64,000 nt of DNA from Ulota crispa (lineage: Eukaryota > Streptophyta > Bryopsida > Orthotrichales > Orthotrichaceae): positions 436,501 to 500,500 of the forward strand of contig OY987251.1 in the NCBI GenBank assembly GCA_963920765.1, written 5' to 3'. The notes below the pieces were generated by a model. The model saw only the letters and a program-made list of their open reading frames with translations, had not been told where the DNA came from and searched no databases. Below are positions 1-64,000 of this stretch, in pieces; within the stretch, counting starts at the first letter, position 1, and the number at the start of each line of letters is the position of its first letter. Both the position numbers and the translations under genes were made by a program.

Positions 1-2397
1 AGATGCCTTCAAAATCATATTCCATTGGATGCTTTATAAAAGAATTCTTGTTGTTATACATTTACTAGTTTTCATTGCTATGTAAACTATAAATAAATAA
101 TGGTAAACAAGTAAAAACCAAACACATCTAAGCATGTTTAACCCTTAATTGTTGAGCTTACAATTGTGGCCTACCCTGCCCTATAGAGCTATAGTGCTTT
201 GGCAGGTGCCTAGCTTGTACTATTGTTCCTAAAAGCTACAAAAGTCAGCAATACATGTTGACCTCATAAAAATTGCAAGAAAGGCAGTATGAAAATAAAC
301 ATCTTGTCAATTTTACAGATATGAATGTATTTGATGAGATTAATTTTGCCTTCCATGATGGACCATGTGTTTATGATCATATCTGAAACAAAAATCAGAC
401 AAAAATTGACTTTTTTTTTTGTACGAAATATTTTTTCAAAGCTAGCAGATGATTTATTGTCTGCCTGTGCTTTTACGGGTTGATATGTATGCCATATGAC
501 TAAGTTATAAACGCCTAGATTTTTATTGGTGAACATCGTAAATTCAAAAGAAAGATTTTTCATTTAGATGGTGTATAATTTAAAAGTTAATACATATTCA
601 TTGTGAATACAATACCCATACTACCTATACAATGTTTTTACAAAGTTTCCTTTGAAGTTTAATTGGAAATAAAAAGAGGCAAATTTTACATTGTTCTTGC
701 CATTGGAGCATATAAAATGAGCCAAAGAGTAGCTATCTAAATTTAATAAATATGTGTTGATATCACTAAAAGAATAATCAAAGAATTCAATAAATGTAGA
801 AAGTTTCTCAACTATCCATTGTCACGGATTCATCAAAATTCAAATTTAACCTCTAAATGCCCAAAGGTGTTGTTTGTGTTTGTGGAAGGTAGTTTTGAAG
901 TTTTTGAATTGTCCTTGCAAGATCATTATTACACATCAAATTAAAATGGTCATTATAATATCTTCAACTTTAAGGCTTCTAGATGGCGCTGCCAAAAAAA
1001 TCCAAAATGGCCATGCGGATTTTAAGATATGTGTGACTGAATGTGGATGAGTATGGAATGTTTTTCTTTTTTTGGAGCTGTCCCAAACATCTAACGCAAC
1101 TGGTAACTTTTGGATACAAAATTGGGAAACAACCACTTAGGGTGCATTAGTGTTTACAGTTGTTACATCAAAACTAATGGCCGTCCTTCCAATTCCATGA
1201 CCATAGTTTCACAAATGAGCTTGCAATGCAACTATCAAAGCGCATTTTCCTAATGCAAATGAATTTTTTAGCTTTAATAATTGATCATTAGTCATTAAGA
1301 AAAAAAAGAAATTAGGTGGTGGATGAATGCTGATGTTTATAACAAAGACATTCCAAGTGAAATTAGTCCAAAGGTACTTTTAGATTTTGTTAGATGACAA
1401 AATTTCAATAAAGGACCCTTATTGCCCAAGGGAGTGCTCATGGGAAATCTTCACTTTTTTCTCAACTTGATGCCTATTTTTTCAATGTGGCAACTTGTCA
1501 TAGGCTCCATAACACTATTCATGACACAATAGGTATACTTGCAATTTAGCTTCCAATTGAAAAAGAATTGGATGCTGAAGCTACCTTCAGCCCATAACTT
1601 CTCCAATAAAAAAAAAAGGAAAATATTCAAATCTACGCCTTGCACATAGTTTCAAAGATTCTTAAACAAATTTGGACACCAAAATTTGGTGCCTTGGGCA
1701 TTTAGGGGTTCTTAGAAAGTGTGAACCATATATAAATGACATCTAAAAAAAAAAAGAACATCATAAAATGAAAATTGCCTTAACAAAAAGTTGCATGAGG
1801 TAGCCCTAAAACATAATTCAAAGTGCTAATTTGGATGATTATGTAAAAGATTTTGTATTAGTCTCAATATAAAATGGAGATCACAATAAGTGGTAGTGAT
1901 AGGTAGTAGATTTTACACATATTTTATCCTTTTTTGAGCTTATTTAGGCTCAACTTTATAGAGGTAACACACGTTACTTAAGAGATACAACTCCACATAC
2001 TCCACAATAAATAAAAGGTTTTATTTTCTAAAATTTTTGTTTTTTTGCTCTATTATTTTTTTCTATTGTCAATGCTTTATGAAAAATGAAGTAGCGGATT
2101 GATAATGCCTTGTAAAGTATGTTTTTTTTTGCTAAAGCTAGGTGTGCAAATAATTATCCAATGTGCATTTTGAAATAACTTGAAACACATGAACTAGTTG
2201 AGATTTATATATTGTGTAGAGTTGATTTTTTGGGTTGAAATTTCTATGAACAACTAGTATAAACTTATGTAAAATGATTATGAAACATATGTTTAAGTCG
2301 TAGTGACTTGCTTATCATTATTTTGATAGTCTTGTTTGAACAAACCATGTATTGATAACAATAATTAACTTACAATTGTATGTGATTATTATTACAG
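1..2397. other. AT-rich intergenic or intronic DNA
   Basis: I see no supportable coding region, RNA gene or mobile-element border here. Short open frames on both strands lack codon character, splice context and recognisable motifs. Part of it, at least the stretch just before 2398, must be intron of the gene whose last exons start there, because position 2398 follows a TTACAG splice acceptor. Confidence 0.6.
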
Positions 2398-4090
2398 GGC
2401 ACAACAACATCACCAGTTGACAATTTTCCAAGTATCACATTTTGCTTCAAAGGAGACCCTGATATAATAAATCATAATCCAACTCAATGTCTAGTGGTTC
2501 AACCTAGAAATTATCTAGAATGGAAAGTAAGGGCTCATACTTTATGAAACGATAAATAAATATTCATCAAAGTATCTTTGAATCCACAATTTAAGTGTTT
2601 AGTACTAAAAATAACACTTAAAATATAGTCATAATAGAGAATCCTAAAGCAATACTCAAGTGTGAGGTCTTCAAGTCTTAGTACTTAATGATAAACAATA
2701 TAGAGAATTATTTTTACATTCTAATAATTGTGCTATATGGCACTTGTATCTTTACACTAATATGATTTTTTTATTTCTTTTTTTTCTATTGATAAAATTT
2801 TAGATAATTTGGAATAAATTACTTTTATGAAAGTGAAAAACTCAAAGAAATAACCAGAATAAATAGAGTTTGTTAATCAATTTGTACATAAACAAATATT
2901 TATCGTTATTTGGCTCACGAGTTTATTATTGTTTGTTTTTAGAACAATGCATAACAAAAAGTATTCACTTTGATTAATACATTAAAAAAAGATAAGGATT
3001 TCAGGATTCCTAACATTTTAGCATGTTTACTTTATTAACAGGAAGATGAACTATTGTTGTGCTCAAGCATTTTATTAACAAACTTTGAAATACATACACG
3101 AGGTTCTGGAGAAGATATGCAATTTAAAGTATTTGAAGAAGACTCTAATCTTGGAAGTGAGTATTTAATTAATTAGTGAATTCATTATTCACTTTGATAT
3201 CACATATTGCATGTTCAATCCATAATACATTAAATCAGAAAATGACTTTTACATTCTAGTGACATTTCCTTAAGAGAAACTAAGAGATTTATAGAAAAAG
3301 CTTGGTACTAATGTTAGAATCCAAAAAATCAAACTTTGAAGTCTTGGTCAATCTTTATACCCAAATATGCTGTTATGCAACTTCAAACCAAAAATCTAAA
3401 TTTATTTGAATATGAGTTATTTTCTAGAAACTAGAAGGTCTTAATCTAAAAAATTTAGAGTAACGCTTAAATTGGTATTCCAAAAATCTAATGTATCTTC
3501 TAAATCAAGTACTTTTAACAAGTACCATTGTTCTTCTTTTTTTAGGGTTATTTTTGGAATAAAAAATTAGTAAATCTTGATTAATTTTACACTAACTTTA
3601 GCATACTATGACATTAGCGCATATTCTTTTAAAATCTTTTAGTTGTTCAAGAATAACTTACATTGTTAAAATGAGTAACGTAGTGAAAATAACAAGTGAA
3701 TCTTTGAACCACAAAGTCAATGATTCAATTCTAAACTTTATCAATGTTTGGCTAGAAGTTATCAAGTTTTAATTTTATCAATTTTTAGTTATTTGTTAGT
3801 AAATAAAAATGTCTAGTATTGTGTGCTTAGAAAACCTTCTAATTTTGTACAAAAGGATAAAATTATACTCATATTGTGTAAAATTTGTCCTAAATGTGTG
3901 TGAGTTTTATTGTAACTTCTTATAAGAGAATACATTTTAAAAAGTACATGGTTTTCTTAAGTCTACGGTTACAAATAACCAATTTGTTTTGTGAGTTGGG
4001 TTTTCAGGGACTCAAATGAGAGATTATCTCATTGAAGTTGATCCAGATAATTATAGAGTTCGATGGCAACCAGATAATTGTGATTTTTGA
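2398..4090 (+). CDS. 3' part of an unrecognised multi-exon gene (three exons)
   Basis: Three exons fit together with matching phases: 2398-2526 (43 codons, ends phase 0 at a GTAAGG donor), 3042-3156 (starts after TTAACAG, ends phase 1 at GTGAGT) and 4008-4090 (starts after TTTTCAG, stop TGA). Together they give 108 residues of the C-terminus. The product is acidic and polar, with cysteines in SITFCFKGD, TQCLVVQP and ELLLCSS, and it ends in RWQPDNCDF. No domain is recognised and no membrane segment is seen. The 5' exons are not visible upstream in this window, so the start may lie outside or be missing. The agreement of three splice-site pairs with an uninterrupted frame is the main evidence. 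It could be a functional gene tail or a gene fragment caught by a transposon. Confidence 0.6.
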
Positions 4091-4860
4091 TAATTGATAA
4101 TTATACAAAATTAAACTCAAGCTTTCAAACATTTGTATTCTTAGAATGAAAGTGATTGGTAGTTTAATAAGCTTGGTACGATATTGATTTTGCAGTTAGA
4201 ATTTTTATGAGTCATAAATGCTTTATGTAAAATTACAAAAGGATGCTCAATCTAATTCACAAAGTCATATTTAACTGTTAATGAACTTTTCATATTGTTA
4301 TGTATTATTATGTCCTTAAAATTTTGAAGATCTCTCCATGTTTTGTATGAATTTTAAACTTTTTGTAAGCCAAAGCAATCATGCCTATTTTAGATAATCA
4401 TGTAAGGACTTTGGATAGTTTGTTTGTCACACTTGCTTTGTCATTAAGATTATTTCCAGATAAGCATATGATATGCATATGTCCCTCCAAGTATCACATG
4501 ATTGAATCATTGAAAAATGTTGTATATTGAAAGTGCCTTCTTACCAAGTATCAATCTTTGAAGAGTTTTTAGAAATTAACTACACTATTCATCCATGTGT
4601 ATTAACCCCTAAAAGAAACAGCGTGCCGCTATGACCAATTCAAGGTGTTTTGCTTGTACTTGAAGGCCTTTCCATGTTGTGCTTTGCCTTGGCTTTGGAG
4701 GACTTTGTACCTATGTTTCCCTTGACCATATGCAACGATTGCTAGGGTTTGCAGATCGTTTTTCAATTTTCCAGCTTTGTTTATACATGGACAAGTATAC
4801 GATGTATGTATTTTTGCATTAAGTAGGGAATCCAAAAGAAGAATGGGTGTAATCAAGGGT
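4091..4860. other. 3' flank of the preceding gene, no gene seen
   Basis: This is AT-rich sequence following the TGA at 4088-4090. It probably contains the 3' untranslated region. A short minus-strand open frame at 4629-4856 has no supporting motif. Confidence 0.5.
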
Positions 4861-6530
4861 TAACATGTGATTCCACTCCGTGCTGGCATCATCTATTTGA
4901 TGAAATGGCAGGAGATGCGTCACACTGTTGGCTGGGCGCAATTCAATTCAAGAGAGTGGCGCAGTTCAATGCAAGAGAGTGGCGCGGCCCCAAGGCTTAT
5001 TGATAGTAGTGGGTAGGTTGCGGTAGAGTAGATTTGGCAATAACGCAGGAGTATAATTTAGGGTTTTTTTGTGCTTTTAGAGAGAGGCGCGGTAGTGATT
5101 TCCAAAAGGGGTGGCCTACATTGGGAGAGAGTGGTTAGTGTATAGTTCCGTGCATGCAAGGATTCAGCAACGTCAACGTTGCCAATGTCTAATGCGGAGT
5201 CAACATTGCCAGCGTGGAAGTGTGGGCAGCAAGTTCTGCACCCTTGGGCGAAAGTAGCAGAATTGAAGCTTAGGCAAGCTTCATTTTGCGCCTCACCAAC
5301 ATCGCATGAATGCATGACAAACGACTACCTCCTTGCACCTTTTGATCTTTTGGAGTGTTGGACCCTCACTGGCATTGTTTCCTCTTCCGAAGGCATGTGC
5401 AATACATTTTTTGGTGGAGTGAGTGCTTCAACATGGGTGACCCTTGAGGCTTTAGCGCAGAGGTAAATTCCTTGTTGCGGAATATGTTCTTCTTGAATTG
5501 TGCGACCAATCACCATGGGGAGATTATGGGAGGAGGCTCAACTAGAAGGTTGCACTTGTCGAGCGCTCCTCTTGCTCAACTTGCAAACACCGCTCTGACG
5601 TAGTCTGTTCAAGGCAAGAGAATTGCAAAACCCAACTACCATACCTCCAAATGTCACCCACAAAGTTGCAATCTGCCCATCCAAAGGAGGAGCTCTAAAG
5701 GGTCATGTCCACAGCTTTCAAGCAACAGACAATCTGATGCAGTGTAGAAAGTCCATTATGGCCAAGAAGCCAAGAAGAATACTTCCTCCCTCCCCTAGCA
5801 AAAACAATAATTTGCAATTTCAGTTGACCTCAGCATCTCTTTAGTTGATTTGAAAGCACCCTTTATATGCCTGTCCATAATTTAGACATCGTTCACCTGG
5901 GATGGTTTGAAGCACAAATTGACAAAGTCATTGAGAAAGAGGTAAGTTGTCAAGGGCGTGCCAAGAGAAGAGCCGTGCAAAGCAACAGCAGTCGGAGGGG
6001 TGGTTGACTTTCAATAAAAATTGACAAGGGTGTTCTTCTTGCAAGAATTAGGGGGGGCTGCTGATTGGAGATCCTTGGAAGGGAGAAACATTGGAGCCCA
6101 ATCACGATTGAAGTCATGAGAGGAGGCAAATGGCAAAAAGAAGTGGTAGCATGGGTTGAGGGCAACGCGAACCTCCTTTTGTTGCGCCTCCAAGGTGGAT
6201 TTCTCCTAGAATAAAAGCTGCCAAGAGTGGCCCAATTTTGCCGCGGTCGTCGCAATCAATGAGCAAGGGGGTGAGGTAAGTAACTCCTTAACTCTTTTTT
6301 CCTCATTTTTTTCCATGTCCAAGATTTGTTTTTTGAAAAATATTGTTTGGAAGAGGGAGGCTTTGCTAAGGATTTATCATTGGAAAATAACAATGGCAAA
6401 AGGATGTAAAGTCTTTCTTTGTATGCATCGCTAGGTTTTGGGTTTAGGAGGCCGTCTTCACAACAAGCCCCATCCAATTCCAAACTCCCACATATTCACA
6501 CTCTATTTCAAATCTAGGGTTTGATAGTAG
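4861..6530. other. Higher-GC island without a recognisable gene
   Basis: Base composition changes visibly around 4.86 kb and returns to AT-rich after about 6.5 kb. Several overlapping open frames occur on both strands (for example 5179-5466 plus and 6256-6483 minus), but none shows a domain, and none joins to others through convincing splice sites. It may be a decayed gene, a promoter-like region or the inside of an unrecognised transposon. I cannot decide between these. Confidence 0.35.
4942..4987. repeat. 23-bp direct duplication
   Basis: Two adjacent copies, 4942-4964 and 4965-4987, share the core CAAGAGAGTGGCGC and differ at about two positions. Confidence 0.8.
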
Positions 6531-8219
6531 CTATTCCTCATGACCTGTCCCAATTTCCTTGTGCGTCTTGTAGCTTCAATTTAGGTTTGAATTTGGCCTC
6601 ACTGAACAAAAACTTGCAAATTCAAACAATTTTGAGAATTCTGGAAGAGGTTCCGTAGTATTGTCTATACTTGGCACTAAATTTTTTGTTGCATATTGCA
6701 TAAGTTCAGCTTCTTGTTTCTGAACCAACTAGTCAATGTAAGCAAGCGCCTTTTCATGTTGATTACATCTCTTAATCCCTTTGTTGTTTATTACATAATG
6801 CTATCAGTAGAAGAAAACATGCAAAATAGCACTCTATAAACAACTATAATTGTAGTTGTTTAGGACATAATCTATTGTATACCACTAAGTACCACTACAA
6901 TACTTCAAGTTGAATTCCAATCATTGTGAACCAATTGGATCGGACATGTCAGATAGTTATGGCAATGTCAATAGTATTCATTGGTCTTACATCTGCATCA
7001 CTAGAATTTTTTTGTGTACTATAGCTCAAATTGCCCCAACTTGACCTACAGACATAAAACATTGTGGAGGTGCCCGACATAAATATACATTCCCTCCTAA
7101 TATTCAACTACAAACTATATGGTCCCCACTCATATACCATTGTAGAAGGGTCTTCTTTTGCCAAGTGCCAAATCCCTACTTGCTCCCATCTTACTATTCT
7201 CGCCAGGATTAAGAGTCAATTCACTTTGTACAGAATCAGAATACTTGTAAGAGAGTTGCAATGTAGTAGTTTTGCAATTGTAAGAGAGTTGCAATGTAGA
7301 TGTTTTGTAGTTCCATAAGTAAATTTTGGTTGAGGGTTTAGAATTAGATGGGTATCCTAGGAAAACTCATTTTTTAGAATCAAGTTTTGAGGTGACCTAC
7401 CCCCTCTAAATCATCCGTTCTGAGTCCAATGGCAGTGTTTTTTTTTCCTAATGATGTCTAGATTTTGACTTATTAAAGCATTGACTTTTTGGATTTAGGG
7501 CTGACTTTTTTGGGTAAGGGTTTGAAATTTTGAGTTTGTGTTTTTATGTTTTATTTTTTTTTAAAGGGTATGTGGTTTAATATTAGTAGATGGGTGTACT
7601 TAGGATCCATGGTTGAACCCCCAAAGGATCAAGGAGTCCAATATGGCCAAAGGGGGTGCTTTGAGGTGTAGGGGTATACAAAAGAGGCATTTTTAGCTCA
7701 AATTTTGGGCTACCAGTCAAGTCCAAATGGAGTTGCTAGTTTGAGAAAAATTTATGATTGGCTCATTGTTCCTTGAAGCGCCTCCTTTGCTCTAGACTCT
7801 CCATGGAATATAGAAAATATTCTATTTGTTTGACAATTAGAAGAAGAATGTCTTAAATTGGGCAAACCAAGGGAGTGGCTTAGAGAGCGGATGGGATGGG
7901 TAGGGTGGTGTCATGTCTTGTATTGTACAAGGGAGAAGTTTGGTGATGTGTCATTTTTTTAATCCTTGATTTGGGCAAGCTTTAGGAGGATGTAAAGGAT
8001 TTAGCCAATGGAATCTAGCTACTTCGGGTGACCATATATTTTGGAGTCTTAGGGTGAATTTGTGGATTTTTCTTTTATTCCAACAAGTATAAGAAGACAC
8101 AATCTCATGGAGTTAGGCATTAGGTAAATTTTGATTTTGGGAAAATATTACATGGAAGTCAAAAATCCATATTTTGAATTGTTGCCCAAATTGGAAAACA
8201 TGAGATACTGAATGGTGGG
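6531..8219. other. AT-rich intergenic DNA
   Basis: No gene is supported. The plus-strand open frame at 7064-7318 overlaps a small tandem duplication and has no motif. Homopolymer T runs and GT-rich stretches are frequent. Confidence 0.5.
7247..7299. repeat. 33-bp spaced direct repeat
   Basis: The 20-mer GTAAGAGAGTTGCAATGTAG occurs twice, at 7247-7266 and 7280-7299, a tandem duplication of 33-bp period. Confidence 0.85.
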
Positions 8220-8578
8220 GATTTAAGGTGGTTTAGGAAGATTTGAAATCAGATCGGTTCAAAACAATTGATTTATAATTGGATATAGAACAATTGGTTA
8301 CATGGGTTAACTCCTAAATGCCTAAACACCCTTTTTTTAGCAACATAGCGATTTTGGGCAGCTCATTACCAATGGGTTTTTTAGTTTTTTTTTCTTTGAA
8401 ATTTTCACACATGATGTGATCAAGGAGTAGCTTTAATGTCTAACAAATTTCATAACTTTTGACTTCATGGTTCAAAAGTTATTGCATGATATGTAATTTT
8501 CTTTGTTCGGTTTAGGAGAGCCAAAGAACTTGTTTGAAAATTATATTTTTTGAGTGTTTTTTGGGAAATTGGTTCTTT

Positions 8579-8648
<70 letters not shown>

Positions 8649-8760
8649 GTGGGGAGCATTGAATCATTCCATTTTGGTGAATGGGATGAAAGTTATGAGG
8701 AGATTTTGTTTGCGGGCAGTTATGGATTCTCTACTCTAAAATAAACTTTGAAGTCCATTA
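8220..8760 (+). repeat. Single degenerate arm of a foldback repeat family
   Basis: The stretch after the TA microsatellite (about 8648-8715) reads like the left arm of the foldback at 36.2-36.9 kb. Shared landmarks in the same order are TTGRTTCTTT, then GGGRAGC-TTGAATCA, then GAATGRGATGAAAGTTATG. Only one arm orientation is visible here, so this is either a solo half-element or an older copy whose second arm has been lost. Its outer limits are approximate. Confidence 0.5.
8579..8647. repeat. (TA)n microsatellite
   Basis: About 34 uninterrupted TA units. Open frames across it on both strands (Tyr-Ile repeats) are artefacts of the repeat. It sits inside the degenerate foldback arm, where the 36-kb relative has only a short TA-containing stretch. 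Confidence 0.98.
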
Positions 8761-9956
8761 ATTTACTCAATTTTCAATATTTTAGAAAAATAGCAAAAGC
8801 AAAAGATGTTGATGCATGGTTTGTCACAACATTATAACCATCATGAACTTCAATTCTCATTTTAGTAATTAAATGCTTAGCATTTCAATTATTTGAGTCA
8901 TTTTCCACTTATTTTTTATACTTATGACTGTCCTCCATGTGTAGTGCAGTTCCATATGATAATTGAGAAATCTCCCACACAGACCTACATCGGTTTGCTA
9001 CATGGAAAAAACAAACATCAGCTCTGTGTGCAATAATTATTTTCATGTAAGATTGGACAAAGGGTTGTGAATTTTAGGGGGACAGCACAAAAATGAAAAC
9101 CTTCTTTCCACTTCAAATGTAAACATCTCCTTCATTTTTTATCTAGAATGATTTGATTTTTTTAATCAAAAGTACATTTCTAGTCTATGGCACGATCCTA
9201 CGGCTGGATTTGGGAAACAAAACATTATTTCCTACCCTTCTACTCATTTCTCTCGAAGTGGCAATTTGTAGTGATTTGGAGCTTCACGGCTCAACGTCAA
9301 GTTTATAGATTTTTAGTTTTAGTTTTTTTTTAGATACATTTTTTTTTGGGTTGCAGATTTAGGACCAGCTAGGGTTGCAGGTTTGTAGAGATGATTACAT
9401 TACTCTTAGTTGTATAGGTTGGGGGGTTAGGATTACAGGGGTCCATTATCCAATCAAGAAGTAAAGATGGTCACATAACTCTTAGGGGTATAGGTTGGGG
9501 GTTTAGAGTTACAAGGTCCATTATCCAATGAGGATCTAACAGCACAAGAAATTTTGTCATAATTGACACGTCCAAACTGACTAAATGTGTCCAAAATGAC
9601 AAAAGTAATGTCAAATTGGACAATTTTTGTAGACTAATCCATGCTGATTTGGTCTTGTTCTATTTATTTCAAATGGGAATGGATGTATGCAAGTAAGGGT
9701 TTGAGATTTTAGGGGTTACATGGGGTTTAGGGGTGATATACACATACAAGTAATCAGTCACAGAGTTTAGGATTTTATGGGTAGAGGGTTTAGGATTTAG
9801 AAAATTGAAGGGGAGGATTGTTTAGGATTAAATCATGGGCATGAATATGAATATAAGGGGATAAGATCACCAAATACAAGTGTATTGTATAATAGTAAAA
9901 AAGAGAGGTAATCCCATACAATATACTAAAAGTACCAGAGTGTCACATGTAATTGA
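8761..9956. other. Intergenic DNA
   Basis: No gene is supported. It contains GT-rich 'ggttaggg'-like stretches and a 76-bp tandem duplication, annotated separately. Confidence 0.5.
9390..9540. repeat. 76-bp tandem duplication
   Basis: Two adjacent units start with GATGATTACAT (9390) and GATGGTCACAT (9466). Both continue through a TATAGGTTGGGGG stretch and GTCCATTATCCAAT. Confidence 0.85.
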
Positions 9957-11060
9957 CTACATATTGTTCGATGATGAAGACAATTCCACTACACGCGGAA
10001 TATGTATCACTAGGGCTACAATCTCTGGGCCTAGAATATCTAGATCTACACCCTCTAGAACTACAACCTCTAGAACTACAGCCTTTGGAATGAACTGTAC
10101 ATGATCTCTCCAATCTGCTCCAAATAGTCCTGTAAAATAGCGCCTTGCACCAACATGGTCGACATACACTCCTTCCTTCTTCCAATATCCCCCTTTGTTT
10201 GCTTTTTTCAACATGAGTCCATCAACAATCTGATCGTGCGCTCTACTGTGGACAAACCATTGTGCATTGTTGAGAAAATCAACAATGAGGTCACAAGTTT
10301 GTTTGCCATCCTGCTCGTATCCATCATACAAAAACTCTAGTGCATCTCTAAGAGCGCAGTGATGTGCCTCTGCAAGCTTCAATGCCCATACATCCGCTAG
10401 TTGGCGTGCCATGTTTTTACCGCTCCATCCCATCACTAAACGAGCAAATGTCAAGGCGCTTCGAATACGAATCGTTGGCGCATACTTGTTCATACCGTGA
10501 ACCAACCAGGCAAACTCTTAGTATCTCTATCTGAAAGTCCTCATAAATTGGTCAATGGGAAGGATGGCTGTGTGAAAGGGACCTCCTAATGCATCTTCTA
10601 TGCCATCTACGAGCAGGAGATTCAGTTGACAAGAAAGTTTACAACCATCAACAACTTTCTTTGTGCAAACAGTAACCTCTACTCAAACACCCGACAGTCA
10701 AGCTCTGCGCCTATCCTTTGGCATAACCTCCCAAAGTTCCAACAAACTCCCTAGATGGCCTAGTCTGGTACGCATAGTAAGCATGATAGCTAGCAGATCA
10801 TCTAGAGTCTGTTTCTGCATCACAGACAAAACCTCATGGCATAGCTATGGATAAATCTTCACCTTTGCTATACGCTCTATAGTCGGCTTGAAGGCCACCA
10901 AATTGGATCTAATCAGGCCACACATGTTGTGAACCGAACCATCCCTTTAGCGTCAAGCAACGCGTTGAGCGTCACTAAAACTGTACAAATGGATGCCATT
11001 TGTAACTAACACTGCACCGTAGTCAAATATGTTCTTTCTAAGAGGAACAAACCAACCCAT
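9957..11060 (-). pseudogene. Decayed reading frame of unknown family
   Basis: On the minus strand a single frame carries coherent protein-like sequence for about 1.1 kb, from an ATG at 11,060 down to 9,957, but it is broken by several in-frame interruptions. The best-preserved part (9957-10505) is a 182-residue open stretch containing RSALTFARLVMGWSGKNMA, LAEAHHCALRDALEFLYDGY and WFVHSRAHDQIVDGLMLKKA. The last ~35 residues are hydrophobic, Val-rich and partly repetitive, so the true end of homology may be earlier. I do not recognise the family. Codon and residue use look like a once-real gene rather than chance. The ATG lies 16 bp from the terminal repeat of the 18.6-kb transposon, so the insertion may have separated this frame from its upstream sequence. 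Confidence 0.55.
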
Positions 11061-11075
11061 CTTTGTATGACAACA

Positions 11076-11129
11076 ATGCTAAGGTCTAAGCGGGGAGCAG
11101 TGAACGTTGAGCGACAAGCAATGAGTGGT
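11076..11129 (+). repeat. Left terminal inverted repeat with heptamer periodicity
   Basis: It pairs with the reverse complement of 29,625-29,678 without gaps (12 differences in 54, mostly transitions). Inside it 7-bp words of the type CRRTGAG or CGTTGAG recur head to tail. Confidence 0.8.
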
Positions 11130-11376
11130 TCATATTTGAGCAGTAAATTTTACATATTTTCGTGAAATAATGGATTCTCGTGCAATAAATGTTGCAAGTG
11201 TAATTTGAAAGCTGATAATTGGTTTAGAGAATTTGATATTTGTTGTGCAATAACTAAGAAGTGAAGCACAAATGATTATAAACCAAAGGTTCATAAAGCA
11301 AAAGTGGACGCAAAAGTAGTAAATTGGAATTTGCCTACAAATCAAAAGTGCTATGACCCTAGGAGAGATAGATAAA

Positions 11377-11541
11377 ATTCATCCACAAACAAAAAACATT
11401 TGTCCACTAACAAAAATCATTCATCCATGAAAAAATTCATCCATCCATGAATAAAAGTCATTCATCCATTAACAAAATTCATCCATCCATGAATAAAAGT
11501 CATTCATCCACGATCTAAAGACATTCATCCTTTCATTCACT
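11377..11541. repeat. Left subterminal ATTCATCC array
   Basis: ATTCATCC and close variants recur about eight times, at irregular spacing of roughly 15-30 bp. The same word on the same strand forms the right subterminal array at 29.37-29.47 kb. Clustered short words near transposon ends are typical transposase-binding candidates; that role is inferred. Confidence 0.75.
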
Positions 11542-12059
11542 TAAGAATTGTCCAATGGATGATGAACAAAGACGATTTAGAGATAAATATAACCACAATC
11601 ACTCAAACATTATGAAGAATGGTAGGAGGAACTCAATTGTTAGGGGCTTAACATGTTGACTTCAAATAAATATAGAGACATTTGATATGCCAATATGAAT
11701 GAAAAAACTAACGACCCTCCTCACATTCCGAAATGGCAATGATTTGTCACCTTGATCAAATAGTATTAACAGTATCTTGTATATTCATGCTTTCCATATA
11801 AAGGTTAATAATTCATGAATAATGATATCAGCAAGATCATAGGTCCAAATAAAGAACTGCAATATTTTATAAATGAGAAGTTCAAAACTAGGTACACATG
11901 AGCCTCCTTGGAATTTGATAAGGGAAAAAGTGAGACAATAACAATTTCACTATTGAACCTAGCAAACCCACATCAAAACCTAGGAGGGCATTTGGAGGCT
12001 GACAAAAAATTTGAACTTGATTAGTCCGTTACTTACAGTGGTCTACTCAAGGAAGTGCA

Positions 12060-13065
12060 CTCCCACTTTGGAGTAAAAGAAGGCTTACTCCAACAACATC
12101 ATTCATACACAAATTCATTTGTGGAACCAAGACACTCTCTTCGGAAACAAGAAGGTCAAACATTAGGTTTAGATCCAATTTGTATTTAAGCTGTGTCCTA
12201 CTTTTGAGTGTCCACTATTTTTAGATATAAGCCTCCTCGGAATCCAAGGAGGGTTACCCCAACAATATTAATTGTACACAAATTCAATTGTGTAGCCAAG
12301 ACACTCTGCTTGGAACCTTGAAGGTCAAGTGAAAGGTAATATCCAATTTGTATATAAGCATTGGCCAACTTTTGAGGGTCCACCATTGTTATTTATAACC
12401 CTCCTGAAAATCCGAGGAAGCTTATGCCTACAATAATAATCCAACACAAATTCAATTGTGTAGCTTAGACACCCTCCTCAAAAACCCACAAGGTCAAATG
12501 AGAGGTCATATCCAATTTGTATATTAGCAATGACCTACTTTTGAGGGTCCACCATTGCTAATTATAAGCCTCCTCAAAATCCAAAGAGGCTTACCCCAAC
12601 AATACTAATCATACACAAATTCATTTCTATAGCCAAAACACCCTCTTCAAAACCCAAAAGGTCAATTGAGTGGTAAAATCCAAATTGTATTTAAGCTGTG
12701 ACCTAATTTAGGGTGTCCACTATTGCTAGATGAAAGCCTCTTTGGAATCCAAGGAAGCTTACCCCTACAATAATAATCCAACACAAATTCAATTGTGTAG
12801 CCTAGACACCCTCCTTGGAACCTAGAGTGTCAAATGAGAGGTCATATCCAATATGTATATAAGCAGTGACCTACTTTAGGGAGTGCATTATTGCTAATTA
12901 TAAGCCTCATTGGAATCCAAGGAGGCTTATCCCAACAATTCTAATTATACACAAAGTCATTTATGTACCCAAGAAACCCTCTTCGGACCCAAAAAGACCA
13001 AGTGGAAGGTTTGATCCAATTTGTAAACAAGCAAGGATCAACCTTTAAAGGTCCACTAATGCTAA
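12060..13065. repeat. 168-bp tandem array, about six units
   Basis: The word ATCCAATTTGTAT (or a near copy) recurs at 12,173, 12,341, 12,510, 12,678, 12,846 and 13,014, a strikingly constant 168-169 bp period. Each unit also has ACACAAATTCAATTGTGTAG, AAGGTCAA, GGGTCCACCATTGCTAATTAT and the near-palindrome GCCTCCTCGGAATCCAAGG. It fills the region downstream of the transposase gene's 3' end. Confidence 0.92.
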
Positions 13066-13272
13066 TTATATAAAATCAAAGGGCTATCTTTGAAATTTGA
13101 GAAGGCCCATGTGGACACTTAAGGAGAAGCAACACAAGTTCTGAAATATTGAGGAGGTTCAAGTGCATTACATAAATATCTGGGTGATATAATAGGGTTA
13201 TAGGGGGGGCAAGCTACGGCGCCCTCTTAAAATGTCAACTGAACGCCTTTAACTATAATGTTTGTTTATCCT

Positions 13273-16200
13273 CTACAAATCACTATTATTGAGAAGTATC
13301 TTCACCTCATCAAAACAAAGGTTGGCTGCATGAATGTACTTGTCTTCATCATGATTGGCCTTACAAAGAAACCTAAATACATAGTAAAGATGTTTACAAT
13401 TTACCCAGCACTTCCTTTGACCAAGGGATGCTGTCTTCATAGTGGTGAAGTCTTCACAGGTACATGATGGGAAATTCGAAATAGTGATGCAATAAGTCTT
13501 TTGGGATGGATAAATTCCTGACTGCAATGTAATTACTCTACCATATCCAAGATATGGTATCACAACTACAAAATCTATTGTAGCTTTCAAATTACAAGCA
13601 TTGTCCCATTTGTTTTTATGCTCAACAGTTGGCACATTAGGGTTTCTTCTAATAGTTCGTCCAAGCCGTTGAGTTGGGTAAGTACTTCCACCAACATGTT
13701 CAACATTTTCTTCAATTGGCTTTGGGTTAAACAGAGTTGGGCCATCACGGTTAGCAAAATCCTCAAAAAGATTCATTTTTGACCCTTTTACAGGTTCTGT
13801 TTGCAATTGAAACCTAGCTTCCTCCAAAGATGAGATTGCAGATAGATTGAGCTTAATCCCATATGCATTTGGCCATACTTTTGGTATTGCTGGCCAATCT
13901 AGAATCCAATTGACCTTACTTCCTCCTGCCCACCTTTGGAGATCATCCGCGCAACACCAAAAGTCAAAATTGACAATGGTCCTTGAAATATACTCCGTCA
14001 TTTGCCCACTGTATGTAGGTGCTATAGTCTTGGCTTTCTTTTGCTTTTTTATCTTAGTGCCACAATTTTTCTTCATCCCTACTTGCACTCCGTGGCATGT
14101 CTTTGTTTCCTTCATACATCTTGCAATATGCCACAACTTTGGATTAGAATGTGATTTGTGTACTTTTGCTGCATGAGGAGGCAACCCGCTTCCTTTGCCA
14201 ATCTCACTTATAGCAATAAGAGTTGCTTTGGCCTCCAACCAGGCTTTAGTTGATCTTGTTTGTACTTTTGGAGCTGAAAAGTTGACTTTATTGTGGCAAT
14301 GCGAGTTGCCGTCGAATCCTAGAGGAATGTCCAATTTTTGGTTGGTCGAACCAAACACCTCCTGGACTTCAAGATGAGGGATTTGTACTATGAATTGATC
14401 TACATTTGGAAGCTTAGCTACGGCTTTTGCAAACATAGTTGGATTTCTGCAATGTCCTACTGTACAAAGACGGAGCTCGTCGAATTTCAGACTAGTGCCA
14501 GAAGAAAATCCTTGTAGAAATGTCTAGTAGTTTGTTGATTGTTGCATAGAACGCACCATGTTGTCCGTTGTAGCAACGTACAAGCACTTTCCACGCTTGT
14601 CGGACATTTGTTGCCATTTGTTAGGGACTGTTTCAGCTCGATTATACATGGGCATTTCAGCTAGCTCTTCCAAGTATAGCTTCTGCATTGATAGTGTGTG
14701 GATAGTTGGTTCAAGCAATAGCAAAAGGGAAGAACATACATATGACATTCATCAAAAAATTTGGAGCAAAAGTGCAATCTATTTGACAATTGACAGCAAT
14801 TTCAAAAGAGCAGTACAGAATTGGATGGAATAAATGAATGAACAATCAATGGTAAAAAGCGTACTTACTAACTCCAAGAAGCCTCTCCATTGCCGATAGC
14901 AAAAGTGCCAAAAGCCCAACCAATCGTCCAACTCCCAAAGAGACTCCTCTGATGCTGCTCTTGAAGATAGCCACCCTGCCTTTATTCCCAAATACCTTTC
15001 ATTTGCTTGTAGCATAGTCTTGGCATCTTTGTATTGCTTCCATAATTGTTTATGGGCATGACAAAACTCCGTGCAAATGAGTTTATTGGTATGCTGATTC
15101 AGTGACGTGGTCCAATGCAACAAGCACAAGCATTCTCGGTCAATCATTGGTTCTTGCTTATTTCCATTGCCATAAACCACTCGAACTCCGTGCCAATTGG
15201 CCATGGCATTGTCTGCCATAAAACCTTTGAAGTACATCTTCCTAATGCCATGGTGCACCATTACAGAGTTTATGGAAAGCCACATTTGTGTTTGCAATAG
15301 AGCATCTTTGCTCATCATATTGCAAACACAAATGGTCATGACACGGCAATATTCAGTGTCATACACATGGGCAGCCATAGTTGTCCACCCTTTAACCCTC
15401 TTGACGTGGTCAAACATACACCACAAACTTTGCAAGTCTCCTTTGAGTTGCATTTGCCTAACTCAATTGGCCCCGCTCTTTGGACCATCCTCTGACATTT
15501 TAAACAAGTACACCTTATCTTTCCCTTGACCTGGAAACATGCTAGCTTGGATGAATGAATATGTACTCTTAAGCTTCAATGTAATAATGTTATCAATAGG
15601 CCCACCGCTAGTACTATTCTTGAACTTAGAAATTCTGTTCCTAATGCTTGGAGAGCTAAGTTCTCAAAACCTGTCCATGACATCAACTAGTGGTTCACCT
15701 CTTAATGGTTCTCTAATATTGTGCTGCCCCTCCTCATAGAATAACACTGTGTCCAAAAACTCTTTACATGCACCAAGTGCAATTGCTAAGTTCTTGGCGG
15801 TTGGTGTCAAAGAGATCTGATGCTCTATCAGGTTTGAGGTGAGCTCAATGGAATCTTGACAAATACCCTTACCAACTGGATGGGCATGTGTTCCCACATG
15901 AATACATGCCCTAGGTAAACCTAAAGAATTAAGAATCCTGTACATACAATAAGGGCAAGGCAATTTGCAGGAAGGAACAATTTTACAAATCTTGCAAACT
16001 AAATTGGATTTCTCTAGACACATGGCACAAAGAGCAAAAACCAATGGCAAAAATCTAGTCTACTCAATTTTGTTTGGCTGCCCTCCACGCAAGGCTCTTA
16101 GGCAATGGACATTCAAGCAAACTTGGTGGCCAACGCAAAATGAGTAACGGAACTTCAGCCCAAAGTCGTTGGCAATATTTGTGGTGTGGGTATGGGTCCA

Positions 16201-17172
16201 ATTATGAGCATCATACTTCCTATCCACCCCTTCTAGTTGGTGACCCACGTGACTGCTAGAGTTTGATCTCAAAGATGGTGTAAAGGAAGCAGATGGCAAC
16301 GAAATTGGAGGCAATTTGAACATAATATTGCCATTGAAAGATTGGGGGGGGTGACGTACTGATTCACACACAATTGTGTCTAAATCTAGAAGTTTTAGCT
16401 TGTTTCTAGCACGCGGACGGTTCTGCAAATCTTTAAGGCACTGTTGTATGGAAATGAACCCCTCAACTTTAGGATGGATCAGTGGTGGAAAAAAACTACT
16501 TGGAGTATTTTCCGTAGGAAAACATGGAGTGGAGCTATTTTTGGGAATTAGAGATAGGAAACCACTTCTGCCATTGGTTATCACTAAGTCGTCATCCAAT
16601 GATTCAACCAGTGAAACATAAATGTGATCAGCAAGGTAAACTAATTCACAAGCTCCGCACAACATTGGAAGGGTAGAAGTGGCTGAACTAGGTGTCAACT
16701 TCAAAGGGGTTATATCCTGCACAACCGCGGAATTGCCAAAGGCATGATAGTTGCTTGGCCTAAGCTCCCACCCTTGTCCAATAGGAGTGTAAATCTGCAA
16801 GCGCAAGATAGTAGGAATGACTTGAACCCCTTTTGCATCAAATAGTTTATCTTCTACCCAAATTGTGTTCCTATCAAGGTGGAAGCGCAAGCCTAAAATA
16901 GAAGCTGGAATCCAAGCAACGCCACTTGCAAAATAAGGAAACAAAATTGGAATAGCAGCGCCATTGCCTCGAACAGAGGCCATCATCATACTCAGCAACA
17001 ACCAAAAACAACAAAACAACAAATGATGAGAGATTATTGAGCCAAAACTTGAAGTTCTTGAATGGTAAGGTGGGGTGAGGATGACACTAACAACAATGTT
17101 GCAAGCAATAAAGATAGTGCCTTCCAACGTCAAGCAGCAAAATCCAATATAGTGATTTAGTTTTGATTTCAA
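13273..17172 (-). pseudogene. MULE-type transposase with SWIM zinc finger, decayed by stops
   Basis: Minus-strand gene of two exons, 17172-14869 and 14682-13273, with an intron of 186 bp (GTAAGT donor, TGCAG acceptor, phase 0). The start is uncertain; the ATG triplet run near 16,989 (MMMASVRGN) is a candidate. In order it shows a Cys/His-rich segment (LVCKICKIV, CPYC, then CIHVGTHAHPV) like the GCM/WRKY-type zinc fold of MULEs. Then comes a DDE-like core with VYDTEY, FKGFMADNAMANWHGVR and the C-x2-H of CLLHW, a tryptophan-rich stretch (WLGFWHFCYRQW), and a C-terminal SWIM finger (SCTCEDF ... WVNCKHL, about 13,380-13,470). The reading frame stays the same throughout but is stopped four times (TAG 16,060, TGA 15,664, TGA 15,463, TAG 14,524). 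All four can come from C-to-T change of CAG or CGA, as expected from decay of methylated DNA. It would bind the element ends and catalyse transposition. Confidence 0.8.
14683..14868 (-). other. Intron of the transposase gene
   Basis: On the minus strand GAGTTA is followed by GTAAGTACG, and the next coding block begins after ATCAATGCAG. The coding frame continues across in phase 0 (GFLEL to KLYLEE). Confidence 0.75.
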
Positions 17173-17300
17173 AATAGATCACTGGCAATACATAGGGGTA
17201 CTGAACATAATTGGCACTTCAAATAGTACGGTATGTAACATGGTAAATATTATCCCAAAGGTCTTCTTAGGTACATACAACGGTTGGAATTTACCCATCC

Positions 17301-18137
17301 ATAGTATATAGTGGGATTGGAAAAGATTTTGTTCACTCCATTGTAATAGTCAAATGACTTAGCAATTTTCTCAAATGCAATTTGTATTTTTGTATCTTGT
17401 AACGCTAAGCTTTAATTCATACACAATCCAAATCAATTGTACCAAATTTGAGTTCTAGAATGTCAAAATCCTATTTTTGGTGAATTAAATTACATAAAAT
17501 TCATGGTTTTACATGATAATTGATTAAAATACATTGTTGATGAGTTTTTGAGCTTTGATTGCATGGATATGTAGGAAACGTCCATGTGCACATCTTTTTT
17601 TCTAACAAAGATCTCCAAAAAGTTTGTAGGGTCTTCCTAAAGAGAATTTAATGTTGAAAAGATCATAACCAACTTTTAGTAAAATAGATACTTCTTTATG
17701 GTGATTAGATTTTGCAAAATGACTCATCTAATCACCATAAAGAAGTATCTATTTTACTAAAAGTTGGTTATGATCTTTTCAACATTAAATTCTCTTTAGG
17801 AAGACCCTACAAACTTTTTGGAGATCTTTATTAGAAAAAAAGATGTGCACATGGACGTTTCCTACATATCCATGCAATCAAAGCTCAAAAACTCATCAAC
17901 AATGTATTTTAATCAATTATCATGTAAAACCATGAATTTTATGTAATTTAATTCACCAAAAATAGGATTTTGACATTCTAGAACTCAAATTTGGTACAAT
18001 TGATTTGGATTGTGTATGAATTAAAACTTAACGTTACAAGATACAAAAATACAAATTGCATTCAAAAAAATGCTAAGTCTTTTGACTATTACAATGGGGT
18101 GAACAAAATCTTTTCCAAACCCATTGTATAATAATGC
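17301..18137. repeat. Large foldback element (arms about 410 bp, loop about 15 bp)
   Basis: The left arm (about 17,301-17,710) is repeated almost perfectly as its reverse complement (17,726-18,137), joined by a short loop around TTTGCAAAATGACTC. Outer ends read AGTGGGATTGGAAAAG on the left and CTTTTCCAAACCCATT on the right. No coding capacity. It is a MITE-like foldback inserted between the two divergent transposon genes, just upstream of the transposase start. The high arm identity suggests it is young or kept alike by conversion. Confidence 0.95.
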
Positions 18138-19233
18138 TGCAGCAATTTTTAATGGAAGTAACTTGGTAAAAAAAATAGTTGCAGGTCATGTTATGTGAAA
18201 TTGTTAAGGGCAGCCATGATTATTCATTCCAGCTATTTACCAACTAGATTGCCGCACCTTGCGCGTATCTATCATTTTCGGCTTGAAATCAATAAGATTT
18301 TCCTATAGAAATTAATTAATGTCTAGGAATTGCGCACTCCTATACAGAGGGCAAGCCAAAGAAATTAAATCATCTTTTGCTACGGAGAAGGGTTGTAGCA
18401 ACTTGTGTTTGGTTGTGTGAATGATGGTCTGAAGCAGTGGTTTTTCATAAGTTTAGGAATGCAGGAGATACCACATAGAGCAAGATGGAAAGCCAGCTTT
18501 AAGTTTTGCACAAGGAAACAATTAGCACAACCTGCCATGTCTTGTCGTTCCCAAAGGGCGACTAGAGCCCAAACTAATAGTACAATTCAGAAACTATCTT
18601 ATAGGAAGTAGAAGATGAGAGGTCAATGATTTAGATTCAAGTGACGTGTTCATGCTGCTTGCCCAAAATTTGGATGCTGCAGGCTGATACAATGGCGCAG
18701 CTAGTCAATCTGATGATACGATACAAAAATGACTTACTCTTGCCTTGTTACCTTTGATATTTAGCTTATCACTGTGTGCTTTGATTTAGGTCATATTTTT
18801 GTGACGCCTTTGCAAAATCTTTGGAAGTTTATTGTGGCTTACACCTCATACACTAGCCAAATGATATCACCTTGCTAGTTACTGACTGAACAATTGTTAT
18901 GGTAGTTGTCTTTAGCATCAGATGTCAATTTAGCACAACAACATGTTCAGTACTTACTTGAGTAAAACTTTTTTGCTTTAATATTCAAATCTAGAAGTAA
19001 CAATGACATAAATCTTGACAAGCTCCACGGGAGAGAAGTATCCCATATTGTTGTTTAAAATCGTCAGGAATATTAATGTACTTGATGGCGCCAACTTCTA
19101 GAATATTGTGTCATTATGACCTGACAATACCTTTTCCGTACGCGCTTTAATCGTGGGTCCTGTCAACTTTTATTTCAAAATGAAGATGTTTACTGAGCTT
19201 CTATCCAACCTACGAATATTTTGGTGCCACTTG
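18138..19233. other. Region between the divergent transposon genes
   Basis: Together with the adjoining foldback this is where promoters of both genes should lie. I cannot point to a specific TATA box or initiator. A short plus-strand open frame (18,405-18,611) is rich in basic residues but has no motif; it may be an upstream exon or chance. Confidence 0.4.
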
Positions 19234-19437
19234 CTCATGTAGTGCTTGAGCTTGTAACCTTGCCGCTTAATCGGCTCCGTCACGCTCATCTTGTGCCTGC
19301 GCTTGCAACCCTGCTGCTTGATTGACTGCAGCATGCTCATCTTGTGCTTACGCTTGCAACACTCTCGCTGGTTCATCCATCACTTGCTCTTCTTGTGCTT
19401 GCGCTTATTGCCCTTTTGGTGGCTGGATTAGTGATTG
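19234..19437. repeat. 51-bp minisatellite, four units
   Basis: CTCATCTTGTGC-type starts occur at 19,234, 19,285, 19,336 and 19,387, exactly 51 bp apart. Because 51 is a multiple of three, the minus strand reads as 17-residue repeats (CKRKHKMSMLQSIKQQG and variants), but no gene context supports translation. Confidence 0.9.
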
Positions 19438-22400
19438 CGCCTTTGTCCGTGCTTCAAGAAGGCACGATTAGGTCATTAGATTTCTTGGTCTTAGATGCGA
19501 TGGATGGGACCTTCAAGTTCCTCTCCCCAAAATAGGGAGCTTCATTTCTAAAGTTCACTTTGTGTGTCTAGTTGACTTTAGGGTGTGCAATTTCCTTGCA
19601 TCCTTGAATACTGATGTTCATTTTAAAAACACTTGATTTGAACCCTCAAATTCTCAAGATTTAAGGAACAAACTTTAGCATTATCATCCTACAATGCTGA
19701 AGATCGGGCTTTTTTGTGTTTGCGCTTAAATCATTGAGTTGCAGTTGCTTTTGTGTTACTGATCAACAACAAGAGCTATATTGGATTGGGTTACATTTAC
19801 TTTATTCTAATCTATTTTTGGGTCCGGGTTGCTGAGAATGGCAGGAGAGGCGAGTTCAGTAGGTGGGCCTCGTCAGGGAAGTAGCGGTGAAGATTCACAC
19901 CCTCCAGGGTTGCGGTTGGCGAGTCCAAGGTCTATCAACGAAGACGTTGTGGATCTCAACGAAGACAATGTGCCGGAGGTAAACCAACAAAGCTTAATGG
20001 AGTGTGCCAAAAGATTGGGCGGCGACGGAGAGAGAGGCATTCAGATCCAACAGCTCTGCAAGCTGTGGTGACATCCACCTCGATAAGTTTCTAAACCCTA
20101 CAAACTTGATTTACTTTAATTGTTCCCAAGCTTGTAGAACATTTTGCTGAATCTGCTCAAGCATATAATGCAATAGTACTATGTTACCTGCAACAAACCG
20201 TAAGGGCTTACATGGTATGAGCATTTAATTGGCGTTAATGCAATCAAAATGAATCAAAGGACTTTCCAGATTAGGATTCACCATTTGCAGAGAACAGCGT
20301 TAAGCATCTACAATCAATCATTCAAGCTATTACGTAATTGTCATCTATCTAAATTATTCAGTAAAAAGCGGACAAAAAAAGCAATTCACTTTAGTTGCTA
20401 TGCATGTAACATTTGTAATATTCTTCCATGTTTGCAGGGTCCAAGTGAGGGCAAGAACATGGAGATTGCAAAGTTAACGCAAGACAAAGCAATTGACAAG
20501 TTTTGGCTAGACTCCTTGATGACTACAATAGCATACTCAAGTCAATTTGATTCAAGCTTGCAGATTCAACAAAGTTTGCCATTCCTTTGTGTAGGATGTT
20601 ATCCTTGCCTTTAGTGAGGCCAATGCTTGAAAAGGACGTCATTGCTCTAGAGAGTGCTTTTGCGCATGGCTACAGCAAAGGAAGTAGGGTGATGTTTTCG
20701 TCACCCTACAATGACCAGGGCTAGACTCAGTTAGTGACAGATGACATAGTGAAATCGTGGGATTTACTTTGGGTCATTGAAAATGAGAGGTTTGAGCTTC
20801 AGCTCCTGAGCCATCTCCATAGAAAGTGTCTCAACGGTTTGATGTTCTACGTTTGGGATGGCAATCATTGGTTAGCAGCATGGACTAGTTCCATCTAGAA
20901 ATTGAAGAGCATGGAACGCGCATGGCACTACTAGCCTAAGTGCATTGTTATAGACACTAGGGGCTGCGCTGCATTAGCAATGCACATAATGAATGATGTG
21001 AATTGGTGAGTATTCCATATCCCCCAACTAGAGTCAAATGGATTGTATTGAGTGTGTTTCAAGGTACTTTTGAAATGTGCAATTAGCTCCAAGTGTTATG
21101 TATATGTTTGGGCAAATTGTTTTGGAAAGACAAAATCTCATCAACTAGTAGCTACTTGGTTAGTTACATTAAGCAACGCATACTACACTTGTGAAGTTAC
21201 CATTGATCTTGTTAAGTGGTTTCTATTTTTCAGCTCTACTAAATATGGGCACGTCACGACCAACCTTGTCCATCGCATTTACAAAGTAAATACTTACAGG
21301 TTGCTCAAACTCAAGGATTTTAAGGAGCTCCTCATTGCTAAAGAGTACTGTATGTGTCAAAATCGGAAGTTAAAGCCACTGCAGTGGCATCCCTTGATTG
21401 CTGAAGTCTTTATTTGCTTCTTGCACAAAGTAAGCCATGTTCAGCTTTGGTGCATTGTATGGAGTGCAGTTTTTCAATGTTAGAATGAGTCCATGCTAAC
21501 TTTTGATGGTGGTTGTTGCAGCAAGAGGTCACCGCAGCTGCCAACAAGGCCGCGGTTTCATACCGAAAGAGTGTGAAACTAGAGGATCAAACCGCAATTG
21601 GTGTTCACAATGCCATGGCACTTGCAATAGCAGGCAAAGTTAAGTACTTCAAGACTGACTTTGATAAGATTATCGGCGTGGCAAATCCAAAGCATGAAGC
21701 CAGGTGGTTGGAGGAGGTTTGGTATTCCTAGTCCAACGACTTTAATTTACTTAACATTTTGTCTCTTGGTTTCATCTAATTAATGCAAACCATTTTATAA
21801 AACATGCTTCTGATGTCTTGGCCGCAACTTGAAACTAGGTTACACCCAAAAGGTAATTAGTAGAATATAAATTGGATCTAGGACCACATATCACATAAAT
21901 GTTTTGACTAGTTTATTGCTTGGGTCATTTGACACACTATATTAGACTAGAAAAGGGCTGGGCATAGAATGTTTCAAGTAACGTGTGAGGCCCAAAATCA
22001 CTTATAATCATGCAACATTACCTTCTTAGATTTGGAAGTGAAACCTAATGGTGAGTTCAATTTTGTTATGCAAATATGAAGTTCACACATCCATTCTATT
22101 AAATCAGTATGTAGTTGAGTAGTTTACTATTTAGTCAAACCTGTCAATTCATAACCAAAACTCAAGATGGTAAACAATTTTTGTAATTCAGTGATTCACA
22201 CTTTCAAAAAGTGGACATGTATACTCAACTGGGAACCAAGTATGCAATTAGTGACCCTTTGTAGAATCAATAATATCCTAATAATACCTTGGACCTGTTT
22301 CACATTACAAACAATTGGTGACCAGTACTCCATTAATATTGACAAAAATATATAGAACCTCGATCACCCAAATTTATTTTTGATCCTATATCAACCTTCA

Positions 22401-22478
22401 TGATCACAGATTGAAACGTCAAGGCAAGATGTAGGTCCGTAATTGAATCTGAATTTTGAGTTTCTCTTGACAAATCAT

Positions 22479-23360
22479 ATTCCAAAATTGTCCTAAAAAT
22501 GTATTTTGGAAGCTTAGTGCAGGATTTTGGTCTGGTAATTAAATTATTCTTTGAGTTTAACTAGTGAAAACATATTCCAAACTGACCTTTGAGAGCCAAG
22601 CTTGGAACTTAAGAGCAGGTTGAGGGTACTGTAATGAATTGTTTGACCAAATTTTAGATGTCAAATCAGATTCCAATTTTGCCATCGGGACACTAGGTCG
22701 GAACTAGAGAGCACGTTGAAGGATCGGTTTGCAATTTGTTGTCCTAATTTTAGCTCACAAAACATATTCAAACGTTGCCTTCTTGACCCTAGGTCAAAAC
22801 TTGAGATCATGTTCAAGGACTAGTTTTGAATTTGTGTCTTAGTTTCAGTTGATCAAACAGATTTGAACTTTGCCTTCTCAACATGAGGTTGGAACCTAAG
22901 AGCAAGTTGAGGGTCTTGTAAACAATTTGTTATCTAAATTTTAGTTGATAAATTAGATTCCAAATTTGCCTTTAATACACTAGGTTGGAACCTAGGAGCA
23001 TGTTTAATGACTAGTTTCAAATTTGTGTCTTAGTTTCAAAATTGTGTCTTAGTTTCAAATTTGTGTCTTAGTTTCAATTGATAAAATAGATTTGAACATT
23101 GCTTTCTAGATACTAGGTCAGAACCTGAGAGCATGATGATGGACCAAGTTCCATTTCGTTGTCCTAGTTTCAGTTGATTAATCAGATTCCCAATTGACCT
23201 TCAAGACCCTAAGTTGGAACCTAGGAGCAGGTTGAAGTCCAGGTAATCAATATGTTGGTTGTCTTTAACTTGATTTTACAGATTCCAGACTGGCCCTTCT
23301 TTCACTAGCTTGGAACTTGAGAGGCAAGTATAGGCCCAGTACCAATTGTGTTGTTTATGC
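22479..23360. repeat. 96-bp tandem array in a cargo-gene intron
   Basis: The word CAGATTCCAA or a variant recurs at 22,479, 22,574, 22,670, 22,766, 22,861, 22,957, 23,090, 23,186 and 23,282. The spacing is 95-96 bp, except one 133-bp step where an 18-bp word (TTAGTTTCAAATTTGTGTC) is repeated three times. Each unit also holds GGTTGGAACCTAGGAGCA and GTCTTAGTTTCAGTTGAT. The array lies between the coding blocks ending 21,731 and starting 24,386. Confidence 0.92.
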
Positions 23361-23788
23361 AAAACTTAACCAGTTTTAAGTATTTTTAGGCACCTTATCT
23401 TTGATACGGTGATATGTAAGCCCAGAAGGAGGAATAACGTTTAAAACAGGTCAATTATCTAGTTTATAATCATTTGGAGTGCAGAAATGACGTTTGAGGC
23501 GTCACATTTTGATAAAAATGAAATGCAAACTGTTGGTTGGATGCCTTGATTGAAACCTAGAGTTTTCTTGAACTGATTGTTTTGATTCCTTAAACGCATT
23601 GTTCTTCCAAATTTCGAGCTAGATTTGTATAAAAAAACGCTTTTGATGGTTTGGCTTAGCCTTTACTAGAGCATAGTGATTCTGTCAGTAGGCCTTCAAA
23701 GTTGTCATAACAAAAGGTAAAGTGTTCCTTCCAAAGGCTTATTGAAACCTAGAGGCAGAAGTTCTAAGTCATTTTAGTTTTAAAGGCA

Positions 23789-23811
23789 GCCTCCTCGGAT
23801 TCCAAGGAGGC
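23789..23811. repeat. 23-bp near-palindrome copy in the right half
   Basis: GCCTCCTCGGATTCCAAGG and its end AGGC form a nearly self-complementary word. Other copies are at 24,169-24,191, 28,096-28,118 and 28,376-28,398, and once per unit of the left 168-bp array (for example 12,231-12,252). Confidence 0.8.
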
Positions 23812-26800
23812 TACCAACCTACCCATGCCTTGACATTGTTCTAATTCTACTACAAGTAATTAGAATTGAGTTGAGACCCTACATTCACATGTTGGAACCT
23901 GGAATGATAAAGTTAGCTCAAGTGTGATTCTGTAGATGCTCATTTCAACCATATCAAAACTTATGTAATGGCACAAAAACTCCTAGAAAACTCAGTAGGC
24001 TTTGCTAATTCACATGAGATGTCAACTTTATAGCTTTAGGAATTTAAAACAAGTTGTGTTTTAATATCTTGCCACCTTGCTTGGAACCTAGACCAATTCT
24101 CAATTTTCTATGTTGATTTTGTATTGAAGGATGCCAAACATAGCATAGCCCAATAGTTGTAATAAGTAGCCTCTTTGGATTCCAAGGAAGCTGTTGCCAG
24201 AGGCATTCAACTGATTTTAATTAATTTAGGAGTGTGTTTGGCTTGCTAGTGCTTACGCGGCCTAGTACTCCTACTTCAAGATTGCTAGGATTGCTATCTC
24301 AACTCTTTAGATATAGGTCATGTTGAATACTAACGGACAGAATTATGTGTTGAATTTCTCATTTACCATTTCACTTTTTTTGCAGATAAGGAAACACTAG
24401 GAATTCTATGAGAAACTAGACATGACGCTTGAGAAGCTTCAGATAATATCTAGAGCTTGTACAATTGGTGGTTACAAAGCTAGGTGGTTATCCATTTGGA
24501 ACTCTCCTTTACTTAGCCGCATAGCCCTGAAATTCTTGCATCCTACAAAGACAGAGGATAAGATCAAGCAGTGGCTACACAAGGTGGTTTTTTGGGTTGA
24601 GGTGCAATTTTTATATACAAACTTGTTCATTTCTTGTACTGCCTTTGTTTTTTTGAAAAAAGTACATGATTTATCCTTATCAATTCATTTGTTCCCACGA
24701 TTTGGTTCAGTCTAATGATAGTTGTTGCTTATTATGATTTCTGGATTTATATGCAGCACACTTTCTTTTAACTAATATCTTTCTCTAAATTATGATATTG
24801 GTCTAGAATAGGAATGGTGTACTTGTGTATGCTCTCTTTGAACATTGAGTATGGTGTATAGCTTGAAGAGCATTCCAGTGTATTGGTGAACTCAACATTG
24901 ATCATTGAGGGGATTGCTATTAATTGGGCAGTGGACAACTCTTTGTGTACAACACCTTTTTTGGGAAGAACGCAACCTACAACCGCACCAAAGACTTCTT
25001 GACACAAGATGGCACAGAGATGGCTATGCAACAAATTGTTTACAGGTAACATCAGTATTATTTTGCAAGTCTTGCTATTCTAATATCTTAGAAGAGATTG
25101 TGCCCATTATATTACTTATTTCATCCTTTCAATTCTATCATTGTTGAACCAAGTAATACCTTATTGGACTTCAAGTACTTTCATTGGGAACTAGTCCTTA
25201 AAAAAGGCATCATCAGACATGATGAGCCAAAAATATTTGAAGCGTGGACAGACAAGTATATGGACACGTGCATCTTTACAGATTCCCAATTTTGAACCTA
25301 TAGTCAAACAGAGATCTTAACATGTCATTAGTACTTGGAATGTCAGAAGAATTATGTTGTTGCAATTGAAGAAGAGGAAAAGAAGGTTGCTTACCCAGAA
25401 TATGCAGCTGCCTCTAACGAGGAAGGGGCGCAGGAGGTGCAAAAGGCACTAGATGTACAAAACATTCAAGAAGTACAAGGCAAGCAGGTTCAGACTACTA
25501 CAGGGACAAGTCAGCCAAAGAAGAAGGTGGTAAGAAAGAGGACTCCAATTCATCAAAGACAAACAAGCGCGCGGCAAGCCGCAGCGGTTGCGAAGGCTGC
25601 TTTGTCACCTGTTGCAAGTGCTCCCAATGAATTTGCATCCAAGGAGCAGGCCCCAATCCAAGCTTCAGAGCAAATGCCCAAATTTGTACCTTCATAGTGG
25701 GAGGCTGTAGCATCCCTTGCAACAGAGACTCTAGTATTCACGCCAACTGCATTAATCATGGAGTACTCAATCCAAGAGGCCATTGATTACCGTGCCAAGA
25801 CTAAGAGGCAGCCTGATGAGTAGCTATAGATGCTAGACTTTGCTAAGAAGGTAAGGTAGATTTGATTATATTGACCTTAAACTTTACTCCTTCACTCTCT
25901 CAAAATGACACCATTGCCCTAAAAAATTCTAACTAGATGAACTCCTTTTGTTTCAGGTTGGGAAGGGACGACCACAAAGCCTAGGAGGAATGCACAGTAG
26001 GGATGCTTGCCTAGACCTTATCATTGGCAATGTACCAGACGGCCTCAGCGTGCCAGATGTATCTAACCCGCCTTTGTCAGTCCCATATTGGAACATTCAA
26101 TATCCACTCTTTGGTGAGCATGTGTTTGATTTTGCAAACAGGACATTGCACAATGATGGAGTAGTGCTATTGTTTGTACTAGAAGATCCTACCATCAAGA
26201 AGAGTATGAAGAAATAGGCCAAAGAATACCGTTACAAATGCTTGAAGGAGTTATGGGGTGTAAATGATCTTTTTCTCACTTCATATAGCAACAACGACCA
26301 AACAGATAATATTTTAGGAATTTGTCTTGATGTTCTTCAAATTGTGGCTCTTTCTAATTTACTTACTGACGTCCAACCCTAAATTGCATAATAAGTGCTT
26401 TTGGATTTGTGTTTCCGTTCAAGTGATGCTGAATGAAGTGACCATAGAATCAAAGTTCTCCATCAACAACAACAGAGAGGCCATTGGCCTTGACACCAAT
26501 GTTTTTGGCAAGTATTCGTATGCCCTAATTGTATTTTTGAAAGTCCATATATGAGTTCATGAAAACTTCAAGCATGAATAACCTTTGTGCGTTTCATGTA
26601 ACTACCGATCCAATCAATCTTCAAAAGATTGCTATGAGCTTGAAGTCTAATTCCATATTATAACTTGTATAATTATGCAAGTGAAGGACTTGAGCAGAAC
26701 TTTCTACATGCTAGGAATCAGCTAATGAGAGGTGATGTGCCATGGCGTGGGACTTGAGAGAAAGATACACTATTCTTGCAACTTCTAATTATGAGCTTTT

Positions 26801-28095
26801 CAAGGCCCAATGATGTTATGTTTGAGTGCAACGCGTCTACATGTATTTGTGATAAAATTCGTTCCATGTAATCAAATCAATCTCCTTCCCAACAACTAAT
26901 TGTGAGTATTCTGTTTCAAGTTGTACTGCCTAAGGTCTTCCTCCTTATATCTATACTTCAGCCCTGCCTTCTCATGAATCAAGCACTGTAGTGAATGGAT
27001 CTCGAGGATTTCATAAATGTGATTATAATGAACAAACCCTAGATCCTTTTGCTCTTTATGTTAATGTGCCAAATTACCACATGTTCGAACATAGATCTAG
27101 AGTTACATACCTCTTTGACTGATTTTATTTGATTACCAAGTGGCAGCATTCATGCTTGTCAACGCAGTGGTTGACATATCATTGCTCTTGAGTCCGACTC
27201 ATAGATTTTTGAAGGTGTCTTGAAACATCTGATACCAAGGTTGTTAGTTGGTAGTTTAAGGAAGATCAAGTGCAAAATGATTGTGTCGTCAAGCAAAGAG
27301 GAGTCTAACAGTCCTGTTAAGAATGCTCCCAAGAGTCAATTTTGTATGTAAGTGCATTGAGTTTAAGATTAATCAATTTGTAAAATGCTAGTAACTTGCT
27401 AGCAAATTTACAACATCTTAGTTTTTTTAACACTTTACAATCCTTTTTCCAGGCTTCTAGATTTGGTTAGCAACTCACCAGAAACTTGGGTGATTCCAAG
27501 TTATAATGCCCCTCCTGCTACAACCCCCAAGCAAGACCCATTTAGAGTGCCTGAGATTGGACCTAGGTACATGTTAGGTGTTCTATAGTATATTGAGCTA
27601 GAGGCAATTGAAGGTAGCCCAGAGGCAAATCCGGACCCGGAATTATCTACTTCCAGCTATGGAGGGTCATGCTAGATAGGGAACCACTATATTTTAGCCC
27701 ATGTGCTTCCCGGTCTTATCAATTTCTTTTGGTATGTTATCAAAGTTTCCTATTTTGGGTTTAAGTTGATAATGTTTGTTTACCCATTACTCTCTTTCCA
27801 TTTCTCTTTTTCTATATAAACTACAAGTGCAAATGTTTGTTAGGAAGCATGCGAGAGCTTTCAATTAACTACCATCATATATATTATCCTTGATTATTAC
27901 AGTTTAATCTGTGCTTCAGGTTGAATTTTCATATTCAAAGCACCAATCTTTCTGAATTGAAATTGAATGATTAAGGCAAGAAACCTACAGGTTAGCATTT
28001 CCTACTGAAGAGAACCATAGACCCTTAAAATCATAATACAAATATCCAAACCCCGTATAATTAGATATAAATAAACACCTCCAGGTCAAATAAAA

Positions 28096-28118
28096 GCCTC
28101 CTCGAATTCCGAGGAGGT
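28096..28118. repeat. 23-bp near-palindrome, best-preserved copy
   Basis: GCCTCCTCGAATTCCGAGG followed by AGGT is almost a perfect palindrome centred on GAATTC. It belongs to the same word family as 23,789 and the left-arm array. Confidence 0.8.
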
Positions 28119-28727
28119 TCCACGGTGCTTTACAAATTTGTTGTAACTCATATTGGTGCCTCCAGGTTCTGAGAAGGCCCTTAGCATGCCAAAACTGATT
28201 GTGTAAGTTAATCAATCTTTCTATGTTTCCTTAAGGATCTGGTGTACTAGACCTCAGTTGTTATAATTGTGTTTATTCTAGATGCATGTTTATGTTTCCC
28301 ACACACTTGCTCTCACTTGTACAACAGCAAGTCATGTTTAAGGCTATTTTCATTTGGAGCTTATGTCTTCATTAGGCCTCCTCAGATTCCGAGGTGGCTG
28401 GTTGGCTATTCACGCTTTCATTGGACTCCCCTCTGTATCCCTTCAAGTTTCGAATAGGGTCCACCAACAACCTAAGTAATTGTGCAAATGATGAAACCCT
28501 GTCAAATGAGCCTAGCCTTATAGTTGTGAAAATATTAGTGCATCAACGCCTGGTTTTCTATCCAAAATTGCTCAATATATTCAAGGGTGAAGTAAATGAA
28601 TTTCAGTACAATCATTAAATGACTATAAATTGGGTGGTCCCAGTCATAATTTGTTGTACATTTGCTTGTTTGCCAAATGTGATGATTTAAAACTGTTGAA
28701 GTGTTTTACGATAATCAGGTGATTATT

Positions 28728-29020
28728 ATTCAATTCTGTTGTTCCTAAAAATTTCTTAAAGTAGACATGCTATGGCTCTTTAAAACACATGATTTAATGT
28801 GCAATCTCTTGTTTGCTAAATGCCCTAACCTAACACTCTAGAAGTGTTCCAAGATCACAAGAAGTTTATTATTCAATTCTGTGGTTTCTAAAAATTTCTT
28901 AAGGTAGACATGCTTTGGCTCCTTAAACCACACAATTTAATGTGCAATCTTTTGTTTGCAAAATGCCCTAAACCTAAGACTCTAGAAGTTTTCCAAGATC
29001 ACAAGATTTTTATTATTCAT
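28728..29020. repeat. 143-bp tandem repeat, just over two units
   Basis: ATTCAATTCTGT occurs at 28,728 and 28,871, with the decayed next start at 29,015. Each unit continues with CTAAAAATTTCTTAA and TTTAATGTGCAATCT. It lies in the right arm, beyond the cargo gene. Confidence 0.88.
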
Positions 29021-29369
29021 CTATTTTGCGCCTAAACATTACTAAGAGAATATTTTCTTTGGCTTACATGCCTATTAGAAATTAGCAATGTGACTTATCC
29101 TATAACCGTTGACAACAAAGTTTGAACATTGCCAACCTTATCTATTGCATTTTTGAAAAATGCTACATAAAGTATTTGAACTAGACCCCCATTCAAAGTT
29201 CCCACTCAACATAATTCTTTACACTAGATTTGTTTTCCTTGTATAAGTTTGTGCCTTTGCGACTTTGTTCCTAATCATATCTTTTACTAAAAGTGTAATG
29301 TTCTATCATTCTTCTTTAACACCTCACCCTCTAAAATCACATTACCACTGCACTGTATTTCTCCCTTTT

Positions 29370-29466
29370 ATTTTCATTCATCCATATTAACTTTCATTCA
29401 TCCATACTAACTTTCATTCATTCATATTCACTTTCATTCATCCATTTTCACTTTCATTCATCCATA
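29370..29466. repeat. Right subterminal CATTCATCC array
   Basis: TTTCATTCATCCATA-type units of about 21 bp repeat five times. They match in word and strand the left subterminal array at 11.38-11.54 kb. Confidence 0.85.
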
Positions 29467-29624
29467 TTGATTCTGCGTATGTTCAATGCACTAGATGATT
29501 TTTGAAGTTCATCCTCAACAATATAACCATTTTGATAATGTTTAGGACTACTTGTGATAGTTATTAAAGTACTATAATATCATTTCCAATTTGCAATTTG
29601 TATCATAAACATTGCCCACCGCTC

Positions 29625-29678
29625 ACCGCTCATTGCTCAACACTCAACGCTCATTGTTGCCCACTCAGACTTTAGCAT
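29625..29678 (-). repeat. Right terminal inverted repeat
   Basis: This is the partner of 11,076-11,129. Read on the minus strand it begins ATGCTAAAGTCTGAGTGGG and then runs through head-to-tail heptamers (CGTTGAG, TGTTGAG, CAATGAG, CGGTGAG). Confidence 0.8.
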
Positions 29679-30459
29679 ATTTGCTCCTACTTTCATTCAA
29701 CTGATTTTCAATCTCCATTCTCTTTTCATTCTCTGAGAAGATGTGACTATCCCTATTGTTCATTGAAGTTTCATTCTTGGAGAAGGTGTGACTGCCCCTA
29801 TTGCAAACTTCAAAGGTGTCCGTCAAGTTTTTTCTTTTAAAATTGTCATTTTTTTACTTTTAATTCATTTACTTCTTTTCATTTCTTTTTGCTAATGGCA
29901 TGTTTGTTTGCAAAGTTCCACACCCATTGAACAATTGGAATGCTAGAAATTCATATTGGTAATTGCCCTTATAGGTTTCAGCACTGCCATCCTCATTTTT
30001 GTATGGAACTTCAAACGAGTTGTGAAAAGTATATTTTCAACTATATATTATTGGCCCCATTTGGAACAATATGTAAAATTAGTTTTGAAAGTTATAGATT
30101 GTGTCATAAAACAACTGACCTTCTATAGCTAGTTACCACCAACCATTGTATTTGGCCAAGTTCTTTGTCCATACAAACTTCTTGAAATACTTGTTTTGTT
30201 CTTAGATCATGCTGGGCCAAATTTTCCTTTTAACTTTTTTGGTAATTAGGAATTAACTTCATTCTCAAACAACTAATTTTTGGCAAACTAATAAAGTATA
30301 AAATACAATAATGAATTAAAGAATAAAAAACCTAGTTTTGCATTATACTAGATGCTCAAAATGCACACTCTTAACTTTTTTCAATCTCTATCTATCTAAA
30401 CATGGTTTTATCTCTTAAACATTTCAACAAACAAATGAAGTTAGGTAACAACAAAATGT
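29679..30459. other. Intergenic DNA between two transposons
   Basis: No gene is supported. Near 29,730-29,805 a stretch with GAGAAGRTGTGACT and CCCTATTG is present twice about 48 bp apart. The rest is unstructured AT-rich sequence. Confidence 0.5.
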
Positions 30460-30573
30460 TGCAATACCCATCTGTGGATACCCATCTCTAAATACCTATC
30501 TATATACACCCATCTCTAAATATCCATCTCTAGATACTCATCATTGCATATCTATTCCTAAATAGCCATCCCT
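30460..30573. repeat. Minisatellite, left half (split by a CACTA insertion)
   Basis: Units of about 14 bp of the type AATACCCATCTCT or GCATATCTATTCCT recur up to the CACTA border. The same repeat resumes directly after the element at 41,399. Confidence 0.8.
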
Positions 30574-30779
30574 CACTAGTAGAAACCCCCGTTTTTTTCA
30601 ACATTCAACCTTGGACATCCATGTTTTTCCAGACGTTTTTCGGCCCAAAACCACTCTAAGAAAACCCTCCAAAATTTGGGACATCCAATTTGCAAACGTG
30701 TGTCAAACGTGCAAATGTCAAAAAAAACCAAAAATATGTTTTCTTAGACATTCATGTTTATATGAACATCAGAATAGAC

Positions 30780-31830
30780 GTTAAGGTGAACGTAACCAAT
30801 ACTCTGACACTGGGAGTTGGTTTTATTGAGGGTAACTTTGTGAAAGTTACCCTAGCAATTTGGTGTTCAAAAGCTGCCCAATGTGAAAAAAATTAGCGGT
30901 AAAAACAACAATGTCCAAGTAAATGTTTTTTTAGACGTCAACATAAATGGTTTTGCCACCTGGCAAGAACAAACTCTTTTAACTAGGGTAACTTGGGCAA
31001 AGTTTATCAATATTATTAGGTAAAAATTGAGCTTATTATAAAAATACTGTGTTCAAAATATGTGACATCTTCTCAGACATTTTGCTTGACATCAAAATTC
31101 ACGTCTGTGCCAAAGTGGCAAGAATGGGATATTTTCAATGCAGGTAAATTTTTAACATTTATTCTATAGGATGGGGTGAAAAAAATGCCCTCTAGTAAAA
31201 ACTTGGGTTCAGTAATTTTAGACGTCTACTGCCATGTTAGCCTAGACATCCACATGAACAAACTTGTCTAGGTGGCAATAATGGGGCAGTTTCATCGCAG
31301 GTAACTATTTGGAGGTTACTTTGTAGGCTTGGGTGAAAAAATATTATCTTTCCATAAAAAATTAGGTTGGTGTATGGGACATCTATTTATGTGTCTACTT
31401 GGACGTCTTTAAGAACGTCCGGGCCAGGGTGGCAATAAAAGGATTTTTAGCGATGGGTAACTTCTTCAAAGTTACTTTCTAGGATGAGGTGAAATATTTG
31501 CTCATTCCAAAAAAGTGCTTGAGAATTTTTTGAGACATTTGCTTACATGTTCACTTACACATCCAAATGAACACCCGTCTCAAGGTGGCATTAATGGAAC
31601 TTTTTAACACTGGATAACTTCTTGACAGTTACTTAATAAGTTGAGGTGAAAAACTTGCTCCTAGGGAAAACATTCGTCTTGACATCTCTAGACATCCATT
31701 CATATGTTTACATAAACGTCAAAATGAACATTCATGATATGGTAAAAATTACAGGGCAATTTCATCACATGTACCTATTTAACAGTAACTTCCCATGTTA
31801 AGAGTAAACAACTTCCCTACTATAAAGGGC
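30780..31830. repeat. Left subterminal array of the CACTA element, ~158-bp units
   Basis: A degenerate unit with AGGTGGCAATAATGG, then a GTAACTWYTT word and its near-complement AGTTACTT, then TTGAGGTGAAAAA and GACATCTA, recurs about six times (word starts near 30,955, 31,100, 31,268, 31,428, 31,583 and 31,738). Divergence between units is high. Confidence 0.75.
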
Positions 31831-32093
31831 TTCTCCTGAAAACACGCTACTGTCTATTACAACATTTGGTAATACATATAAACAAACAAGTCTCTCAAAT
31901 TCAATTAGGAAAATGGACTTTTGAATTTATTCTACATATTGATTATTTTGAACTAATAGCATACTTTGTGGTGGAATAATGAAATATTGCTAGCATTACA
32001 AATAGTATTTTAGACATAAAAATATTGCTCCTAGATATTACAATTTTTTTTTAATTACTAATAGAGTCTAGTTATTTAATAATTTGTATTATA

Positions 32094-32835
32094 GGGTGAT
32101 TCCAAGAAACACCAGTCCTATTTGGTGTCCCCTTCATCTCCTACAGGTGCTTTTTGGCTTGTAACTTTTGCGCAACAAGTTCTTTTGAGTTGAAATTTTA
32201 GAAGAAGGTACATGTCATAGTTATAGACCTTCAGTATATACTTTTTAGTTTTTTTGAAATCATTTTACTATTTTTAACAACCCCCAAATAGGTGTCTACC
32301 TTGGCCATTTTGGAGGTTTTTAGTACTATTTTGGGTCCAAAAAGCAAATCTCATGCCACAAATTAGGGAAGTTGTTCATCATAAAGCATTACATGGATAT
32401 ATAAAAGGATTTCACAAAGTTCTAAATTCCATGCCATGCACACTAGCTCAAAGTGGACATCCTATCTCCCTACCTAAGGGATAAGCAAAAACATTAATCA
32501 AAAAGTGGTTTACATGAGGCAATGGATTAGTAGTAGCTCACAAATGACCATTTATTGTTTTATTTTTTTGTATTTTTCTACTATTTTCTAAAAAGTAAAA
32601 AACAAATTGTCTTTTTGGGCGTAATTTCTATCCCTCTATTTTTGTGTATAACTTTTAGAATAAATTTTAGCTAGGTCTGAATTTTCACAAGCATGTTATT
32701 TTCAATGCTTTACAAATTTTCCATATTTTATTTTATCTAAAAAATATATATATTCCAAAAGCTCAATAGTACTACTAGTACTACAAGTACTAAGGGTGTT
32801 TGAGACAAAACAATGAAGTGTTTCTTAGAATCACC
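32094..32835. mobile_element. 742-bp MITE nested in the CACTA element
   Basis: Terminal inverted repeats are GGTGATTCCAAGAAACAC on the left and GTGTTTCTTAGAATCACC on the right (one mismatch in 18). Both are flanked by TTATA (32,089-32,093 and 32,836-32,840), a 5-bp direct duplication. It has no coding region. The superfamily is not clear from the target-site length. Confidence 0.85.
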
Positions 32836-35391
32836 TTATAAGTAGTAAAACAAAACTTGAAATTAAAAAACTTTAAAAAAATTGATTTTTTATATTATAA
32901 CAAAAAGTTTATCAACAATTGGTTTTCTTCCAATATACATACAATTACTTAAAATAGTAAACCAACAGCCATTATTTGTATTAGAATAGCAATCATGAAT
33001 ACACCAAACCATCCAATGTAAGGTGGCTTCTAAATAAATATTAAAAAATAAAATTCATAAAAATTAAAATTAATGAAAAGTTTGATGGGAGAAATCCTTC
33101 ATATCTAATTTTGGTTTTCTCCCGTTTTTTTGCACAACTTGTTGTAGTCAGTAAAAAAAACTAATTCAATATTTTCTCAATTCTCATAATTTAACTTACA
33201 ATAAGAAATTTTGATGTAAAATAAATAGAATTTAGTTATTACACCAAAGAATGCAATTCTTGTGGAAAATTAGACATTTTAACATAACGTTCACAAATTT
33301 TCAAATTTTCTATTTTGACATGGATCTCATAAAAATAAAAAAATAAACAATTTGAGCTGTAACATATATCAATTTTGTTGCAAAAACCTCTAAAGTAGTG
33401 AATTCTTTAGTAATAAAATTATGGATGTTTTCAGAAATGTTGATATGGGGTTTAGTAAAATGACACGTAAGATGTCCTTACGTTATGATAAAGCCATAAG
33501 TGCACTATACAAATGTCCCAAACAACATGGATTATAATATCCACGTGACCAAATGCCACGCTCATGGCAATGCCATTTATATGTTCTCATCTTGGTTCTC
33601 ATGCACACCTTTGCATATCCATTTGACAAGTATAAGTTCTACACACCATCTGCATGTCCATTTGCTATGCTTCAAAAAAATTCCAAATAGACAATTGCAT
33701 GAACACTCCTATTTTTTAAGATAACAATGGATTTGTATAGACACATAATAGGTAGATGCTTTGCAAAGCATCTGCATAGCTGCATGACATGCTATTAGCA
33801 ACTTCAATTCAAACATTTTTCTTCATACAACAATTAAAACAAGTTTGCATAACCGTCTAAGATGTGAAAGTTTCAAAGAGCAATTTACAAAACATATTGT
33901 CCTCTATATTTGCAAGCGTTGTAAACAATGTTGAAGTGAACAACTTCTACAACATGATGGACGTTGTAAATAATGTAATTGATGTTTATCAATTGAAGAG
34001 TAGACTTGTGTTATTTTATGAATTGTATGGGCATCATTGTGTGCACCTTGAATTCTAACTGTTTGAAGAATGATGATTTCAAATATTTTTGAATAAGACA
34101 AAAGCCTACATCTATTCTATTCTCACACTAAAATATTGTTATAAACATAGTCTTTTTTATAGAATTGAGTTGAACTTTAATTAATTTTTGAAGAGTCAAT
34201 TTTATATCAACCAATTAGTCAAACATCATTTTCAAGTTCTATGATTCTTTGATTTCCATAGTAGTATATGCTTCATGTTTTGTATTCCTACTTTTTTTTG
34301 GCATATTATGTATCATGTGTTATTTTAAATAATTATTATGTAAAATTATAATTCTTTGATGCGTTAGACAAGTGTCAAAACAAGTTGCCATGTATAACAA
34401 AATAAGCTTGATTGCGTTTTAAATTTGTATTAAGGCTAAAATAGAAATAAGAAATAGTTTTAGTTACTCTCAAATAGGGTAATATTTTTCACACCTTTCA
34501 CTCCTTCAAATACAACAAATTTAACCCAATATTCAATATGATTATTGATTAGCCTTATCTTCATTGTATAGTTTTAAAAAGCAAGTTATGATATACAAAA
34601 ATTTTCAAAGAATGCAAATATTTTTTGGTTTACGTCTCACAAAAACTTGATTTTAAACATGTCGTGAAAAAATATCATATCCCCTTTAATACATACTGTA
34701 GTAGTTTGGAAGTTTTGCTAAAAACGCACATTATACTAATGACAACCAAAACTCATTTGATCCCTAGATGCCTAAGAGGATAAGGGCAAAACATAAATAT
34801 GTTATAAAATGATATTTTTGTTACTTCAAAAAAAATTGTTTCAAAGGAGATAACAAGAATTATGGTGTTTAGTAATTATCCATATGGTCAAACATTCAAA
34901 AAAGGTTTTGGACTTTTATTTTATGAATTTAAAAGCAATATCCATTTAATATTAATCAACATTACAAATTTTATTCATAGAATTTAAAATCTGGTATGAT
35001 TGGTTAACACAAACATTCTATTCTATAATTCAAATAGGAAGTCTTTTCAAATGAGAAAATATCATCAATTTTCTGAAATAGTATATTTTATAAAGCTAGC
35101 AAATGCTGAAATGTTTGTCTTTGAAAAAATCTCCTTTGTGGAGTTTAACTTGAATTGATGTGATTAAACTTGGATTGGAAAATAGACTTGCTTTTTTATT
35201 TGAAAATATTATTTATTTTTTTTCTATTTATTTTTTGTGTCTTGCGCAACTTGCAAATTAGGGTAGCAACCAAAAAATGGCCAACTAAATGCTTGGGGAT
35301 TAAGAGAGTTCTTCAAAACATAAACATGTTGTATCTTTTGGTACAAAGTTTGGCATATGGAACATGTAATTGTAATAGTCTATTGGACAAG
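32836..35391. other. CACTA interior, no gene seen
   Basis: Very AT-rich sequence. Open frames at 33,500, 33,864 and 35,170 have no motif or splice support. Confidence 0.5.
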
Positions 35392-35585
35392 CACTAGAAG
35401 AAAAACAAGGATAAACGACTCCACAAATCACAATGACTAGGTCACCAAAACTGCCTTGCAACTGCATAAACAACTACACAACAACTGCACGACTAGATTG
35501 TGGTTGTGCAAATGTTGTGGAGTTGTTGTGCACTTGCAAGGCAGTTCTGGTGACCTGGTCATTTATCCTTGTTTTTCTTCTAGTG
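35392..35585. mobile_element. 194-bp CACTA-type MITE with perfect 3-bp target duplication
   Basis: It starts CACTAGAAGAAAAACAAGGA and ends with the matching reverse complement, TCCTTGTTTTTCTTCTAGTG. The repeat continues inward (GGTCACC ... GGTGACC, CTGCCTTGCA ... TGCAAGGCAG), so most of the element can fold back. It is flanked by AAG on both sides (35,389-35,391 and 35,586-35,588). Confidence 0.93.
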
Positions 35586-35875
35586 AAGATCAATTACAAA
35601 AAAATGAATATCTTGGACTATGAAATTAAATTTGACTAAAATTATTTAGCTAGATTTTGGAGGTTAAATCATTAGCATTATATAAGTACTTAGTCCAATT
35701 TTTAGAAAGACTTTTTTTACAAATATAGAATTAAAGAAATGAAATGTGGCAGCCAAAATTTAGTTTTTAGAATAATAACTAAATTTAGGATAGATTATAC
35801 AAAGGGAATGACAAAATCTAATAATCTTGTTGATTGAAACCAAAATCACAATATAATTTCATTTTCACTAGAAGA

Positions 35876-36007
35876 AAACATGTCCTAAACAAGTAGTTCA
35901 CAATTATTGCAAATGTTCTAAACAATTGTAAGTGAGGTAGTATATAGTCGTTTAAGACATTTGCAATTGTTGTGAATGAGTTGTTTAAGACATGTTCTTA
36001 CTTATCT
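35876..36007. mobile_element. Second, degenerate CACTA-type MITE
   Basis: The left end CACTAGAAGAAAACATGTCC and an inverted copy at about 35,965-36,003 (GTTTAAGACATGTTCTTACT) bracket paired inner words (TTCACAAT / ATTGTGAA, TTGCAAATG / CATTTGCAA). The right terminus no longer reads TAGTG, so the border is approximate. Confidence 0.7.
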
Positions 36008-36197
36008 CTTAATTTGGTTTATATACTTGACTCAATGTGGAGTTGAGTGCAAATTGATGGAAGTTTAAGAATGCTATATATTTTTGGTTTTCTATAGTTT
36101 GTTCTATAATTCTTCTTTATTACTTCTTTTATTTTTATTTTAAAGAGTTTGACTAAAAAAAAGAGAGGAGGTGAAACTTCTATCTCTTTGTCTAATT

Positions 36198-36934
36198 TTA
36201 CCCCCTAAAGGACTGATTGTCCATTTGGGGGACAAATGGGATTTTGGACATGTACCTATGGCTAAATCACTTTGTGGGATTTTTTGAAACATTTATGGAA
36301 GATGGAGAATTCAAAGATCTGTGTGCACATCTAATTTTGTTTCTTTTCATTTTGACATTTTTTGAAGAAGTACAAAAATGAATATCTGATTTTTTTTGGA
36401 GATGGGGCAGTCCGAGCAACCCAAAAACTTTTTTAAAATTTACATTTCCTTAAAATAAAAATCTGAAATTGATTCTTTGAGTTTACATATACATGGGAAG
36501 CTTTGAATCACTCATTTCCAATGAATGAGATGAAAGTTATGGGGACTTTGGGTTTACTAGTAGATATGGAGCCATATCTACTAGTTAACCAAAAGTCCCC
36601 ATAACTTTCATCTCATTCATTGGAAATGAGTGATTCAAAGCTTCCCAAGTATATGAAAACTCAAAGAATCAATTTCAGATTTTTATTTTAAAGAAATGTA
36701 AATTTTAAAAAAGTTTTTGGGTTGCCCGGACTGCCCCATCTCCAAAAAAATCAGAAATTCATTTTTGTACTTCTTCAAAAAATGTCAAAATGAAAAGAAA
36801 CAAAATTAGATGTGCACACAGATCTTTGAATTCCCCATCTTCCATAATTGTTTCAAAAATCCCACAAAGTAATTTAGCCATAGATACATATCCAATTTGT
36901 CCCCCAAATGGACAGTCAATCCTTTAGGGGTTAA
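36198..36934. repeat. Large foldback with almost no loop (arms about 370 bp)
   Basis: The left arm from about 36,198 is mirrored by its reverse complement up to about 36,934, centred on TAGATATGGAGCCATATCTA at 36,570/36,571, leaving a 2-nt loop. A few mismatches and small indels occur. It is of a different family from the 17-kb foldback, but related to the single arm at 8.2-8.76 kb. Confidence 0.95.
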
Positions 36935-37674
36935 GTTGTAAACATTTCTTCATAAATTCTTCACAAAAAAGAGTTATCACATCATCCTTTGTCTAATTCT
37001 CAATCAACCTTTTTTTTTGTAATTTCTATTAAAGGGAAACTCAGCATGTGACAAAATATTGAAAGTTTCAAAAAATAAGAGAATTATTTAAAGAGTCAAC
37101 AACATTTTAATGAAGTGTTTTTTGATTATAGTATGATACAAAAATATGATTTGCGCCACAATGTTTCATAGTATAGTTCACCCTTACAATGATGTTTTGA
37201 AACTTTTAAAAACTAGTTTGTATTTAACATGAGTCTTCTTCATAATTAAAGAAAATCACAATATTTTCCAATTTTTGCACCAAAATCTAGAATTTTACGA
37301 TTTATATAAGAAATCTTCAAAAAAGGCAATAAGACATTCAATCCAAAATTAATTGCAAAATGAGCCCAAATATGTTGAAAGATTTTGAAATTTCACCACA
37401 TGGTTATTGGCTTTAATATTTTTGAGGGTCAAATAGAAATTCTTTAAATCAAATTTTAGAAAAATAACCTTGATTTTAATCCTTAAACTTCTAAAAGACT
37501 TCACAAGTAATATAATACAAGGTGTTTTTATGGTATTTGGAATGGATCCACACCTATACTACATTTGATATTAACAAAGAAGTTGGAATACAGATCAAAT
37601 GAATGTCATTCTTGTTAAACATGATCTCAAATTTAAACTTCTTGTTAGTAGCAAATGTCAAGTTTACGACAATC
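36935..37674. other. CACTA interior, no gene seen
   Basis: AT-rich sequence with no structure I can support. Confidence 0.5.
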
Positions 37675-37945
37675 TAAGGTAGAAATACCATAAACGGTTA
37701 CTAACCTCTACTTACTAACCTTTACTTAGAGAAGTAGACTGTCCTGAAACCAATAATAGTACAATAGCTAGATCTGAAAAAGATCCTAACATTCTAAAAA
37801 GATGCTATTTCCTTGCATTTGATTGGTTCAAACTTGTTTCAAAACAAGATTCCAGAGGTAGCCATTTAAGGTACACTTATGAAACGAGAATCGATCCAAA
37901 CCCTAAATCCACATTTACATTGCGTAAAATACTCATTCTTGATAC

Positions 37946-37986
<41 letters not shown>

Positions 37987-38100
37987 TTGCACTCTTCTTT
38001 ATCCTTGTTTCTCCATAGATTGAGCTGAGTTTCTCAAGAAATTCACCATATCTTCAGACTAAAGTGGCTTATTTTAACCGTTTATGCTATTTCTACCTTA
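37675..38100. mobile_element. 426-bp element with ~25-bp inverted ends
   Basis: TAAGGTAGAAATACCATAAA followed by CGGTTA at the left is matched at the right by TAACCG and TTTATGCTATTTCTACCTTA (one clear mismatch). It contains an imperfect (AT)n tract at 37,945-37,987. The target duplication is not clear (TC on both sides at most). Confidence 0.75.
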
Positions 38101-38475
38101 TCCACTACATCCATGGGACAGTTTAAGTGTTAAAGTCCCTTGTGATCAAGGACTTTGTTGTAACCCTAGGCTTACGGTAGCAATCAGGGTTAGGTTTTTA
38201 AATTTGCTTTGCATTTGCTATGGCTATGGCGGTAGCCGCCTTCTTGGCTTTGGAGTCCGGTTGCAATGGCCAGGTCACAAGTCGCATAGAGCGGTGCGAA
38301 GCGAGTTGTTGCGAGGGGAGCCAAGTTGCCGAGTGGGAGCCAATTGCAGAGTGGGGAGTAGCGATCAGGGCGGGGAGCAGAGCTAGGTTGGGGAGCAAGA
38401 TGCTCCCTCCACCTGCTCACTCCACCTCGTCCCAAGTTCAAGTTGTAGTGGGGTTGCAATTTCTGGAGGTTTGAT
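38101..38475. other. GC-rich patch inside the CACTA element
   Basis: This stretch is far richer in G and C than its surroundings and has several GGGG runs on the plus strand (38,310-38,400). Overlapping open frames exist on both strands, none with a recognised domain. It could be a captured gene fragment. Confidence 0.4.
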
Positions 38476-41033
38476 CTTCCGCATTTTCACAACATGGAAA
38501 ATTTTGTAACCGTATTTGCAGTCCTTCAAGTTGTTGATGTTTGTACGTGAAAGTTGCTGTAGAAGGCATTCAATGGGCTATAGTCAAGTGTTGGGATTTC
38601 TAGGTGAACATGTGTGGAACTTGTGGCTATACCTGACATGGTCCGTCATAGCCCGCCATTGAAGGCAGCCCTCCAATGTGCTTTCTTCGTGAACCCTCTG
38701 CTTCACAAGACTTGAGCTGATAAGTACCTAACTCTTGCTCTCCCCATGTTGGTTTTGGGATATTTTTGGACATGCAAGATGTTGATGTTGGCAGTGTGTG
38801 TCAACATTTGTAAACTTGCATTTTGCATCGTAAGTTTGTATTTCATTATTGGTTACTCTACAGGGTGCAACATATGAATTGCACTTTTGAAGGTTTGTTG
38901 CCAAGTTGAGTACAAGTGCAATTCTTCTATCTTTGTAGTTGTAGCTCCCGTTTACAAATCAATTTTGAAATATCATTTTCTTGTGGACTTAGCTTTGACA
39001 TGATTTTCGTTATAAAATAGGGCATCTATAACATAGCAATCTAAGTCTTGGGCATATGGTTCTATAGCTTTTATCTAGAATGGGTCAATCTCAATGAGTA
39101 TGTATATTAGGGTTTGTGAGTTTTAAGTTGGCTTAATTTCAGCATCTGCAATAGTTTTTGAAATTACTTGTTTTAACTTTAGTGGAAGAGTAATGAAACA
39201 TTCTTTTTTTTTTGTAAGGCAGTTCTAGGCACATGCATTTTCAAAATACATGTTACTTTTTTTGAATTTTTTTTTGGCTATGTTGTGAAATTCTTGCATA
39301 CTCCTCACAAATTGTGTCAATTATTTTATTTTACCGCATGAAAATAGTTGTTGATTCAAGTGTATTCAGTGTTCTATTGATTGAAGTTTTTTGTTCCTCG
39401 TACTTGTTGTGACTATTGTTGTGTTGATTTTATCGGAATTTTCACCTTTTGTTTGTTATTAGTCATTGATGGAAAGTTATTTATGGAGTTGGTGAAATTT
39501 GATGTCATATAAGACATTCCCTTGTTGTATTGAATGTCAATGAGAATGTTTCATTGGACATTCCATCAAAGTACATCATGTTTATATATACTTTTTATCT
39601 AAACTTTCTACTTGACACCAAGTAATCCTAATTAAACATTGCAAATTGTGTAAGGTACAAAGGCAATGGTCATAAAATAATGAGCACATGATTTTTGGAA
39701 TTAGGTGAGTGACAAGACTTGATGCATGACGTGTGCAAATGCTATGAGCAACATTTACGTGTTCATTTATGCATTAATTCTAACATGGTTGTCATTGTGG
39801 ATGTCATGTGTAGCACGTGAGGTGTATGTATTCCATTAGAGTAGATGTTGCCTTGAACGTCTTTATCATCTTTGGACACCTCATTAGTCTTATATTCTTT
39901 TTGCTAAGGCGTCTTCCATGTACAAGGAGTGGTAATAGGATGTCTTGGTAGAGATGTAATATTTTTTAGTACATGTCTTGTCAAACACTATTACATGCTC
40001 AACACAATAGTAGGGATGTTTATAGAGTTGTTTAGATGAATAGCCCATGTGAAATAAAATGCCATGCAAGATTCTTATGTGATTTTTCATGCGTTCAAAG
40101 TTACACTTTTGAGAACAAGAGGATGTATTTGAAACCAATGCTGCAATGTCATGAATGTTAAAATGAACATTTTTGCTAATGATTTTTGCGTTTCCTTTGA
40201 CGTGAAAGTAGACGTTACTCTTTCTATATACAATAACAAGAAATGCTCGCACAAACAAATAAAGGTTAGAGTGCTAAAAGACAACAAAGTAGATATTTTG
40301 CAAACATGGGATGATGCCGTGAATGTCAAATAAAACATCCACTTTAGCAATTTTTGTATAGAAATTGATTTATGATTGTTGTCGACCATGATGTTTTGTA
40401 GATGTTTGTGTGCTTTACTTGTGTGCTTTATTGTATGTGCTCTAAGACATCACAACAAACATTCTTCAAGATTGTAGCAATCCCATGGACATTGGATGAA
40501 ACATTTATGAAAATAGTTATTCCATTTTTGTACATGTTTTTTGAAACATATGTTTTTGAACAAAATGTCAATAAAATTGTCCTGATGAATTACTATGTGT
40601 TGTAATGGACATGTCAAAAAACACACAATATATTTTTCATGTTCTTCCCAACAATACAATGAATTGAATTGAACATCCACATTGATTGTGATTCTGTTTT
40701 AATTGACGTCAATGAGAACAATGAACTTTGTTTGTTGAGTCAACATAGATTTTATAGGCCAATTTTTTTTGTTGAATCAAGCACTATAAAAAACATCAAG
40801 GTTTAGTCCTTATGTTTTTGTGGATGTTACAAATGACATACAATTTATTTGTTTGGACATTGAATGTGACACACTGAAATTGTTATTGAAACAACAAACT
40901 GTTAGCGCGTGCATTAATATGAACATCCATGTGCAAAATGACATGTCAAATTCTATGTTGGAGTTGACACTATTGATGTCTATTTTGATGTTTTAATCAA
41001 CGCTTTTACTTCAATGAAGACATCCAATTGGAT

Positions 41034-41065
<32 letters not shown>

Positions 41066-41398
41066 TGAAATTGACCACGTGGTGGGCTGTCACGTCAAAT
41101 TTAGAAGGGAGTGCATGTCAGATCTTGTGTCAAAATTGGGCCAAATGAGAAATTCTCTGACAAGATGAAATTTTTGGGAAGGGATGCTCCTAGAAGGTTT
41201 TTTTTACTCCCATAGGGCAGTGTTTTTTTGGACGTCTACAAAAAAACATGCGCATGTTTTTCCAAAAATTTGGACATTTTTTTTGATTTTTTGAGACGGA
41301 AACTTTTTTGTACATCCACATAGACATGAAAAACTCAAAATCGGACAAGGTGGAGACATTTTTGGAGACGTTGAAAAAGATGGGGGTTTCTACTAGTG
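38476..41398. other. Right subterminal zone of the CACTA element
   Basis: From about 39.5 kb to the terminus, words such as GGACATT, AATGTC, AACATCCA and GACGT recur at short intervals in both orientations. A run of about 29 T lies at 41,035-41,063. Open frames here read through repeats and are not credible genes. Confidence 0.6.
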
Positions 41399-41545
41399 CT
41401 TGCATATCTATCCCTAAATACTTATCCATGCATACCTATTCCTGAATACCCATCTTTGCTTACCCATCCCTAAATACCCATCCTTGAATACCCATCCTTG
41501 CATATCCATCTCTAAATACCCATCAATGCATACCCATCCTTAACT
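41399..41545. repeat. Minisatellite, right half
   Basis: Units such as GCATACCCATCCCTAAATAC repeat directly after the CACTA end and match the half before 30,574. Confidence 0.85.
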
Positions 41546-41777
41546 CTTGCAATATCGTGATTTGCTGTGTAAGGTAGGCAGATTCATACTCGACCATTTA
41601 AGGATTTGGGGTACCTCAAAGTATTGTAAAATTCAAGAAAAAAGTCAATAGGGTTAGCCTTTCAACAAGCTTCAACAATTTCTTGTGGAAAGTAATTTTT
41701 GTAGAAAAAAGTATTGTAGAAAATTTTATATTTAAGGGCAAAATTGCAGTTCATATGGTCCCTATTAACAACTCTAG

Positions 41778-42057
41778 TGTAAGGAAGTAAGCTCCAAGAG
41801 CACATGATACTAAATTATGGAAATGAATTTGATGAAGATCTAAGCATGTGTCGTCTAGTTTTAGTATGCTATGCCAAGGCTAAAGTTAGCATAATTGCAG
41901 TCTTGGGGCTAATTTTAGAAGGCACTAGAGCTACTCTAGTACCACTTCTAATGCTTCCGCTTCCATGCATGGAAGGATAAAATTAGAAGAGGCAAATGAT
42001 CAAGTAGTAATCAAAGGTCACCACTCAAATCAAATTCTTGAGCGCCAGGTCATCACA
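41778..42057 (-). repeat. 3' LTR of the outer Gypsy fossil
   Basis: Pairs with 53,016-53,295. Long shared stretches include GAGCACATGATACTAAATTA and GTAGTAATCAAAGGTCACCA. Confidence 0.9.
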
Positions 42058-45000
42058 TTATGCCCTTTTTTAGGTCGTGGCTGCATCGCGGCGGAAAGAT
42101 GGAGGGAGTTCACCTCTCAAATCACAAAAGGAAGCTAAGTAGGCTTCTCAACAATCTTATGCCTCTCTATCTTGAAAGTTTTCAGCAAGCTCCCAAGGCA
42201 AGAGGGCATATGCAGCCCACTTGACCTCAAGAAACTTTTTACAGCCACGTCCACGTCAATGCCATTTTTCCACAAGAATTTCTTCAACATGATACTTGTC
42301 TTGGCCATCATTTTGAGTAGGCAACAACTGCGCATTGTCTATCACTTGGCTCTGAAGGGGGTTGGTAGTAGCTAAGCAAAACCAATCAACATAGAAATAA
42401 TTGTGTGGTCCAACAGGTGTGTTGAGGCGGACTAAATAATCATCAATAACTTTGGTGATTGTATATTTGGCAGCTTTCCAATCAAGTTTTTTATTTTTGT
42501 GTCTTGTTGAAAACTACCACCCTAGCTGGAGCCAGACTTTATTACCTATCCAATAACATGTAGCTTCTTGTTGATGGCGGTTAGCTTGCCTCGCTTGCTC
42601 TTGTTGTGCTTTGACCGTGGCCGCTTGCGCCAACTCAACTGTCTTACAAAGCTTGTCCATTATTGCTTCAGCTTTAGCTTGCTCAATTATAATTTGACCG
42701 CTCACTTGGTCGTTTAGTCCATGGAGAATTTTGAGTTGAATAGGGTCAATGTGATAACCATGTTGTAAAAAGAACAAGCTAATTCCTATTGATGCCAATT
42801 TTTGTCTTTGTATTGCTATTTTTGCCATTGGGCACAAGGTTGACTAATCTTTTTGGCTACAATCAATGTATGGCTGCAAGTAGGTTTCAATTGTGCTATT
42901 CATTTTCTCCATTGATCCATTAGTCTGAGGATGGAATGCCGTGGACAGTCGTTGATTAATCTTTAAGATTTCACATAATTGTCCCCACATGGCACTTAGG
43001 AATTGAGTACCTCGGTTGAAAACTATGGCGTCAAGTATCTACTAATGTGCTACTACATGTGTGATAAGAGCCCAAGCAGCAATGCAAATGTCCATATTTG
43101 GTAAGGGAATCAATGCATTGTCCTTGCTCAAACAGTTGGTAACCACCAATAAATTAGTAATTTTGTTGCTTTCTAGGAGTCCCTCAATAAAATCTATAGA
43201 TAATTCTTTTCATATACGCTTTGGTACTACCATTGGTTTCAAAAACCCATGTAATCCATAATGTTTGAGTTTAGGTTGTTGGCAAGCATCTAATTTGTGC
43301 AAATAATTGCAAACATCTGGCAACAACCTTGGCTAAAAGTAATCTCTCATCAATAACTTAAACTTTACTTGATGGCCTAGATGGCCAGTTGCTAACGATG
43401 TGTGGATTTTGTGTATGAGCTTGATTTGTAGAGGTCTAGCATTTGGGATTCATTTGCGGCCACAGTAATGCAAGATTCCATCAGTATCCAGCAAACATTT
43501 GGTTATAGAGGCTTTGATTTCCAAGTGATTTAAGAAGCGTTGATTGCCATTTCAAATGCTCTTGATTACCTCTTGCTATCCGTGATCTTGCAAGACAACA
43601 TTTTTCCTTATAAGCTCAATTTTGTGTTTGGCTTTGCCAATGATGGTGTTTAGGCTTTGATCTTGGTCATCGTCTGTTGCTGCTCCCATCTTTTGATCTC
43701 CACTAGATATGACAATGGGTTAGGCTCTTCATATGGCAATAGTGATGATTGAAGACTCATTGTTGTCATCTGGTTTGGTGTTTGGTACCCTATTTGGCTT
43801 CAAGAGCCGCATGTATCAGTGGTGAAGGGGTGGGTCATTTTCACCATCAGGCTTGATTTTGTTTTTGTTGTGATAATGTGTTTGCTTGTTTGTTGTTCTT
43901 TTTAGGCCAGTATAAAATCTCAAGATTGTAACAGCCTAATATCTAAGACCACCAAATCTGTCTTTTATTCAATATATGAGGTTGCATAAAGTACTCCAAG
44001 TTTTTACGATAAGTAACAACAATACACTTCTTCACTAATTGCAATTTTGCATTCTATTTCTAAAGACAATGTATAATTGCTAACAACTCTTTGTTGTGTA
44101 TTTTGTACTTACAATCGCGAGGATTATTATTCTTCAACAAATAAGCACATGGGCGTAGAACAATTGTATGGTTGTACTATGATAGCATGTTGCCAATAAC
44201 ATACCCAAACAAGTCTAATTCTAGCACTGTCTCTATATCCAAGTTAAACTAGATCAACATAGTTACAATAATGAACATCTTCATAAGTTGATCAAAGGCC
44301 GCCTATTCAATTTCAATCCGTCTTCAACTTACATTCCCCATTAGGTATGTTAAAGGGGCTGCAATGTTGGAAAAATGTCGTATAAATTGTCTATAATAGT
44401 TTGCAAATCCAAAGAAGCTCCAAATTCCTCGCACTGCAGTAGGAGCTTGGGAATTTTCAATAACCTTGACCTTCTTAGGATCCATCTTTATTCCTTTGCA
44501 AGCTTAAAAAATAAACCGTAAATGTTTTATTGATTTGATCTCAAACTCATACTTGATATATCCAAATATAACCTAGCTTCTTGCAGCTTTCCTAGCACCT
44601 TATCCACCTTTGTACAATGATCATGAAGAGATCCAGAGGAGTAAAAAAGAACACTGTCAAAGAGAAGTAGAACAAATTTCATCTACATATCATTGTAATG
44701 TCCAATTGATGCAATATTGAAAGGTACTAGGAGAATTTACCATGCCAAAAGGAATCATTAACCACTCATATAACCTAAAATAAGTGCAAAATGCTGTTTT
44801 CCATTCAATTATCTTTGCAACCCAAATTTTGTTAAAAGCGGTGGTGACATCAAGCTTTATAAACCAACGAGCCTTGCTAATTTGTGTTAGTGTTTTGTGG
44901 ATAGGTAATTTTAAGATTGATAATTTTTTGTAATGTTATTCAAGGCTCAATAGTTAACACAAAATTGCAATCCAATACAAAGTTTTTTGACAAATAAAAG

Positions 45001-45093
45001 AGGCGCAGCAGCTAATGAATGACTTACTTGTATAAATCCTTTGGCCAAAAATGATGTGAGCTCCCAATAAAGCACTAACAATTCCCTTTTTAA

Positions 45094-45523
45094 TGTTAGG
45101 GACGGGTTTAGAGCAAGAATAACAGAGAGCAAATACAAAAACAAGACAAAGATGCAAGGATGTATAAGAATAGAGATCCAAAAATGTATTCCATGGAGAA
45201 AAGGTATGAGATAGGAATAAAGCAAAAAACCAAAGCTTGAAAGCCAAAAACTAAAGCGGCAAAATGAAATGTTGAGACTAAGGAATCTTTTAGTCTTGAC
45301 TCTATTTATACTTGAGGATTGAAGCTTGGCCATCAAATTTGGAAACTTCTTGAAAAGCTTCTTCAAGCTTAGAAGATGCTCAAGGTTTATCTACCAGATA
45401 GAAAGCTTCTTAAAAAGCTTCCAATGTTCTAAAACCTTCTAGGAACTTCTACCTTCTAGAACCTTCAAAAATATTCTAGTATATTTTAGATATTGATTAT
45501 GGGTAATCCTTTCATGTTTGTGA
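45094..45523 (-). repeat. 3' LTR of the inner fossil
   Basis: Pairs with 50,488-50,895. Followed on the plus strand by ACCTCCCCTTCT, the complement of a polypurine tract. Confidence 0.7.
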
Positions 45524-48500
45524 TTTTACCTCCCCTTCTAGTTTTCAGATTTTTTGAGGAATTCATGTTATTGTTGCTCTCGGTTTTGTTGGTTGCTAAC
45601 AATAAAATTCTTGAATCTTGAACGGCGCATTGGTGATGTTTGAAGCTAATTTCCATGTACACTTGTTAATTAGATAGTTACGCCAATGAACAAAGTATTT
45701 GACTTAAGCTTGCTAAATTCTTGAATCTAGAATTCTGTTAATTTCATATTCTTGGACGCTATTCATTACAACTAAAAGTAGTGAGGATTGAACTCTTTCA
45801 GGAAAAATGGATTTTTGATAAGTTTTTAATAGCAAAACATAAAAGATTAGATATACCTTTATGGATGCAAGAAGTTGTAGTCAATACGCAACAACATTGA
45901 CTTGTTTGTCAATATTAAACAGTTTAATTTCACTGTAATTAAATTTCTTGCTTAGACAAGTCGTCTTGATGTTTTATTGTAGCAGTCACATTTGATTGCT
46001 TATTCAAAACCTAAGTTCATTTTTTCTTCTCAGATTGACAGTATCTTTATAAATCATTTCAGCTTTTTTTAAATGAGCTTCCATTATTGTATGCAAATTC
46101 TTTTAATTGCGTTGCCAAACTTTTTGTAGCAAGTTTTTCCCCTTTCCAAATTGAAATCACATCAATTTTTGGATGACGTTCATAATTGACATAAAATAGA
46201 GTCTTTTGAGTCAATGCATGTTTGTTGTTGTTATATACAAACTTTGCAAACAAAAATGAAAATATCCAATTATCTTGTTAATACTTTATGATATACCACA
46301 AATATTGCTCTACGATTTGATTCATTTGTTTTGTTTATCTGTTAATTTGAGAGTAAAATGCAAAAGATAACTTGATTTTTACTTATAAAACTTCAAATAA
46401 CAATCAACAGAATTTGAAATTAAATTGCAGTTTGTGTCTAGTACAATATTTTTAGGTAAACCATGATATCTATAGGTATTGACTGTAAAGAAATTAGCTG
46501 TTTCTTCTTCCGTGATTGTATTCTTATATAAACAAAATGTGTTATTTTTAAAAACCAGTTGACTATCACGCAAATAGAGTCACATTTAGCTAAAATTGTT
46601 AAGTTCATGATGAATTTCATAAAAATAGATATTTGTGGTTGCTTTGGATTTGGTAATGGTTGTAGCAATGTATATGGTCAATGTCAATGGTTTTTGAATG
46701 TGAATATGTATTGCAAGTCCATACAAACCTCTTAGATGGTCTTTAACATTTGAGGCCACCAAAAAGGTCAAAAAATTAATTCCCAGTATCTTGTTGAAAT
46801 CAAAATGTCTAACAAATAGAAAAACGTGTTGTGTTTTGCATGATTTGAAAGCATAGTGATTCATTGTGAATGTATAAGTGTTCTTTGGAATAAAAAAGTT
46901 GATTTTTAAATTTGAACTTGCTAAGATTTTTTGTGGCATTGCCAAAACAGTGCTTGATATAAAACACCAAAAAATCTGTAATTAAAGCTATTTGGATTTT
47001 TCTTAAATTCAAAAATCTATTAAAAATGAAATTTAAGTTGTTTGTAAACGGAGGCGCTCTAATTTCAAAAATGTTATCTATTGTTGATTATATGTTGTTT
47101 TCCTTTCTTTAAGCATAAACTTGGATCTTTTAAATAAGGCATTAGACAATCTTTGTTGCTTTCTAGGTCAATGTATGATGTCAAAATCAAAATTAAATAA
47201 AAACATATTTCAATGGGCTTGACAATAATTCAAGACACAAGTAGACAAAAAAGATTCAAAGTTTTTGTAATCAATGTATACTAGCATCTAGTGTGCGGCG
47301 TTTTTGAGTAAATGACATCATTTTTTAAAAATAATCTACAATAGCAAGTAACTTTTTATTGTGAATTTTGTAATTAATCTTTGTAGCACATAACTTTTTC
47401 AAATGAAAAGTAACTAAATAAAGTTTTCTGTTTATTCTTGGTGGCAATAATATTGCACTCAAGGTAAAATCTGAAGCATATTTTTCCAAAAAGAAAAATT
47501 TGGAAAAATCCATATGTACCAATATTAAAGCTATATTAAAGGTATTTTTCAATATTTGAAAAACGTTGTCTACTTTTTTGCATTAGTGTCACTTATTTTT
47601 GTTTGTAAGTTGTGTAGGTGAAGTGATAATTTGAAAATAGTTCTTAATGAAAATTTGATAAAAGTTTGCAAACACAAAAAAACATTAGACATCCTGCACT
47701 ATCTTTGGTGTTTTTTAATCTACAACAACTTGAATCTTCTCTAAATCCATCAATATATTGTTATTTGGAAGAATATAATTAAAGAATTCAATTTGAATAG
47801 TGTGCGAAGTACATTTTTCAAGCTTTGCATATAACTCAGCTTTGCAAAAAAATTCAAGTTCCAACTTCATGTGTTTTTTGTGTTGTTATATATCCTATGA
47901 GTATATCAAAATTTTGTCTAGGTAGCTATCAACAAAATTGTCTAGAAATTCTCAGTATATAATATTCATCAAATATTAAAAGATAGCTAGTACATTTGTA
48001 AGTTCAAAAAGCATGACGGTATATTTGAAATGACCATATTTTTTTTAAAAATTGGCATCTTTTACTGATATTATTTTATTTGTATTAGATTGTACGTTTT
48101 TTTTAAATCAATTTTGATCTAAATCTTTGCTTGTCTAATTTGATCAAAAAGTTTGATGATTAGAAATAATAGATAACATTTTTTGACCATTACTTTGTTA
48201 AAGCCGCGATAATCCACGTACAGTTGCAAAAATACATTTTATTTTTTCATAAATAGTATAGGCGTGTTTGCTAGAAACTTAAAATATTTGATAATGTATT
48301 TTGCCAAATTCTTGTCAATGTATTCTTTTAATGTAGTAAACTCATTCTACAATACATTGTAAATAAATCCAAAAGATAGTTAAGTATCTTGTTCAAGGTT
48401 GCTTGCATAATTATCCAATCAATGCTTGGATAATGCATTTGTAGTTTTTTTCTCAAAAACACCTTGGTGTTCTTTGTACTTTTCTAGAAACGTTATTTTC

Positions 48501-50487
48501 TTGGTGATTTGTTTAAACATTAGAATTGCAAAGGCCACAAATACATCACTTTCTTTAGCAGCTTATATAAATGCTTAAGCTTCAATAAATAAAGGTTTTG
48601 AATATTTTAAGTAAAAATGATTTTCATGTGTAATTACTAATTTTTGTCCCAAAGATTTTTCAAGAAAAAACATAATACTACCATTTATCCAATTGATTTG
48701 AAAATTATATTTTTAAGCCAAAAAGGTTTTAAAATCACAAGACTCAACAAGGAATAGATAATATTGTAGAATGTTTTACTATTATGGTTTTTAATAGCTG
48801 TTTGCAAATGAATTGTTTCATAAGTAACATTGTCAAAAGATAGCAGTTGTCCATCAATAACTTCAAAGTGAATGGCCTACAATTTTTGGACTAGGGAAAT
48901 TTTATGAAGTTTTATAAATAATTCAGTTCATAAAATATACTAAGGTCTCTAAATTTATTACTGCACAAATTTTTAAATTTTTTGGGTTTAATATATTAAC
49001 AATGTAAAACAAAGAATAAAATTCGCATATAATACAAGATCTAAAGATGCTAACAGCGTTATAGAATTCAATTGCACGGTATTTATTGTGGTTGAACTTT
49101 GTCATATTTTTGTTGATTATTGGTATTCTGAAGCTATGATGTGCATTGTTGTTTTTTAAAGCAATCGCTTATTTTGTGTCTTTTTTTCCGCAGAAAGTAC
49201 ACAATTCATTTTTGCATTGATATTTTTTATTTTATTTGATAAAAAGTTTAAAACGAATTTTATCAATGCAATGTCCTTAGCTTCAAACAACTTGGCCTTG
49301 CTTGTAGTTGAAAAACTACCCAAGTAATCAGCATATGGTCATAGCGTTGTCCACGTTTGCTTATCTTATTATCATTTAAATAACTAATTATCACATTTAA
49401 TAACTTGGCTAATCTTTTTGTTTGTTGTAATGGAATCTAGAAGTGAAAGTAATAAATCTTTTACCTTGTTTATAAGCCAAAATAGAATTGGTTTATTAAA
49501 GCTTGTTTGTTCTTGTAGATATTGAATGCTAATTGACAAAAATGGGAAACATATACTAATGCTAAACGCCTATTTTTTTGTAAGTTTCAAATTTTAGGTG
49601 TTGCAAAATGCGTTTTGTCATGCTTTCTAAATGCTTCTTCAAAAACATTTAAAAATACTTCAAAGCTATTAAGTATGGCAGAATTCTTTTTAAAAAGCAG
49701 TGCAAACTAAAAAAGTGCTTGCCTAGATAGCAAGGTTTTCACCAATTCAATACAAGCTGCGTCTGTTAAGTACCAATATGGTTAAAGAAGTATGACAAAT
49801 TATACCTAATTGACAAAATTGCAAAACTTGAAACATGTGCCGCTAAATTTTTCTAAAAGACTTACCTTAGCTTTTTTGGTTTTGCTAAAATTTAAAGCTT
49901 GCAATATAGAACCAAAAAAATTGCTGGCCTGAGTAGCAGGTGCAGGTATTGCAACATAATTTTGATCCATTTTATGTAGCAGTCTTATTTGAAGGTCAAA
50001 GAATTTTGAGTTAAATTCTATGTTCTGTTCGAATATCTTCTTGCATACAATGCTCACGGCCAAAATAATTGATATGATGGCATCTAGCTTTGAATCGTTC
50101 ATAACGCCATTGTTTTCATTTGCCATAGTGATAGCTAGTAAAATACGTATATAAAACTATGTGATCACCAAGAATTGGAACAATGAAAGGAACAAGTTAC
50201 GCATAAATCTAGCTTTACTAAATCAACATATGATCAAATCTCTGAGCTCTTCTTTTGGTCTACTATTAATACAGATGTCAAGATTGAAATTGAACGTAGG
50301 CAAATGGTTTATTTAAGTCCATAAATTTCTGTAATAGAAAAATCTAGAACAAAAATAAGCAACACCATCAACTTAGAAGTGGGTAATCTGCAACCTCCAA
50401 AATATCTTGTAGTTTTTAAATAAAGAGGTAATCCACACTAAATTCAAAAGCAAAGATTTTGATGATATTGAAGCAATCTCGACAAAT

Positions 50488-50895
50488 TGTAAATGATGGA
50501 TTTAGAGCATGAACAATAAAGAGAAAACATGGAAATAAGACCATAATGTGGAGATGTATTCCAATAGAAATCCAAAAATGTATTCTACGGAATAGTGATA
50601 CAAGACAAGACGACAAAAAGCCAAAGCTTGAAGGCCAAAATTTAAGGCGGCAAAATGTTATCAAGATTGAGAAACTCTTCAATCTCAACTCTATTTATAT
50701 TCAAAGATAGAAGTTTGGCTGTCAAGCTTAGAAAGCATCTTGAGAGGCTTCTTCAAGCTTGGAAGTTTCTTGAGAAGTTTTTTTGAGCTTAGAAGGTGCT
50801 TGAGGTTCTTCTACCAGGTAGTAAGCTTTTTCAAAAGCTTTCAATCTAGTATGTTTTAGGTTTTGGTCATGACTAGTCCACTCATGTCCATGTCA
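50488..50895 (-). repeat. 5' LTR of the inner fossil
   Basis: Pairs with 45,094-45,523. It begins TGTAAATGATGG and ends at a CA at 50,895. Confidence 0.7.
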
Positions 50896-53015
50896 CTTAA
50901 TATGTTGTAAAAAAGGCTCCAAAGAAAGACGATTTATTTTTTGTTGTTCATCTCTACGCTAATGTTATGATCAATTCCCGGTCCTTGCAGCAATGGAAGC
51001 TCACTAGCTTTGGAAAAGTCAAATAATGCTAGACAATGTTAGTATTGCTTCGGGAGTTGCTCTTTAGGATTGAGTAGCTTTTTTAGAACAAGTACCTTTT
51101 AATTATTGGCCATAAAGACTGTAATAACCTTCACTATTCCAACTTGGTTCTTTTGTAAATATTCAAGAAAGGTTGAGGTGTTTATTTCTTATAATCAAAG
51201 ACCCGATTTCTTGGTGTTGTTCCAAACTGAGCACCTACCAACAATCAAGCGGCCTTCTTAGCTCCTCACCCTAATTCCGGAGTTGTGAATGTATAACGAC
51301 TTCTTTGTTGGAGCAATTTGGATGTTGTTCCTATTCATCTACCCTTTCTAAAGAATTAAATCATAGCCCATGGTGTTCCAAAATACTATGTAAATTGAAA
51401 TTCCTTATGCCAGCTAATATTGTACCAAAATTTTGTAACCTGTTGCACTAAAATATCTTTTCTATCAATCTCCCAAATGAATTGAGGTGGAATATCAAGG
51501 CACTCAAGCTTAGCTTTCCTAGCAAAACAAAAACTCACAAAAAAATAGCATAAACATCCACTATCAATAAGTGCATCAGAAATGTTTGTTTAGTTAATTA
51601 TTGTATGTACCAAGACAAATGGTGTAATCATAAATTCTTTTTTAAATCCTTCCCATTTTACTTCTTTAGTTAAAACATGATAATACTTCTACTTGTAACT
51701 ATGAGCAGAAGCTAATCAATTTTTTGACCCAAATCTTGACTGACTATCAACCTTTGTTGTGTGTTTTGCTTGCATTGTTGCTAGTTTGGTTTGTGCTTGA
51801 TTGACAAGAACGTGTTCTTTAGAATGCCGTTTGTTGGAAGTTGGCCATGCTAGTCGGTAGAAACATGCATTCATATAACAATTTGTTGCACCGCACCTAA
51901 GGCAACGCCTTTCTTTCTTTTATTTTTCAATCTTCCCAATTCACCCACTTTGCACGTTTGGTCTGTCCTCTATGAGCTGTTGCCAAGCCTACCCGTGTCG
52001 GCTTCTAATCCATCAGATTCCCACCAATGACAGCTGCTAGAGCGGTCAAGGAGCTACTCCGGCCTCTCCTCGTTGTTTGCAAGCCAGGGCTGAAACGTGC
52101 TTTGAAAATGCAGACATCTTCATTCACAAATCTCTCAAATGACAAATCCTGAGAAATGAAAACAATAGATTTTTGTAACTTGACATGCCAACCTTGGGTA
52201 AGTATTGCCTTTTTCATGGAGTTGCCTAGTTTTGCTATTGCCAACAACAATTGCTTGTTGAAGTCCGCATAGAAGTTCCTCACTAAATGCTTTCCGTGCT
52301 TCATTCCTTATAGTTTGTCTAGAGCACTCTCACATTGGTGAGAGTCTTCAAATTGATCGTTTAGGAACCCCCAAAATCTCTCAACATTGACAGTTACCTC
52401 CATAACCAACCAAGGTTGTGTCACTAATGCAGCAATTTTTGTAAGGCAAGAAAATATTTTTCCAACCATCAATCTTTCTATGATATACTAATCAGCGTCA
52501 TACTCCATCTTGTTTGCCATCTGCTACAGAAGAGAGGATAAAATGCACATTTTCCTTCAAATCTCTCAAGATCGAGAAACCTGAGCCTCCTAGCATTTTG
52601 ATGTGCTAGTGGTGCGGGTAGAGGTGCTGCTGTAGCTTGTTGCTGCTTCAACGCCACCAATTTGCTCTTTAATTGTTCTAACTCCAACTTTTGTTGGAGT
52701 TGCTGCATATTGGGCCAATTGCCTTGGGCACTTGGGTCGTGCATGGAGTCTTCCAATTCTTGGACAATACTCAAGCGCTCATCTTTTGATCTATTCACTA
52801 TCTCAATAGCTATTGCTTGTAATACACTCATTGTTTCTTCATCCAAGAGGCCTTGCCATTGCAAATGTCCTTGTAACTCCGCCTCTACATATCCCCCAAA
52901 ATTACCACTAGCCAATAGGTGATTGGCTCTTTGAGCCAAGTTCATTGCAAATTGCTCTTGCTTATGCATAATGTCAATGCTCAACAATTTGTGAGTAAAG
53001 ATGATTAGGTTCAAA

Positions 53016-53295
53016 TGTAAAGAAGCAAGCTTTGAGAGCACATGATACTAAATTACAAATATAAATTCAATGAAGAGCTAAGCATGTGTGAATTGGTTTT
53101 AGTATGCTATGCCAAGGCTAAAGTTAGTATAATTGCAATCTTGCAACTGATTTTATGAGGCATTGGAGCTACTCAGGTACTTCCTCTAGTAATTCCGCTT
53201 CTATGCATGGAAGGATAAAATTAGAAGAGGTAGATGATCAAGTAGTAATCAAAGGTCACCACCAAGATCAGATTCTCAAGTACTAGCTCATTACA
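53016..53295 (-). repeat. 5' LTR of the outer Gypsy fossil
   Basis: Pairs with 41,778-42,057. It begins TGTAAAGAAGCAAGC and ends CTAGCTCATTACA. Confidence 0.9.
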
Positions 53296-54479
53296 TCTGG
53301 ACTCATCTTGAAATTGCTTGGGTGTGTTGCTATAAGGTAGCCGCGCCCATGTTCATGAGTGTCTCCATAACCGGCACCTCTACAATCTTTGAAAATTTGT
53401 GGAAGTAAATAGATGTAATTATAAGGACGTATAATATGTGAACATGAAACTTTAGTGTTGATTATGGACGTAATGGTAGTTTGCTCTTTAAAGAATTCAC
53501 AACTTATTCACACAATATCTAAATAACATATTCAAAAGTGCAAACTCATTATTTTTATGTTGCTAAAAGGATCTTGTAATTTGCTATATGTTTATCAATA
53601 GTCATCATGTTCAAAACCCTTAAACTCATGCTTATGGGTGCAACTACCTAAATGGCACTTGAAGGTCCCAATTTCAACCATCTCAAAGTAACCTAGCATT
53701 TGACATGTGGCAGAATTTGCCTGTGCAAATGGCATTCACTACTCCATTGTGAGTTTAACATTGGGTGGAGTTGCCCTTAAAAGTAGGGTGCAAAAATGGA
53801 GAGGGTCAAAGAAGGGTGTGTCTACTTTACAATTCAAGTCCCAGGGTCTCATGGCTAAGGTTAGATGGCATGCCGTTATGTAGGACCAGGGTACAAAATT
53901 CCATTTGTTTCACTTATTAGAAAATGTGAATCTTTAGAGATTTATTCTCTAAAGAGTGAATTTGGGAAGTTTGAACTCAAATTCTAATTTAGAGACCCTA
54001 ACTCCAATTTGGTCTAAATTGGAGGAGGATACCAGTGATAATACCAAAGTATGGAGCAAATTATTATTCTTATCTTGGTTTGTAAAAACCATGGGGTATT
54101 TGCCTCAGTCTTGCCATACGGCATGTCATCTAGGCTCTTAGTTTCAAGTTATTGCATTTTCTCTTGCCAACGCACAATACCAAGTGTCTTGATTGATATT
54201 TAAATCTTAAGTAAAACCCTTGTATAGGAACAATATTTGAGAAACTTTTTAAACTTCACCAACTAAAATCTGACATTTTTAGTACTCAATCATTTTTTTT
54301 ACCAAACTATGTTGGATATTTACCTATATATTTACATAGTAATATTTTATAGTTAGAATCGTTAGTAAAATTTATTTGATTTTTCTGTCAGCAATTTCAA
54401 AAATTGCAATTGATTTTTTTCTCATTTCCAACGACTGTCTGTGAACTAGCCGCTGGTTTAGCCTGCACATTGAATAAGA
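53296..54479. other. Intergenic DNA upstream of the SAP-domain gene
   Basis: AT-rich, no gene supported. Composition shifts to higher GC near 54.45 kb, where the promoter and leader of the next gene are expected. Confidence 0.5.
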
Positions 54480-55269
54480 ACTAAACAAGATAAATGGATC
54501 TCATCCAATGTTGATAAATAGTAAACGTCCATTGACGTTCCAGCGCCATGGCAAAGATTCGAATTCCTTTGAAAAGGGGCTGGGAGCGGTAACGCCGCCA
54601 TCGCTCGCCATGAAAGCGTTGGCTTTGCGTCCTGCATTCCCATCTGAGCACTCTCCACAAAAGCTCGCACCTTCACAGGCTTTGTCACTCGCAAGTCTGA
54701 CACTCCTCCAATTCATCATTTCGCAGAAGAGCGTGCAGATCGCTCTCCTCAATACAAAGTTCCAGTGCGGAAGATCGATCAAGGTTCGTGATCTGCAACA
54801 CCTGATCGTAGTATTTCATACTCTGCAACTTAGTTCAGGGTTCCCTTACCGGTCTCTTGCTTTGATAGGGAGGATCGTGCCACCGAAGATGTTTAAATTT
54901 GGCTTACCCGATTGGTAGGCTTTCCTCGAAGCTGCAGTTACTGCTTGTGCTGGGAATGTCGCTGCGTGCTTAAGTCTTTGAATTTAGCATTTGGTTGAGG
55001 CGTAAATGTTGCAATTATTATTTTTGGATTCTTTTGACACCTACAATGCACTTCCTGGAAGTTCACAGTTTTTGTTGAAATCTGGCTATATGTTCGCGTT
55101 TTCTTCCTTTACTTTCCTGTAAACCTTGCAGCTATTTTGCAAAGTCTGGCGATGTTCAGCTCAGGAAAGAAAGAACGGCTGCATTTCTGATTTCCATGGA
55201 GCATTAATATTCCCCTGTTTTGATTGTGATCCTCGTGTAGTTTTGTGAAGCTGTTGAAATCGATTTCCT
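54480..55269 (+). promoter_or_regulatory. Likely promoter and 5' leader of the SAP-domain gene
   Basis: The GC-richer sequence with little repeat content directly precedes the first coding exon. It contains an open frame at 54,508-54,918 that does not join the gene in frame and shows no domain, so I read it as untranslated leader, perhaps with an upstream frame or a leader intron. No specific core-promoter motif can be assigned with confidence. Confidence 0.4.
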
Positions 55270-57579
55270 ATGGTTTCGATCAGCGAAGACACGGTCGTCG
55301 ACCTCCCTTACAATGAATTGTTGCAAATTCCTCGTAAGGAAAAGGGAATAACGTGGAACAACCTCCCCGTGTGTGTGTTTTTGAACTTTTGAAGAACGTA
55401 GGTCGGAATCTGGTATAATCTGTGGGCGTTCTTCAGGGCGGGGAACCGATGGGTGAAACGGCGGTATCGTCGAGGAGCGTGCGAAGGTTACCCAGGCTTG
55501 TTGAGGAGCAGGTCAAGGATCCTGCGAAGGTAGTAAATGCCGACGATGAAACGAAAGAAGCGGCGGAGAGGAGGGCATCGAAGAGAGGCCAGAGTGTGAC
55601 GAGTAGTAAGCGTAAAGGAAAGCAGGCCGAGGAAGAAGTACTGACGAGGGAGTTGATGGGCACCGATATGGTGGACGCCGTGTCGCTTGAACTCGGATCG
55701 CTTGAGTTGAACGACGACTGCAACGGGAATTCACGTTCTTCAGGAATTGTCTTGAACGCAGTGCCGCAGGAGTTTGTGGCAAACATGGAGAGGTCTCTCG
55801 CGCGAGGTGACGATGCCGCCGGTGCAAGCAGCAGGTGTGTTCTTGTCCTCTTAAAATTATGCTACACTTAGAACTTAAACTAGCAAGCCTCAGATGAAGA
55901 CTCGTGTGCTTTTTCAGGTTTTCACATCCAACTGATGATTGCAAAACCATGAAATCTGTTGTGAGAGAACCACTGAAGGTAGTGTCTGATGCAAGTGCGT
56001 TGTTTTCTCATTGCGTGGAGTATCGGTGTTTGCTCAGCGGCGAGGGAGACAAAGATGACAGCGTGATGGACCTTGGAAGCGCAGCAGAGCAAGGAGTTAC
56101 AAGCAATGCTCTCAGTCGAACGGATCCAGTACTTTTGGCTGAACTGATGCAAGAAATTCAAAGTGTGTACGTTTGGTTTTGTGTTTTCTAATTTCTATAC
56201 AAAAGTCTCTGTTGAATGTTTGCTTATAACAAAGACTCATAAAACAATTATCTTTGCAGAAGGCGGTGATTGGACAGTGCTCACAAAATGTCATATGCAG
56301 GCATATTTGCGCCACCATGGGCTTCGCATATCTGATAGGAAGGATGTTCTTGTGGATCGTATTCAACTGCACTGGATGTAAGGTTTTTTCTTGCTTTTTG
56401 TGGTAGCCAAACTTTCTCAGTTTATATTGCACCAATTTAGCTAAGCGAGAACCCTTTCGTTTGTGGTCTGCGTATTTTAGAGTAAACAAGGAGCAAGCAG
56501 GAATCATTCACCCGAGATCGTCTTTTACCATCAATTGCAAAGGTAAGAAAACTCCAGCAAAATAGCTCATATTTTTCTGAAGCATACAGCCCATCTTTCC
56601 ATTTCAGTTCTGCCCATGCAAATGTTGTGGGGACTAAAAGAAGACCTGCAATTCTTTTTTTTTGGCAAGGGTGCTATTTTTTCCTCCAAGTGATGATGTT
56701 TCCTCGCAGAAGGCGCACGTCGCGGAGACGCATGTCGCGGAGACATTGTTCTATTCTTGCAAATCGTTTATGATTCGTGAGTCGTTTTTCCTTTTTCGGT
56801 TGGATTTTTGACCTGTCTTGCTTGAAGAGGTTGACATTTGGCAAATTGTTTGATATAGCTTTGAGTTATTTTGTTGTTGAGGCATTTTGCTTTCACGGAT
56901 GAAACTACATGTAGTGGATTCTATTTTTATTAAGAACTCGTTTCAGAAGCTCAACCTCAAACTGGCACTATAATTTGACCTTGACATTGGGGTGGGTATG
57001 ATATGGTTAAATGAAGTGCCAATTGTCCACGCTTGGGAGAGCGTTGGGTTGCTGGTAAGGTTGTGCATGACAGCTATGGTGCCAAAATACGGCAACACAC
57101 GTTTACTGTGAGTAAAAGTTCAAAGTTTCCTTGTGTCACTTCATTGGATTGCAATGTTTTGACATCCTAAGTACTTTGGTGTTGCCCACAATTATTTGTG
57201 TATTAGAATTGTTATTGGGGTAAATCTTTATGGTATTTTGTAATGTGCTAGATTGAGGTCTTGTGGAGCACGGGTATGAAGCCCCTTCGCTTCATGGAAC
57301 AACTTAAAATCAAAGGTCGCAACTTGTATCAGTTTTACACTTGGAGACAGGTGTGAATTCCAACCTCCCTTCATTTTTCTACCATTACAAACTTTTTTGC
57401 TTTTGAAAACTAACAACTTTTTGGCAAGTCATGTACTTACAAGGGTTGCCATGATGTGTATTCTGTGATCACCACTAGAGCAGCCATGGATTGACGAAAA
57501 GGCTAGAAAAGAGGAGTTGACTAAGAAGCATGACCGTGGTAGAGCATCTCAGAAAGGAAAGAAAGATTTTTGGCATTGA
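55270..57579 (+). CDS. SAP-domain protein of the plant C3H62-like family
   Basis: Nine exons with matching phases: 55270-55368, 55437-55834, 55918-56162, 56260-56377, 56481-56542, 56710-56776, 57017-57107, 57252-57350 and 57484-57579. They total 1275 nt, 424 residues plus TGA. The N-terminal third is charged and Lys/Glu-rich (nuclear type). A SAP motif lies at about residues 256-285 (MQAYLRHHGLRISDRKDVLV); SAP helices bind AT-rich DNA or chromatin. Behind it comes a block typical of plant 'zinc finger CCCH 62-like' proteins: ACRGDIVLFLQIVYD, then WVAGKVVHDSYGAKIRQHTF, IEVLWSTGMKPL, LKIKGRNLY and KKHDRG. The CCCH finger that gives the family its name is not visible. The start ATG at 55,270 gives a phase-0 join; ATG 55,449 in exon 2 is an alternative. 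Exon 7 uses a weak acceptor (ATGAAG) and is the least certain. A longer form using 3' sequence near 58.5 kb is possible. Confidence 0.82.
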
Positions 57580-58476
57580 GGAGGTCCGTATTTGCAAAGT
57601 ACTTTGTTCTACCTACTTAGTGTAGTTACTTCACCCAAATTTCAGCTATGTCATTTCTTCTTTGTATTTGTTTATATATCTCCTCCATACTAGAGTTTCC
57701 TTCTTGGAGACTCCTCCCAACATGATCATAATCAAGACTCCCTTTTTTATTCAACTTTGCTTTTGCCGGTCATTTAGTTTTACAAAATTTCCTCTCCTAC
57801 AAAATTTTCACTCTAGTATTGATATTTCTTATTTAACTAAATACATATTAATTTATGTATGTATTTTCTTTCTACGCTCTTGAGCATTTTAAATTTCTCA
57901 ATATTTTGCCTAAACTTTTTCCAAAGTTTAAGCATATCCTCTAATTTGGGCATGTCTCTCAATATTTTATAACCAACTTCTAATGTCTTGCAAGTACCTT
58001 CTAATGTTTTGCAAACCAAACTTTTTAGATTGTTAGTTATGGACTTTGAGATTTTGGGTAGTCTTTATCATACTTATAAAATCACAATGACCTTTTAAAT
58101 ATTACATCTTCAGTCTCTGTGCTATAATTATAATTATAATAAACAAAATAGATGTTGAGGCTGAGGTGATATTAGAGAGGGTGCACATAGTAATATTAAG
58201 CAAGTCACAATTTTTGCTTCTTTTTGCTTCACTTCATTGCTTTTCAAAATTTTGTGATTTTTGGGAAAGCATTGTACTTTCATGGTTTCACTTCTCTTTT
58301 GCTATTACCAAATGATTTGAAATATTTTGGTACATTGAAATGTTTTTGGATTTCACAACAATTCAAGTTATCAATACATGAAAATTTTAATAAAATTCCA
58401 ATAGTGAATATCATTAGTCTACTTTAAAATCTTACTAGTAATAAGTCTCCTTATTGTTGTTGTTGGTTTTCTACAG
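57580..58476. other. 3' flank or last intron of the SAP-domain gene
   Basis: AT-rich sequence after the TGA. It ends at a good acceptor (GGTTTTCTACAG, 58,476), so it may be an intron in an alternative transcript. Confidence 0.45.
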
Positions 58477-58800
58477 AGAATCAGAGGTTATGAATATCTA
58501 GGCCAACTTCAAGAGCGCCTTCAAAAACTGAACACCACACAAACTCATCTTGCAGTATGCCAATGCAAAGTTCCATTCAACAAGTTTTTCAAGAGAAGGT
58601 TTATTTGGGCAATAACAATGTTGTAGCATCCTCTTGTTTATCGCATCTTTTGTAAAAGTTTGTGCAACAACAAAGTGGAGAAGCTCTCATGCAACAACAT
58701 TGTGGTGGTGAGGTTTTTCACTCATCTTTGCTTCCCATATGTCATGTTGCATGCTCCAATAGCAAATGCAAGATAGTCGGTGCCAAATATTGTGTTTAGT
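58477..58800 (+). other. Possible extra 3' exon (Gln-rich) of the SAP-domain gene
   Basis: After the acceptor at 58,476 a frame is open for about 50 codons (RIRGYEYLGQLQERLQKLN). In a second frame, QQVFQEKVYLGNNN, then a stop codon, then VQQQSGEALMQQHCGG, reads as Gln-rich protein. A CTTGCAG at about 58,555 could be an alternative acceptor. Gln-rich tails are plausible for this family, but the two open stretches are in different frames and the link to exon 9 is unproven. It may be a decayed exon or untranslated region. Confidence 0.35.
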
Positions 58801-59281
58801 ATATATGTGTGGATGTGTTGTTATAAGAACGGCTCTTTTTGAGATAGGTGCCCAAAATATTAGTAGCATTTTTCATGCTTAGTGGTAATGACAATGCTTG
58901 AGCAAACATGAATAACTCACTCTCTAGATGGCAATGTACAAACCAAAATAAACAATACTAAGCTGTTTTGACATATTTTGAAGGAACACTTAGTGGTGCT
59001 TGTGTGAGTGGTTTTGTCTTTTTTTTGGCTTACCTTTTGTGTTTTTGAGGGTGATGATACTAGAAAAAGCATTTGGAAAAGGATGATATTGCTTTAGCAG
59101 TGCTTTTAGAAAACATAAGCATTTTTGAGCTTCAGGAAAGATGGTCTCAGGCTTACAAGGGTTTGTTTTAAGAGATTTTTATTTTATTTTTTGACTTTTT
59201 GATTATTTCCAATTGTTGTTATCCTAAATGTGCCTCATAACATTTAATAGCACTCTTGTAACGTGCCCTCCCTCCAAAAGA

Positions 59282-59305
59282 ATGGTGTGGAATATTCCAC
59301 ACCAT
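59282..59305. repeat. Perfect 24-bp palindrome
   Basis: Two 12-bp halves, ATGGTGTGGAAT and ATTCCACACCAT, with no spacer. Confidence 0.95.
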
Positions 59306-59993
59306 CTTTAGCTATGTAGACACTTGGCAAAATTTGTCAAAGAGTTCATGAAAGGGAGGCTCAATTCAATGCACATACGTCAATGTGTGGCTCACACATG
59401 TTACAAAAAATAAAATCTTTTTCCGGAATATCCTGAAATTTTAGGCACCCACTTAGTTCTTTAAGTTGTTCACAAAGCATCATCACAAGGTTCTCAAACA
59501 AGAATTTGAAATGAGTCAAATTACTAGATTATTCCTTAGCTTATATAAAGTAACTAGTGTAATTCCTAATTTAAATAGCGTGAGTATTTTCAAGCAAGTT
59601 TATGCTGTTTTAGCAAGATGGCATTTCAAAGCAACATGAGCAAGGGTAAATCCTTATCCCAAGATATATTAGATAGAATTAGCATCCTCCATGCTTTTCA
59701 AAACTAAAAAGCAAAGACCCATCAAATATTTTGGATCAAGTGTGATTCAATTAAGATGAAGTAGCAATGCTCACAAATATAACAAACATATCCACAAAGC
59801 TTTGAAAATTTGAGAGATTCTTAGCCCTAATACAAGCATAAGAATTATAGAGGGAAGAGGTTAGAAGCTTGAAGTTGGCAATTTTCTTAACGAGGATATA
59901 TGCCTCACATGTATCCATTCCAAACAATCAATCAAACCAATGTTAGTTGAGAGAGGTTGCACCACGTGTCAATATCATATAATGTGTGTGAAT

Positions 59994-60209
59994 GCTTTTG
60001 CAAGGATAATAAGCCATAAAAACATGTAAAGCAACCACTAACTAGAAAATCCTCCAATAATTAGCAAAATACTGAACCTTTGTTGCATATTGCGTGTTAT
60101 TGCTTTCGCAAGGATAGAAAGCAATAAAAAAATATAAAGCAACTAATAAATAGCGAACCCTCCAATAATTAATAAAATACTGAACCTCTGTTGCAGTTGT
60201 GAAAAGCAC
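59994..60209. repeat. 108-bp tandem duplication
   Basis: GCTTTTGCAAGGATA at 59,994 and GCTTTCGCAAGGATA at 60,102. CCTCCAATAATTA follows at 60,051 and 60,159, each 108 bp apart. Confidence 0.88.
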
Positions 60210-61121
60210 AGTAGTTGCCTAAGCCTGCATATGGTACATTCTTATTGCCAGCGTATAAAAAAACGACTTCATACTCCAAGGATCATTGTGTATTATAAGG
60301 AGCCGTAGAATAGCGTGCTGTGTATTGGTGTATAGACACACTTAGAGCACAGACAAGCTAGAGTACTAGCCCGATCAACAAGTAAACTTTGCACATGAAG
60401 GCTATGCACAATGTGTGAGCAGGTGGACAAAAGAGACAGAGTTGAAAATTAGCAAAGAGGCTGAGATTAGCAAAAAGTTGCAAAGATTAGCTCTTGTGAG
60501 AGTGAACTTTTGCCGAGTAAAATTCAAAATCCACTTGGTCATGTATAGAAACCCCAGGTGATTAAAACAACATACATAACCCTAACTGCAGCCAGGCTTA
60601 TACACTTGGAGGTTTAAAAAAAGAGATTTGTGCAAATATACGTCAGATTAGTAAAAAAACAAAAGTAGACAAAATTACTGTTAGCCTGATTTTTTTTTAT
60701 AAAAAAAGTAATTTAACTTTTGCAATGAAGCCGTAAGGTCACGTGTCTTGCTCATGGAGCAGAAACTATAAACTCTTGCCCTAGTTAGAAATTTGTCACT
60801 CATCAATTATTATGCGAGATGAACTATGTCATTACTCAAGTATATTACCTTCTCTATGCTACAAGTTCATATAGCAAGTATAGATACACAAGAAGAACCA
60901 TTATTAATTCTTCTATGTTTTGGCATGGCATTAAAGCTGTGTTCAAGTTGTACAAAGAGATAGTATATCATCTCTATCTATGAGAAGATAAAACCTTTTA
61001 AAAATGGCAATAAGAAGCTTTCACCAGTATTCAACCACTGAATTTGTCTATAGACTATCTCCATTACTGGCAATTGCCAAGAGTTAGGAGACTAACACTT
61101 GTATCGGAATCATGAAAATTT

Positions 61122-61164
61122 AATAATAATAATAATAATAATAAGATTTTTTTTTTTTTTTTTT
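61122..61164. repeat. (AAT)n followed by poly-T
   Basis: Seven AAT units directly followed by AAGA and about 20 T residues. Confidence 0.95.
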
Positions 61165-62932
61165 ATTCAAGATGAAGTTCATGGATGATACGTAAAGAGA
61201 GGGAAAAGCAACCTCTCTTCAAGCTACTGAATGTTATGCTAGACTCTTTTTAATTGTTCAACTCATAAAAGAGTCTAAGAAAATGGCAAAATATATTATG
61301 GCTAGAGAATAGATTGTAGGCAGAAAATCCTCATTTTTGCAAGCTTTGTTATTTTGTCCATCCCTACATGAATAATTTTTGTACATGAACTAGTTCAAAG
61401 TCTTGCACAAGTTTGATGAAGCACCCAATGATCAAGCTAGTCACATAATAGACAATAATTATAATTGCTTTCTAAGCACAAGTTGATGTATTTCATCTGT
61501 TGCAAGCCTAGTTTTACACCAAGGGGGCAACATCCAACGTGGCACATGACATAGCTGATGGATTATATCTTAAACTTTTCCATGGAAATATCATGATCTT
61601 CAAAGTACTTGAATGTTGGAATACAAGGGAATTTTGGTGTTGATCTTCATGTTCCATGGAGATTATATGTCTCTATTTTGTGTGAAGGAGCTCAATTGTT
61701 ATATCCACAAAGTTATGTTTTATACCTCCATTTGATGTGAAAGAACACCCTTGTGTGATTGTACCATTATAAGTAATCCTTGAGTTATCATTACCCCTTG
61801 TTGTGGTTAAACTTCTTGTTTCATTATGTTGAAGTGTTTCATTATGCTTGCCTTAATCTTATTTTTCAATATGATGTATTTTGTGCTAGTGTTACATGTT
61901 TTGAATATAGTTCATTGATTGCTTTATATTCTAGCAATTGCATTATATTGTGTCAATCAAATACTTCTCTTGTGGGTGAATCCCTATGTACCTACACATA
62001 CTCAATGTTCTTTCATTTTCTTGTTATTACAAGCACCAACATGCTCCAGACTTTAAAGAAGTTTGTCTTTTAAATAGCACTTACGTAATTGTCATTATTA
62101 AAAGATATTGAGTGCTTTCTTTTATTGAATTAAAAGAAGCCTTCACTATATTTTGTTTGAAGTCAAGTCCATTATCAAACTCTATTGTGATAAAAAGTTC
62201 CATCGAGCTATGCACAAGCATGTAGAGCTAACCTTTGAGTGTTTGAACTAGAAACAATAAGTTAATTTTGAAGCAAAAACAACAATAAGAACACAAGTAA
62301 TATAAATTGGAATTTGATTTTGTTTTTCACCATACATATCTCATTACTTATATTGTAATTTTGTATAATCATTTTGGACTTTTCTACATACAAATGCCAT
62401 CCTTTTTATTGTTCAATTTTATTTCTTTGGAATTTCCAACTTCTATCCATTCCTTTACCCTAATAGCTTAAATAAATCTAATCAATCCTAAATGAAGGCA
62501 CTTCATAATTGCAAAAGAAGAGCAATATTTTGGCTAGCATAATATAATGGTAATTCAAGTTTATAAACAATTTGCAATGATCCAAATTGCTATCTATTTA
62601 AGAACAAAGTTTGTGTTTGAAAATGTTCTTGTTCAAGAATAATCAAGTATAAAAAAAATAAGTGATTCTTTTATGATGAAGTTTTTTACATTTGTAGAAT
62701 GCGCATGGTCTAACATATTCCAAAATATGTCCATAATTTTTTTTGATAAATGAATTAAACCAATTTTTACCTAGAAATAATTTTCAAAAATGCTACCGTG
62801 AGGTGGGACATTCAGGACTTCTATTTTTAGTCAAGTTATTTGCCAAACTATTAAAACCTCAATAATGATAATAAAAACATGCTTGAGAATTAGAAAAATC
62901 ATAAAAATGAAGGAACAAGTATCTTTTCTTGT

Positions 62933-62957
62933 TTATTTATTTATTTATTTATTTATC
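62933..62957. repeat. (TTTA)n microsatellite
   Basis: Six perfect TTTA units. Confidence 0.95.
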
Positions 62958-64000
62958 CTCTTTTGAAATTATGTTTACTTACATTTTGATTTTAAAAAAT
63001 GTTTCAATATCAATATTTGATCAAATCCAACACCTAACTCAAGAGATTTTCATCACATAAACTCTCTTCTTGGCTTCTTAAGGAGTGTGAGATTTTCTAG
63101 ATTTCCAACTTGAGTTTACTATCATGAGTTACAAAGTCCTATTAGGAATAACATTTAAATGATAATTGCTCAAGAAAAAATTTAGACTATAATCCAACCA
63201 TCTCTACAATCCACGCACTATGATCTTCCATTGCACATACCAACATTTATCAATGGGATGTTACACCAAAAAGAAATTCTAATCTTTGAAATTGATTAAG
63301 AATCAAAAATGAAAAGTTTTCAAAAGAAATTACATATTTGTTTATAGTTTGTAAATTACAATTCTAGTCATTTTAACTTTTTCTAAAGTGATACTCAATG
63401 CTTTTGTACCTTAAGCAAAACAAATACAATTCACCTCAAGAATATACATTTTTAGTTCAATATTTGGTTTTTGAACAATGACTACATCAAACAAGCAAGG
63501 TTTTGATTTCATTTTCAAAAATCCAAACAACAAGAAGTGGTCAACTTCGTTCTTTTTTGCAACCTAGTTTTACAATAGTTGCACCAATGCTTCAATACAA
63601 AAGCATACAATTGGGTGTGATTACATTGCACACAATTTTGCCATGTTGTCATTTCAAAAAAAATACTAAGCAAATATGAACCAAATATGCATTTTATATT
63701 AGAAAATCAAAGTAGAAGCGCCAAAATGAAAAAGAGTCATAGCAAAACTTATAGGATAACGATTGATTCACAATGGCTACCATAAATGGAAACATAAAAA
63801 TAGAGAAAAAGCAATTGGTACTTTTGTAGGCTCTTCTAAGTATTTTTCAAACTCCTCTCTAGTAATGTTTGTCCTTTTATAAGAATGCACTCGATTTTGT
63901 TTCAACTATCACCAATTTCATCCACTCAATACCAAAATATTTTACCTACTATATCATTACCTTAGGTCAAGAGTCTTCTCATGACATGAAAATGTTGGTG

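Follow-up and report, generated by a model that had tools for sequence, protein, structure and literature searches.

A two-gene transposon in Ulota crispa

The window analysed here, a stretch of 64,000 nucleotides from Ulota crispa (contig OY987251.1, positions 436,501 to 500,500), contains a two-gene transposon, an observation that our analysis confirmed. After outward extension of its ends, the element occupies window positions 11071-29683 (18.6 kb) and carries two divergent genes, a transposase gene on the minus strand (~16989 to 13273) and a partner gene on the plus strand (19838 to 27675). Both genes contain in-frame stops in the window copy. The features are as follows.

11071..11129, plus strand: left terminal inverted repeat of 59 bp, identical to the right end at 45/59 positions
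11377..11530, plus strand: left subterminal array, ATTCATCC units in ~21-bp steps
13273..14748, minus strand: transposase exon 2 (start approximate), with candidate E (NLAETVHNKW) and SWIM-type CTC...CKH
14869..16989, minus strand: transposase exon 1, with N-terminal C/H motif, D (FDHV), D (MADN) and CxxH (CLLH); donor GTAAGT from 14868, start codon guessed, in-frame stops in the window copy
17302..18133, no strand: nested foldback repeat between the genes, outside the coding system
19838..20070, plus strand: partner N-terminal exon (end approximate)
20438..21005, plus strand: partner ParB-like exon, RPV...GY...DGNHR motif, AG/GT borders
21230..21730, plus strand: two partner middle exons (~21230-21430 and 21522-21730)
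24385..24583, plus strand: partner middle exon
24900..25045, plus strand: probable partner exon, reading frame uncertain
25155..25850, plus strand: partner linker exon
25957..26315, plus strand: partner methyltransferase-like exon (end approximate), degenerate motif IV (LDLIIGNVPDG)
26424..26515, plus strand: partner short exon (borders approximate), VMLNEVTIESKF...FGKY
26683..26847, plus strand: partner exon with degenerate motif I (borders approximate), EKDTLFLQLLIMSFSRPNDVVFDCNAST in the consensus of the copies
27453..27675, plus strand: partner last exon and stop
29372..29468, plus strand: right subterminal array, with CATTCATCC every 20 bp, oriented as the left array
29625..29683, minus strand: right terminal inverted repeat, matching the left end

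An earlier note on this DNA had placed the divergent gene pair between 54-bp inverted repeats, and this was borne out, as positions 11076-11129 match the reverse complement of 29625-29678 without gaps at 42/54 positions, while 54-mers drawn at random from the window, in 100,000 pairs, matched at 14.7 positions on average and at 31 at most. The extended ends agree at 45/59, and the inverted repeats are therefore imperfect and 54-59 bp long. The note's further observation that both subterminal zones share the word CATTCATCC also stands: there are four copies near the left end and four near the right, and the word is nearly absent elsewhere in the window (none on the plus strand and one on the minus strand in the 45,387 bases outside the element). 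Arrays lie by both ends in all seven copies read. The inverted repeat between the genes was considered as a functional hairpin of the element and rejected, since it is one of an abundant family of foldbacks, with 2970 candidates on a first look, of which 40 were scored.

Target duplications of 9-10 bp were found in four of the five independent insertions with both ends read, where copies A (the window copy), B and C count as one insertion because B and C are segmental copies that share A's flanks. The duplications match at 9/9 positions in copy D, 9/10 in E, 8/9 in F and 9/10 in I (the last by eye), and in all four their distance from the ends is constant to within a single base; none is present at A, B or C. 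These lengths fall inside the 8-11 bp range described for MULEs (PMC6446971), and terminal inverted repeats are present, as in the MULE superfamily.

Copies, gene pairing and selection

Queries with the ends returned 16 rows for the left end and 41 for the right end in the host genome. Opposed ends at most 50 kb apart form nine element-sized pairs, with 16.5-45.5 kb between starts and one left end serving two right ends; one further pair, 3.0 kb apart, has no gene matches. In six copies besides that of the window, both genes are enclosed by matching ends, and the 5' part of the transposase gene, in the stretch equivalent to 15850-17708, is absent from copy B. The partner is found divergently upstream within 20 kb at 101 of the 124 transposase places (random placement, mean 1.4), with no partner match within 20 kb at the other 23. 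The order transposase, ParB-like part, methyltransferase-like part is kept in 56/57 places with both partner parts, and nine compact pairs have no ParB-like match of their own.

The earlier note had joined the two genes by position, orientation and terminal repeats, and had called for a genome search with the ends and the transposase. That search yielded the nine end pairs, the divergent layout and the duplications in D, E, F and I. With the partner divergent at 101 of the 124 transposase places and both genes enclosed by the ends of the six further copies, the assignment of both genes to one element now goes beyond position. The note had also named ends without genes, and genes that never occur together, as observations that would speak against it. 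Such ends do exist, as 26/41 right-end rows have no gene match within 30 kb (gene-less or undetected relatives), but the pairing of transposase and partner is strong.

Purifying selection has acted on both genes. The median dN/dS of the ParB-like exon is 0.20 at dS 0.4-0.8 (29 pairs) and 0.16 at dS 0.8-1.5 (19 pairs), and the transposase core gave a like value of 0.20 at dS 0.4-0.8 (17 pairs). Captured fragments are described as frequent in plant MULEs (PMC13317346), and the partner could in principle be a passenger of this kind, taken from host or foreign DNA; this selection, together with a pairing that reaches relatives with only ~30% identity in the partner, contradicts such an origin and makes it highly improbable. 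Because the partner has been kept by selection and about 100 back-to-back relatives of the pair exist, it probably helps the transposon to persist in its host. The copies also show an excess of C-to-T changes at CG (7.4%), CAG (7.2%) and CTG (8.5%) relative to CHH (3.0%), deamination footprints at CG and CHG from which it follows that the host methylated these copies in the past.

A putative MULE-like transposase

The earlier note's description of the transposase as MULE-like is supported but not proven. In its favor are a SWIM-type motif, a CxxH motif and long target duplications; recognition by the Pfam MULE model did not follow. The candidate catalytic residues of the D-D-E and CxxH motifs are conserved at 18/20 (first D), 13/20 (second D), 20/20 (both C and H of CxxH) and 22/27 (E, with seven copies represented twice among the 27 rows). 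The SWIM-type cysteines of CxC are kept in 23/24 each, and the CxH residues in 18/20 and 19/20 (some copies counted twice).

Perhaps the transposase belongs instead to an unrecognised superfamily that shares the SWIM-type motif and long target duplications with MULEs, a possibility that is compatible with any reading of the partner and that we regard as somewhat unlikely. None of the 74 genome matches of the MULE profile PF10551 is found less than 20 kb from one of the 124 transposase places, and the transposase consensus has no Pfam match, MULE or SWIM, both of which would fit a separate superfamily. Against it stand the 9-10 bp duplications, the invariant CxxH, the SWIM-type cysteines and the placement of the SWIM profile PF04434, for which 3 of 53 genome matches, each below the cut-off, were located 1.4-2.1 kb downstream of transposase cores in three relatives, at the position equivalent to exon 2, with 0.06 expected by chance within 5 kb. 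The KDZ profile PF18758, with two matches in the genome, matches none of these loci. An AlphaFold model of the transposase core was poor (pLDDT 41.8), and Foldseek on that model returned no match at E <0.001. Sola1 elements make a short target duplication of 4 bp, which differs from the 9-10 bp seen here.

The partner protein, its possible role and known systems

The earlier note had called the partner ParB/methyltransferase-like, and the two halves of that label fared differently. A methyltransferase-like domain, akin to DNA-methylating proteins of bacteria and bacteriophages, is moderately supported by sequence comparison: in collinear order, two partner exons can be matched with motif IV and then motif I of the N6/N4 DNA methyltransferases of phages, and no column shuffle scored as high (0/150, 0/100 and 0/100). 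The hhalign probabilities are low (7-19%), and without one divergent relative the methyltransferase-like exon scores 21.4, barely over the transposase control at 20.3. The profile PF01555 has no match over its cut-off in the whole genome, and two of its seven sub-threshold matches fall in the partner genes of two relatives, both at profile positions 164-195, where ~0.03 would be expected by chance placement. Motif I had been sought in exon 24900-25045, a placement dropped since exon 26683-26847 aligned to this motif.

The ParB label applies at the level of one short motif, the DGNH residues of which are kept in 17-19 of 20 loci. A ParB fold is conceivable; PF02195 has no match over its cut-off in the whole genome, the hhalign profile test failed (23/150 shuffles as good), and the AlphaFold model of this exon is poor (pLDDT 36.3). 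Neither the partner nor the transposase has a significant, consistent match in Pfam or by PDB sequence search, the ParB-like and methyltransferase-like consensus segments have none in NCBIfam or PHROGs, and tblastn of both segments against phages gave rows only at E 1 or worse. Single rows such as those for Toxin-JAB1 (E 0.0025, 1/15 members) and Denso_VP4 (E 0.012, 1/11 members) were taken as chance.

Our preferred reading, to which we give about an even chance as a whole, is that the family consists of large MULE-like DNA transposons with two genes, by now decayed, and that the partner, which combines a ParB-like segment with a methyltransferase-like domain, marks or protects the DNA of the element. 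The transposase would move the element and make the 9-10 bp duplications, and the divergent gene would yield an accessory protein that most likely binds the element's own DNA, perhaps at the CATTCATCC arrays, with their 20-21 bp spacing, close to either end. So marked or protected, both genes could stay free of cytosine methylation by the host for long enough to allow transposition, and the partner, although a different protein, would act as VANC does in VANDAL elements. The partner is probably an accessory factor, either VANC-like or DNA-marking.

Alternatively, the partner may be a working enzyme, an N6-adenine or N4-cytosine DNA methyltransferase that deposits a base mark on the element, as was suggested for the Ectocarpus protein, rather than a VANC-like binder. 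Layout on the strands, size class and a presumed division into two parts are shared with Ectocarpus Sola1-1_Ec32, and motif IV precedes motif I as in phage Javan316. Enzymatic activity is nevertheless doubtful because both motifs are degenerate (NVPD or similar at motif IV and DCNAST or similar at motif I in the seven copies read; DMPK at motif IV in one distant relative), and we consider this reading unlikely. The direct arrays near both ends, and the retention of the partner together with the transposase, would also suit an accessory of transposition itself, resembling the mudrB product of MuDR and acting in end binding, bridging or integration without an epigenetic role. A role of this type would not need methyltransferase-like similarity, and we judge it rather unlikely.

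A VANC-like or DNA-marking partner invites comparison with several known systems. Unlike MuDR, the 18.6-kb element has divergent genes, a different partner and no Pfam MULE match. As with mudrA and mudrB, a transposase is accompanied by a second element-encoded gene, and the target duplication is 9-10 bp (PMC6446971). A ParB-methylase is also discussed in PMC5512222. In the ParB-methyltransferase of Streptococcus phage Javan316, a ParB segment likewise precedes the methyltransferase and motif IV precedes motif I, but that protein is short, of a bacterial virus and has an intact DPPY, whereas our partner gene has many introns, its motifs are degenerate and its ParB part is putative. DNA-methylation genes are further described on retrotransposons, with cytosine methyltransferases in Symbiodinium and the charophyte K. 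nitens, in the latter under selection, and adenine methyltransferases in DIRS; these differ from the present element in being retrotransposons with C5 or Dam-like enzymes (PMC5890265).

The only anti-silencing genes of plant transposons that we know of are those of VANDAL. In the present family, the conserved partner is a different one, both genes are under selection, the arrays are candidate targets, and past methylation by the host is on record. VANC is described as binding tandem arrays of short motifs (PMC10398659), and VANDAL and Hiun elements with vanC share with ours a MULE-type element, an extra gene, non-coding tandem arrays of short motifs and plant cytosine methylation as the opponent (PMC10398659, PMC6446971). 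Compared by description, the partner here differs from VANC in its methyltransferase-like appearance, and its anti-silencing role would be a proposed one.

The earlier note had suggested an undescribed system, a claim that has to be withdrawn: the giant 21.5 kb Ectocarpus transposon Sola1-1_Ec32 is reported to carry a ParB and N4C/N6A methyltransferase gene on the strand opposite its transposase, the product of which was suggested to bind the transposon's own DNA and to mark it, and comparable proteins are noted in transposons of red and green algae (PMC12477816). The element is a variant of this reported type, with the partner, as described there, inside the element and opposite the transposase. 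It departs from that brown algal Sola1 element in its SWIM-type transposase and 9-10 bp target duplications, and in that the domains recognised in Sola1-1_Ec32 are here an unrecognised ParB part and degenerate methyltransferase motifs. A protein class noted so far in algal transposons (PMC12477816) would thereby extend to a plant, in which the question of whether ParB-methyltransferase accessory genes protect transposons would become testable. Only tentatively would we suggest that a land-plant MULE-like lineage independently recruited, or inherited, a gene of this type, which is now a dead-enzyme, sequence-specific anti-silencing factor that reads the 20-21 bp arrays. If so, unrelated superfamilies (Sola1, giant algal elements and MULE-like elements) would have arrived by convergence at a single kind of accessory protein of prokaryotic type.

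Copies of the element, their ends and target duplications

The two-gene transposon proposed in the earlier note belongs to a real, large and old family, in which the partner gene is under selection. The 54-bp inverted repeats claimed for its ends are identical at 42 of 54 positions, against 31 for the best of 100,000 random pairs of 54-mers from the window.

11071-29683, window copy of the element (copy A), ends set by the terminal inverted repeats

A search of the host genome (275 Mb, 157 contigs) with these ends, which the note had asked for, yielded nine element-sized end pairs of 16.5-45.5 kb. Queried singly, the left end gave 16 matches and the right end at least 41, with 40 of 106 right-end candidates scored. 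A transposase match lies within 8 kb in 13 of the 16 left-end cases. Among the 41 right-end matches listed, 15 have a gene match within 30 kb and 26 have none, and thus gene-less or much diverged relatives probably exist. One further end pair, 3.0 kb apart and without a gene match (C1:17276960-17280056), is likely a non-autonomous derivative.

Reading at sequence level covered copies A to F and I, seven of the nine. Flanks are common to A, B, C and a fourth left end, L008, which are therefore segmental copies of one insertion. The four lie at C10:30167-56902, C10:447576, C6:104817-123472 and C10:15750460 (L008), and for three a contig end is no more than about 125 kb away, pointing to segmental and perhaps subtelomeric duplication. 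In copy B a second right end lies 10 kb from the first.

In window positions, homology runs from 11071 to 29677-29678 in D and F, spans 11070 to 29653 in E, whose right end is about 21 bases shorter, and spans 11108 to 29677 in I, whose left repeat is altered. All four of these copies carry a 9-10 bp duplication, placed equally far, to within one base, beyond the conserved ATGC and GCA(T/A).

Target duplications, with matching positions
Copy D: GCAACAAAC, 9 of 9
Copy E: GTGTTCACAA, 9 of 10
Copy F: TTTGAGGAG, 8 of 9
Copy I: TATGGGGAGT, 9 of 10, by eye; the script's best match lies a few bases off

Of 5,000 random flank-pair draws, 197 gave a chance match of 8 or 9 of 9 positions at some point in these windows, and 2 of 20 mismatched left-right flank pairs reached 8. 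No target duplication was found in A, B or C (best 6 of 9). Counting these three as one, four of five independent insertions read at both ends have a target duplication.

Divergent pairing and the transposase

Protein queries from the family identified at least 124 transposase, 127 ParB-like and 100 MT-like (methyltransferase-like exon) places in the host genome. These counts, obtained after removing split secondary rows from 151, 147 and 103 raw matches, are lower bounds, scoring having covered 150 of 190, 150 of 178 and 139 of 139 candidates, respectively. Transposase and cargo do occur together elsewhere, as 101 of the 124 transposase places have a divergent ParB-like or MT-like place within 20 kb upstream, against a mean of 1.4 and a maximum of 5 under random placement (200 trials; contig sizes partly estimated). 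The nearest ParB-like place is divergent in 89 cases, convergent in 0, on the same strand in 1 and absent in 34, and the nearest MT-like place is divergent in 68, convergent in 2, on the same strand in 0 and absent in 54. Viewed in reverse, a transposase is present for 89 of 127 ParB-like and 69 of 100 MT-like places. Of the 57 places at which both partner exons were detected, 56 keep the order transposase, ParB-like, MT-like.

In nine compact pairs, only 1.6-2.0 kb separate transposase and MT-like exon; within 20 kb upstream, eight have no ParB-like place and the ninth has one at 11 kb. These pairs, in none of which a ParB-like exon belonging to the pair was detected, are a second, smaller subfamily.

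Compact divergent pairs
C5:8400366, C2:6137660, C1:23588928, C11:3903134, C1:34336017
C2:16876313, C11:2960274, C8:4385096, C2:15187922

A Pfam search of the transposase gave no consistent match among members and none for their consensus, and none of the 74 genome matches to the Pfam MULE model (PF10551) falls within 20 kb of any of the 124 transposase places. By eye, the protein has an N-terminal C..C and H...H.H, D, D, CxxH, E and a C-terminal CxC...CxH, the second D being kept in only 13 of 20 loci. Of 53 genome matches to the SWIM model (PF04434), three, all under the cut-off (E 2.7-6.4), sit 1.4-2.1 kb downstream of transposase cores on the same strand, where 0.06 are expected by chance within 5 kb, and 15 of the 53 have a Pfam MULE match within 5 kb. 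The transposase looks and behaves like that of a MULE and is a putative member of that superfamily.

Selection, host methylation and the partner gene

The transposase gene has two exons and encodes about 1,200 amino acids. The partner gene is split into about eleven exons, most of them with a conserved frame; the frame of one exon is uncertain. Coding regions of the copies read are decayed and contain stops. Across pairs that are not independent of one another, median dN/dS drops as divergence rises: in the ParB-like exon from 0.35 at dS below 0.4 to 0.20 at 0.4-0.8 and 0.16 at 0.8-1.5 and above (105 pairs from 15 of the 20 loci fetched, 39 saturated); in the transposase core from 0.55 to 0.26, 0.20 and, in three deep pairs, 0.09 (13 of 20 loci; 78 pairs, 45 saturated); and in the MT-like exon from 0.45 to 0.26 (5 of 7 rows, 10 pairs). 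This is the pattern of genes selected while their lineages were active and decaying after insertion.

The copies also show an excess of C-to-T change at CG and CHG sites, the mark that methylation of the plant type leaves there. Where at most one aligned copy deviates from the majority, the rate is 7.4% at CG (132/1,775), 7.2% at CAG (97/1,352), 8.5% at CTG (103/1,209), 4.8% at CCG (24/499) and 3.0% at CHH (965/32,243); A/T transitions stand at 1.3% and transversions at 0.7 to 1.4%. The residue following DGNH in 20 loci (R 7, Q 6, W 6, L 1) shows the R/Q/W spread expected from a decaying CGG codon. Together with the composition of the genome, these traces suggest a land plant as host.

Of the ParB/methyltransferase-like label given to the cargo, the ParB half is not established: the exon aligns with eight phage ParB-type proteins and Spo0J at the DGNHR motif only, with a score reached by 23 of 150 column shuffles. 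The methyltransferase half has moderate support, from shuffle tests and sub-threshold Pfam matches. Together with one divergent relative, L063, the MT-like exon aligns with nine phage methyltransferases over 64 columns, DLIIGNVPDG falling on DLxxTDPPY, and scores 25.0 (21.4 without L063, a value with no shuffle comparison), where the best of 150 shuffles reached 21.9. Controls on these references score 15.6 for the ParB-like exon and 20.3 and 17.6 for the transposase exons, the first of which is 776 columns long. A second partner exon, aligned separately, matches the stretch that leads into motif I, with SRPNDVVFD falling on KKGDRVLDS and a score of 23.9, the best of 100 shuffles reaching 18.4; the search for it was not blind, having been prompted by the Pfam N6/N4 matches. 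When both exons are combined, the alignment stays collinear across 155 columns and scores 25.3, the shuffled maximum being 21.9. All seven genome matches to the N6/N4 model (PF01555) are sub-threshold; two lie in partner genes (about 0.03 expected), one of them 0.5 kb downstream of an MT-like place and the other 3.8 kb downstream of a ParB-like place, each covering profile positions 164-195. The alignments suggest a methyltransferase-like partner with motif IV before motif I, both degenerate; hhalign probabilities are low (7-19%), and support therefore stays moderate.

Subterminal repeats and relation to known systems

All seven copies read carry CATTCATCC near both ends in a single orientation. 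At the left there are 1-4 units, 307-452 bp in from the end and spaced by about 21 bp or multiples of it; at the right there are 2-6, 214-314 bp in from the end and spaced by 20 bp or multiples of it. Each copy has one additional inverted unit in its interior. The spacing of two helical turns suggests a bound protein. VANC, the anti-silencing protein of VANDAL elements, binds tandem short-motif repeats, and methylation is lost (PMC10398659).

17302-18133, foldback repeat between the two genes, 346-bp arms, 98% complementary

This foldback belongs to a family with 2970 first-look genome candidates (40 scored); copies A, C, D and E have both arms, B has one, and F and I have short traces. A short palindrome-like word, AGCCTCCTTGGATTCCAAGGAGGCT, recurs with variants at 11898, 12077-13070, about 23790, 24168 and 28090, both in non-coding parts and inside a 168-bp tandem array on the downstream side of the transposase.

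MULE groups are known to carry extra ORFs, for example a SET domain in Phytophthora (PMC6446971); the word methyltransferase is absent from that paper, which is also not one of the three papers found to contain MULE, ParB and transposase together. Methyltransferases occur in retrotransposons (PMC5890265). In the open-access literature searched, we found no description of such a partner gene in a MULE or a land plant. The suggestion of an undescribed system has to be given up, as this kind of partner is already known from algae: for Ectocarpus Sola1-1_Ec32, PMC12477816 reports a gene with ParB and DNA methyltransferase parts, encoded on the other strand from the transposase. What sets the present variant apart from the algal ParB-methyltransferase accessory genes is its MULE-like carrier, a host of plant type, degenerate motifs and the number of copies.
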